NCBI GenBank assembly: GCA_021775005.1
Contig: JAJFIK010000067.1
Location: forward strand, 1-50,385
Length of the DNA: 50,385 nt
Reading direction: 5' to 3'
Source: Rhodospirillales bacterium
GTDB taxonomy: Bacteria > Pseudomonadota > Alphaproteobacteria > JAJFIK01
How positions within the stretch are numbered: position 1 is the stretch's first letter; each line of letters starts with the position of its first letter. Under the pieces are notes generated by a model that saw only the letters and a program-made list of their open reading frames with translations, had not been told where the DNA came from and did no database searches. Made by a program: the position numbers and the translations under genes. Shown here piece after piece: positions 1 through 50,385 of the stretch.

Positions 1-1482
<1,482 letters not shown>

Positions 1483-1503
1483 ACGCGAATAAGGAGCACC
1501 GCT

Positions 1504-2478
1504 TTGACCGATGTATCGGTTAATCAAGGACCTGCAACGAGCCTCGGTGAAACCGCCGGGGCTCGGCCTGTTTCGCATAGTGCCACCTGGCGCGACTATG
1601 TTGAGTTGCTCAAGCCCCGCGTGATGTCTCTGGTGGTGTTTACCGGCGTTGTGGGAATGGTCGTCGCCCCGGGATCCATTCACCCCCTGCTCGGCGGCAT
1701 TGCGCTTTTTTGCATTGCCGTGGGCGCTGGCGCTGCCGGTTGCCTGAACATGTGGTTCGATGCCGATATTGATGCGGTGATGATCCGCACGCGCACGCGC
1801 CCCATCCCGCGCGGCGCTATTCCGCCCAATGATGCCTTGATATTTGGCACCTTACTGTCAGGACTTTCAGTGACGCTGATGTGGCTCGCGGTTGGAGTAT
1901 TGCCAGCGTTCCTGTTGGCCGCGACCATCGGGTTTTATCTCTTCGTCTACACCATGGGCCTTAAGCGCCGCACGCCGCAGAACATCGTCATTGGCGGGGC
2001 AGCAGGGGCCTTGCCGCCGATGATTGGTTGGGCTGCGGTCACCGGCGCGGTTTCCATCGAGCCCGTCATCCTCTTTTTGATCATATTCATTTGGACGCCG
2101 CCGCATTTTTGGGCGCTCGCGCTATATCGCGTGGGCGACTATGAAAAGGTTGGCGTGCCCATGATGCCCGTCACAGCCGGCAAGCCCTCAACGCGCTTGC
2201 AAATCCTTGGCTATGCCATGCTGCTCGCACCAATCACGCTGCTGCCGTACATGCTTGGGTTTGCGGGCATCGCCTACGCCGCCATTGTTGCTGCACTCAA
2301 TATTGGCTTCCTCGCGCTTTCCTTCGAGGTTTGGCGCAAGGGGCGGGCGGCCCATGACGCAAAGGGCGAAAAGCGCGCAGACAATGCCGCGCGGCGGCTG
2401 TTCGCTTATTCAATTCCGTATTTGTTTGTGATCTTTTTGATGTTGCTCGTCGAGCATATGATGGGATGGGTGGCATGA
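1504..2478 (+). CDS. ctaB: Protohaem IX farnesyltransferase (haem O synthase)
   Basis: This UbiA-family membrane prenyltransferase adds a farnesyl chain to haem b, giving haem O, the precursor of haem A for the oxidase encoded around it. The 324 residues form a series of hydrophobic helices. The first Asp-rich motif N-x3-D-x3-D is at N82, D86 and D90, within NMWFDADID, and is followed by the Arg-rich stretch RTRTRP. A second conserved segment (DYEKVGVPMMPV) lies in the second half. The start is a TTG, supported by a strong AAGGAG ribosome-binding site at 1491-1496 with 7 nt spacing. The stop overlaps the next start as ATGA, indicating translational coupling. Confidence 0.97.
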   Translation: MTDVSVNQGPATSLGETAGARPVSHSATWRDYVELLKPRVMSLVVFTGVVGMVVAPGSIHPLLGGIALFCIAVGAGAAGCLNMWFDADIDAVMIRTRTRPIPRGAIPPNDALIFGTLLSGLSVTLMWLAVGVLPAFLLAATIGFYLFVYTMGLKRRTPQNIVIGGAAGALPPMIGWAAVTGAVSIEPVILFLIIFIWTPPHFWALALYRVGDYEKVGVPMMPVTAGKPSTRLQILGYAMLLAPITLLPYMLGFAGIAYAAIVAALNIGFLALSFEVWRKGRAAHDAKGEKRADNAARRLFAYSIPYLFVIFLMLLVEHMMGWVA

Positions 2479-2675
2479 GTGATCAGCCAGAGACCGAGCA
2501 GCCGCGCGAAGACAGCAAGCCCGAAACCATTGGCGAGCTACCGCGCGAAGAGTTTGATCGCCGCCGCGGCGGGCGCAATCTTGCCATCGCGCTAGGGCTT
2601 GGCCTTTTTGTCGTGATGATATGGGTCATCGGCTTTGTGCGCCTGGGACCGGCGCTCATAAACGGGCCTTCTTAA
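2475..2675 (+). CDS. Small CoxF-like single-span membrane protein
   Basis: A 66-residue protein with a charged, Glu/Arg-rich cytoplasmic head of about 33 residues and one hydrophobic helix (about residues 36-58, LAIALGLGLFVVMIW). A small protein of this shape sits between ctaB and ctaG in many alphaproteobacterial oxidase clusters and is often annotated CoxF. Its exact role in oxidase assembly is not established. I place the start at the ATG at 2475, which overlaps the ctaB stop (ATGA), rather than at the in-frame ATG at 2466 inside ctaB. CoxF identity rests on position and topology, not on a diagnostic motif. Confidence 0.8.
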   Translation: MSDQPETEQPREDSKPETIGELPREEFDRRRGGRNLAIALGLGLFVVMIWVIGFVRLGPALINGPS

Positions 2676-2687
2676 GGTGATGCGGAT

Positions 2688-3299
2688 ATGACCACGCCCC
2701 CTGACAGCAATGAGATCAATCGACGCAACATGCGCGTGTTGCTGACTTGTGTGGGAACCGTGGTCTTTATGGCCGGGCTGTCTTTCGCGGCGGTGCCGCT
2801 CTATCGCGCGTTCTGCCAGGTGACAGGGTTCGGCGGCACCACGCAGGTGGCCGATGCTGCCCCGGCTGCTATTCTTGAGCGCGAAATCACGGTCCGCTTT
2901 GACGCCAATACCTCCCCTGATTTGGCTTGGGAATTCGCCCCAGAGCAGGTCAGCCAAACCATGCGAATCGGCGAGGTTAGTCTGGCCTTTTATGTTTCAG
3001 AGAATTTTGGCGCCCAGGCCACCAACGGGGTTGCCAGTTTTAATGTGACCCCGGTGGACGCCGGGCGTTACTTCAACAAGATCGAATGTTTTTGCTTCAC
3101 CCAGCAGACCCTTCAGGCGGGGGAGCGGGTGCGGATGCCTGTGTATTACTATGTCGATCCCGCTATAGCTGACGTTGAGCGGTTCGATGATCTGGGCACA
3201 ATTACATTGAGCTACACCTTTTTCCCCGGCGATCCGGTGGATCCCGCGACGCGAGAGCACGTTGCAATCGATACCGAATTGGGGCAGAGGAACCCTTAA
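2688..3299 (+). CDS. ctaG: Cytochrome c oxidase copper chaperone CtaG/Cox11
   Basis: This Cox11-family protein delivers copper to the CuB site of subunit I. The 203-residue sequence has one N-terminal membrane anchor (about residues 15-37) followed by a periplasmic immunoglobulin-like domain. The copper ligands are visible: C43 just after the anchor (YRAFC) and the CFCF motif at C134/C136. FFPGDPV near the C-terminus is also typical of the family. A ribosome-binding site AAGGTGA at 2675-2681 precedes the ATG by 6 nt. It lies between the CoxF-like gene and ctaE and is surely co-transcribed with them. Confidence 0.97.
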   Translation: MTTPPDSNEINRRNMRVLLTCVGTVVFMAGLSFAAVPLYRAFCQVTGFGGTTQVADAAPAAILEREITVRFDANTSPDLAWEFAPEQVSQTMRIGEVSLAFYVSENFGAQATNGVASFNVTPVDAGRYFNKIECFCFTQQTLQAGERVRMPVYYYVDPAIADVERFDDLGTITLSYTFFPGDPVDPATREHVAIDTELGQRNP

Positions 3300-3365
3300 G
3301 TTTTTAGCAGGGCAAGCGCCTTTCCTCAGTTCAAGCGCTGCCGTTTTTGAAGAATAGGACACGTC

Positions 3366-4307
3366 ATGTCAGGTGCCCACGCTCAACATCATGACTATCA
3401 TTTGGTCAACCCAAGCCCGTGGCCGCTGGTTGGCGCGACGTCGGCATTCATCATGGCCCTTGGCGCCATTGATGGCATGAACGATCTATTTGGCACCGGC
3501 TGGATCATGATGCTGGTTGGGTTTGCTGGCGTGCTCTACACCATGCTCGGCTGGTGGCGTGATGTTATTCGCGAAGCGGAAGTCGAAGGCCATCACACTC
3601 CTGTGGTGCAGCTTCACATGCGCTACGGCATGATGCTTTTTATCGCCTCAGAAGTGATGTTCTTTGTGGCTTGGTTTTGGGCCTATTTCGGCGTCGCCCT
3701 GTGGCCCGGATCTGGCGGTGAGGTCGTTACGCTGCTCAATGGGCAAGCGCTCTTGGGCGAAGTGCCCAATATGGATGCCGCCCTTGGTATGGTTGATGCC
3801 GAACTGCAAACCGGCCAAATAGCGCGCTCCGTCTTTACCGACGCCCATTGGCCCCCTGCTGGGGTGGAAGTGCTGGACCCTTGGCATTACCCGCTCTTGA
3901 ATACGATCATCCTTCTCACCTCGGGCACCACTGTTACCTGGGCACACCACGCCTTGCTTGAAGGCAATCGCCGGGAGGTCATTCAGGGCCTTTGGCTGAC
4001 GGTTATTCTGGGGCTGATATTTACATCGGTCCAGGCCTATGAATATTCTGCCGCGCCGTTCAGTTTTGCCGGCAATATCTATGGTGCCACCTTCTTCATG
4101 GCGACGGGCTTTCACGGCTTCCATGTCATCATCGGGACGATCTTTCTCGCTGTCTGCCTCATGCGCGCCTATGCAGGCCACTTCAAACCGGATCATCATT
4201 TCGGCTTTGAAGCGGCGGCTTGGTATTGGCACTTTGTTGACGTGGTGTGGCTCTTCCTGTTTGCCTCAATTTATGTATTTGGGTCGACCGGCGCGGTCAT
4301 CCACTAG
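3366..4307 (+). CDS. ctaE: Cytochrome c oxidase subunit III
   Basis: Subunit III of the aa3 oxidase is a seven-helix membrane protein that stabilises the active site of subunit I during turnover. It begins with a His-rich head ([15 protein letters not shown]), the normal Cox3 start, and contains the family segments [47 protein letters not shown] and [14 protein letters not shown]. The 313-residue length includes an inserted loop between helices III and IV (about residues 120-175), as is common in alphaproteobacteria. It follows ctaG by 66 bp and is followed 9 bp later by the DUF983 gene. Confidence 0.98.
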
Positions 4308-4316
4308 GCTCAATAA

Positions 4317-4688
4317 ATGACAGGCCAACCGGGAGAGGTTTCCCCCCTTCGCGCCGCCCTTGCGGGCAAGTGTCCGCAATGCGGGCGCGGTGCGCTCTAT
4401 CAGGGTATTTTGAGTTTGTCTGATCGCTGTACCTCATGCGATCTCGATTTGGCTGCCCTTGATCAAGGGGACGGGCCCGCAGCCTTTGCCATTTTTATTG
4501 TCGGCTTCATTGTCATGCCGCTTGCGGTTTGGCTATCGCTGACGATTGCTCCGCCCATCTGGGTCCATGTCCTGCTCTGGACGCCGCTCACCTTTGGTCT
4601 ATCCATATTGGTGCTGCGGCTGATAAAGTCGTGGCTTGTTGCCGCGCAATTTAAACACAAAGCCCAAGAGGGCCAACTGGACGTCTAA
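4317..4688 (+). CDS. DUF983 family zinc-ribbon membrane protein
   Basis: A 123-residue protein with an N-terminal zinc-ribbon-like region built from two CxxC pairs (C19/C22 and C38/C41), followed by two transmembrane helices (about residues 55-77 and 82-104). This is the DUF983 family, regularly found between ctaE and the SURF1 gene in alphaproteobacterial oxidase clusters. Its molecular role is unknown. The location suggests a part in oxidase assembly or metal/haem insertion, which is inference. The start is 9 bp after the ctaE stop and the gene ends 6 bp before SURF1. Confidence 0.9.
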   Translation: MTGQPGEVSPLRAALAGKCPQCGRGALYQGILSLSDRCTSCDLDLAALDQGDGPAAFAIFIVGFIVMPLAVWLSLTIAPPIWVHVLLWTPLTFGLSILVLRLIKSWLVAAQFKHKAQEGQLDV

Positions 4689-4694
4689 CGTCAC

Positions 4695-5444
4695 ATGACT
4701 TTTTTTCGCCCTCACCCAATTATGACCCTCTTCGCTTTGGGCGGGCTCATAATGCTAAGTGCGCTCGGTTGGTGGCAGCTTGAGCGTCTGGCGTGGAAAC
4801 TTGATCTCATTGCCGCGGTGGAGTTGCGGGCAGACAGCGCGCCGGTGCCATTGGATGAGGTGTTAGCGCTGCGACCGCAAGATGAGTGGGCCTTCACCCC
4901 AGTAATCGTTGCTGGCCAGTTTGATCACGCGCGCGAAGCATATGTTTTTGGCCTGAACCTTGAGAGCGGCATCGGCTGGTTCGTCTACACCCCTTTGCTC
5001 CGCGAGGGGCAAGCGACGGTCATTGTCAATCGCGGCTGGGTGCCCGAAGACTTGCAAGCGCCCAGTACGCGCCCTGAAGGCCAGGTGATGGGCGCGGTAG
5101 AGCTCAGCGGTTTGGTGCGCGATAGCGCCAGCCCTGGCACCTTCACACCGCCCCCCAACATTGCCGAGCGTGAGTGGTTCACGCGAGATCATGCCGGTAT
5201 TGCGGCAGCCATGGGCCTTGAAGATATGGCGCCTGTATTTGTCGACGCCGCGCGCGGCCCCGTTGAGGGCGCTTTGCCTCGTGGCGGGCAGACGCCGCTC
5301 CATTTTACCAATAGTCATTTGGGTTATGCGATCACCTGGTTCGGGCTGGCGCTCACATTGCTCGGCGTCTACATTGCCTTTCATTGGCAAACCGGGCGCA
5401 TTGGGCGTATTGCGCGCACAGCAGAAGAAACGAATTCACAATGA
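4695..5444 (+). CDS. SURF1 family cytochrome oxidase biogenesis protein
   Basis: A 249-residue SURF1/Shy1 homologue. These inner-membrane proteins help insert haem a into subunit I. The expected topology is clear: an N-terminal helix (about residues 9-27, ending GWWQLERL) and a C-terminal helix (about 212-230, ITWFGLALTLLGVYIAF) enclosing a periplasmic domain with the conserved VNRGWVP segment and HFTNSHLGYAITWFGLA near the end. The stop codon overlaps the next start (ATGA at 5441-5444), coupling it to the carboxypeptidase gene. Confidence 0.95.
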   Translation: MTFFRPHPIMTLFALGGLIMLSALGWWQLERLAWKLDLIAAVELRADSAPVPLDEVLALRPQDEWAFTPVIVAGQFDHAREAYVFGLNLESGIGWFVYTPLLREGQATVIVNRGWVPEDLQAPSTRPEGQVMGAVELSGLVRDSASPGTFTPPPNIAEREWFTRDHAGIAAAMGLEDMAPVFVDAARGPVEGALPRGGQTPLHFTNSHLGYAITWFGLALTLLGVYIAFHWQTGRIGRIARTAEETNSQ

Positions 5445-6934
5445 CCGCTTATGAGAAACTTGAGACGCGCGCGCGTCGCCTGTATGTCCTCGGTGATGCC
5501 CTTGGCATTTTGAGTTGGGACCGCGAGGTTATGATGCCTGATGGTGCTGCGCCGGGTCGCGCCATGCAAATGGCAACGCTGCTCAAGCTGCGTCATGAAC
5601 TTCAAACCGATCCGGCGATGGGTGAGCTTCTGGATGCGGTGGAGGCGGAAAATCTCGACGAATGGCAATTCGCTAATGTGCGTGAGATGCGTCACGGATA
5701 CTTGCATGCCACCGCATTGCCGGGCGCGCTCGTGGAGCCGCTGGAACATGCCCGCTCGGAATGTGGGCACACCTGGAGTAAGGCGCGCGGCGATAACGAT
5801 TGGGCCGCTGTCCTACCGAAGTTGGAAAAATTGGTGGCCCTCGCGCGGGATGCGGGCAAAGCCAAGGCCGATGCCATGGGCTTGCCGCTCTATGACGCTT
5901 TGCTCGATGAATACGACCCCGGCCGACGGAGCGCCCAGGTGGATCAGCTCTTCGGCGAGCTTGAGGCTGCGCTTCCACCGATACTTGACGCAGTGCTTGC
6001 CCGCCAGGAAACCCAGCCGCCGGTGATTTGGCCCAAAGGACCGTTCTCAACTGAACGCCAAATGGCACTGAGTAAACGGGTTATGGCATTGCTGCAATTT
6101 GACTTCCACCAGGGCCGTCTCGATGTGAGCTCGCATCCGTTTTCTGGTGGGGCGCAAGGGGACCGCCGCATAACCACGCGCTATGACGAGGATGATTTTA
6201 CGACCTCGCTTATGGGAACGATCCACGAAACCGGCCACTCGCAATATGAAGCCGGGTTACCGCAGAAATGGGCGCACCAGCCGGTGGGTGACAATCGCGG
6301 CATGACCATCCATGAAAGCCAATCGCTGCTATTTGAAATGCAAGCCGGGCGCAGCCGTGAGGTTGTGAGCCATCTTGCGCCGCTTATCCAGCGGGAACTT
6401 GGCGGTGAAGGCCCTGCGTGGGAGCCGGAAAATCTGATCCGCCTCTATCAGCATGTGAAGCGCGGTTTGATCCGCGTTGATGCAGACGAAGTGACCTATC
6501 CACTGCACGTGATGTTGCGCTATCGCCTTGAGCGCCAACTAATGGCCGAGGAGATTGAGGTTGCGGACCTGCCTGCTGCCTGGAATGAGATGATGCAGAA
6601 TCTGGTTGGCATTGTGCCGCCTAATCACAAAGATGGCGTGATGCAGGACATCCATTGGTACGAGGGCATTTTTGGCTATTTCCCCACCTATACCCTTGGC
6701 GCCATGACCGCCGCGCAATTGTTCGCTACGCTTAAAAAGGCTGTGCCTGATGTCATGACCCAGCTTGAAGCGGGTGATTGGTCTGGTCTTATTGGTTGGT
6801 TACGCGAACATGTGCACGGCCAGGGTTGCCGCCTGAGTTCAGATGAGCTGATCGAATTTGCCAGCGGCGCGGCGCTTTCAACCGCTCCGTTTCTTGGCCA
6901 CCTGAAAGCGCGGTATCTGCGCGACGCGGCGTGA
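5441..6934 (+). CDS. M32 family metallocarboxypeptidase (carboxypeptidase Taq)
   Basis: A 497-residue cytosolic zinc carboxypeptidase that removes C-terminal residues from peptides. The HEXXH zinc motif is HETGH at residues 262-266, and the third-ligand motif HESQS is at 291-295. Both are intact and the length matches the family (about 500). Earlier in-frame start codons exist inside the SURF1 gene, but the ATG at 5441 overlaps the SURF1 stop and begins the family-typical N-terminus (MTAYEKLE). The gene ends in a GTGA overlap with thrC, so SURF1, carboxypeptidase and thrC appear translationally coupled. This family is not otherwise known to act in oxidase assembly, so general peptide turnover is the default role. 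Confidence 0.95.
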   Translation: MTAYEKLETRARRLYVLGDALGILSWDREVMMPDGAAPGRAMQMATLLKLRHELQTDPAMGELLDAVEAENLDEWQFANVREMRHGYLHATALPGALVEPLEHARSECGHTWSKARGDNDWAAVLPKLEKLVALARDAGKAKADAMGLPLYDALLDEYDPGRRSAQVDQLFGELEAALPPILDAVLARQETQPPVIWPKGPFSTERQMALSKRVMALLQFDFHQGRLDVSSHPFSGGAQGDRRITTRYDEDDFTTSLMGTIHETGHSQYEAGLPQKWAHQPVGDNRGMTIHESQSLLFEMQAGRSREVVSHLAPLIQRELGGEGPAWEPENLIRLYQHVKRGLIRVDADEVTYPLHVMLRYRLERQLMAEEIEVADLPAAWNEMMQNLVGIVPPNHKDGVMQDIHWYEGIFGYFPTYTLGAMTAAQLFATLKKAVPDVMTQLEAGDWSGLIGWLREHVHGQGCRLSSDELIEFASGAALSTAPFLGHLKARYLRDAA

Positions 6935-8298
6935 TCTATCTCAGCACACGCGGTGCCGGGCCTGTCAGTTTCGAAGAGGTATTGCTGCAAGGATTGGGCC
7001 CTGATGGGGGCTTGTATGTTCCTCGCGCCTGGCCCGTGCTTGCGGATGCCACGCCGTCGCAATCCTATCAAGACATTGCAACCGACGTCGCGACGGCGTT
7101 CGGCGGTGAGATAAATTCTCGCGATGACTGGGCCGCCCTGATACGTGATGCCTATGCAGATTTTGCTCACCCGGACATCGCGCCCTTGCGCGAGCTGGAA
7201 CCAGGTCTCTTTTTGTTGGAGCTCTTTCACGGACCCACTTGCGCGTTCAAAGATTTTGCTATGCAGGTGCTTGCCCGGGCTTTCGATCAAGTGCTGCGGC
7301 GACGCAAAATGCGGCGCACCATTCTTGTTGCCACCAGCGGGGACACGGGGGCAGCAGCGGTGGAGGCCCTCAAAGGACTGCAAAACCTTTCCCTTGTGGT
7401 GCTCCACCCAAAGGGCCGCATTTCAGATGTGCAGCGGCGGCAGATGACAACATGTGACGCCGACAACGTGCGCAATGTGGCCATCGACGGCAGTTTTGAT
7501 GATTGCCAGCGCATTGTGAAACGCCTCTTTGGCGATGAAGACCTGCGTGAGGGCCTGGGCCTTGGAGCGGTAAATTCCATCAACTGGGTACGCATTGTCG
7601 CGCAAATTCCCTACTTCATTTACGCCGCTGCGCAGCTCGGCGAAGCGGCAGCTTTTTCAGTTCCAACGGGAAATTTTGGCGACATTTTTGCGGCTTATGC
7701 CGCGCGGCGCATGGGGCTTGCCACGGGGCCCTTGGTCATTGCTACCAATGCCAATGACATCCTCCATCGCACCCTGCAGTCGGGTATCTATAAGCCGCAA
7801 AGCGCGCAGGCCACCCATTCACCTGCCATGGATATCCAGATCGCCTCGAATTTCGAGCGCTTGTTATTCGACGTTCTTGGGGGTGACGCGGATCGGCTGA
7901 CCCCATTGATGGCTCAGCTTCAAAACGATGGCGAGATGCACATTCCAGGTGATGCCCTTGATGCCATAAGGGAGGTATTTCTTTCTGCCCGGGTGAGTGA
8001 TGCGGCCACCCGCCTTGAGATCAAAGATGCCCATGATCGTTATGGCGTGTTGATTGATCCTCACACCGCCGTTGGCCTTAGGGCCGCGCGCCAGACCCTG
8101 GGCGATATTTCTGGACCAAAAGTGGTTCTCGCCACTGCCCATGCAGCGAAGTTTCCCGATACCATCGTGGCGGCAACGGGCCTTGAGCCCCCCATCCCTG
8201 CGCGGCTGGAGGCGGCGATGACCGGTGCGGAGCGGTTTGTCACCTTGGCAGCCACCTTTGAAGCAGTGAAAGGCTTTCTAAAAGCCGAAATGTCATGA
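6931..8298 (+). CDS. thrC: Threonine synthase
   Basis: This PLP enzyme converts O-phosphohomoserine to threonine, the last step of threonine biosynthesis. The 455-residue sequence begins MIYLSTRG and has the N-terminal domain typical of the long (yeast/E. coli-like) class. The PLP-binding Lys is K107 in GPTCAFKDFA, and ATSGDTGAAAVEAL is the phosphate-binding loop. The GTG start at 6931 lies inside the stop of the carboxypeptidase gene (GTGA). The usual alphaproteobacterial follower, an M16 peptidase, is absent here. The homoserine kinase gene that makes its substrate is about 6 kb downstream on the other strand. Confidence 0.97.
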   Translation: MIYLSTRGAGPVSFEEVLLQGLGPDGGLYVPRAWPVLADATPSQSYQDIATDVATAFGGEINSRDDWAALIRDAYADFAHPDIAPLRELEPGLFLLELFHGPTCAFKDFAMQVLARAFDQVLRRRKMRRTILVATSGDTGAAAVEALKGLQNLSLVVLHPKGRISDVQRRQMTTCDADNVRNVAIDGSFDDCQRIVKRLFGDEDLREGLGLGAVNSINWVRIVAQIPYFIYAAAQLGEAAAFSVPTGNFGDIFAAYAARRMGLATGPLVIATNANDILHRTLQSGIYKPQSAQATHSPAMDIQIASNFERLLFDVLGGDADRLTPLMAQLQNDGEMHIPGDALDAIREVFLSARVSDAATRLEIKDAHDRYGVLIDPHTAVGLRAARQTLGDISGPKVVLATAHAAKFPDTIVAATGLEPPIPARLEAAMTGAERFVTLAATFEAVKGFLKAEMS

Positions 8299-8376
8299 TT
8301 GACTCCCACGTGGGTCTTGATCCCATGCGCGGCCTCGCGGCACTCTCTGGGCACGATACTCAAGGCAGGACGTCTT

Positions 8377-8961
8377 ATGGCTTTATTGCGCAGCTCTGAT
8401 TGGTCTGACACCAGCCCCATGGTTGAGGGCAAGGGGATTTCTATGCGCTATCCGCAATTGGCCGACTATCAGGCGTGGTCAGAATTGCGCGGGGAAAGCC
8501 GCAGTTTTCTTTCGCCATGGGAGCCGATCTGGCCGGCAGATGATTTAACGCGCGCCGCCTTTCGCCGCCGTATCAAACGCTATGAGCGGGATGTTCGCGA
8601 AGACCAAGCCTATCCGTTCCTGATCTTTCGCAGCGAAGACGGGGCGCTTATTGGTGGCGCCACCCTTTCAAATATCCGCCGCGGGGTGGCCCAGGCGTGC
8701 TCACTTGGTTATTGGGTCGGCGAGCGTTTCACGCGGCAGGGCTATATGACCGAGGCGGTGAGCAGCATGTTGCCCTTTGTCTTTGAGACGCTCAAAATGC
8801 ATCGGGTCGAAGCCGCCTGTTTGCCCAACAATGAGGCATCAAAAAAACTGCTCAGAAAATCTGGATTTGTCGAAGAAGGTCTCGCGCGGCGATATTTGCG
8901 CATCAACGGCGAATGGCGCGACCATATTTTGTTTGCGGCATTGGTGGATGACTTTAGCTAG
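8377..8961 (+). CDS. RimJ/RimL-type GNAT N-acetyltransferase
   Basis: A 194-residue GNAT acetyltransferase similar to RimJ, which acetylates the N-terminal alanine of ribosomal protein S5. Acetyl-CoA binding is suggested by LGYWVGERFTRQGYMTEAV, and the C-terminal NNEASKKLLRKSGF segment is typical of the RimJ/RimL subgroup. The frame is open back to the thrC stop, where a TTG at 8299 could start it. I prefer the ATG at 8377, because it has an AGGA sequence shortly upstream and gives the normal family length. In related genomes a gene of this kind also lies just after thrC. The substrate is inferred. Confidence 0.9.
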   Translation: MALLRSSDWSDTSPMVEGKGISMRYPQLADYQAWSELRGESRSFLSPWEPIWPADDLTRAAFRRRIKRYERDVREDQAYPFLIFRSEDGALIGGATLSNIRRGVAQACSLGYWVGERFTRQGYMTEAVSSMLPFVFETLKMHRVEAACLPNNEASKKLLRKSGFVEEGLARRYLRINGEWRDHILFAALVDDFS

Positions 8962-8995
8962 AGTTCGGTAACAATCGCGCGCGGCGCGGGGGATC

Positions 8996-11929
8996 ATGAC
9001 GATACAACGATTCATTTTTTGGTTTATGGCGGCGACGCTGGCGCTTTGCGTTCAAGCGGCAGCGCAAGCGGTTGTGGTGGCCGAAGATGATTGGTTGGAC
9101 GTCAGTGATCGTCTGCGGGTGCTGGATCTTGGAGACATTGAGGGCACGCAATCAGCCTATGAGCTGACCTTGCAAGCCGGCCCCTCAGGTGCGGAGCGAA
9201 TGCTGCTGGTATCCATGCCGCGCGTTGCCGGCGCCGGCCCCTTTGGCACGGGAGTGGGCAGGCTGGAGCCACCAATAATTCGGCCGCAATCTGGAACCGG
9301 TATTGGCAACGCGGGGCCGCCATTGGGGGTGTCGTGGAATGGCCAGGGCTGGGTCGCGCGCATCACCATTGGGGAGAGCCAACTTCTCCGCCTCGGCATT
9401 GCGGCCTCAAGCTCTCGGATATCTGTGGCCCTTGCCACGGAAGCAGGATTGCGCGCGCGCTCGGAGCGTGATGGGCGCATGCGCGCCTTGTTGTTTGGGG
9501 CCGCCTTGATGCTGATTGCCTTGGCCTGGATGCGGGCGATGCTCGCTCGCGATGGGCTGCATGGGCGCGCCGCTTTGTTGTCCCTGGCGCTGGCGCTTGT
9601 GATCGCGGTTTTTGCCGATTGGCATGGCGCGTTTGTATCCACCACAAGCGTTTTTCTGGGCAGCCTTAAAGCTGGCGCCCTGGCGTTTTTTGTGGCCGTC
9701 GCTATGGACCTGGGCCGCAAAGCTATGGATTTGGAAAACCTCAGTCCCGGGCCGAATATTGTCGCCACCATATTGGCGCTCATTGCGCTTGTGCTTGCGG
9801 TCGTTGTGATTTATCTGCCTTTACTTGGCGGTCTCGTGGGGCCCTTCGCGCTGCTTTGCGTGATATTGGCGGGGGTCGTGGTTGTGGAAGGCACGCGCCA
9901 GAATGTGGAAGGGCCAAAATATTTATTCGGGCCCTGGTTACTGTTTGCACTGGCCGGCGGCATTGCCGTGATCCTGGCGATTTTCTTTGGTCCCCGCGCG
10001 GGCGCGGATTTCTCCATATTGGTTCAGGCCTTGTTGCTGGCAGGGACGTTGACTGCGACCCTGGCGGTCGATCGCTTGCGGGCGGACACGCTGCAGGGGC
10101 GCATGGGCGTTGTGCCCGATACCCGCGCACCGCGCGGTGCAGAGCAACGCCTTAAGATCGCCATCAAAGGCGCTGGCAAAGGGGTATGGGATTGGCGCAT
10201 CAAAGGCGACAGACTTTATATCTCTGACAGCGCCATGGCCTTGTTGGGTTATAGAACCGCTGGTGGCGAAAGTAGTGAAGAATCGTTTTTCGGGCGTCTT
10301 CATGCGGATGATCGCGACGCCTATCGTGAAAAACTTCGGAGCGAAGTTGATCGCGGCGAGGGACACTTCCACCATGACTTCCGCGCCCTTCATGAAGATG
10401 GGGAATATCGCTGGTTGCGCCTCGAGGCTGAAATAAGCGGTGGTGGGTCAACCAATGCGCTCCGAATTTCGGGACTTTTGGCGGATGTCACTCATGAAAG
10501 ATCACGCGTCGGCCGCTCCTCCGTGGACGCGTTACATGATCCGCTGACCGGACTTTCAGGCCGCGCCCTGTTTGTTGATCGCCTCACGCATATGGACGCG
10601 TCAACTGGCGACGCGGCGGGCCCCGCGGCCATTGTTATGGATGTTGACCGCTTTGATGCCATCAACGACGGTATTGGCCACGCAGGGGGGGACACTTTAT
10701 TGATTCTTCTGGCGCGTCGCCTTGAAGCGGTACTTGAGCCTGGCGACTTGGGTGCGCGTCTCGGCGGAGATGAATTCGGCGTACTGGTGGAGGTCGCCAC
10801 CGATCGTGATCGAGTGATTGAACTGGCCAATGCTCTTCGCGATGTAATGTGCGAGGCGCTTGAAATCGAAGGCCAGGAGATTTTTCCATCCATTTCCCTT
10901 GGGGTTGCTTTTGCGCGGGAACACGGCGATTCCCCGCACCCGCTTTTGCGCCGCGCGGAGATCGCCATGTATCACGCCAAGGCGGCCGGGGGCTCTCGCG
11001 TTGAATTGTTTGCGCCCGCGCTGGCAGAGAAAAAGGGCGAGCTGATGTCGCTGGAGGCGGGGCTAAGCCGGGCCCTTGAGCGCAAGGAAGTCGAGCTTCT
11101 TTATCAGCCGGTCATTTCACTAAGCGATGATCGTCTGGCAGGGTTTGAAGCGTTGATGCGTTGGAACCACCCCCAGCATGGCATAATGACGCCTGATCGG
11201 TTTCTCGGTCTGGCAGAAGACACCGGGGCGATTGTGCCCCTGGGCCGCTATGTGCTTGAGGCCGCGGCGCGTCAACTGCACGCCTGGCAGACCGGATACC
11301 GCCGCAGCACGCCGCTATTTGTGAGCGTGAATCTTTCGGCACGGCAAATTTTGGGACATGACATCGCCCTTGATGTGGAGCGTGTGTTGGAGCGGGTCAA
11401 AATAGAGCCCCGGAGCCTGATCATCGAAGTGACGGAAGCGGTTATTATGGAAAATCCTGAACTAGCGGCCCGTCGCCTTCATGCCCTGCGTGCGGAAGGC
11501 ATCGGTCTTGCCATTGACGATTTCGGAACCGGTTATTCGGCGCTAAGTCATCTCAATCGATTTCCCTTTGACAAGCTCAAGATTGATCGCGGCTTTATTG
11601 AGGAAATGGAAGAAGACGAACACGTAGAAAAAATCGTCAAGGCGGTCACCACTCTTGCCGCTGATCTTCGCATGCAAGTCGTCGCGGAAGGGGTGGAGAA
11701 CGAAACTCAACTCGCTATGCTCAAGAGCATGGGCTGCACTTACGGGCAAGGCTACATTTTTGGCCGGCCCATGACCGCGCCTGAAGCGGAGCGGGAGATT
11801 ATGAAAGACCTTGTGGAGACCCACGGTGCGCCGCGCAATGAAAAATCCCAAGGTACCAAAGATACCGAAGACACGGGTGCCGAAGACAGTAAGGCCGATC
11901 AAGCGCGGCCGGCGTCTCCTGATAGCTGA
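8996..11929 (+). CDS. Membrane PAS-GGDEF-EAL cyclic-di-GMP signalling protein
   Basis: A 977-residue sensor predicted to make and/or degrade the second messenger c-di-GMP. Domain order: N-terminal signal/anchor (1-25), a periplasmic domain (about 26-160), several membrane helices (about 165-360), a PAS domain (about 380-495), GGDEF (signature at 590-594) and EAL (signature at 718-720). The cyclase signature is intact. The phosphodiesterase part keeps the conserved residues in EALMRW, VNLSA, EVTEA, IDDFGTGYS, LKIDRGF and VAEGVE, so both activities are plausible. The usual RxxD inhibitory site before GGDEF reads EPGD, so product inhibition at that site is probably lost. The C-terminal tail is Asp/Glu/Lys-rich and overlaps the end of the convergent YqgE gene by 31 bp. 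Confidence 0.95.
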   Translation: MTIQRFIFWFMAATLALCVQAAAQAVVVAEDDWLDVSDRLRVLDLGDIEGTQSAYELTLQAGPSGAERMLLVSMPRVAGAGPFGTGVGRLEPPIIRPQSGTGIGNAGPPLGVSWNGQGWVARITIGESQLLRLGIAASSSRISVALATEAGLRARSERDGRMRALLFGAALMLIALAWMRAMLARDGLHGRAALLSLALALVIAVFADWHGAFVSTTSVFLGSLKAGALAFFVAVAMDLGRKAMDLENLSPGPNIVATILALIALVLAVVVIYLPLLGGLVGPFALLCVILAGVVVVEGTRQNVEGPKYLFGPWLLFALAGGIAVILAIFFGPRAGADFSILVQALLLAGTLTATLAVDRLRADTLQGRMGVVPDTRAPRGAEQRLKIAIKGAGKGVWDWRIKGDRLYISDSAMALLGYRTAGGESSEESFFGRLHADDRDAYREKLRSEVDRGEGHFHHDFRALHEDGEYRWLRLEAEISGGGSTNALRISGLLADVTHERSRVGRSSVDALHDPLTGLSGRALFVDRLTHMDASTGDAAGPAAIVMDVDRFDAINDGIGHAGGDTLLILLARRLEAVLEPGDLGARLGGDEFGVLVEVATDRDRVIELANALRDVMCEALEIEGQEIFPSISLGVAFAREHGDSPHPLLRRAEIAMYHAKAAGGSRVELFAPALAEKKGELMSLEAGLSRALERKEVELLYQPVISLSDDRLAGFEALMRWNHPQHGIMTPDRFLGLAEDTGAIVPLGRYVLEAAARQLHAWQTGYRRSTPLFVSVNLSARQILGHDIALDVERVLERVKIEPRSLIIEVTEAVIMENPELAARRLHALRAEGIGLAIDDFGTGYSALSHLNRFPFDKLKIDRGFIEEMEEDEHVEKIVKAVTTLAADLRMQVVAEGVENETQLAMLKSMGCTYGQGYIFGRPMTAPEAEREIMKDLVETHGAPRNEKSQGTKDTEDTGAEDSKADQARPASPDS

Positions 11930-12489
11930 GCGGGATCAATTCCCATTGCCGCGAGGGCGCGCTCCCACTTGGTATTGTCAGCACTTCCGAAAAGTAGGTC
12001 TGGCTCGGCTTGGCACTGCAGCCAGCCATTGGCGAGTATTTCTTCTTCGAGTTGGCCAGGCGCCCAGCCCGCATATCCCAGGGCCAAAAGAGAGCGTTGC
12101 GGTCCCTCACCCCCGGCGATCTCTTCCAGAATTTCAACCGTGGCCGTGAGGCCGACATCAGCGGTCACCTGGAGCGTTGAACCGGTGACGTGATAGTCGC
12201 CGCTGTGAAGAACGAAGCCGCGCCCGGTCTCCACCGGCCCACCAAACAGCACCCGAATTTGGCGTGAGGGCTCAGCGTTGATGCCAAGTTGATCGAGCAA
12301 TTCGGGAAAGGTGAGATCATCAACGGGTTTGTTAACGATCAGGCCCATGGCGCCATCGTCTGAATGGCCACAGACATAGACCACCGCCCGGTCAAATCGC
12401 GGGTCTCCAATGCCCGGCATGGCAATGAGCATCTGCCCGGCAAGGTTCGGTTCACCCGATTGAGGGTCTTGGGGCGTGTCGATATTCAT
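11899..12489 (-). CDS. YqgE/AlgH family protein (UPF0301)
   Basis: A 196-residue member of the YqgE/AlgH family, a widespread proteobacterial family of unknown biochemical function (AlgH was named for an effect on alginate synthesis in Pseudomonas). Family segments are GQMLIAMPGIGDPRF, VVYVCGHSDDGAMGLIVNK, LFGGPVETGRGFVLH and ALGYAGWAPGQLEEE. The frame is open a further 25 codons upstream, but the ATG at 12489 gives the family-typical start. The last 31 bp lie within the coding sequence of the GGDEF-EAL gene on the other strand. It diverges from the DsbD-N-like gene. Confidence 0.95.
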   Translation of the reverse strand: MNIDTPQDPQSGEPNLAGQMLIAMPGIGDPRFDRAVVYVCGHSDDGAMGLIVNKPVDDLTFPELLDQLGINAEPSRQIRVLFGGPVETGRGFVLHSGDYHVTGSTLQVTADVGLTATVEILEEIAGGEGPQRSLLALGYAGWAPGQLEEEILANGWLQCQAEPDLLFGSADNTKWERALAAMGIDPAQLSGDAGRA

Positions 12490-12633
12490 TATTAAATGAT
12501 AGCGCGCGTTCGGCTCGGACGCCAGCAACCGATAGGGTTTGCCAGTGCAAGAAGGACACTTCACGAAAATCTGAGACCTAATGATGGGTTTGGAGCCTTC
12601 TCCTGTGGCACTGCAGCGCGCTATATGCAGCGC

Positions 12634-13569
12634 ATGAGGAAATGGCTCGGAAAATCAATTGTCACTATGGCGCTTGGCGCCGGGCTCTTGCTTGCCCAAG
12701 TCGCCTTGCATGGCCAAGGGGTTGCGCAAGCAGGGCAAGACCACACCGTGCGCCCCATGACTGACGCCTCCCCCTGGCATTCCAATGACCACTCGCGAAT
12801 CAGATTGATTTCAGCGGGCCAAAACGAGGACGGCAGCGACCTCGCCGGCGTGCAGTTTGATCTTGACGAAGGCTGGCATACTTATTGGCGCAGCCCGGGG
12901 CGGTTTGGCATTCCAGCCAGCTTCAACTGGGAGGGGTCTGAGAACATTCGCGGCGTCGAGGTTCGTTGGCCCGAGCCGGAATACATTACCTTCGATGACT
13001 ATGAAGCCTACGGCTATCATGATCGCTTGGTGCTGCCACTGGTGATCGCGCGCGATGATCCAGCGGCGGCCGCCGTCTTGCAGCTCGCCATTGGCTACGC
13101 GGTATGCGAGACCGTTTGCATCCCGGCCACCGGGTTTGTTTCAATCTTGCTACCGCCGGTGGCTGAGGTGTCAGAGCCCAATCCAGAATACAGCTATCTT
13201 GTGCGCGAGGCGCTCGCCCTTGTGCCGACCACCGACATTGAATCGGTCGGCATTGAAGTTGCCCCAGCGCTGCTTGTGCGCCAACAAGGGCAAACACGAG
13301 TGCTTCGAATTACCGCTTGGTCACAATCAGCGTGGCACGATCCGCGGGTGATTGTGGAAGGGCCAAAGGGGCTCCACTTCGGCAGCCCTAAAATTGTCCT
13401 TGATCCGACCAGCCGCCACTTGGTGGCGCTGGTGTCCGTCACGGTTACGGAACTCGCGGAAGGCGAGCCTGGGCAGGGCATCAGGGCAACCATCACGGGC
13501 GGACTGGAGACCATAGATGTCCCCTTGGCCGTTACCGTGACCGGCAATCCACAGAGCATCGATGATTGA
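12634..13569 (+). CDS. Periplasmic DsbD N-domain-like (disulfide-relay) protein
   Basis: A 311-residue exported protein with a signal peptide (about residues 1-32, ending GVAQA) followed by a domain related to the N-terminal, electron-accepting domain of DsbD/ScsB. The signature is YAVCETVCIPATG with a cysteine pair at C158/C162, plus DEGWHTYWRSPGRFGIP. In DsbD-type systems this domain passes reducing equivalents to periplasmic partners. Here it is free-standing, with no transmembrane or thioredoxin domain. An in-frame ATG at 12625 is an equally possible start, and the ribosome-binding site is poor for both. A periplasmic DsbA-like lipoprotein is encoded elsewhere in the window, but any link is unproven. 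Confidence 0.85.
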   Translation: MRKWLGKSIVTMALGAGLLLAQVALHGQGVAQAGQDHTVRPMTDASPWHSNDHSRIRLISAGQNEDGSDLAGVQFDLDEGWHTYWRSPGRFGIPASFNWEGSENIRGVEVRWPEPEYITFDDYEAYGYHDRLVLPLVIARDDPAAAAVLQLAIGYAVCETVCIPATGFVSILLPPVAEVSEPNPEYSYLVREALALVPTTDIESVGIEVAPALLVRQQGQTRVLRITAWSQSAWHDPRVIVEGPKGLHFGSPKIVLDPTSRHLVALVSVTVTELAEGEPGQGIRATITGGLETIDVPLAVTVTGNPQSIDD

Positions 13570-13667
13570 TAGACTTAGGTCTGGTGCCAGCCTACTTTGC
13601 GCTGCGGCGCGCAACCTGATAGAGACACCCCCGAATTCATACAAAGCAAATGCAAGGATCCAGCCCT

Positions 13668-14147
13668 ATGACGATCAAAGTCGGTGACAAACTTCCCGAA
13701 GTGAACTTACAAGTCGGCACCGCAGAGGGACCACAGCCCACAACTACTGGTGCACTCTTCGGCGGTAAAAAGGTTGTGCTTTTTTCCGTGCCCGGTGCGT
13801 TCACCCCCACATGTTCGGCCAAGCATCTTCCTGGCTTTGTGGAAAAAGCTGATGAATTTAAAGCCAAAGGCGTCGAGCTTGCTTGCGTATCGGTTAATGA
13901 TGCTTTTGTCATGGCGGCATGGGGCAAAGACCAAGGTGCAGGCGACAAAGTCACGATGGTTGCAGATGGCAACGGCGATTTTGCCAACGCCTTGGGGCTC
14001 GCCTTTGATGGCTCAGGGTTTGGCATGGGTACGCGCTCGCAACGCTTTGCGCTTTATGCCGATGATGGCGAAGTGAAAGTGTTGAATGTTGAAACCGGTC
14101 CTGGTCTTGATGTGTCCAGCGCCGAGGCAATGCTCAAAGCCCTTTAG
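13668..14147 (+). CDS. Peroxiredoxin, Prx5 (hybrid Prx/thioredoxin-fold) family
   Basis: A 159-residue thiol peroxidase that reduces H2O2 and alkyl hydroperoxides. The peroxidatic Cys lies in [16 protein letters not shown], the Prx5/PrxQ-like motif (PxxxTxxC). [14 protein letters not shown] and [14 protein letters not shown] are Prx5-family segments. The ATG at 13668 has an AAGGA ribosome-binding site 9 nt upstream; an earlier ATG at 13650 would overlap that site. The gene ends in a 4-bp tail-to-tail overlap with rnhA. A peroxiredoxin next to ispH-thrB-rnhA is a common alphaproteobacterial arrangement. Confidence 0.95.
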
Positions 14148-14584
14148 CGGTTTCGCACTTCCACCATTCCCAGGTTGGCGAGGGCATCGGCCCGCTCGTT
14201 GTCCACGTCACCTGAGTGCCCTTTGACCCAATGCCAATTGATCTCATGACGGGCCGCGGCCTCATCTAGGCGTTGCCAAAGGTCGACATTTTTTACAGGC
14301 TTTTTGTTGGACGTGCGCCAGCCGTTCTTCTTCCAGTTCGGCATCCATTGATTGATCCCGTCCATGACGTATTTGGAATCTGTATAGAGATCGACTACTT
14401 CTCCCGGCTTAAGGGTTTCAAGCGCTGTGATCACAGCCATCATTTCCATGCGATTATTGGTGGTGTCTGCCTCACCCCCAAAGAGTTCCGTCTCTTTATC
14501 GAGCCGCCGCATGAGAACACCCCAACCACCCGGTCCTGGATTTCCAGAGCATGCGCCGTCTGTATACACAATAACTTTTGGCAA
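14144..14584 (-). CDS. rnhA: Ribonuclease HI
   Basis: This enzyme cleaves the RNA strand of RNA-DNA hybrids during replication and R-loop removal. The 146 residues contain the metal-binding carboxylates expected: D9 in [14 protein letters not shown], the Glu in NNRMEMMAV, the Asp in YTDSKYV and the C-terminal [11 protein letters not shown] with the catalytic His and last Asp. It is the last gene of the tightly packed ispH-thrB-rnhA operon, beginning 1 bp after the thrB stop. Its stop overlaps that of the convergent peroxiredoxin by 4 bp. A second, unrelated RNase H (rnhB) is also in the window. Confidence 0.97.
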
Positions 14585-14585
14585 T

Positions 14586-15542
14586 CTAAACTCCGTACAC
14601 GGATGGTGACGCGGCGCTATGAAAGCGTAGATTCGGTAAAAGAGCGAGGGGGTTCTTGGCCGTCACCAAGGCACTGGGGTCATGATTGAGCCAATCGGTG
14701 AGCCGCGTGAGGATAAACCGAAGCGCCGCGCCGCGGGCCAATTGGGGTAGGGCTGCCGCTTCAGCCGCGCTCAAAGGGCGGCGCGATTGATACCCGTTCA
14801 CAAGCGCTGCGGAGAGCGGCGCATCAAACACCCCGCCGCTATCAAAGCACCAGGCATTGATGGTGATGGCGAGGTCATAGGCATAAAAATCCGTGCAAGC
14901 GAAATAGAAATCAATCAAACCGCTGAGCTGGTCCCGCTCAAACAAAACATTGTCCGGGAAGAGGTCGCCATGAATGACGCCTTTTGGAAGATCTTTCGGC
15001 CAGCCTGCAGAAACCTCCGCCAATTCCTGCTGAAGCTGCGCCCCAAGCCCCGGCTCAACCTCATCGGCGCGAAAGGCTGAATTGGCCAGAAGTGTTTGCC
15101 AGCCGCTGGGCCCCAGCGCGTTTGACCGGGCGCCATCAAAATGCGTCGTCGCAAGATGCATATCAGCCAGGGCGACACCTGCGGCGTTGCATTGCGCCGG
15201 GGTGGGATTTGTCGCTGCCGCGCCCCTGAGGTGCTCGATCAAGGCTGCCGGTCGCCCGCACAGCTGCCCCAACGCTGTACCGCTGCGCTGGGGGATAGCG
15301 CGCGCAGTTGGCACGCCGGCGTCGGCCAGGAAGGTCATGAGAGTGAGAAAAAATGGCAGGTCGCCCGGCGCCACGCGCTTTTCATAAAGCGTGAGAATGT
15401 AGCGCGCCCGTGAAGTGGTCAGGTGATAGTTGGTGTTCTCAACGCCCTCGGCGATGCCTTCAAAGCTGACAAGCTCGCCCACATCATAGGCGGCAAGGAA
15501 GGGGCCAAGATCGGCGGTGGTGACGGTTGTGAATACGGCCAT
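14586..15542 (-). CDS. thrB: Homoserine kinase (APH-fold ThrB)
   Basis: This enzyme phosphorylates homoserine, providing the substrate of threonine synthase. The 318-residue protein belongs to the aminoglycoside-phosphotransferase-like ThrB type of alpha- and gammaproteobacteria, not the GHMP type. Motifs are GVENTNYHL, the catalytic loop [13 protein letters not shown] and the following metal-binding [17 protein letters not shown]. It starts 2 bp after the ispH stop and ends 1 bp before rnhA, so the three are one transcript. The unlinked position relative to thrC is unremarkable. Confidence 0.95.
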
Positions 15543-15544
15543 GG

Positions 15545-16486
15545 TCAGGCGGTCAAAATTCGCGGAAGTTTGAACACCACATTTTCCTCACGCATGCGGA
15601 CCTCCTCTACCGTCACGTCGCCACGCGCTTTGAAGGCGTCAATGACCTCTTCCACCAGAACCTCCGGGGCAGAGGCCCCCGCCGTGATCCCGATGGTTGC
15701 CAGTCCTTCAAGGCGGGGCCAGTCAATGTCGACGGCACGCTGGATCAAGGCTGCATAGCTGGCGCCTGCGCGTTCTGCCACTTCAACAAGACGCATGGAA
15801 TTGGATGAATTTGGCGCACCGATCACCAAAACCCCGTCGCATTCGGCAGCAATCGCTTTTACGGCATCCTGTCGATTGGTCGTGGCGTAGCAGATGTCTT
15901 CTTTGTGCGGTGCTTCGATGCTCGGAAATCGCGTCTTCAAAATGGCGACAATCGCCGCCGTATCATCCACCGACAAGGTGGTCTGGGTGATATAGGCCAA
16001 ATTGGCCGGGTCTGGCGGGTCGAAGCTTTGGGCCTGTGCCGGGGTTTCGATCAAGTGCACCGCGCCTGCCGGTAGCTGCCCCATAGTGCCGATGACTTCG
16101 GGGTGCCCGGCGTGGCCGATGAGGACAATCCCAAGTCCTTTGGCGTGGTGCCGCTCTGCTTCCACATGGACCTTGGAAACCAGCGGACAGGTGGCATCAA
16201 TATATTCCAGTGATCGCCGCTCTGCCTCTTGGGGGACCGATTTTGGTACCCCATGGGCGGAAAATATCACCTGGGCACCTTCCGGTACAAGGTCGAGTTC
16301 ATCCACAAAAATGGCCCCCAGGCGCTCCAGGCGCTCCACGACGAAGCGATTGTGGACGATCTCGTGGCGCACATAGACCGGGCCCCCAAACCTGGCGAGC
16401 GCTTCCTCGACAATCTGAATGGCCCGATCCACGCCTGCGCAGAAGCCGCGCGGGGCGGCAAGCAAAAGGCGGGTGGGGCGGGGCAT
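15545..16486 (-). CDS. ispH: 4-hydroxy-3-methylbut-2-enyl diphosphate reductase
   Basis: This iron-sulfur enzyme performs the last step of the MEP pathway, making IPP and DMAPP. The three cluster Cys are visible: C16 in [10 protein letters not shown], one in [11 protein letters not shown] and one in [13 protein letters not shown]. The substrate-binding segments [25 protein letters not shown] and SSNSMRLVE are also present. Length 313, normal. A ribosome-binding site (reading AAGGGAGA on the coding strand, about 16493-16500) precedes the ATG. It is the first gene of the ispH-thrB-rnhA operon and diverges from the CDGSH gene. Other isoprenoid genes in the window are ispE and the polyprenyl synthase. 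Confidence 0.98.
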
Positions 16487-16631
16487 GGGGTATTCTCCCT
16501 TGAGGGTCGCGTGATGGCCAGAATGTGGGCTTTTCGGGCCTAAACGTCCAGAGCAACGGCTTGCCGCGCCGCGCCCGCGCCGCTATGGTCCGCCGCCTGA
16601 TCTGCCGCCCCCCGCGAAAGGACCACCATTG

Positions 16632-16877
16632 ATGACCGAGACCAGCCCCGCGATCGCTGCGCGCGAGCCCATTTCTGTAGACGTGGAAGCGGGCAAACGG
16701 TATTTTTGGTGCGCGTGCGGGTTATCGAAGTCTCAGCCCTTTTGCGATGGCAGCCATAAAACCACGTCATTGACACCGATGCCCTATACGGCTGAAAAGT
16801 CAGGCAAGCTCTTTTTCTGCCAGTGCAAGCGCTCCAATAACAAGCCGCTTTGCGATGGCAGCCATAAAAATCTATGA
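16632..16877 (+). CDS. Two-CDGSH-domain iron-sulfur protein
   Basis: An 81-residue protein made almost entirely of two CDGSH iron-sulfur motifs. The first reads CACGLSKSQPFCDGSH and the second CQCKRSNNKPLCDGSH. Each has the C-x-C-x(8)-C-x3-H ligand set that holds a 2Fe-2S cluster with one His ligand. Function in bacteria is not settled; redox or cluster storage/transfer roles are proposed for the family. The codons around both CDGSHK motifs share an exact 21-bp repeat (16741-16761 and 16849-16869). The ATG at 16632 follows an AAAGGA ribosome-binding site; a TTG one codon earlier is possible. The stop is 7 bp before the next gene. Confidence 0.93.
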   Translation: MTETSPAIAAREPISVDVEAGKRYFWCACGLSKSQPFCDGSHKTTSLTPMPYTAEKSGKLFFCQCKRSNNKPLCDGSHKNL

Positions 16878-16884
16878 GGATCTG

Positions 16885-17502
16885 ATGCGTCAACTTGCGG
16901 TAATCGCCTTCTTAATCGTAGCCACCACATTAGGGGGCTGCAGCTTCCTTGTTCGCGAGCGCGAAGACGCGCCGGAGCAAGAGCAGGCCGAAGAGCAACC
17001 CGCCGACATCAATAATGTACCGTTCAGGCTGTTCCAATCTCGCGATGGCTTCTGCCCCGCCGCGAGCATTTTGGGCGACGCAGAGTTGATGACAAAGTTC
17101 TCAGGCTCGGGGCGGGACATTACCAACGTAGCCTTTGAAGCAGAGTTTCTCGGCATCAGAACAAATTGTTCTTTCGGTCGCGAGTTTCGCCGCCGCTTTG
17201 CCTATTCGCAGGTGAATATTGAGGTTGAAGCCGTGCTTGGCTCAACTGCTGTGCCCCAGACCATGACCATTCCTTATTTCATTGCGGTAGTAAATCCAGA
17301 CACCCAGCAAGTTATATTGCGAGAGGTCTATGAGCTTGAGGCCGATTTCACGAGAAATCGGCGCACGGTGCGCCTGCGTGATCAAGTCGATCGTATCAAA
17401 ATTCCTGTGGTGGAAAACGAAGATGCTCTGCAATATGAGTTTATCGTTGGGTTCGAATTGACGCCGGATGAAGTTGCCTTCAATCGTCGGCGCGAAGACT
17501 AA
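16885..17502 (+). CDS. Putative lipoprotein of unknown function
   Basis: A 205-residue predicted lipoprotein. The signal peptide ends in a lipobox TLGGC with the acylated Cys at C19, followed by an acidic linker (EDAPEQEQAEEQ). The remainder looks like a compact beta-rich domain with two further Cys (in DGFCPAAS and RTNCSFG). I do not recognise a named domain. The start at 16885 has GAGGA just upstream and overlaps nothing; an ATG at 16855 inside the CDGSH gene is less likely because it would bury the lipoprotein signal. It is followed 14 bp later by argS, an arrangement seen in other alphaproteobacteria. Confidence 0.8.
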   Translation: MRQLAVIAFLIVATTLGGCSFLVREREDAPEQEQAEEQPADINNVPFRLFQSRDGFCPAASILGDAELMTKFSGSGRDITNVAFEAEFLGIRTNCSFGREFRRRFAYSQVNIEVEAVLGSTAVPQTMTIPYFIAVVNPDTQQVILREVYELEADFTRNRRTVRLRDQVDRIKIPVVENEDALQYEFIVGFELTPDEVAFNRRRED

Positions 17503-17516
17503 GGGCACGCCCCACA

Positions 17517-19253
17517 ATGTCTGCATTGCTGGATCTATTGAGCGCGAAGCTGGGTGATGCTTTTGCGGCCGAAGGGCTTGAGGCATCGCTTGGGGCCACC
17601 CGTGTCTCAGATCGCCCGGACCTAGCGCAATTTCAGTGCAATGGTGCAATGGCGGCGGCAAAGATAGCCAAAACCAACCCGCGTGCCATTGCGGAAAAGA
17701 TCAAGGCGCGCGTTGAATCTGATCCGCTTTTCACAAAAGTGGAATTGGCCGGTCCTGGATTTATCAACCTTACTTTGACCGATAGTTTTTTGGCGGACGG
17801 CGCCAATCGTATTGCGCAAGATGGGCGCTACGGGGTGCCAGTCGTTGACCCTGCAAAAACCATAGTGCTGGATTTTGGCGGCCCCAATGTGGCCAAGCCC
17901 CTTCATGTGGGGCACTTACGCTCAGCCATTATTGGCGAATCTCTGCAGCGCCTCATGCGCTTTATGGGCGATACGGTGATTTCCGACATTCATATGGGGG
18001 ACTGGGGCTTGCAGATGGGGCAGGTACTTTATGGCCTTGAACACCCTGATGTAACCGGCGTTGTGGTGGATGGCGATCCCACTCTTGAGCAGCTCGAAGA
18101 AATTTACCCCGCCGTAAGCGCTGCCTCGAAAGAAGATGAAACGGTTCTGGGTCGCGCGCGGGAGATTACCGCTCGGCTGCAGGAACACGACAACGTCTAT
18201 TACCCCCGTTGGCAGCGCGTGCGAGAGATTTCGACCGCTTCTATTCGTGAAGGGTTTGACGCCTTGGGCGTAACCTTCGACGAATGGAAGGGTGAAGCGG
18301 ATGTGGATCATCTGATCGACGATATGGTCACGGCGATCAAGGTTTCCGGCAAGGCGCGCCTGAGCGATGGTGCGCTCATTATTGATGTGGCACGGGATGA
18401 CGACAAAAAGGAAGTGCCGCCGCTCATATTGCTGAAATCAGACGGCGCGGCGATGTACTCCACCACGGATTTGGCAACCATTGTTGATCGGGTTCAGAGC
18501 CACGACCCAGACGAAATTCTTTACGTAGTGGATCAACGCCAAAACTTGCACTTTGAGCAGGTCTTCCGCGCCGCGAAGAAAACCGGCATCAATGGTCACG
18601 CCGAAATGGAACACCTGGGCTTTGGCACCATGAACGGGCCTGACGGCAAGCCCTTCAAGACCCGCGAAGGCGGCGTCATGAAGCTTGCAGATCTTATTGA
18701 AAATGCGACCCAGGCGGCAGCAACCCGCATGGCCGAAGCGGGCATTGGCGCAGACTTTGCTGAGGACGAACGCAGCAAGATCGCGCGTCAGGTCGGCATC
18801 GCGGCGATTAAATTTGCCGACCTCTCCAATCATCGCATGGCGAATTACATTTTCGATCTTGATCGTTTTGCATCTTTTGAAGGCAAGACGGGGCCATATC
18901 TTCAATATGCAGCTGTGCGTATCAAATCGTTGTTGCGCCGGGCGCGAGATGAAGACCGTTTTGTTGAAGGCCCCATCGTCATTGGTGCGAAGGAGGAACG
19001 CAATCTTGTGCTCACCGCCCTCAGCATCGATGACGCGCTGGGAAACGCCTATGATAAACACGCGCCCAATCTCATTTGCGAATTTGCCTATAATCTGGCG
19101 CAAAGTTTTTCGAGCTTTTATGCCGCTTGCCATGTGGTGCGCGAAGAAGATGAGGGCACACGCGCCAGCCGACTCAGTCTCGCGGCGCTGACCCTGGCGC
19201 AGTTGGAGCTCTGTCTGGAGCTTTTAGGAATCGAAATTCCTGAGCGAATGTAA
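17517..19253 (+). CDS. argS: Arginyl-tRNA synthetase
   Basis: A 578-residue class I synthetase that charges tRNA-Arg. The N-terminal Add-1 domain (about 1-100) is followed by the catalytic core with the HIGH-type motif HVGH at 130-133 inside GGPNVAKPLHVGHLRSAIIGES, here described only by its key residues. The segment GDWGLQMG and the C-terminal anticodon-binding domain beginning around FEGKTGPYLQYAAVR are typical. A canonical KMSK is not evident, as is usual in many ArgRS. The gene is followed by the riboswitch-bearing leader of the glycine cleavage operon. Confidence 0.98.
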   Translation: MSALLDLLSAKLGDAFAAEGLEASLGATRVSDRPDLAQFQCNGAMAAAKIAKTNPRAIAEKIKARVESDPLFTKVELAGPGFINLTLTDSFLADGANRIAQDGRYGVPVVDPAKTIVLDFGGPNVAKPLHVGHLRSAIIGESLQRLMRFMGDTVISDIHMGDWGLQMGQVLYGLEHPDVTGVVVDGDPTLEQLEEIYPAVSAASKEDETVLGRAREITARLQEHDNVYYPRWQRVREISTASIREGFDALGVTFDEWKGEADVDHLIDDMVTAIKVSGKARLSDGALIIDVARDDDKKEVPPLILLKSDGAAMYSTTDLATIVDRVQSHDPDEILYVVDQRQNLHFEQVFRAAKKTGINGHAEMEHLGFGTMNGPDGKPFKTREGGVMKLADLIENATQAAATRMAEAGIGADFAEDERSKIARQVGIAAIKFADLSNHRMANYIFDLDRFASFEGKTGPYLQYAAVRIKSLLRRARDEDRFVEGPIVIGAKEERNLVLTALSIDDALGNAYDKHAPNLICEFAYNLAQSFSSFYAACHVVREEDEGTRASRLSLAALTLAQLELCLELLGIEIPERM

Positions 19254-19280
19254 TGCTTTAGGAGTTGCATCAAGGGGCGA

Positions 19281-19344
19281 TTGACTCTCTGACTGCTGCT
19301 TCTATTCTCAATCAGCTTGGCATAGGCGACAGGCACGATATATC
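19281..19344 (+). promoter_or_regulatory. Candidate promoters of the glycine cleavage operon
   Basis: Two sigma-70-like hexamer pairs lie between argS and the riboswitch. One is TTGACT (19281-19286) and TATTCT (19303-19308) with a 16-bp spacer. The other is TTGGCA (19317-19322) and TATATC (19339-19344), also with a 16-bp spacer. The second would start transcription only a few bases before aptamer 1 (19355). The first leaves about 40 nt of leader, enough for a kink-turn leader segment. Which is used cannot be decided from sequence. Confidence 0.4.
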
Positions 19345-19354
19345 TACGACGCAT

Positions 19355-19575
19355 GCGCGGGAGAGACCGACCCCTGTTGAGGGTTGGCGCCGAAGGAGCA
19401 ACCGCCCCGGAAACTCTCAGGCACAAGGGACCGCGCGCGCGTAACGTAACTCTGGAAAGAAGAGGTAGGCGATGTACCTGCCTCTCACCGAAGGGGTAAG
19501 CGGATAGGTTTGGACCCCCGGCGTTGGTGGGCGGGCGGCATCCGTGAAACTCTCAGGTCCCATGACAGAGGGGGC
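19355..19575 (+). promoter_or_regulatory. Tandem glycine riboswitch upstream of gcvT
   Basis: Two consecutive glycine aptamers. Aptamer 1 is closed by GCGCGG (19355-19360) pairing with CCGCGC (19431-19436), and contains GAGAG, GCCGAAGGAGCAA and the conserved AACTCTCAGGC. Aptamer 2 begins at CTCTG (19450-19454), paired with CAGAG (19566-19570), and contains CACCGAAGGGGTAAGC, AACTCTCAGG and ACAGAGGGGG. A helix formed by AGAGGTAGG and CCTGCCTCT lies between. These sequence blocks are the diagnostic core of the glycine riboswitch. In tandem switches of this kind glycine binding usually turns on the gcv genes, and here the full gcvT-gcvH-gcvPA-gcvPB set follows. This element accounts for most of the 382-bp gap between argS and gcvT. 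Confidence 0.95.
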
Positions 19576-19629
19576 ATCTAACCTTGCGAGGGCTAACCCG
19601 CGCGAGATTGCGATGCTTCAAATGGGACC
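19556..19629 (+). promoter_or_regulatory. Predicted riboswitch expression platform / gcvT ribosome-binding region
   Basis: The 3' part of aptamer 2 carries GGTCCCAT (19556-19563). It is exactly complementary over 8 bp to ATGGGACC (19622-19629), which holds the only Shine-Dalgarno-like GGGA, 8 nt before the gcvT ATG. Pairing would hide the ribosome-binding region and break up aptamer 2. Glycine-stabilised folding would release it, giving a translational ON switch. A weaker hairpin (GCGAGGG/CCCGCGC, about 19587-19604) lies between. The complementarity is seen directly; the mechanism is inferred. Confidence 0.5.
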
Positions 19630-19635
19630 GGCTAC

Positions 19636-20775
19636 ATGGGCACAGCGCCAGACACACTTCTAAAAACACCGTTGCATGGGTTGCACAAGGAATTGGGCGG
19701 CAAGCTGGTTCCCTTTGCGGGCTACGACATGCCGGTGCAATTTGGCGGCATCCTGGCTGAGCACAATCATTGTCGCAGCTCTGCAGGCCTGTTCGATGTC
19801 TCGCACATGGGACAAGCGTTTCTTATTGGCCCAGACCACGAAACAACAGCGGCAGCCCTTGAAGCGCTTGTGCCCGGCGACATCAAGGGTCTTGCCCCCG
19901 GCGCTATGCGCTACACGCTGCTGCTCAACGAAGGTGGCGGTATTCTCGATGACCTGATGGTGACGCGAGCGGGCAGCGCGGACTATGACGGTTGGATTTT
20001 TCTTGTGGTCAATGCCGCCTGTAAAGATGCTGACTTTGCCCATATCGCCAAGCATTTGCCCAAAGGCATTGAGCTTGATATCGCCACCAGTAAAGCGCTC
20101 ATCGCCCTGCAAGGCCCCAAGGCCGTGGACGTGATCAGTCGCCACGCACCGGAGGCGGCGAAGCTTGTATTCATGACCGGCAAGCGCATGACGGTGGCGG
20201 GCATTGAGGGCTGCATCGTGACAAGGTCAGGCTATACCGGCGAAGATGGGGTCGAAATCTCGGTTCCCGCCGACAAAGCCGACAAGCTCGCGCGGCTACT
20301 TATGGCAGAGCCTGAAGTGGCACCCATCGGCCTTGGCGCGCGGGACAGCTTGCGCCTGGAAGCGGGGCTTTGCCTCTATGGCCATGACATCGACGAGACA
20401 ACAACGCCCGTTGAAGCCGCGCTCATCTGGGCGGTATCAAAATCCCGTCGTGAGCTTGCGGGCTTTCCCGGCAGCGCAAAGATCGTCGAGCAAATCGCAA
20501 ACGGCGTTGCGCGCAAGCGTGTCGGTATTTTGCCTAACGGCCGCGCACCCGCTCGCGAAGGCACCAGCGTCCTTGATTTGGACGGCAACAAGATCGGTAC
20601 CATCACCAGCGGCGGCTTTGGCCCCACGGTGGGGGGGCCTGTGGCCATGGGGTATGTGGCCACCGCATTTGCAAAAATTGGCACCGAAGTGGGCCTTGAT
20701 GTGCGGGGGAAGATCCACCCCGCGCGCATCGCCAAAATGCCCTTCGCGCCACACAACTACGTCAAAGAACTCTAA
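19636..20775 (+). CDS. gcvT: Aminomethyltransferase (glycine cleavage T protein)
   Basis: The T protein transfers the methylene carbon from aminomethyl-lipoyl-H protein to tetrahydrofolate and releases ammonia. Length 379. Typical segments are PLHGLHKELGGKLVPFAGYDMPVQF (start of the folate-binding domain), LFDVSHMGQ and SGYTGEDGVEISV. The C-terminal barrel domain ends with KIHPARIAKMPF. It is the first gene behind the glycine riboswitch and is followed 10 bp later by gcvH. Confidence 0.98.
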   Translation: MGTAPDTLLKTPLHGLHKELGGKLVPFAGYDMPVQFGGILAEHNHCRSSAGLFDVSHMGQAFLIGPDHETTAAALEALVPGDIKGLAPGAMRYTLLLNEGGGILDDLMVTRAGSADYDGWIFLVVNAACKDADFAHIAKHLPKGIELDIATSKALIALQGPKAVDVISRHAPEAAKLVFMTGKRMTVAGIEGCIVTRSGYTGEDGVEISVPADKADKLARLLMAEPEVAPIGLGARDSLRLEAGLCLYGHDIDETTTPVEAALIWAVSKSRRELAGFPGSAKIVEQIANGVARKRVGILPNGRAPAREGTSVLDLDGNKIGTITSGGFGPTVGGPVAMGYVATAFAKIGTEVGLDVRGKIHPARIAKMPFAPHNYVKEL

Positions 20776-20785
20776 GGGGGCAGTA

Positions 20786-21160
20786 ATGAGCAAATATTTT
20801 ACTGAAGATCACGAATGGGCCGATGTGACGGATGGCGTCGCCACCATTGGCATCACCGCCTATGCCGCTGAGCAGCTTGGCGATGTTGTCTATGTGGAGC
20901 TGCCGGACGTAGGCAAGTCGTTCAAGGCCAAAGACGAAGTGGCAACTGTTGAATCCGTCAAGGCAGCCAGCGAGATTTACGCGCCCCTGTCCGGTGAAAT
21001 TGTCGCCATGAACGAGGCGCTGGCGGAAAATCCCGCGCTGGTGAATGAAAGCCCTGAAGGCGATGGCTGGTTCTTTAAGCTCAAACTAAGCGATGAAACT
21101 GAGACCGCGCCGCTGATGGACGAAGCCGCCTATAAGACCTTCGTCGCCGGATTGGAGTAG
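20786..21160 (+). CDS. gcvH: Glycine cleavage H protein
   Basis: The small lipoyl carrier of the glycine cleavage system shuttles the aminomethyl group between the P, T and L proteins. It has 124 residues, with the lipoylated Lys at K59 in [14 protein letters not shown]. It begins [13 protein letters not shown], the family-typical start, with a strong AAGGGGG ribosome-binding site 5 nt upstream. The frame stays open upstream through the gcvT coding region, but that extension overlaps gcvT out of frame and is not real. The lipoamide dehydrogenase (L protein) gene is not in this operon. Confidence 0.98.
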
Positions 21161-21164
21161 GCCG

Positions 21165-22520
21165 ATGCGTTATCTTCCCCATACAGCTGCGCAGCGCCAG
21201 GAAATGCTGACCGTCATTGGCGCAAGCAGCATTGATGAGTTATTCAAGGATGTGCCCGCATCGGCGTGCCGTGACGGGCTTGTTGATCTACCGCTCCATC
21301 AGGGCGAGCTTGATGTCGATCGCGCCCTAAGCGCCTTGGCGGCCAAAAATGTGGCCGCAGGAAGCGTGCCATTCTTTCTGGGCGCAGGGGCTTATCGCCA
21401 TCACGTGCCTTCGAGCGTCGATCATTTGATCCAGCGCTCGGAGTTTCTCACCGCCTATACTCCGTATCAGCCAGAGATCAGCCAGGGCACCACGCAAATG
21501 TTGTTTGAATTTCAAACGCAAGTGGCGCTGATGATGGGCATGGAAGTGGCCAATGCCTCCATGTATGACGCCTCCACGGCCACAGCCGAAGCGGTGCAGA
21601 TGGCGTTTCGTGTGACCCGCCGCAACAAGGCAATCCTGTCGGGCGGTCTTCACCCGCACTATCGCGACGTGGTGGACACCATGGACCGGTTTGATGCAGA
21701 TGATGATGATGAAATCATTGTGCTGCCGACGGCTGTGCAGACCGGCGAAGACCTCAGCGCGCAAATCGATAGTGAAACCGCCTGCATCGTGGTGCAGTAT
21801 CCGTCGTTCTTTGGCGGCATCGAAGATTTCACCAAGCTTGCTGAGGTCGCCCATGACAAGGGTGCGTTGTTGGTGGTCGTCGTGACAGAGATTGTTTCAC
21901 TGGGGCTTTTGAAATCCCCCGGCGCCATGGGCGCTGACATTGTGGTGGGCGAGGGGCAGAGCATTGGCAATGCGCTGAATTATGGGGGGCCGTATTTGGG
22001 CCTTTTCGCCACGCGGCAGAAATATGTGCGGCAAATGCCGGGGCGTATTGCCGGCGAGACCACCGATGCCAATGGCAAGCGCGGCTATGTGCTGACCCTG
22101 TCAACGCGGGAGCAACACATCCGGCGCGAAAAGGCGACCTCGAACATCTGCACAAACTCTGGCCTTTGTTGTTTGGCGTTTACGATTCACATGGCCCTCT
22201 TGGGGGAGGAAGGCTTTACAAGGCTGGCCAGGCTCAACCACCAATCGGCGGTGCAAACCGCAACTGCGTTGGCGGATGTGCCGGGCGTGGAGGTGCTGAC
22301 AAGCTCGTTCTTTAACGAGTTCACCCTGCGCCTGCCAAAACCTGCGGCGGGCGTTGTGGAAGCCCTGGCGGCCAAGGACGTTCTGGGCGGTGTGCCCGCA
22401 TCACGGCTTTTGCCCAATGACCCATCGATGGAGAACCTTCTCGTTATTGCGGCAACAGAAACCAACACAGATGCGGATCGCAGCGCCTTTGTTGCGGCGC
22501 TAAAGGAGGTATTGTCATGA
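21165..22520 (+). CDS. gcvPA: Glycine dehydrogenase (decarboxylating) subunit 1
   Basis: The first half of a two-subunit P protein, which decarboxylates glycine with PLP and loads the aminomethyl group onto the H protein. Length 451, normal. Family segments are [35 protein letters not shown] and [18 protein letters not shown]. It starts 4 bp after gcvH, and its stop overlaps the gcvPB start (ATGA, 22517-22520). Split gcvP genes are widespread in bacteria; E. coli has a fused version. Confidence 0.97.
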
Positions 22521-24088
22521 ACCGCCACGGACGCCCCACAGCGCCAACCGGCGCGAACAAAGCCCAGGCAACTGACTTCAAAACCATCTCGGGCCATCGC
22601 GGGCTTGATCAAGACGAGCCATTGCTGTTTGAAATCGGCCGACCAGGCCACTGCGGTGTTGATCTGCCGGAGCCGGATGCAAAGATCGAGAGTCGCCTCG
22701 GGGGGCTTGAACGCGGTGAAGACATCGGCTTGCCCGGTGTCTCAGAGCCTGAAGTGGTGCGCCATTTCGTGCGCCTTTCCCGGATGAATTACGCCATTGA
22801 TCTGGGGATCTATCCGCTCGGATCATGCACCATGAAACACAATCCACGGCTCAATGAGAAAGTCGCGCGCCTGCCGGGCTTTGCCGACATTCACCCGCTG
22901 CAGCCCCAATCCACCGTGCAAGGGGCGCTTGAGTTGATGGATCAACTGGGGACCTGGCTGAAGACCCTCACCGGCATGCCCGATGTGGCCCTATCGCCCA
23001 AGGCTGGCGCCCATGGGGAGCTTTGCGGCCTCATGACCATTCGCGCGGCATTGGAAGCGCGCGGAGAAAAGCGCACGCGCGTGCTTGTTCCTGAATCAGC
23101 CCATGGCACCAACCCGGCCACAGCGGCGGCATGCGGCTATATCGTTGATGAAATTCCCGCCACCGCCGATGGCCGTGTGGATGTGGCAGCGTTCAAGGCC
23201 AAGCTCGACACCGATGTGGCCGCAATCATGCTCACCAACCCCAACACCTGTGGGCTGTTTGAGCGCGATATTATCGAGATCGCTGATGCCATCCACGCGG
23301 TGGGGGGGTATTTCTACTGCGATGGCGCAAACTTCAACGCCATCATGGGACGGGTGCGCCCAGGTGATCTGGGCGTTGATGCCATGCACATCAACTTGCA
23401 CAAGACCTTCTCCACCCCTCATGGCGGCGGCGGCCCGGGGTCGGGCCCGGTGACGCTGTCAGAGGCTCTCGCGCCCTATGCGCCGCTTCCCTATGTGGTG
23501 AGCCATGGGGGCGGGTTCGCCCTTGTGGAGAACCAAGGCGACGCAGCTGACACTGCTCCGCTGGGCCGCATGGTCGCGTTCCACGGCCAAATGGGGATGT
23601 ACGTGCGCGCCCTTGCGTTCATGATGAGCCACGGCGCCGATGGGCTGCGCCAGGCGGCGGAAGACGCCGTGCTCAACGCCAATTACATCATGGCGTGCCT
23701 TGAGGACGTGATGACGGTCTCATTTGCAGGCCCCTGCATGCACGAATGTCTGTTTGATGATCGTTTCCTCAACGGCAGTGGTGTGACCACGCTGGATTTT
23801 GCCAAAGCCATGATCGATGAGGGCTATCATCCCATGACCATGTATTTCCCACTGGTGGTACACGGGGCCATGCTCATTGAGCCAACGGAATCTGAGTCCA
23901 AGGAAAGTATCGACCAGTTTGTGGCAAGTTTGCGGTCACTGGCGACCCGGGCCAAGGCGGGGGAAACAGAGCGCTTCATTGGTGCGCCGTTCTTCGCCCC
24001 TCGCGCGCGGCTTGATGAAACCGGCGCGGCACGAAAGCCGATCCTGCGCTACACCCCTGTGGTGCCCACTGCACAAGCTGCGGAGTAA
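22517..24088 (+). CDS. gcvPB: Glycine dehydrogenase (decarboxylating) subunit 2
   Basis: The second, PLP-binding half of the P protein. Length 523. The PLP Lys is K296 in the motif [29 protein letters not shown] and [12 protein letters not shown] are conserved P-protein segments. Translation is probably coupled to gcvPA by the 4-bp overlap. A nucleotidyltransferase-like gene follows after only 3 bp, so it shares the glycine-controlled transcript. Confidence 0.97.
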
Positions 24089-24091
24089 GGT

Positions 24092-24676
24092 GTGGGCGAG
24101 TGCCAGTCGGAAGCCTTTTTGACGGCGCTCAACCAAAACCCCTTTGTCCAGGAAATCATGGATGGGTTGGCTTCGATGGACCTGCCCGATGCGTGGCTCG
24201 TGTCCGGCTGCCTTACACAAACCGTGTGGAATGTCTTGCGTGAACGCGATCCCACGCAAGGGATCAAAGATTACGACGTCTTTTATTTTGATCCCGACAC
24301 CTCGTGGGAGGCGGAGGATACCGTCATTCGCCACGTTACCACGACGTTCGCACATGTTCCGGGCGGCGTAGAGGTTCGTAATCAGGCGCGGGTGCATCTT
24401 TGGGCGCCGGAAAAGTTCGGTAAGGAAATGGCGCCGCAAAAATGTGCCACGGATGGGATCGACGGGTTTCTGACTACCTGCACCATGGTGGGGGCGAAAC
24501 GCACTTCCGAAGGGGTCACTCACCTATATGCCCCAGTCGGGCTCACTGATGTTTTCGATGGAATTATTGCGCCCAATCCGCTCAAGTCTGTCAGGGGGCA
24601 GGAGGCGTATTATTGGACAAAAGCCAGACGCTGGCAGGGCGAGTGGCCGGACCTCGAAATTCAGAACCCGAATTAA
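24092..24676 (+). CDS. Nucleotidyltransferase-like protein (NTP_transf_6 family)
   Basis: A 194-residue protein of the uncharacterised nucleotidyltransferase family often labelled DUF925/NTP_transf_6. The visible core is LVSGCLTQTVWN followed by GIKDYDVFYFDPDTSWEAED, which carries the Asp-x-Asp pair (DYD) expected for metal binding, and a C-terminal segment EAYYWTKARRW. The substrate is unknown. The GTG start lies 3 bp after the gcvPB stop, so it is the last gene of the glycine-riboswitch operon. A biochemical link to glycine metabolism is not established. Confidence 0.85.
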   Translation: MGECQSEAFLTALNQNPFVQEIMDGLASMDLPDAWLVSGCLTQTVWNVLRERDPTQGIKDYDVFYFDPDTSWEAEDTVIRHVTTTFAHVPGGVEVRNQARVHLWAPEKFGKEMAPQKCATDGIDGFLTTCTMVGAKRTSEGVTHLYAPVGLTDVFDGIIAPNPLKSVRGQEAYYWTKARRWQGEWPDLEIQNPN

Positions 24677-24701
24677 AAGGTCGGGCGATGAACCCGGCCT
24701 T
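24677..24701. terminator. Bidirectional terminator hairpin between convergent operons
   Basis: AAGGTCGGG (24677-24685) pairs with CCCGGCCTT (24693-24701) across a 7-nt loop, giving a 9-bp stem with one G-T wobble. It starts directly after the stop codon of the nucleotidyltransferase gene (24674-24676) and lies 23 bp from the stop of atpF on the other strand. Short, imperfect T-runs flank both sides. Position and symmetry suit a shared terminator. Confidence 0.6.
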
Positions 24702-24724
24702 GTTTCGTCTGAAACGCGGAAGGT

Positions 24725-25216
24725 CTAATTCAGCTTGGTGCCCAGATCACCGATGGCGGTATCCACCAATGCGGCATCTTTCCCAGCGTCAGTATTCGCG
24801 GCGATGATCTCGCGTGCGGCAGCGACCGCCGCTTCGGAGGCCACGTTACGCACTTCGTTGATGGCTTGCGCTTCGGCTTGGGCGATTTTGTCCTCAGCAA
24901 GGCGCGAGCGACGCTTGAGCTGCGCGGCCAACTCGGTCCGGGTTTCCTCAACCAGGCGCTCAGCTTCCGCTTTTGCGGCCTCAACGATCTCGTCGGCTTC
25001 GCCTTCAGCTTCCCGCTGCTTGCGTTGATATGAGGCCAGCAGCGTTTGCGCTTCTTCACGCAAGCGGCGGGCTTCTTCAAGCTCATTGGCGATTCTCTCC
25101 GCCCGATCATCGAGGGATTTCATCATCTGGCTTGGTACGCGGAGATAAATCACACCGCCGGCGAAGATCAACAGCGCCACAAGAGCCCAAAACGAATTAT
25201 CGAAAAACTCAGGCAT
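24725..25216 (-). CDS. atpF: ATP synthase F0 subunit b
   Basis: A stator subunit linking the membrane a subunit to F1. The 163 residues have one N-terminal helix (about 9-27, FWALVALLIFAGGVIYLRVP) followed by a long charged coiled coil (about 35-135). It is the last gene of the atpI-atpB-atpE-b'-b F0 operon. The start overlaps the b' stop by one base (TAATG). The F1 genes are elsewhere in the genome, as usual for alphaproteobacteria. Confidence 0.95.
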   Translation of the reverse strand: MPEFFDNSFWALVALLIFAGGVIYLRVPSQMMKSLDDRAERIANELEEARRLREEAQTLLASYQRKQREAEGEADEIVEAAKAEAERLVEETRTELAAQLKRRSRLAEDKIAQAEAQAINEVRNVASEAAVAAAREIIAANTDAGKDAALVDTAIGDLGTKLN

Positions 25217-25809
25217 TATCGGGTCCCTTCAAGGGCGCGATCAACGGCGCTGACCACTGACTGCGCATCAGCTGCTTCACCTGTCAGGCGATCGATGATG
25301 GCCACGGCTGTCTCGCTTGCCACTTCACGCACGCCCGCAAGGGCTTTGTCTTTAGTAGCGGCGATGCGCTGTTCGGCATCGGTGAGCTGCGCGTCGATCT
25401 CGGCGTCCGCATCAGCCCGCAAGGCGTCAGTTTCCACTTTCATGGTGTCGCGGGTTTCGCCGGCAATTTTGAGCGCTTCAGCGCGAGCATCGGCCAAAGC
25501 CTTCTCATAGGTGGCTATGGCCTCGTCGGTTTGCTCACGCAACTCCTGCGCTTTGTCAAGATCACCGGCAATGCGTTCCCGGCGCGCCTCAAGAATGCCG
25601 CCAACACGTGGCAAGGCGATGCGGCTCATCAAGAGATAGAGCAGCCCAAACGTGATCACCAACCAGATCAGCTGTGGCACAAAGAATGCTGGATCAAACG
25701 GCGGGAAGGGGGCGTCATGCGCCCCTTCCTCAACGTGACCCAGCTCTTCGATCAGCTCGTGTTCGTCAGCCGCTTCGTGATGCTCTGCGACTTCGAATTC
25801 GCTCGCCAT
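25216..25809 (-). CDS. ATP synthase F0 subunit b'
   Basis: The second, diverged b-type stator subunit found in alphaproteobacteria, cyanobacteria and chloroplasts, forming a b-b' heterodimer. Length 197. The single helix (FVPQLIWLVITFGLLYLLMS, about 43-62) is followed by a long coiled coil. Before the helix lies an unusual acidic, His-containing head (residues about 4-35, EFEVAEHHEAADEHELIEEL) on the periplasmic side. Many b' subunits carry a shorter version of this head. It sits between atpE and atpF. Confidence 0.93.
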   Translation of the reverse strand: MASEFEVAEHHEAADEHELIEELGHVEEGAHDAPFPPFDPAFFVPQLIWLVITFGLLYLLMSRIALPRVGGILEARRERIAGDLDKAQELREQTDEAIATYEKALADARAEALKIAGETRDTMKVETDALRADADAEIDAQLTDAEQRIAATKDKALAGVREVASETAVAIIDRLTGEAADAQSVVSAVDRALEGTR

Positions 25810-25900
25810 TATTGACTCCTTCGTGCGCCCCTATGGCGCCAGACAAAGCGGGATACGCGGGAGGGCAAGGCCCCCACACGACCCCGTCTACTATTCGGTC

Positions 25901-26128
25901 TTAAAGAACGAACAGCAGCAGAAGGGCGATCAAAAGACCGAAAATGCCCAGCGCTTCCGTCACGGCGAAACCAAAGATCAGGTTCCCGAACTGGCCTTGT
26001 GCCGCGGTTGGGTTGCGCATGGCACCCTGCAAATAGCTCCCAAAGATGATGCCCACGCCGATACCTGCGCCGCCCATGGCTACACAGGCAAGACCTGCAC
26101 CGATCATTTTTGCTGCTTCGACTTCCAT
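25901..26128 (-). CDS. atpE: ATP synthase F0 subunit c
   Basis: The proteolipid that forms the rotating c-ring. The 75 residues make two hydrophobic helices joined by a polar loop (R38-N39-P40, usually RQP). The proton-carrying carboxylate is E58 in [10 protein letters not shown]. The Gly-rich first helix ([13 protein letters not shown]) is typical. No extra ligands of the Na+-binding type are obvious, so it is probably H+-specific. Gaps of 91 bp to b' and 42 bp to atpB may carry translation signals giving high c-subunit synthesis. Confidence 0.97.
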
Positions 26129-26170
26129 TTGAATGCTCCTTGCTGGGAAGAACGTAAAATATATAGGCCG

Positions 26171-26926
26171 TTAATGGCCCGGGTGAATTGCGTCATTTAG
26201 GTAAATGCAGGTCAAGATCGCAAACACATAGGCTTGCAGAAATGACACCAGAACTTCGAGCGCCGTGAGCGCGATTGTCAGCATCAACGGCAGGATAGAG
26301 AGCGAAATGCTCCACCAGGTGCCTGCGCTAATCAGCAGAACGACGAAGCCTGCAAACACTTTCAGCGCGATGTGACCGGCCAACATATTGGCAAACAAAC
26401 GAACGCCCAGGCTGATGGGCCGCGTGACGAAAGAGAACACTTCGATCAAGGTGACCAATGGCAACAGGACGACAGGAACGCCGGGCAAAACAAACAGCTT
26501 CAGCCACTTCAGGCCGTGGCGATAAATCCCGTAGCCAATCACCAGGGATATCACCAGCATGGCGAGAGCGAAGGTCACAACAAGTTGGCTTGCTACGGTG
26601 TAGAAATAGGGGAACATCCCCATCATGTTGCCAAACAGGATGAACATGAAAAGTGAGAACACCAGCGGGAAAAAGCGCATGCCTTCCGATCCCGCACTCG
26701 ACTTCACCATGTCGGCGACAAATTCATAAGAGATCTCAACCAGCGACTGCATACGGTTGGGGACCAGGGCCCGGCGGCGTGCGCCAGCCAGCATGAACAC
26801 AGTGACAAGGGCAACTGCGGCAATCATGAAAGCGCTGGCGTTGGTCAACGAGGCATCGACGCCTGCGATCGGTAACTCGATCCATTTTTCGAGTGCAAAC
26901 TGGTGGATCGGATCTGTGCCGGCCAT
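26171..26926 (-). CDS. atpB: ATP synthase F0 subunit a
   Basis: The membrane stator subunit containing the proton half-channels. Length 251 with about five to six helices. The essential Arg is R176 in [15 protein letters not shown], with the conserved Asn and His nearby. GNMMGMFPY is another family segment. It begins 12 bp after the atpI stop and is followed by atpE. Confidence 0.97.
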
Positions 26927-26938
26927 AGTCTAAATGCC

Positions 26939-27295
26939 CTAATTGCTGCCTGGCGGATTATCCGCCGCGTCGTTCATTTCTTTTGCGGTGCGGATTGCGT
27001 TGCGCGTTCCGACACCAAACCCAAGGCCTAGACAAATGATCAACCCAAACGGGGTTGTGCCAAAGCTGCGATCTATTCCCCAACCCAAGAGGCCGCCAAC
27101 AATGATCCCCGCAATGAAGTCGGATCCTAAACGCATGGCCGCACCATGAGGTGCCGGTTCAACAACCTTGTCTTTTTCTGCGCGCGACTTCCGCGCCTCA
27201 CCGAGGCGAGCGGAAAAGTCATCTAATTCAGCGGGAGAAGGCTCGCTCTCACCTTGGCGGGTCTGATCGTCATCGCCGGGACGATCCGATGCCAT
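26939..27295 (-). CDS. atpI: ATP synthase accessory protein AtpI
   Basis: A 118-residue AtpI-type protein, the usual first gene of the F0 operon, which assists c-ring assembly. A hydrophilic head (about 1-52) is followed by two helices: SDFIAGIIVGGLLGWGIDR with the conserved Gly-rich pattern, and PFGLIICLGLGFGVGTRN. The frame is open 28 codons further upstream, but the ATG at 27295 has a GGAGG ribosome-binding site 5 nt before it and gives the family length. Confidence 0.9.
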   Translation of the reverse strand: MASDRPGDDDQTRQGESEPSPAELDDFSARLGEARKSRAEKDKVVEPAPHGAAMRLGSDFIAGIIVGGLLGWGIDRSFGTTPFGLIICLGLGFGVGTRNAIRTAKEMNDAADNPPGSN

Positions 27296-27350
27296 GGCAT
27301 CCTCCAAAAAGTCGCAGAAACACAAGGCTTTCGCCCCGAAATTCGCGCGC

Positions 27351-27379
27351 ACCCTAACGGCGGCCCCAGCACCTGTCAA
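27351..27379 (-). promoter_or_regulatory. Candidate promoter of the F0 ATP synthase operon
   Basis: On the minus strand a consensus -35 TTGACA (27374-27379) is followed after 17 bp by TAGGGT (27351-27356), a weak -10. Transcription would start about 50 bp before the atpI ATG at 27295. The region between atpI and smc has no other good candidate. Confidence 0.45.
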
Positions 27380-27431
27380 GCGATGTTAACGAGCCCTAAG
27401 TTATTGATATATATCGTTTTTTAGCAGCGTG

Positions 27432-30400
27432 TCACCCGGCCGCAGCAAGCTCTTCGGCTTGGTTCAAATCGATCGACACCAGCTGGCTAATGCCCCGTTC
27501 TGCCATGGTCACGCCAAAAAGCCTGTCCATCCGCGACATTGTGAGGGCGTGGTGGGTGATAATGAGGAACCGGGTGCCGGTTTCCTTGCGAATCGAATGC
27601 ACCAGATCGCAGAAGCGTTCCACATTGGCGTCATCCAATGGCGCGTCCACTTCGTCCAGCACGCATACGGGCGCCGGGTTCACCAGGAACACCGCAAAGA
27701 TCAGTGACAGGGCGGTCAGCGCCTGCTCGCCGCCAGACAAAAGCGACATGGATTGAAGGCGCTTACCGGGCGGCCGCGCAAAAATTTCCAGGCCTGCTTC
27801 GAGGGGGTCTTCGGATTCCACCAGCCGCAATTGCGCCATGCCGCCGCCAAAGAGCTGCGTGAAGAGCCGTTCAAAATTTGCGCTGACAGTGTCAAAGGCA
27901 GCCAGAAGCCGCTCGCGGCCTTCCTTGTTGAGGGTCTGAATGCCGTGGCGGAGCTTTGAAATTGCTGTTTCCAGTTCTTCACGCTCTGACGACATATTGT
28001 CCAATTGCGATTGGATTTCTTCCGATTCCTGTTCTGCGCGCAGGTTGACCGCACCCATGCCTTCGCGCTCACGCTTCAGGCGATCCACACGAGCCTCGAT
28101 CTTATCCAGTGGCGGAAACTCGCCTTTGACCTGAACATTGCCCGCCTTCAAAGTTTCTTCAGGGGTGCAGCCCAGCACTTCGCGAATGCGGTCAGCGATC
28201 TCAGCCTGGCGGGACTTTGCACCTTCCAAGGTGGCTTCGGTGCGGGCGCGGCCTTCACGAGATTCCGCGAGTGCCGCTTGCGATGTACGCAGCGCTTCAT
28301 CCGCCAAACGAAGATCGGCTTCGGCTTTGGCAAGCGCATCGGCGCAAATGTTGCGCGCCTTTTCAGCCTCCTCAAATGCCCCCATCAGGGCTTTGCGTTT
28401 GGCTTCAACTTGGCTCGGCACGTCGGCAAGGGCGTCGTGGTCGGCTTTTGCGGAGACCTGACGGGTTTCCAAGGCCTCAATTTGGGCGCGCGCTGTTGAG
28501 AGGCGATCAGTCCAGTCGGCAATCTCGCGGGTCAGGGCTTCAAGCCGCGTTGCGCGGTCATGTACTTCGCGTTGTTGCGCATCGTAAGCCGCTTGGGCTT
28601 GGGTGTATTCGTTGCGCGCCGCCGCCGTTGCTTCCCGGGCGCTGATAATTTGCGCCCGAAGCGGGTCCAAATCCTCAATGGCGGCGCGGGCATCACGCGC
28701 TTCATGCAAACCGATGGCAGCTTTTTCCTGCGCCGAGACGAGCCGCGTTTCCGCTTCACGTAATGCCGCAAGGCGGGCGGCATGACGATTGGCCGTGCGC
28801 TCTGCATTGCTCACCGCATCCCGCGCGGCGCTGGCATCTGATTGGGCGGCGCGCAAGTCTTTACGTGTCGCTGCTTCTTCTTCGCTTGCAGCCTCCGCTG
28901 CCTGACGCGCCTCGTGATAGAGAGCGCGGGCATCGCGCAAAACGATTTCTTTTTCTTCAACAAGCGCATCAACATCCGCCAAGCGATTGCGCTGTGCCAA
29001 GCGTTGTGCGGCCGGCGTTGGCGCATCAGCCGCGGCGATGTAGCCATCCCAGCGCCACAAATCCCCATCGGTGCTTACAAGACGCTGACCCGGTTTTAGG
29101 TGGACTTGAAGCGATGCCCCTTCGTGGGCCCCGACAATGCCAATTTGGCTTAGGGCACGGGTAAGGGCTTCGGGGGCCTCGACCCGATCAGTTAGCGGCG
29201 TTGAGCCCACCGGCAATCCCGCGCCGGGTTCCACTTCGCCAAGCGTGCGCCAATGGATCGGCGCGGTAGCCTCATCAGTGGCTTCCAAGTCCTCACCCAG
29301 TGCCGCGCCCAGGGCTCTTTCAAAGCCGGGCTCCACAGTGATGCGATCGATCAGCTTTGGCCAAAGCCCTTCATCATCTTGGCGCAATAGAGCCGCTAGC
29401 GTCTTTGCCTCGGCTTTGAGGGCGCCAATTTCTTCATTGGCAATTGAAAGCGCCTCGCGCCCCTCGCGTTCAGCTGCCTGCGCCTCGCGTCGCGCCAACT
29501 CCGCTGCGTTGGCGCGCTGCTCAGAGGATTCAATTTCGGCCGTTGCTGCCTCAAGAACATCGGTTGCCGCACGCACCGCCTCGGCATCAATGCCATCGGC
29601 CTGCAAGGTCGAGAGCTCTTGCTGTGTTGTACTTAGCTCGCTCGACACTTGCGCGGTTTGATTCTCCAACTGCTGAATGTCGCGATCAAGGGCACCGCGC
29701 TGGGCTTCCTTGTCGGCGTGTTCGCGGGTCAGGTCATCAAGTCGGGCCTCGTGCCCGCCCAAGGCCGCCTTCGCGCCCGCCGCTTTTGATTTCAGATCAT
29801 CAGCGCGCGCTTCTTGGTTCGCGTTGGCCTCGCGGATTGACGCCGCGTCAGCGTCCAGGCGGCCAATAACCCCTTCGCCATCGGCAACGCGGGCGCGCTC
29901 CCGATCAATGTCCTCTGAGATTTGGCCCATGAGCGCCACAAGCTTGGCGATCTGTTCACGAGCGCGGGCTTCTTCAGCGTCCAATTGATCGCGCTCAACA
30001 GTGAGGCGATGAAGCCCCGCTGCGGCGCGCGCTTCGGCGTCCCGCAACTCGGGCAGTCTGTCTGCCATTTCCGCTTGGGCGCGCGTGGATGCAGAGGTGG
30101 CCGCCGTCCGCGTCGTTACTTCCGCGTCGTAGGTCTTTAGCGTTTCCGCAGCCGAGTTGCTTGCGGTTTCAGCATCTGTCCAACGCAAGTGTAGGAAGAT
30201 CGCTTCGGCCTCTCGGATAAGCCCAGACAGGTTGCGATACCGGTTGGCTTGCCGTGCTTGGCGTTTGAGGGACGCCAGTTGGGTTTCCAAGTTCTGCAAA
30301 ACATCATCGACGCGGAGTAAATTTGTCTCCGCCCCTTTAAGGCGAAGCTCTGCTTGATGGCGGCGCGAATGCAACCCGGAAATGCCAGCGGCTTCTTCCA

Positions 30401-30890
30401 AAATCTTGCGTCGGTCTTGGGGCTTTGAATTAATGATCTGACCGATTTGACCCTGCCGCACCATGGCGGTGGAGCGCGCGCCGGAATTCATGTCGGCGAA
30501 AAACGTCTGCACGTCGCGCATGCGCACATCATTGCCGTTGATGCGATAGGCGCTGCCGGCATCGCGCTCTATGCGGCGAGAGATTTCGATGTCGTCGCTG
30601 TCATTAAATTGCGGCGGGGCACCGCGCGTGGAATTGTCCGCGCCTAAGACCACCTCTGCCATATTGCGTGGCGGGCGGCTGTCAGTGCCTTGAAAGATCA
30701 CGTCTTCCATACCTGAGCCGCGCAAGGATTTGGCGCTGGTCTCCCCCATGACCCAGCGCAAGGCTTCCACCAGGTTTGACTTGCCACAGCCATTTGGCCC
30801 AACAACGCCCGTCAGGCCCTCATCGATAGAGAGCTCTGTGGGTTCCACAAAGGACTTAAAGCCCGTGAGACGCAGACGATTGAACTTCAC
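27432..30890 (-). CDS. smc: Chromosome segregation ATPase SMC
   Basis: This condensin ATPase compacts and organises the chromosome. About 1152 residues: an N-terminal ATP-binding head with Walker A GPNGCGKSN (about residues 31-39), a long coiled coil, a hinge region (about 495-640), a second coiled coil and a C-terminal head with signature LLSGGEQAL and Walker B VCVLDEVDAPLDD (about 1050-1090). I prefer the GTG at 30890, which gives the family start MKFNRLRLTGFKSF and has GAGGGGA 10 nt upstream. A GTG three codons earlier (30899) lies almost on that site. ScpA/ScpB are not in the window. It follows the DsbA-like lipoprotein gene. Confidence 0.97.
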   Translation of the reverse strand: MKFNRLRLTGFKSFVEPTELSIDEGLTGVVGPNGCGKSNLVEALRWVMGETSAKSLRGSGMEDVIFQGTDSRPPRNMAEVVLGADNSTRGAPPQFNDSDDIEISRRIERDAGSAYRINGNDVRMRDVQTFFADMNSGARSTAMVRQGQIGQIINSKPQDRRKILEEAAGISGLHSRRHQAELRLKGAETNLLRVDDVLQNLETQLASLKRQARQANRYRNLSGLIREAEAIFLHLRWTDAETASNSAAETLKTYDAEVTTRTAATSASTRAQAEMADRLPELRDAEARAAAGLHRLTVERDQLDAEEARAREQIAKLVALMGQISEDIDRERARVADGEGVIGRLDADAASIREANANQEARADDLKSKAAGAKAALGGHEARLDDLTREHADKEAQRGALDRDIQQLENQTAQVSSELSTTQQELSTLQADGIDAEAVRAATDVLEAATAEIESSEQRANAAELARREAQAAEREGREALSIANEEIGALKAEAKTLAALLRQDDEGLWPKLIDRITVEPGFERALGAALGEDLEATDEATAPIHWRTLGEVEPGAGLPVGSTPLTDRVEAPEALTRALSQIGIVGAHEGASLQVHLKPGQRLVSTDGDLWRWDGYIAAADAPTPAAQRLAQRNRLADVDALVEEKEIVLRDARALYHEARQAAEAASEEEAATRKDLRAAQSDASAARDAVSNAERTANRHAARLAALREAETRLVSAQEKAAIGLHEARDARAAIEDLDPLRAQIISAREATAAARNEYTQAQAAYDAQQREVHDRATRLEALTREIADWTDRLSTARAQIEALETRQVSAKADHDALADVPSQVEAKRKALMGAFEEAEKARNICADALAKAEADLRLADEALRTSQAALAESREGRARTEATLEGAKSRQAEIADRIREVLGCTPEETLKAGNVQVKGEFPPLDKIEARVDRLKREREGMGAVNLRAEQESEEIQSQLDNMSSEREELETAISKLRHGIQTLNKEGRERLLAAFDTVSANFERLFTQLFGGGMAQLRLVESEDPLEAGLEIFARPPGKRLQSMSLLSGGEQALTALSLIFAVFLVNPAPVCVLDEVDAPLDDANVERFCDLVHSIRKETGTRFLIITHHALTMSRMDRLFGVTMAERGISQLVSIDLNQAEELAAAG

Positions 30891-30956
30891 TTGACGCACT
30901 TCCCCTCATAACGGTATCGGGCTCAGCTGTGCCCCATTCCGATCAATTAGGCCACA

Positions 30957-30991
30957 CCCGAAGGCCCAGCCCCAATTGGCTGGGATTCGGG
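30957..30991. terminator. Stable hairpin between the DsbA-like gene and smc
   Basis: Two nested perfect stems: CCCGAA (30957-30962) with TTCGGG (30986-30991), and CCCAGCC (30965-30971) with GGCTGGG (30978-30984), with a 6-nt loop and small internal bulges. No T-run follows on either strand, so it is not a textbook Rho-independent terminator. It lies 31 bp after the stop of the DsbA-like gene and may attenuate read-through into smc or stabilise the mRNA. Confidence 0.4.
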
Positions 30992-31021
30992 CCATGATCG
31001 CAAGGCCTAGTTAGGGTTTTG

Positions 31022-31747
31022 TTAACCGCCGCTACCCGAATCGGCCCCTGATTCGGGCTCAGTGTCGTCAGGGCGCAACTCTTCTGGCAAATGGGGGATA
31101 ATCAGCTCTTCAAACCGTTCCCAGCCCAGCGCCCCGACCTGAAGCTCCCCATTGATGAAAAAGCTTGGTGTGGCCGTAACCCCAAGGCTGAGCGCTTCTT
31201 CCGATTGGTCCTGGACCCGCTGTAATTCGGCTTCATCTTGGCGGCAGGCGTTGAATTGCTCCTCGGTCATGCCGGCCTGCTCAGAAATCGCGGCAAGGGT
31301 ATTGATGCGGGCCTGCGCATCAGGATTAAACGCCCATTGGCTTTGGGTGCGGAACAGCGCGTCGAGAAAATTATAGTAGCGGCTTTCATCGACACAGCGC
31401 GCCAGCATGAAGCCCAGCGCCGACATGGCCTGCGGTGAGGTTGGCATAGCGCGCAAGGTATAGCGCACTAATCCGGTGTCGATATATTCCTCTTTCAACA
31501 TGGGAAACACCTGCACGTGGAATTGGGCGCAGTGCGGGCAGGTTACCGAGGCAAACTCCAGGATCGAAACCGGCGCATCCGGGTCTCCCAAGACAATGTC
31601 TCCGTCGCGACCAAATTCAGCATAATCGCGATCGCCCAAATCTTCCGACGTGGTGTCGCCACCGCCATCGCCGCAACCGGCCAAAAGCAGCGTGAGCGCC
31701 AGCGCGCCGGTGGTAAGGGCTTTGCGGCCCAGCAGGGTATCAAGCAT
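31022..31747 (-). CDS. DsbA-family thioredoxin-fold lipoprotein
   Basis: A 241-residue exported thiol oxidoreductase. The signal ends in a lipobox LLAGC with the lipid-anchored Cys at C25. A DsbA-like thioredoxin domain follows with the active site CPHC (C70/C73) and the cis-Pro motif VTATPSFFING. It probably forms or isomerises disulfides on periplasmic proteins while anchored to a membrane. The ATG at 31747 has AAAGGAA upstream; the open frame before it lacks sense as a signal peptide. A DsbA-like gene beside smc is common in alphaproteobacteria. The low-complexity C-terminus (ESGADSGSGG) is not conserved in character. Confidence 0.93.
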   Translation of the reverse strand: MLDTLLGRKALTTGALALTLLLAGCGDGGGDTTSEDLGDRDYAEFGRDGDIVLGDPDAPVSILEFASVTCPHCAQFHVQVFPMLKEEYIDTGLVRYTLRAMPTSPQAMSALGFMLARCVDESRYYNFLDALFRTQSQWAFNPDAQARINTLAAISEQAGMTEEQFNACRQDEAELQRVQDQSEEALSLGVTATPSFFINGELQVGALGWERFEELIIPHLPEELRPDDTEPESGADSGSGG

Positions 31748-31861
31748 GGCGTCAGTTCCTTTGAGGTGTGAATTCCTGTTTTGCGGACCATAGGGGATTT
31801 TCGCCGTCCCGTCAGCTATTGATCGGACGAACATCAGTCACGGTGGGGTGAGGGGATCCCT

Positions 31862-32269
31862 CTATCCCAACGGCCCTTGCATGATCTCAATGCGGATCAG
31901 CTTGGCACCGGTGAGCAAGTTGGCTTTTTCGATCAGTTTGGGAGCCTCCTGCTGGACTTGCGGTGCCGCGGCTCCGGCGACTTTAAGGAGCAACACATTG
32001 CCATCGGGCATGCGCTTCACCCGCTGGGGCTTGGTGACGGCGGCCAGCTTCTCACCAGCGATCTCAGCCCAATCGCGAATAATATCGCCGCCCTGAAAGC
32101 CGAACCGGGCCAATGCCTTCTTGGTGGGTTTTTGCACCAGCACGCTGGCACGTTTCGCGCCCCTGATGGCGGGCCGCGTTTTAGGCAGCAAATTACGCCC
32201 CATCTCCGGCAAATGGCCGGTGAGGCGACGAGCGCGTGGGCTTAGGGGGTCATCAGGTTTGCGAGCCAT
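31862..32269 (-). CDS. DUF721 / DciA-like protein
   Basis: A 135-residue DUF721-domain protein. DUF721 includes DciA, the bacterial loader/operator of the replicative helicase DnaB. The domain is the segment IIRDWAEIAGEKLAAVTKPQRV followed by NVLLLKVAGAAAPQVQQEAPKLIEKAN. The N-terminal third is basic. It diverges from mutY with very little space between the two starts, and it precedes the DsbA-like gene and smc on the same strand. Helicase-loading is inferred from the family; alphaproteobacterial members have a short form. Confidence 0.88.
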   Translation of the reverse strand: MARKPDDPLSPRARRLTGHLPEMGRNLLPKTRPAIRGAKRASVLVQKPTKKALARFGFQGGDIIRDWAEIAGEKLAAVTKPQRVKRMPDGNVLLLKVAGAAAPQVQQEAPKLIEKANLLTGAKLIRIEIMQGPLG

Positions 32270-32307
32270 AATTGGATTGTCCCTTCATGCGCTCTAGAAC
32301 ACAAGAG

Positions 32308-34615
<2,308 letters not shown>

Positions 34616-34672
34616 AAAATGGCACAGATTGGTACTTTATCGCGCCGCGCGCACGGGCTCTGTATTCCACTT

Positions 34673-34704
34673 TTTGGTCATCCTCTGGCTTGACCAGAGG
34701 ATCT
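34673..34704 (-). repeat. Palindromic element, left copy
   Basis: A 32-bp element containing a perfect stem: ATCCTCTGG (34680-34688) and CCAGAGGAT (34694-34702) around the 5-nt loop CTTGA, followed on its other side by TTTGGTC (34673-34679). Its reverse complement matches the right copy (35039-35070) at 30 of 32 positions, and the two differences form one compensated base pair in the stem. It ends 18 bp from the 3' end of the GIY-YIG gene. Confidence 0.85.
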
Positions 34705-34722
34705 ACTGTTATCTGCCGTGGG

Positions 34723-35019
34723 CTAGGCGCCGGTTATTTCGGGCCAAAGGTCGAGCCAGGTGGGGTTTGAATTTTCGATTAGTTCAATTTTCCAATCGCG
34801 GTTCCAATTCTTGAGCCGCTTCTCGCGATGGATCGCTTCACGTGGATCGGAGTGGACCTCAAAATAGACAAGCTGGTTCGTTTTGTATGTCGCTGTATAT
34901 CCCTTGGTGATCCCTTCGCGGTGTTCATAGACGCGCCTGACAAGATCGTTCGTCATACCGATGTAGATTGATCCGCGCGGTTGGTTCGCCATTATGTAAA
35001 CGTAGAACTGATCTGCCAT
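34723..35019 (-). CDS. GIY-YIG endonuclease-domain protein
   Basis: A 98-residue single-domain GIY-YIG protein of the small YhbQ-like type. The core has YVYIMA (residues 6-11, GIY equivalent), GSIYIGMTNDLVRRVYEHREG (17-37, YIG equivalent and the conserved Arg) and AIHREKRLKNW (62-72, with the conserved Glu). GIY-YIG domains cut DNA, often in mobile-element, repair or restriction proteins; the role of this short class is not settled. The gene sits between rnhB and ccrM, bracketed almost symmetrically by two inverted palindromic elements (18 bp and 19 bp away). The start codon lies inside a further inverted repeat. Context suggests a small mobile or repeat-associated unit. Confidence 0.9.
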   Translation of the reverse strand: MADQFYVYIMANQPRGSIYIGMTNDLVRRVYEHREGITKGYTATYKTNQLVYFEVHSDPREAIHREKRLKNWNRDWKIELIENSNPTWLDLWPEITGA

Positions 35020-35043
35020 GCCCTATGGCACCGTGGGCAGATC
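35010..35043. repeat. Inverted repeat spanning the GIY-YIG start codon
   Basis: GATCTGCC (35010-35017) and GGCAGATC (35036-35043) are exact 8-bp inverted arms with an 18-bp centre. The left arm touches the start codon (35017-35019) of the nuclease gene and the right arm overlaps the outer edge of the right palindromic element. If transcribed, this hairpin would hide the ribosome-binding region. Confidence 0.6.
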
Positions 35044-35070
35044 CTCGGGTCAAGCCCGAGGATGACCAAA
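35039..35070 (+). repeat. Palindromic element, right copy
   Basis: The opposite-orientation partner of the element at 34673-34704. Stem arms are ATCCTCGGG (35041-35049) and CCCGAGGAT (35055-35063) with loop TCAAG, then GACCAAA (35064-35070). Relative to the left copy a T-A pair is replaced by G-C, preserving the stem. Palindromes of this general sequence recur between genes in many alphaproteobacterial genomes as I remember them; I see no third copy in this window. It lies 17 bp from the rnhB stop. Confidence 0.85.
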
Positions 35071-35087
35071 TCTATTGGTTATATATC

Positions 35088-35726
35088 CTAACTCACCGCG
35101 CGCACGGGGGCGAAGCTCATGCGGTGGTGCGGCGTGGGGCCAAGCTCGCGCAGGGCTTTGAGGTGTATCGGCGCGCCATAGCCCTTGTTGGCGGCCCAGC
35201 CATAGCCTGGGTAGTCGAAGGCCAGCACTTGCATCAGCCGGTCGCGGGTGACTTTGGCAATGATGGAGCCTGCGGCAATGGAGAGCGAACGCCCGTCACC
35301 GCCTTTAACACATTTTGTTGGGCAGTTGAGTTTCGGCGCGTGGATACCGTCGATAAGCGCGAACTTCGCACCGCCGGGAAGCGCTGCATAAGCGCGCGAC
35401 ATGGCCAGCAGCGAGGCTTGCAATATGTTGATGCGGTCAATCTCGTCCACATCGGCCATGCCCACGCCGATCTCAGCGCAGTCCTGCAGCGCTTCAAATA
35501 GGTCTTCGCGTTTGGCCTCGCTGAGCTTTTTGGAATCGTTGATGCCGGGCGGCACATGGGCGGGGTCCAGAATAACGGCAGCAGCGACAACGGGTCCCGC
35601 AAGGGGCCCACGCCCGGCTTCATCAATGCCGCAGACGGGGGCAAAGCCGCATTCAGTTTCCAGGTGCAATGAGGGGCCCTTGGCGATGGGCTTTGCGCGC
35701 GCGATGAGGGTCGGGGTCTCTATCAT
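35088..35726 (-). CDS. rnhB: Ribonuclease HII
   Basis: This enzyme removes single ribonucleotides and RNA-DNA hybrids from DNA. It has 212 residues. The catalytic D35-E36 pair lies in CGIDEAGRGPLAGPVVAAAV (described by its key residues), and the second Asp is in ALIDG. NDSKKLSEAKR and GSIIAKVTRDRLM are conserved, and the C-terminal H-RMSFAPV stretch is normal. The start at 35726 gives an N-terminus with about 30 residues before the core. It precedes the GIY-YIG unit and ccrM on the same strand. Confidence 0.97.
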   Translation of the reverse strand: MIETPTLIARAKPIAKGPSLHLETECGFAPVCGIDEAGRGPLAGPVVAAAVILDPAHVPPGINDSKKLSEAKREDLFEALQDCAEIGVGMADVDEIDRINILQASLLAMSRAYAALPGGAKFALIDGIHAPKLNCPTKCVKGGDGRSLSIAAGSIIAKVTRDRLMQVLAFDYPGYGWAANKGYGAPIHLKALRELGPTPHHRMSFAPVRAVS

Positions 35727-35753
35727 GATCTGATCTTGCCGCGAGTCGCACGC

Positions 35754-36833
35754 TCATAAAAACCCGAGTTGATCACCCACGGCAGGCGGCGGCTTGAACT
35801 GTGTGGTATCAAGGGCCTGAGACGGCGGGTCGAGTCCCAGCCTTTTGATCGCCAGCCGGAACCGTTTTGAGATCAGCTGCGCATAGGGCCCGGTGCCGCG
35901 CATGCGGATCCCCCAACAGGCATCATAATCTTTGCCGCCGCGCATTTGCCGCATGAGCGAGAGCACCCGGCCTGCGCGGTCCGGATAATGCGCTTCAAGC
36001 CATTCGGCAAAAAGCTCTTTGATCTCCAGCGGCATGCGTAGCAGCACATACCCCGCGCGCTCCGCGCCTGCGTCTTTTACCGCAGCAAGAAGATCATCAA
36101 TTTCCGCATCATTGAGGGCAGGGATGATCGGCGCCATCAACACGGTGGTGGGGATGCCAGCGCTGTTAAGTGCTTTGATGGCGTCGAGGCGGCGCTCCGG
36201 CGTCGCCGCGCGCGGCTCCATGGCGCGCGCCAGTTTACGATCAAGCGTTGTGATGGAGAGGGCCACCTTGGCCAGGCCCTGTTCCGCCATGGGGCCCAGT
36301 ATGTCGATGTCGCGGATCACCAGTGGCGATTTGGTAACAATGCCAACGGGATGGCGAAAGGCGGCAAGGACTTTCAAAATGCCGCGAGTGACTTGCAGCT
36401 TTCTCTCAATGGGTTGGTAGGGGTCTGTATTGGTGCCAAGGGCAAGCGTCTTGGGCGTGTAATCGCCAGCGCGCAATTCGCGATCCAGCAGTTTTGCTGC
36501 CTCAGGTTTATAATAGAGTTTGGCCTCAAAATCCGTACCCGGCGACAATCCCAGATAGGCATGGGTCGGCCGCGCAAAACAGTAAACGCAGCCGTGCTCG
36601 CAGCCGCGATAGGGATTGATGGAGCGGTCAAAGGGCACATCAGGGGATTGATTGCGCGTGATGACGGTGCGGGCGGCATCGCGGAAGAGGGTGGTTTCGA
36701 GTTGCTCAGGGACCGGATCCTCAAGGGTCCAGCCATCATCCATATCCACACGGGAAAAGCGCTCAAAGCGCCCGCTGGCATTGGAATGGGCGCCGCGTCC
36801 CCGCGCCGCCGGCTTTTTAATCTCGGTCACCAT
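35754..36833 (-). CDS. PA0069-family radical SAM protein (SplB-related)
   Basis: A 359-residue radical SAM enzyme of the PA0069 family, distantly related to spore photoproduct lyase. The 4Fe-4S motif is CEHGCVYCF (C-x3-C-x2-C), preceded by NPYRGCEHG. Further segments are LALGTNTDPYQPIERKLQ and TKSPLVIRDIDIL. The reaction is unknown. The frame is open 24 codons further upstream, but the ATG at 36833 begins a plausible hydrophilic N-terminus. A gene of this type next to rnhB and ccrM is a recurrent alphaproteobacterial order. Confidence 0.92.
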   Translation of the reverse strand: MVTEIKKPAARGRGAHSNASGRFERFSRVDMDDGWTLEDPVPEQLETTLFRDAARTVITRNQSPDVPFDRSINPYRGCEHGCVYCFARPTHAYLGLSPGTDFEAKLYYKPEAAKLLDRELRAGDYTPKTLALGTNTDPYQPIERKLQVTRGILKVLAAFRHPVGIVTKSPLVIRDIDILGPMAEQGLAKVALSITTLDRKLARAMEPRAATPERRLDAIKALNSAGIPTTVLMAPIIPALNDAEIDDLLAAVKDAGAERAGYVLLRMPLEIKELFAEWLEAHYPDRAGRVLSLMRQMRGGKDYDACWGIRMRGTGPYAQLISKRFRLAIKRLGLDPPSQALDTTQFKPPPAVGDQLGFL

Positions 36834-36975
36834 GAGGCGAAGCTTAAGAGTGAGGATAGAACAAATCAAGAACATTAAGCGAGGCCGAGGCCTGCAAGGT
36901 GACAAGCCCGGTGCCTTCCATTACAGAAAGCGTCCCGTTCGCCTTAGGGTCGCGGCGGCAAACAAAGGGCAGAAC

Positions 36976-37578
36976 ATGAAATTTAATCGTCTGATCATGA
37001 TGGTGACAGCGCCGGAACCACTCAAAATGAAGTCGCGTCTGGTGGCGCAGATGGGTGGTACGCGGGCGGTGGAGGTTTATAGCGAGATCGTGACGACCCT
37101 TTGCGCTGAGCTCGCTGAGGGCGGCGACTGGCAATTTGGTCTTTCTGTTGTGCCCGAGCGCGCACGGCATCATGAGTTGTTCGACAATTATTCCAGCAGT
37201 GCGCAAGGCGGCGGCGACCGCGGGCGCAAGCTGGCCGACATTTTCCTCAACATCGCGCCCGGCCCGACGATTGTTATTGGCAGTCAATGCCCGTCGATTA
37301 CGCGCGACGACATTCGCGACGGCTTCAACGCGCTAGCCACCCACGACGTCGTCTTTGGTCCCACCGTACAAGGCGGTTTTTGGGGCGTCGGCATGAACCG
37401 CGACCCCGTGCCACTTGATCCATTTCGCAATGTGAATTGGAAAACTGAGGACGTTCTGAAACCAGTGATGAAAAACCTGCGCGCTGATCGCAAGATAAAA
37501 CTGCTTCGTGAGCTGACTGATATTACCACAGAGCGCGAATGGAACGCTTACAAAGAAGGCGTTAGCGCAGCATCATGA
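36976..37578 (+). CDS. DUF2064 glycosyltransferase-like protein with altered metal site
   Basis: A 200-residue protein with the DUF2064/CofC-like nucleotide-sugar transferase fold. The N-terminal phosphate-binding segment is weakened (APEPLKMKSRL, usually APxPGxVKTRL). Where family members usually have a metal-binding Asp in G-(S/T/A)-D-x-P, this protein reads IGSQCPS. Where they usually have DGG it reads VQGGFW. Both key Asp are therefore replaced by Gln, suggesting altered or lost catalysis. The ATG at 36976 has AAGGG upstream; the open frame further upstream lies antisense to the radical SAM gene and is not coding. It overlaps the convergent moaB by 6 bp. Confidence 0.82.
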   Translation: MKFNRLIMMVTAPEPLKMKSRLVAQMGGTRAVEVYSEIVTTLCAELAEGGDWQFGLSVVPERARHHELFDNYSSSAQGGGDRGRKLADIFLNIAPGPTIVIGSQCPSITRDDIRDGFNALATHDVVFGPTVQGGFWGVGMNRDPVPLDPFRNVNWKTEDVLKPVMKNLRADRKIKLLRELTDITTEREWNAYKEGVSAAS

Positions 37579-38103
37579 CTCATTAAGACGTGGCAGAAGC
37601 TCCGCGAAATTGCACGGTTGATGACGGCTATCCAGTTGCCACTTGAGAATTTCGTCCCAGCCATCTTTCACCGCGCCCGTTGACCCCGGCAAACAAAAAA
37701 CAAGCGTCGCATCAATGATGCCAGCGCAAGCGCGGGATTGAACCGTAGAGGTTCCGATTTTCTCATAACTTACGCGATGAAAAATCGCTGAGAAGCCATC
37801 GATTTCTTTGTCGAACAATGGTTTTAGCGCCTCAACCGTAAGATCGCGGCCGGTGAGCCCCGTGCCGCCGGTGGTGATGACAGCATGAATGGTCTCATCC
37901 CTTGCCCAGGCTTTTACCTGTGCTGCCAGCTTGTCCTTCTCATCGCGCAGCAAAGCGCGGCCTTTGAGAACGTGTCCTGCGCTTTCAATGCGCGCCGCCA
38001 AAGTGTCGCCGGAGGTATCATTGTCGACGGTTCGCGTGTCGGAAACTGTAAGTACAGCAATGCCAAGGGGTTTGAAGGGAAGCGTCTCATCTATACCGAA
38101 CAT
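37573..38103 (-). CDS. moaB: Molybdenum cofactor biosynthesis protein MoaB
   Basis: A 176-residue MoaB/MogA-type protein that adenylylates molybdopterin during molybdenum cofactor synthesis. Visible: GIAVLTVSDTRT at the N-terminus, the molybdopterin-binding ITTGGTGLTGRDLTVEAL, and CLPGSTGAVKDGWDEIL near the C-terminus. It lies 8 bp after the lytic transglycosylase stop on the same strand. MoaB in some organisms lacks activity compared with MogA; the sequence alone does not decide this. Confidence 0.95.
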   Translation of the reverse strand: MFGIDETLPFKPLGIAVLTVSDTRTVDNDTSGDTLAARIESAGHVLKGRALLRDEKDKLAAQVKAWARDETIHAVITTGGTGLTGRDLTVEALKPLFDKEIDGFSAIFHRVSYEKIGTSTVQSRACAGIIDATLVFCLPGSTGAVKDGWDEILKWQLDSRHQPCNFAELLPRLNES

Positions 38104-38111
38104 GGGCGGGC

Positions 38112-39857
38112 CTATTGAAAGCTCGTTGAGCTGTTGAAAGTGTTGACCGATTGATACTCAGGCCAAGACCCTTCTGCCACAAGATCAAGCGATGGGGCAT
38201 CTTGTCCCAGTCGAATGCGATAGATCCAGAAATTGGTCAACACGGCTTCAATAAATCCGCGTGTCTCGGGTGCGGGTATGCTTTCAATGAAAAGCAGCGG
38301 ATCATCTTGAAACTCAACGTCTTCCATCCAACGGCGCAAATTTCCTGGACCGCCATTATAGGCCACCGCAAGCATGAAGAGGTTGCGCCCCGTGTCATAG
38401 GAATTCATCAAGCGGTTGATGTAGAGCTGGCCAACTTCCAAATTGTAGCTTGGGTCGTAAAGCTTGTTACGCTCTCCGCCATTGAGGCTGCGATCACCAG
38501 TGATGAAACTTGCCGTGCGCGGCAGAACTTGCATCAACCCGCGCGCGCCCACGCGGCTGGTGGCATCGGGATCAAATTTGCTTTCCTGGCGCGCGAACGC
38601 CAGCACTAGTGCCTGATCCACATCAAAGCCGGCATCTGGGGCATAATCCGGAATCGGATAAAGCCCTGCGCGCATCCTTGGATCGCTGGAAGAAATCGCT
38701 GCCATCAATTGGGCATGAGGCAATTCCAACACTTGGGTCAGTGCCAAATAAGCCAAGTCAAGATCGTTATCGATACGGCCATGGGCGCGGATCAGCTCAT
38801 CCTCAGCCAAATCCGTGCGGCCAATTTGCGTGAGCGCGATGGCGCGTTCAATGCCGCGGTCATTGAGAAGTTCGCGGTATTCAGCCTCAATCAATGGCTG
38901 CGGCGCGAAATCAATGGCCAGGTCGCGGCCAAGCTGGCGCGTGGCCAAGACGCCATAAAATGTTGTGGGTTCACCAGCCGCGATCTCAAGCATCGGCACC
39001 ACATGGCGCGGCTCAAAGGACACCATATAGCTGCGCGCCGCCCAATATGCACCGGCCGATCGAACCCAGGGGTCGACTTCGTTCGCCCGTGCCAGCGATG
39101 CGAAATGGGCTGCCGCTTGATCCACATGGCCAAGCCGCCACGCGGAAAGCCCCGCCCACCAATAAGCGTCGGGAATGGCGCCGCCGCTTCGCGCTGCAAC
39201 CTCTGAAGCAATCTCAAATGCAAGGTCGTCTCTTTGCTCCGCATAGTAAGAGCGCGCCACAGAGGTGCGCAGGCGATCAAATTCCCATTGGGTGAGGTCG
39301 TTTCTTGTACGCCCTTCGTTTAAGTAGATCATGGACTGGGTCGGGCGTTCGCGCCGGATCAGTGAGCGCACATGGTTTTCGATCTGCCGCACACGCGTCT
39401 GCTGCGCGCGGCTGCGGGCCGGATTAAAGTCATCAAAGGGGTCGATGGGCTGTGCGCTCACGCGCCAACGACGACGCTCAGGCCGCGTTGGGACAGCCGC
39501 GCCGCTGGGGCGTCGGCGCTGCGCAAGGGCGTAAATGCGATTGGCCTCTGGTTGGTCGGCATAATGGGCCATCCAGTCGCGCAGTTCAGAGAACCGTGAG
39601 CGGTAGGCGGTGGGGTGCATATAGCGCTGAAATTGGACGTGCCCCATTAGGGTTCGGTTCTCAAGTCGGGAAATCATGCGATCGGCGGTGTCCCAATCGC
39701 CGCGCTCCTGCACCTCAAAGATCTGCTGATAAAGGCCCACATCTTCGCTGGAAAGAACCGCGGGATCGGTGAATTGGGCGTGCGCAGGAGAGGCGACAAT
39801 GGCAATCGCCAGTAGCAAAGACGGCAGCAGGCCGCCCCAAGCTCTCATTTCACCCAT
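38112..39857 (-). CDS. Soluble lytic murein transglycosylase (Slt70-like)
   Basis: A 581-residue periplasmic enzyme that cleaves peptidoglycan to 1,6-anhydro products. It has a signal peptide (about residues 1-27, ending SPAHA), a long alpha-helical superhelical domain (about 30-420) and the C-terminal SLT domain. The SLT domain carries the catalytic Glu in FARQESKFDPDATSRVGARG, then GLMQVLPRTA and AYNGGPGNLRRW. The ATG at 39857 is used; an ATG three codons later is equally compatible with the signal peptide. It is co-directional with moaB downstream and UDG upstream. Confidence 0.95.
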   Translation of the reverse strand: MGEMRAWGGLLPSLLLAIAIVASPAHAQFTDPAVLSSEDVGLYQQIFEVQERGDWDTADRMISRLENRTLMGHVQFQRYMHPTAYRSRFSELRDWMAHYADQPEANRIYALAQRRRPSGAAVPTRPERRRWRVSAQPIDPFDDFNPARSRAQQTRVRQIENHVRSLIRRERPTQSMIYLNEGRTRNDLTQWEFDRLRTSVARSYYAEQRDDLAFEIASEVAARSGGAIPDAYWWAGLSAWRLGHVDQAAAHFASLARANEVDPWVRSAGAYWAARSYMVSFEPRHVVPMLEIAAGEPTTFYGVLATRQLGRDLAIDFAPQPLIEAEYRELLNDRGIERAIALTQIGRTDLAEDELIRAHGRIDNDLDLAYLALTQVLELPHAQLMAAISSSDPRMRAGLYPIPDYAPDAGFDVDQALVLAFARQESKFDPDATSRVGARGLMQVLPRTASFITGDRSLNGGERNKLYDPSYNLEVGQLYINRLMNSYDTGRNLFMLAVAYNGGPGNLRRWMEDVEFQDDPLLFIESIPAPETRGFIEAVLTNFWIYRIRLGQDAPSLDLVAEGSWPEYQSVNTFNSSTSFQ

Positions 39858-39936
39858 TTCCCAGCACCCTGATTTTGTGACCCGAATCTACCTGCGCGGG
39901 CCGGGCGCTGCAAGCGGCAGGCCGGATGGTCGGGCG

Positions 39937-40755
39937 TTAAGACCCAAGCCGTTGTTTCAATTCGAGAAGGTCAGCCCAGGCCTCTCGCTTGGCCAGCGGC
40001 GTTCGCAGCAAATAGGCAGGGTGAAGCGTTGGTAATACGGGGATCGAGCGATCAGCGACGTTGATCTCTTGCCACCGCCCGCGCATACGCATGATGCCTT
40101 CGGTGGTGTCGAGAAGCAGTTTTGCCGCAGGCCCGCCGAGGGTCATAAGTATCTTGGGTTGGGATAGCTCAATATGGCGCAGCAAAAAGGGTAGAAAAAT
40201 CATCCCTTCTTGCATTGTCGGCGTGCGGTTGCCCATGGGTCGCCAAGGCAAGATATTGGTGATGTAAACAGATGTGCGATCAAGCCCGATGGCTTTGAGC
40301 ATGGCATCGAGCAAATGGCCCGAGCGACCGACAAATGGCAGCCCCTGGCGGTCTTCCTGTTCGCCGGGGGCCTCGCCGATCAGCATGACATCTGCCTCTG
40401 GATTGCCATCTGCGAAGACCAGATTGCGCGCGGCGGGAAAGTGCGCCTTGCCCTCAAATGCCAGCATGGCGTCTTTGAGCGCCGTTAGATCGCCGCATGC
40501 CGCCGCAAGGGCAACCGCGTCGCCCGAAAGGCGGGCGGCATCTTCCGCAGGATCGGGCGCTTTGGCGCTTTGACGCGGGCGCAAGGAGAGCGGGGTCAGC
40601 TCTGCGACCTTTTTCATGGCGTCTGATGGTGCCGCATCCGCCGCGTAAAGCGCCGCAGCATCATTGCCGATCGCCTCATCAACGCCAGCCTCACGATACC
40701 AGGCCAAAAGCGCGCGCGCGGCTTGTTTGGTTTCTTGCTCCATGGGCGGGATCAT
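39937..40755 (-). CDS. Uracil-DNA glycosylase, family 4-like, lacking iron-sulfur cysteines
   Basis: A 272-residue protein whose C-terminal 200 residues match family 4 uracil-DNA glycosylase: [20 protein letters not shown] (uracil-binding motif), [17 protein letters not shown], and the second catalytic motif HPAYLLR. Family 4 enzymes usually hold a 4Fe-4S cluster. This protein has a single Cys in total (in AAACGD), and the usual ligand positions read EGKAHF, PWRP and GMIFLPF. The N-terminal 80 residues are low complexity and variable in this group. Starts at 40755 or 40743 are equally possible; the long open frame upstream is antisense to ETF-QO and rejected. Confidence 0.9.
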
Positions 40756-40861
40756 AGCGAGTCTTTTGGCGCAACCACAGCCCCGTTTGACGGGGAAAGC
40801 CAAACGTATAGTGTCATTTTTCGAGCCTGACTTACGGCCATTTGGAGCGGGACATACAACC

Positions 40862-42544
40862 ATGAGCGAAGCAGCCGTCGAACGGGAATCCATGGAATAT
40901 GACGTGGTGATTGTGGGGGCGGGCCCTGCGGGCCTTGCGGCCGCGATCCGCCTGAAGCAGCTGGCCGCCGATGCAGGGTCTGAGATATCTGTGGCGGTGC
41001 TTGAGAAGGGCGCGGAAGTGGGAGCCCACATTCTTTCCGGTGCCGTGATTGACCCCAAAGCCCTGGATGAGCTCATTCCCGATTGGGCCGCAAAAGGCGC
41101 GCCCCTCACCACAGCGGTGAAGAAAGACAAGTTTCTCTATCTTGGCCCTGCCGGATCGATCCGCTTTCCCAACTTTCTCTTCCCGCCATTGATGTCAAAC
41201 CACGGCAACTATATTGGCAGCTTGGGAAATTTGTGTCGTTGGCTGGCTGAGCAAGCCGAAGCCCTGGGCGCGGAGATCTATCCAGGCTTTGCAGTAGATG
41301 ACGTGGTCTACAATGACGACGGCAGCGTTAAAGGGGTTGTGACGGGTGACTTTGGCGTTGCCAAGGACGGCAGCCACAAAGCCGGATTTACCCTCGGTAT
41401 GGAATTGCACGGCAAGTACACCCTGATGGCCGAAGGGGTGCGCGGGTCGGTCACAAAGAAACTCATTTCAAAGTTTGAACTTTTAAAAGGTAAGTCGCCG
41501 CAAAAGTTTGGCATTGGCCTCAAGGAGCTTTGGGAAGTTGATCCCGCCAAGCACGACCCTGGGCTTGTGGTTCACACTATGGGGTGGCCATTGTCGACAG
41601 TGAAAGGGTCTGCGGGCGGCGGCTCCTTCATGTATCACTTTGAAGAAAACCTGGTTTCGGTGGGGTTTGTGGTGCACCTCAATTATACCAATCCACATCT
41701 CTCCCCCTTTGATGAAATGCAGCGCCACAAGCATCACCCCGCTATCGCGCAATACCTTGAAGGCGGCAAACGAATTTCATATGGCGCACGCGCGATTACC
41801 GAAGGGGGATTGCAGTCCGTTCCGAAACTCACTTTTCCCGGCGGTGCGCTCATCGGATGTTCGGCCGGGTTTGTAAACGTGCCGCGGATCAAGGGCACGC
41901 ACAATGCCATGAAGACCGGCATGTTGGGGGCCGAAGCAGTGTTTGAAGCGCTACAGGCGGGGCGCGCTTATGACGAACTTGAAACTCTTCAAGGCGCGTA
42001 TGAAGCCTCGTGGGTCTACAAAGATCTCCACCGTGTGCGCAATGTGAAGCCCCTATGGACCAAGTTTGGAAATATCTTGGGCTTGGGTCTTGGTGGGTTT
42101 GATATGTGGGTCAATCAGCTTTTTGGATTTTCCTTTTTCGGCACACTGAAACACACCAAGCCTGATCACGCGACACTAAAGCGCGCCGATGAATTGCCGC
42201 CTGTGGATTATCCCAAGCCCGATGGGGTTTTGAGTTTCGACAAACTATCCTCGGTGTTCTTGTCCAATACCAATCACGAAGAAGATCAGCCGTCCCATCT
42301 TGTGCTCAAGGACGACACTGTGCCCATTGCGCACAACTTGCCGACCTTCGATGAACCAGCGCAGCGCTACTGCCCGGCTGGGGTTTATGAAATTATTAGG
42401 GACGATGATGGGTCAAACCCTCGTTTTGTGATCAACGCTCAAAACTGCGTGCACTGCAAAACTTGCGATATCAAAGACCCCACACAAAATATAAACTGGA
42501 CTGTGCCAGAAGGTGGCGGTGGGCCGGTTTATCCCAATATGTAA
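40862..42544 (+). CDS. Electron transfer flavoprotein-ubiquinone oxidoreductase
   Basis: A 560-residue membrane-associated FAD/4Fe-4S enzyme that passes electrons from ETF (fatty acid and amino acid oxidation) to ubiquinone. The FAD motif is VVIVGAGPAGLAAAIRL near the N-terminus. The C-terminal ferredoxin-like cluster is provided by the Cys in RYCPAGVYEI and NCVHCKTCDIKDP, all four present. The ATG at 40862 starts MSEAAVERE; the further open frame overlaps the UDG gene on the other strand. The TPR lipoprotein gene follows after 15 bp. Confidence 0.98.
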   Translation: MSEAAVERESMEYDVVIVGAGPAGLAAAIRLKQLAADAGSEISVAVLEKGAEVGAHILSGAVIDPKALDELIPDWAAKGAPLTTAVKKDKFLYLGPAGSIRFPNFLFPPLMSNHGNYIGSLGNLCRWLAEQAEALGAEIYPGFAVDDVVYNDDGSVKGVVTGDFGVAKDGSHKAGFTLGMELHGKYTLMAEGVRGSVTKKLISKFELLKGKSPQKFGIGLKELWEVDPAKHDPGLVVHTMGWPLSTVKGSAGGGSFMYHFEENLVSVGFVVHLNYTNPHLSPFDEMQRHKHHPAIAQYLEGGKRISYGARAITEGGLQSVPKLTFPGGALIGCSAGFVNVPRIKGTHNAMKTGMLGAEAVFEALQAGRAYDELETLQGAYEASWVYKDLHRVRNVKPLWTKFGNILGLGLGGFDMWVNQLFGFSFFGTLKHTKPDHATLKRADELPPVDYPKPDGVLSFDKLSSVFLSNTNHEEDQPSHLVLKDDTVPIAHNLPTFDEPAQRYCPAGVYEIIRDDDGSNPRFVINAQNCVHCKTCDIKDPTQNINWTVPEGGGGPVYPNM

Positions 42545-42559
42545 GGTCAGATTGCTCGA

Positions 42560-44278
42560 ATGAAGTTTTCAAGACTGTTTGTAATTGTCGCGGCTGCGCT
42601 TTCGCTGGGGGCATGCGTGACCCCCGAATACGGGCCCTTTTATGAAAGCCAGGCCGCCCCCTCTCATTTTGGAAATTACCTTGCGGCACGGCAAGCGCAA
42701 TATGATGGTGATACCGAAGCGGCCGCGCGGCTCTATCGCCGGGCCCTGCTCTCTGGCGAAACACCTGAGCCGGAAATACTGGAGCGGGCTTATGTGCTTG
42801 ATGTTTCCAATGGCCATGTAGAACGCGCAGCGCCCCTGGCGGCGATGGCGCTATTGCTTGATCCGGACAATGCTTTTGCGCGGCTCACGGTGGCCGTGGA
42901 ACAGATGAGCCGATCCAACTATCGTTTGGCGCTGGAAAACCTTGAAGGACTTGAGTCCGGTCCGCTCACGACTTTGTCCGGCACCCTTATGCGTGCTTGG
43001 GCGATGGCCGGGGCAGGCGATATTGACGGCGCGCGCACATTCCTGGCGTCCTCTGACATGGTTGAAGGCGCTGAGCTCTTTCAGAGCTACCACGGCGCGC
43101 TATTGGCTGATCTGCAAGGCGAAGATGGTGCCGCAGAAATTGGCTACATTGCAGCGATCACCGGGTCGGGTGGCAGCAGCGTTCGCATAATCGAAAGTTT
43201 TGGGCGATTTCTTGAGCGCCGTAACCGGGGCGACGAAGCGGTTCGGATCTATGACGCTTTTCTTGAGCTAGCGCCGCAAAATCCTACCATTTTGGCCGCG
43301 CGTGTCCGTGCATCACGCGGCGGACGGGTAGCGGCGCTTGTTCCTGATGCAAATGCAGGCGGCGCAGAAGCGCTTTTTTCCGTGGCCAGCGTTATCGCAG
43401 GCGAGATCACATTTGATGTGCCAATCCTCTATTTGCGTCTTGGGCTACATCTTCGGCCGGAGTTAGCAGAAGCCCGCACCTTATTGGCGGAGCTCTATGC
43501 GGAGGCTGGGTTGCAAGAACAAGCGGTTGGGGAATTCGCTCTCGTGCCAGCCGCATCACCATTGCGGGCTCGCGCTGACTTGCGACGCGCCTTACTGCTC
43601 AATCAAACCGATCGCCAAGACGAGGGCATCGCGATCCTGACGCGCCTGTCGCGCAACCAAGAAAGCTCATTTGAAGCGTGGATCACCCTCGGCGATGCCT
43701 TGCGTTATGAATCGCGTTTTGAAGAAGCGGTTGAGGCATATTCCCAAGCGGTTGCGCTTGTGGAAGAAGAAGGCCCCCATCACTGGGTACTGTACTACGC
43801 CTATGGCATTGCGCTGGAACGCTCAGGGCTGTGGCCCGAGGCCGAAGCCACACTTCAACACGCCCTCGCGTTGCAACCAGAACATCCTTATGTGCTGAAT
43901 TATCTGGGCTATAGCTGGATCGAGCAGGGCGTCAATTTGGATGAAGCCATTCAGATGATTCATCGCGCTGTCGATCAGCGCCCGCAAGACGGCTTGATCA
44001 TCGATAGCCTGGGGTGGGGGTATTACCAGCTCGGGCAATATGACTTGGCCATTGAATATCTTGAACTCGCCGCCGAACTTGAGCCCGGCGACCCGACCCT
44101 CAATGATCACCTGGGTGATGCCTATTGGCGCGCCGGCATGGAACGCCAGGCGCAGTTTCAGTGGAATCATGCCCTTGCTATGGAGCCGACGGAGGAACAA
44201 CGTGATGCCCTGACGCGCAAATTGGCGGAAGGGCTTGGGGATCGGCCAATCACTGCACAAACCGATGACGGCATCTAA
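42560..44278 (+). CDS. TPR-repeat lipoprotein
   Basis: A 572-residue predicted lipoprotein with a lipobox LGAC (C19), followed by a long run of tetratricopeptide-like helices. Clear repeats are in the last third, for example ALRYESRFEEAVEAYSQAV, GLWPEAEATLQHALALQPEHP and GQYDLAIEYLELAAELEPGDP. The protein is probably outer-membrane or periplasmic and serves as a protein-interaction scaffold; no enzymatic domain is seen. Its last 14 bp contain the start of ispE in another frame, linking the two. A TPR protein between ETF-QO and ispE is common in alphaproteobacteria. Confidence 0.92.
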   Translation: MKFSRLFVIVAAALSLGACVTPEYGPFYESQAAPSHFGNYLAARQAQYDGDTEAAARLYRRALLSGETPEPEILERAYVLDVSNGHVERAAPLAAMALLLDPDNAFARLTVAVEQMSRSNYRLALENLEGLESGPLTTLSGTLMRAWAMAGAGDIDGARTFLASSDMVEGAELFQSYHGALLADLQGEDGAAEIGYIAAITGSGGSSVRIIESFGRFLERRNRGDEAVRIYDAFLELAPQNPTILAARVRASRGGRVAALVPDANAGGAEALFSVASVIAGEITFDVPILYLRLGLHLRPELAEARTLLAELYAEAGLQEQAVGEFALVPAASPLRARADLRRALLLNQTDRQDEGIAILTRLSRNQESSFEAWITLGDALRYESRFEEAVEAYSQAVALVEEEGPHHWVLYYAYGIALERSGLWPEAEATLQHALALQPEHPYVLNYLGYSWIEQGVNLDEAIQMIHRAVDQRPQDGLIIDSLGWGYYQLGQYDLAIEYLELAAELEPGDPTLNDHLGDAYWRAGMERQAQFQWNHALAMEPTEEQRDALTRKLAEGLGDRPITAQTDDGI

Positions 44279-45158
44279 ACCGTTGCGCGCCTTTGCCCCG
44301 GCAAAGATCAACTTGTCTCTTCATATATTGGGTCGCCGTGACGACGGCTATCATAACCTTGAAAGCCTGGTGGTTTTTGCTGATGTGGGCGACACCCTCA
44401 GCGCGGTGCCAGCGGATAACTGGTCCCTGACTGTGGACGGCCCATTTGCGTCAGCTCTCAAGGGCATACCAGCCGCTGACAATCTTGTGCTCAAGGCGGG
44501 CCGAGCCGTGCAAGACGCGCCAATGGCATTTCATCTGACGAAGAACTTGCCTATCGCCGCGGGGCTTGGTGGCGGCTCGACCGACGCGGCGGCGGCGATC
44601 AGAATGTTAGCGACCCCGACGGCTGAGGCGATAACCATAGCAACCGGCCTGGGCGCCGATGTGCCTATGTGCTTGGTCAGGCAGCCTTTGTGGGCATCTG
44701 GCATAGGTGGTGCTCTTGCGCCTGCAACATTGCCATTGCCGCTGCATATTGTGCTCGTCAATGCCAATGTTCCCGTTGCCACTGTAGATGTATTCGGCGC
44801 GCTCGCCAGACCAAAGCGCAACCCGATCAAGCGGCCCTCATCATTTGGCGGCTTTGATACGTTGCTCGCGTTTCTCAACACTTGCGACAATGATCTGACG
44901 GTTGCTGCGATCGCTCAGGCTCCAGTCATTCAAGAGGTCATGAACGCGCTCGATGCTCAAGACGGCTGCGGCTTGGCGCGTCTTTCAGGTAGCGGTGCCA
45001 CATGTTTTGGCCTTTTCGCGACGCAAGCTGACGCGGGCGCTGCGGCCCTCGCCCTGAAAGCTGCACATGAGAATTGGTGGGTGGTGGCGACCAATACGAT
45101 GCCCGCAGACGCAGATGATCAGTGGGCGCGGCTGATGCAGAACTCAATCAAATCCTGA
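44265..45158 (+). CDS. ispE: 4-diphosphocytidyl-2-C-methyl-D-erythritol kinase
   Basis: A GHMP kinase of the MEP isoprenoid pathway. It has 297 residues: the substrate segment APAKINLSLHILGRRDDGYHNLES, the ATP-binding GHMP motif PIAAGLGGGSTDAAAAIR and the C-terminal GSGATCFGLF. The ATG at 44265 lies inside the end of the TPR gene (14-bp overlap) and gives the family-typical start. Its final 40 bp are also the end of the polyprenyl synthase gene on the opposite strand. The same pathway is represented by ispH upstream. Confidence 0.97.
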   Translation: MTASKPLRAFAPAKINLSLHILGRRDDGYHNLESLVVFADVGDTLSAVPADNWSLTVDGPFASALKGIPAADNLVLKAGRAVQDAPMAFHLTKNLPIAAGLGGGSTDAAAAIRMLATPTAEAITIATGLGADVPMCLVRQPLWASGIGGALAPATLPLPLHIVLVNANVPVATVDVFGALARPKRNPIKRPSSFGGFDTLLAFLNTCDNDLTVAAIAQAPVIQEVMNALDAQDGCGLARLSGSGATCFGLFATQADAGAAALALKAAHENWWVVATNTMPADADDQWARLMQNSIKS

Positions 45159-46159
45159 AGCACGTCGCGCAATTCGCTCTTCGGAAAAATCGCCAAGGCG
45201 TCTGCAGCAATTTTCCCATAGTGGCGTGCCCGGTCGATAGTGGCTTCCACGGTATCGTGGCGCGCAAGTAATTCCATGGCGTGGTCAAAGTCTTCCGGTG
45301 ATTGATCGCGGTCTTGAATGGTGCGGGTCCAGAACGCGCGCTCTGTTTCATCGCCGCGGCGGAACGCCAGCACCACCGGCAAAGTGACCTTGCCCTCGCG
45401 GAAGTCATCACCGACGTCTTTGCCCAGCTTGGCGCGCTCGCCGGAATAATCCAGCGCATCGTCCACAAGTTGGAACGCAATGCCCAAGTTGCGACCATAG
45501 GATTCAAGCGCATCTTCTTCCGCTGCTGTCGCCTTGGAAATAACTGCGCCGATCTGCGTCGAGGCAGCAAAGAGCGCGGCCGTCTTGGCTTGTATGATCT
45601 TGAGGTAGGTATCTTCCGTGGTCTCAACATTGTTGACGCTTGAAAGCTGCAGCACTTCGCCCTCGCTGATGACGGCCGCAGCGTTTGAAAGAATATCGAG
45701 GACACGAAGGCTTTTGGCCTTCACCATCATCTGAAAGGCGCGGCTGACAAGAAAATCGCCCACCAGCACCGTGGCCTGGTTGCCGAACACTAAGTTTGCC
45801 GCGCGTTTGCCGCGCCGCAATTCACTGCCGTCAACGACATCATCGTGAAGCAAGGTCGCGGTGTGAACAAATTCCACAGCCGCCGCGAGATAGATGTGAT
45901 GGCGGTCTTCGTTGCCTGTTATTTGTGCGGCGGCGAGCACAAGCATGGGGCGCAATCGTTTGCCGCCGGTCGATATAAGATAGTCGGCAAGTTGGGGAAT
46001 AAGCGGCACCGCGCTAGCCATAGAAGCCCGGATGGCGTCGTTCACGTCGTCCAGATCGCGATCAACAAGCGTTTGCAGGCGGGCAACCGCATCGGGTTTC
46101 TTCCGCTTTTCCACCTCAAGTGGTACGACCACACCCACGCGCTGCCCCTTGCTCTTCAT
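45119..46159 (-). CDS. Polyprenyl diphosphate synthase (IspB-like)
   Basis: A trans-isoprenyl diphosphate synthase of the type making the ubiquinone side chain (octaprenyl to decaprenyl). It has 346 residues. The first Asp-rich motif is LHDDVVD (D106, D107, D110) and the second VDDALDY. GGKRLRPMLVLA is the IPP-binding segment. The product length cannot be read with confidence. The frame is open 22 codons further upstream, but ATG 46159 gives the normal N-terminus. The 3' end overlaps ispE by 40 bp in antisense, with both C-termini looking complete. Confidence 0.95.
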   Translation of the reverse strand: MKSKGQRVGVVVPLEVEKRKKPDAVARLQTLVDRDLDDVNDAIRASMASAVPLIPQLADYLISTGGKRLRPMLVLAAAQITGNEDRHHIYLAAAVEFVHTATLLHDDVVDGSELRRGKRAANLVFGNQATVLVGDFLVSRAFQMMVKAKSLRVLDILSNAAAVISEGEVLQLSSVNNVETTEDTYLKIIQAKTAALFAASTQIGAVISKATAAEEDALESYGRNLGIAFQLVDDALDYSGERAKLGKDVGDDFREGKVTLPVVLAFRRGDETERAFWTRTIQDRDQSPEDFDHAMELLARHDTVEATIDRARHYGKIAADALAIFPKSELRDVLQDLIEFCISRAH

Positions 46160-46287
46160 ATTGGTTTCCCGGCACACTAGGTCCGCCAAAGGAAATGGGT
46201 CAAGGGCACCTTTTTGGAACCCCATGCGCCCTTTTGGCGCGTCTCATTTGATGTGGGCGGAAACGACAACGTTACGGAACATGATGC

Positions 46288-46506
46288 ATGATTGAGGTAT
46301 TGAAAACGGTCAATCCGGTGGATATTTCCTACGCCCAGGCGCTTTTGAAGGACGCCGGGATCGTTTCTCATGTCTTTGACGCCAGTATCTCCGCCATTGA
46401 AGGCTCCATCGGTGCGTTCCCCAGGCGTTTGCTGGTGAGCGATGAATTTGCTGGTCAAGCCCGGGCCCTGCTCTCTGATGCGGGCATCGAGCCCTTCGCG
46501 GAGTGA
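46288..46506 (+). CDS. DUF2007 family small protein
   Basis: A 72-residue DUF2007 protein, beginning MIEVLKTVNPVDISYAQALLKDAGI and containing GAFPRRLLVSDEFAGQA. The family is a small ferredoxin-like alpha/beta fold sometimes described as signal-transducing; its function is not known. It is followed 3 bp later by the methyltransferase gene and lies head-to-head with the polyprenyl synthase gene. The same order is common in alphaproteobacteria. Confidence 0.92.
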   Translation: MIEVLKTVNPVDISYAQALLKDAGIVSHVFDASISAIEGSIGAFPRRLLVSDEFAGQARALLSDAGIEPFAE

Positions 46507-46509
46507 GGC

Positions 46510-47271
46510 GTGAGCGCCACAGACGCCAATGAAATTACCAGCGACGCTTTTCTCGGCGGTCAGCTGACGATCCGCCAGCCCAAGACGGGATTTCGCGCCG
46601 GGCTTGATTCGGTGCTGCTTGCCGCCGTTGTGCGCGCCAAAAAGGCAGATCTCATTCTTGATGCCGGGGCAGGTGTCGGTGTGGCATCGCTTTGCCTGGC
46701 CGCGCGGCAACCGGGCGCAACAATTCGGGCTGTCGATAGCAACACTGACATGGTTCGTCTTTGTGCAGACAATATTGCCGCAAACAATTTAGCCGACCGC
46801 GTTGCGGCATCCAATGGGGACGTGTTTGACCTGCCCGCACAACAAGGTCGCGATATCTTTGATCATGTCATAACCAATCCCCCGTTTCATGATGGCACGC
46901 GGGAGCGCCCCAGTCCGTCACGGAGCAAAGCCGCCGCGCATGGATTTGAAGGGCCATATGAGGTTGTTTTTTCAAACTGGATTGAGGCTTGCTTGGCGGT
47001 CCTCAAAACCAAAGGGCGCATTTGGATTATCAATCGAGCGGAAGCACTGCCTGTCATGCTTGCGGCTCTCGATGGCACGGTAGGCGAGATTGAGATTTGC
47101 CCGCTTTGGCCCAAGGCTGGCGTGCCTGCCAAGCGTGTCATTGTCACCGCTCGCAAAGGCGCAAAAGGGCCGAGCGTGCTTCACCCGGGGTTTGTGCTGC
47201 ATCAGGAAAATGGCTCGTTCACACCTGATATTGACGCGGTATTGAGAGACGGGCGGGCCCTGCCTATTTGA
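46510..47271 (+). CDS. Class I SAM methyltransferase, TrmN6-like
   Basis: A 253-residue methyltransferase related to tRNA1(Val) (adenine37-N6)-methyltransferase. It has a SAM-binding GAGVGVASLCLAAR motif, an acidic residue in RAVDSN, and the catalytic NPPF motif (TNPPFHDG) typical of amino-methylating enzymes. The substrate is inferred from family similarity. The GTG start is 3 bp after the DUF2007 stop. The stop lies only 5 bp from the stop of the inverted hydrolase gene. Confidence 0.92.
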   Translation: MSATDANEITSDAFLGGQLTIRQPKTGFRAGLDSVLLAAVVRAKKADLILDAGAGVGVASLCLAARQPGATIRAVDSNTDMVRLCADNIAANNLADRVAASNGDVFDLPAQQGRDIFDHVITNPPFHDGTRERPSPSRSKAAAHGFEGPYEVVFSNWIEACLAVLKTKGRIWIINRAEALPVMLAALDGTVGEIEICPLWPKAGVPAKRVIVTARKGAKGPSVLHPGFVLHQENGSFTPDIDAVLRDGRALPI

Positions 47272-47276
47272 CTTCT

Positions 47277-48245
47277 TTATCTCGCCACTTCTCGATCAAG
47301 AAAATCCAATATCTCATTTGCGATTTCCGCACCGTATTCCTCCAAAGCGAAGTGCCCGGTTTCATATAGATGAAACTCGACATTGTTTAAGTCACGCAAG
47401 TATGGGTGCGCGCCCGCTTCGGGAAAGACCTGATCATTCTTGCCCCACACAATGAGGGTGGGCGGCTGATGCTCGCGGAACAGGGCCTGCCACTCTGGGT
47501 ATAAGGGAACGTTCGTGCCGTAGCTAACAAACATGTCGAGCTGAATATCCTGATTACCAGGGCGGTCCAGAAGGTATTGATCAATATACCAATTGTCCGG
47601 GCTGATGCGTGAGACATCCCCGACGCCGTGCGTGTACTGCCAACGGACGGCGGGCAGCGTGAACGCGCCTCTGATGCTGTCGCGCCGCTCTGCTGAGGGG
47701 TCGCGCCAAAGTTCACGGCTTCCGTCCCAGGTTTCGTGTGCGATGCCTTCATCGTATGCGTTACCATTTTGGATTATGAATCCGGTCACTCGCTCCGGGT
47801 TTTCCGCAAACATGCGAAATCCAATTGGCGCGCCGAAGTCCATAAGGTAGACGGCATAGGTATCGACATTCTTTAGATCGAGAAAAGCCGTCATAACGCG
47901 CGCCATGTTTGCGAACGAATACTCAAACTCTGTCCTGTCCGGCATATCGCTTGCGCCATACCCGGGGTAGTCCGGCGCAAGCACATGATATCGTTCAGCC
48001 AGAACGGGAATGAGGTTCCTAAACATGTGTGAGGAAGACGGGTAGCCGTGGAGCAACAGCACCGTGGGGGCATTGGGATCACCGGCCTCGCGATAGGCAA
48101 TCTCGACGCCATCGATCTCGATCCGATCATAATGAATTGTGCTCTGGTTTTCGGTTTGGGCGTATGCCGCTGCCATTGAAGCGCCCAACAGGAAAATCAC
48201 AGCGACTACGAATTGTTCAAATGTGGAGTCAATCGACTTTTTCAT
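47277..48245 (-). CDS. Exported alpha/beta hydrolase (epoxide hydrolase/haloalkane dehalogenase-like)
   Basis: A 322-residue alpha/beta-hydrolase-fold protein with an N-terminal signal peptide (about residues 1-29, ending AAAYAQ). The oxyanion segment is [12 protein letters not shown]. The nucleophile elbow reads [11 protein letters not shown], with Asp rather than Ser at the nucleophile position, as in epoxide hydrolases and haloalkane dehalogenases. The catalytic acid is likely the Asp in WGKNDQVFP and the His is in [10 protein letters not shown]. The substrate is unknown. The ATG at 48245 has AGGGGA upstream. It breaks a gene order usually continuous in alphaproteobacteria (methyltransferase then S49 peptidase), so it may be a later insertion. 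Confidence 0.9.
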
Positions 48246-48447
48246 GGTGCATGTCCCCTTCGATATTCCGGTTTTCTGGGATGCGAACGAAGAGACTTTG
48301 TTACGCCGTAGCCTCAACAGTCAGGCGTGTTTGCGGTAATTTTGAAACAAGTATTCGTGAACCAGGCACCTGAAGCGCCGCGAATTAAATTCCTTGCTTT
48401 TGTACTGGTAACTTGAGTTCGGCCCTTCAAAGCCTTAGGTAGCGTCT

Positions 48448-49296
48448 ATGAGCAAATTCTTCAGGACCATTTTAAAATGGCTAGGACTTGAGCGACACCC
48501 ACGTGTTGCCGTCGTCCGTCTTCAAGGGGTCATCGGCGCTAGCGGCGGCTTGCGGCCCGGCCTTAGTCTTGCCGGTGTCGCGGCGCAATTGGATAGCGCC
48601 TTTGCTATGGGGCGGGCCAAGGCCGTCGCCTTGCAGATTAACTCCCCTGGCGGATCACCGGTGCAATCGGTGTTGATCCACGACCGTATTCGCGCCCTCT
48701 CAGAAGAGCACGGCATTCCTGTGTTTGCCTTTTGCGAGGATGTGGCCGCCAGCGGCGGCTATATCCTGGCCATGGCGGGGGATGAAATTTTCGCCGATGC
48801 CTCCAGCATCATTGGTTCTATCGGCGTGGTGTCGGCGGGCTTTGGCTTTCCGGGGCTGCTGGAAAAACTCGGCGTTGAGCGGCGGGTGCACACGGCGGGC
48901 GAAAATAAATCCATGCTCGATCCGTTTTCGCCGGAGGACCCAAAAGATGTGGAGCGATTGAAGGCGCTTCAGGGCGAGGTCCATGAAGAATTCAAAGGCT
49001 TGGTGCGAACCCGCCGCGGCGAACGCCTCAAAGGCGGCGATGAACTTTTCACTGGTGAGTTTTGGGCTGGCAAAAGCGCCATGGAGCATGGCCTTATTGA
49101 TGGCCTTGATGATCTGCGCAGTGTCATGCGGCGGCGCTTTGGCAAGAAAGTGGACTTGAAGATTGTCTCAGGCGATCGCGGCATTCTGCGCCCGAAAATC
49201 GCAGCGGGTGCACCCCTTGAGGGCCTGTTCGGGGCACCGGGGCAAGCGCTGGCGTGGGTCGAATCCCGTGCCTTCTGGCAAAAGTTCGGGCTCTAG
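48448..49296 (+). CDS. S49 family peptidase (SppA-like)
   Basis: A 282-residue serine peptidase of the S49 family (signal peptide peptidase A/SohB type). The catalytic Ser is S102 in EDVAASGGYILAMAGDEIFAD and the Lys is K154 in AGENKSMLDPFSP. SPGGSPVQS forms the substrate-positioning segment. It lacks a clear N-terminal membrane helix (MSKFFRTILKWLGLERHP), unlike E. coli SppA. The 202 bp before it contain no gene. A 57-residue membrane protein follows after 3 bp, and then glyQ. Confidence 0.95.
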   Translation: MSKFFRTILKWLGLERHPRVAVVRLQGVIGASGGLRPGLSLAGVAAQLDSAFAMGRAKAVALQINSPGGSPVQSVLIHDRIRALSEEHGIPVFAFCEDVAASGGYILAMAGDEIFADASSIIGSIGVVSAGFGFPGLLEKLGVERRVHTAGENKSMLDPFSPEDPKDVERLKALQGEVHEEFKGLVRTRRGERLKGGDELFTGEFWAGKSAMEHGLIDGLDDLRSVMRRRFGKKVDLKIVSGDRGILRPKIAAGAPLEGLFGAPGQALAWVESRAFWQKFGL

Positions 49297-49299
49297 CGC

Positions 49300-49473
49300 A
49301 TGGGACTCGCCGTCATATTGGTCCTCGTCGCCATGGCCTTTGTGGTCATGTCGGTGATCGCACGACGCAGGCGGCTACAAAATGAGGAAACGGACCGGGC
49401 TACAGATGAGACGTCCCGCGTCCCTCCAAGCGATGAGAGCACTAGCTCAGGCGAGGATGGCGGCTCATCCTAG
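49300..49473 (+). CDS. Small single-span membrane protein
   Basis: A 57-residue protein with one N-terminal helix (about residues 2-20, GLAVILVLVAMAFVVMS), a basic stop-transfer patch (ARRRRL) and a hydrophilic Glu/Ser-rich tail. It starts 3 bp after the S49 peptidase stop. A small protein of this design between the S49 peptidase and glyQ genes is common in alphaproteobacteria as I remember them. Its function is unknown. It may form a unit with the peptidase, which itself lacks a membrane anchor. Confidence 0.7.
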   Translation: MGLAVILVLVAMAFVVMSVIARRRRLQNEETDRATDETSRVPPSDESTSSGEDGGSS

Positions 49474-49577
49474 CCCCGGAATCCAAGGGACGCCTTGATC
49501 TCACACCGGCGCACGGCTACCGTCCGGCGGCCTCAATTGAGGCCTAGAATCAACCACGAAACGAGCCTATTCGCGCC

Positions 49578-50385
49578 ATGACCGACGCGCCTGACCGGTC
49601 CTTTCAGGGCCTCATCCTCACCTTGCAGAAATACTGGGCGGACCACGGCTGCGTGATCCTGCAGCCCTATGACATGGAAATGGGCGCAGGCACATTCCAT
49701 CCGGCCACCACATTGCGCGCGCTGGGCCCCAAGCCCTGGAATGCGGCCTATGTGCAGCCCTCGCGCCGGCCCACCGATGGCCGCTATGGGGAAAATCCCA
49801 ACCGTTTTCAGCACTACTACCAATTCCAGGTGATCTTAAAGCCGAGCCCGGAAAACATTCAGCAGCTCTACCTCGACAGCTTGGCAGCATTAGGAATCGA
49901 CTGGCGCAATCACGACATTCGCTTTGTGGAGGACGACTGGGAAAGCCCAACGCTTGGCGCCTGGGGCCTGGGCTGGGAGGTCTGGTGCGATGGCATGGAA
50001 GTGTCGCAATTCACATACTTCCAACAGGTTGGCGGCTTTGAGTGCGAAGTTGTTTCAGGGGAGCTAACCTATGGGCTCGAGCGCCTTGCCATGTATGTGC
50101 AAGGCGTCGACAACGGCTATGACCTGGATTTCAACGGCAAGGGCGTCACCTATGGCGACGTGTTCCACCAGTCGGAAGTTGAATATTCCGCTTATAATTT
50201 TGAGCAGGCGAACACCGACGTGCTGTTCCAACACTTCAAAGATTATGAAGCCGAATGCAAGGCGCTGCTGGGCGCGAAACTTGCGCTGCCGGCCTATGAT
50301 CAGGCCATCAAAGCAAGCCATACGTTCAACTTGCTTGATGCGCGCGGCGTGATCTCCGTGACCGAGCGGCAGGCATACATTGGCC
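49578..50385 (+). CDS. glyQ: Glycyl-tRNA synthetase alpha subunit (3' truncated)
   Basis: The alpha chain of the bacterial alpha2beta2 glycyl-tRNA synthetase, which carries the class II catalytic core. It starts [20 protein letters not shown] and contains [42 protein letters not shown] and [18 protein letters not shown]. These are described by their key residues and are unmistakable. The window ends 269 codons in. The full chain is usually about 290-310 residues, so little is missing. glyS probably follows. Confidence 0.97.

Follow-up and report, generated by a model that had tools for sequence, protein, structure and literature searches.

A small GIY-YIG nuclease gene nested in head-to-head CGTC-type REPs: a candidate enzyme for a widespread repeat superfamily

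Introduction

Why should the gene for a small nuclease lie between two nearly identical palindromes that face in opposite directions? The question is raised by a contig of 50,385 nucleotides from a Rhodospirillales bacterium (JAJFIK010000067.1, assembly GCA_021775005.1), whose entire length is called "the window" here. An original prediction, made by inspecting the letters of this DNA, proposed that the palindromes and the nuclease belong together, much as REP palindromes belong with their RAYT transposase, and that the nuclease possibly disperses the palindromes. The analysis reported here asks what the palindrome is, how often it accompanies such genes in other bacteria, and what the enzyme might do with it.

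The locus between rnhB and ccrM

The gene at the center of the question (34723..35019, minus strand) encodes 98 amino acids, which match the Pfam GIY-YIG family with a value of 2.4e-18. Its neighbors, on the same strand, are rnhB (35088..35726), which encodes ribonuclease HII, and ccrM (33373..34554), which encodes an adenine DNA methyltransferase. Inverted arms of 32 nucleotides lie at 34673-34704 and 35039-35070, with 334 nucleotides between them, at distances of 18 and 19 bp from the gene. The arms are 94% complementary (30/32), and the two positions at which they differ (T/G and A/C) are partners within a 9-bp stem, where a T-A pair is replaced by a G-C pair. The original description of the locus, including its single compensated pair, is thereby confirmed.

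When folded as DNA, both copies give the same 9-bp stem and 5-nt loop, with energies of -8.9 and -10.1 kcal/mol (z -4.7 and -5.1). The pattern of the element is matched twice in the window and not once in 100 shuffles of it. The arrangement of palindromes and gene is non-random.

GC-rich hairpins near both ends of a small gene might, of course, be nothing more than transcription terminators or hairpins that stabilize its RNA. This explanation is judged very improbable, as no run of T follows the stems, and as the tagged and oriented form of the hairpin is rare beside other genes of the same contigs while recurring as dispersed dimers.

Two further features of the window deserve record. Upstream of ccrM, at 34553-34605, several GANTC sites fall within a stretch that is conserved in both congeners examined (GACTCTTGACG...TTGACTCAGGATG); GANTC being the sequence that CcrM recognizes, their placement suggests methylation-dependent autoregulation. 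A glycine riboswitch aptamer (Rfam RF00504, 59 bits) lies at 19348-19443.

Identity of the palindrome

Judged by its sequence, the palindrome of the window is a CGTC-type REP, and hence is not new. The CGTC-REP superfamily, which occurs in at least five phyla, was described by Di Nocera, De Gregorio and Rocco (2013; PMC3733652), who included in it the neisserial dRS3 repeats and the RPE-4 and RPE-6 repeats of Rickettsia, and stated that it has no dedicated transposase; their paper does not mention GIY-YIG. Its members carry a CGTC tag (with variants TGTC and CCTC), a stem of 8-9 bp that starts with AT, a loop of 4-5 nt, and a CCA tail, and they occur in many copies, mostly as head-to-head dimers with their tags outside (PMC3733652).

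The left REP of the window (34676..34705, plus strand) is built from the tag GGTC (34676-34679), the stem ATCCTCTGG (34680-34688), the loop CTTGA (34689-34693), the returning stem CCAGAGGAT (34694-34702), and the tail CTA (34703-34705). The right REP (35038..35067, minus strand) is inverted and reads, in the same order, GGTC, ATCCTCGGG, CTTGA, CCCGAGGAT, CTG. Both tags point away from the GIY-YIG gene. The window thus resembles the superfamily in its tag, in its 9-bp stem starting AT, in its 5-nt loop, in its short tail, and in favoring head-to-head dimers with tags outside. It deviates slightly, in two places. The GTC of the tag is present in both copies, but its first base is G, where 36 cassettes (that is, a GIY-YIG gene with its REPs) mostly have T or C; the tails are CTA and CTG, where most relatives have CCA. 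A search of Rfam gave no RNA family match at the locus.

Repetition is also a property of the superfamily, and here the genome itself can be consulted. Its 2.85 Mb, in 97 contigs, hold 17 copies of the palindrome at three mismatches or fewer, against none for a reversed control, and a covariance model finds 31; genome-wide counts of REPs rest on this pattern and this model. Gene-less REP pairs, oriented as in the window, are found at C14 and C85. The genome also holds five GIY-YIG paralogues. Three of these have the palindrome on both sides, its tags facing away from the gene, and the remaining two have diverged palindromes close by.

One paralogue (L020, at C45:1926-2216) carries YVD instead of YIG, a change of G21 to D that is the sole such case in 97 proteins, and it may be inactive, though still bracketed by REPs. 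A longer family of REP dimers (L011, L013, L132), in which the ends of the spacer are conserved (CTGGCTGA...TCAGCCAG) and the second palindrome has a long loop, recurs in the genus.

Association of gene and repeat across bacteria

A contig scan that used an alignment of the five paralogues supplied 80 loci, which span alpha-, beta-, and gammaproteobacteria, candidate phyla, and others, some labels on metagenome-assembled genomes (MAGs) being possibly wrong. Inverted repeats sought de novo across the gene (score of at least 16) are present in 43 of the 77 testable loci, and in 3 of 2574 control positions of the same contigs. A detector of the form GTC-stem-loop-stem-CY, which tolerates one mismatch per stem, finds 408 REPs in 1.27 Mb against 11 in locally shuffled sequence. 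Close to the gene, within 150 bp, there are 7.1 and 8.0 of them per kb, and at distances above 1.2 kb there are 0.13-0.2.

Tags point outward in the nearest pair of REPs at 38 of 80 loci, which makes this the commonest arrangement; the others number 9, 4, and 5. Head-to-head pairs in the 80 loci fall into two classes of spacing, one of up to 120 bp (90 pairs, gene-less) and one of 251-500 bp (41 pairs), and in the latter the query gene sits inside 36 of 41. Six other head-to-head pairs, 328-504 bp apart, hold another GIY-YIG gene in four cases, while the last two lie within coding sequence and are apparent false positives of the detector.

The association was also examined in 59 genomes of the class that were not chosen for their REPs. 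Of the 22 loci of close homologues there, 14 have a REP no more than 200 bp away and 8 are bracketed head to head. Distant GIY-YIG genes have one nearby in none of nine (six loci from the class sample, three from Bradyrhizobium genomes), so that the association is specific to a subfamily. At the level of whole genomes, a close homologue tends to go with many REPs: by covariance model, at least 10 are found in 15 of the 19 genomes that have such a gene, against 5 of the 40 that lack one (Fisher 9e-7; 6e-5 when only genomes of at least 2.3 Mb are compared), the genomes being mostly from different families, which limits phylogenetic dependence without removing it. Exceptions go both ways, as five of the 40 have at least 10 REPs and no close homologue, and four of the 19 show the reverse.

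The association that the original prediction had expected is, by these measures (43/77 against 3/2574; 14/22 against 0/9), far above chance. It had placed the palindromes in alphaproteobacteria; they are indeed associated with the gene there, but the association reaches well outside that class. A search of the literature found no paper that links GIY-YIG nucleases to CGTC REPs, REPINs, or dRS3.

REPs do, of course, cluster, and insertions do gather in intergenic regions, as is generally known. One might accordingly regard the gene as a passenger in intergenic space rich in REPs, paired with them to no purpose. This is barely credible. In the loci searched, no other genes turned up in the head-to-head slot of 250-500 bp; GIY-YIG genes of other kinds show no association (the 0/9 above); and, within one genus, the clade of the enzyme tracks the type of repeat, as the next section describes.

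One homologue, on a Planktothrix plasmid (L189, 2992-3276), has no detected CGTC REPs and stands between a restriction gene of the MmeI type and the DISARM gene drmA, surroundings that look like a defense island.

Coupling of enzyme clade and repeat type

Mapped on the protein tree, which has few columns and many weak forks, the class of the REP loop changes 13 times, against a mean of 22.3 and a minimum of 17 in 200 shuffles; relatedness of the hosts could be a source of this coupling. Within Bradyrhizobium, however, each of several GIY-YIG clades keeps its own REP sequence, sometimes within one genome.

The left and right stems of 38 bracketing pairs can be compared position by position. They are identical at 282 positions, and differ on both sides of the stem at 37 and on one side at 6, a count biased by a detector that allows one mismatch per stem and so favors paired stems. 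The original prediction had concluded from the compensated change in the window that the structure is under selection. The change does fit that view, as does the ratio of 37 to 6; however, copying of a hairpin would give the same pattern, quite apart from the bias of the detector.

Turnover at orthologous sites

Two congeners retain the order rnhB-ccrM and are without the GIY-YIG gene. At this junction one of them has neither gene nor REP, an empty site of the kind that the original prediction had suggested looking for, and the other has a degenerate gene-less REP dimer. Neither chance-level association nor a bare gene in all relatives at this junction, the two patterns that would speak against that prediction, was found: the association is above chance, and the junction relatives are without the gene.

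Elsewhere, turnover is likewise observed. A Bradyrhizobium junction has a flank common to 81 genomes, from which 30 loci were retrieved; many of these carry the cassette, L158 has it inverted, L153 retains a relic of it, and others lack it. Sphingobium plasmids carry a cassette in TomMM7A, TYG46, and TYG73, and Shinella carries one in two plasmids and lacks it in PSBB067. In-frame stops occur in several Bradyrhizobium copies of one group of paralogues (G059; L137, L139, L145), which means that decay of the gene with persistence of its REPs does occur.

Some of the sites that lack the cassette have a structure of their own. A single symmetric, double-tagged palindrome (GTC-stem-loop-stem-GAC) stands at the cassette position in Bradyrhizobium L154 and L155 and in Sphingobium TYG74 and TYG64. 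Symmetric palindromes of this form were recorded in L154, L155, L193, and L194, where relatives carry the GIY-YIG cassette. By its sequence, such a palindrome may be either a target or the scar of a deletion.

Were it a target, the enzyme might be a homing nuclease, cutting the symmetric palindrome so that the cassette is copied in with one REP left on each side. The recurrence of the palindrome at two unrelated loci, one in Bradyrhizobium and one in Sphingobium, is what homing would deliver, and such palindromes are otherwise rare (about two real ones in 1.27 Mb). Deletion between short direct repeats inside the two REPs, however, leaves the same sequence behind, and L170 of Bradyrhizobium and TYG72 of Sphingobium, which also lack the cassette, have no palindrome at all. 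Homing is held to be improbable.

The unit of dispersal

The geometry of the nested gene is that of the gene-less REP dimers scattered through these genomes. Cassettes and gene-less dimers have the same outer boundary, the YGTC tag. At the base that precedes GTC, the outer flanks have a complementarity of 0.92 and 0.87 (for cassettes and gene-less dimers), and two or three bases out it is already declining towards background. A comparison of the outer flanks for inverted sequence, made with a target-site duplication in mind, showed nothing shared more than about 2 nt out from GTC.

Which of the two forms moves? In a relaxed search, whole gene-less dimers that are 92-98% identical turn up beside different upstream flanks (four in L070, for example); a strict search, for identical dimers in unrelated surroundings, returned none. 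Close copies of the gene cassette at different loci were not found, save for pairs at 80%. Because dimers recur and cassettes do not, the gene looks old and slow, and the dimers look more mobile. A slow gene with a more mobile repeat is also on record for RAYT and REPINs. A recent transposition of the cassette was considered and set aside, no close copies at new loci having been found. Dispersal of the palindromes by the nuclease, which the original prediction had raised as a possibility, keeps the standing of a hypothesis: near-identical cassettes at other loci were not found, while gene-less dimers recur.

On a Rhizobium plasmid (L182:2943-3878), a cassette is followed by two gene-less head-to-head dimers with a period of 271 bp, in a tandem array of REPs.

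The enzyme and what it may do

Seven catalytic positions of the protein (Y8, Y19, G21, R29, H33, E66, N85) are 99-100% conserved across 97 proteins. Its AlphaFold2 model has a mean pLDDT of 94, and the solved folds nearest to that model are UPF0213 protein BH0048 and, next, Slx1. Slx1 cuts branched DNA. A fold like that of Slx1 suits a hairpin substrate, and the modeled fold leads us to infer such a substrate for the enzyme of the window.

Other identities were tried. The protein does not match the model for homing endonucleases of group I introns, scoring 19.7 bits against TIGR01453, whose cut-off is 56, and the window holds no Rfam intron. PADLOC gave no match to a defense system, and matches that might indicate a phage origin were weak.

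The locus is, in the reading judged probable, an enzyme with its cognate hairpin repeat, where a small GIY-YIG nuclease, selective for structure and sequence, is nested in head-to-head CGTC-type REPs. Here, the palindrome would fold into a hairpin whenever its DNA becomes single-stranded, as in the template of the lagging strand, in repair, or in DNA that enters during transformation. The nuclease would bind the REP, recognizing the hairpin together with its unpaired GTC tag, and would nick the single strand there. Host repair or replication might then copy, delete, or invert the unit between two tags. Should cleavage drive dispersal in this way, gene-less dimers would spread and turn over, while the left REP, the right REP, and the enzyme would stay matched. 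GIY-YIG nucleases form no covalent intermediate and do not join strands by themselves; any mobility would accordingly depend on the repair systems of the host. This speaks against the reading, as do the genomes that have one partner and not the other, the deviating tags and tails of the window, and the failure to find recent cassette copies at new loci.

The repeats need not, of course, be moved by the enzyme. The nuclease might mainly cut single-stranded DNA that bears the repeats, in natural transformation or repair, and so limit or shape uptake, the repeats being its targets. A homologue in the gonococcus, 50.6% identical to the window protein and in the same protein tree, is placed in an array of dRS3 repeats, which speaks for this alternative, as does the failure to find recent copies of the cassette. 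So too would the effects on transformation that a 2025 study reportedly saw with a related nuclease, Ssn. It leaves unexplained why the gene is nested in a head-to-head dimer having the outer ends of gene-less dimers, and it sits poorly with a wide distribution that includes MAGs from candidate phyla, where competence is not established. A role confined to cutting its targets in this way is considered rather unlikely.

The reading of an enzyme with its cognate repeat can be carried further. The GIY-YIG subfamily is the best candidate partner of the CGTC REPs. It is conceivable, though doubtful enough to be offered tentatively, that it is their missing disseminating enzyme. REPs would then have been mobilized a second time, independently, through hydrolytic nicking of hairpins and repair by the host; the cassette that carries the gene would be the autonomous element, and the head-to-head dimers would be its non-autonomous copies. 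The nesting of one nuclease subfamily in such dimers, seen in several phyla, gives a superfamily reported in 2013 without a transposase a concrete candidate enzyme, and the question becomes testable in a laboratory strain. The neisserial dRS3 repeats are tied to the same enzyme family.

Comparison with known systems

A 2025 paper in Nature Communications reportedly describes Ssn as a widespread family of site-specific, single-strand GIY-YIG nucleases, studied in Neisseria meningitidis, where it is said to affect transformation and to have a target that is repeated. The homologue in the gonococcus is presumably Ssn. Since it shares 51% identity with the window protein and its gene sits within an array of dRS3 repeats, the gene in the window is probably a member of this family. 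Its product is a small protein of the GIY-YIG kind and a homologue of the Neisseria enzyme, and repeated cognate sequence is found both around the gene and across the genome; with Ssn, as reported, it shares a superfamily, a small size, and a repeated genomic target. Given that probable membership, no categorically new system is claimed. What may be new is the pairing of the Ssn family with the CGTC-REP superfamily as a whole, the place of its genes inside head-to-head dimers, and the turnover of the sites.

The nucleases of the UPF0213, Slx1, and UvrC types have their fold and catalytic residues in common with the enzyme of the window; they differ in that the distant GIY-YIG genes examined here stand without REPs nearby (0/9).

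A close parallel in organization is RAYT (TnpA-REP) with its GTAG REPs and REPINs, and the analogy drawn in the original prediction is supported. In both systems, tagged hairpin repeats flank an enzyme encoded by a single gene, and gene-less inverted pairs are dispersed. The window does not belong to the RAYT/GTAG system itself, as its enzyme is of the GIY-YIG family and its tag is GGTC. RAYT is an HUH tyrosine transposase and its tag is GTAG, whereas the enzyme of the window is a hydrolytic GIY-YIG nuclease with a tag of the GTC type. Were the disseminating role to prove true, this nuclease would have converged on the part played by RAYT from another catalytic fold.
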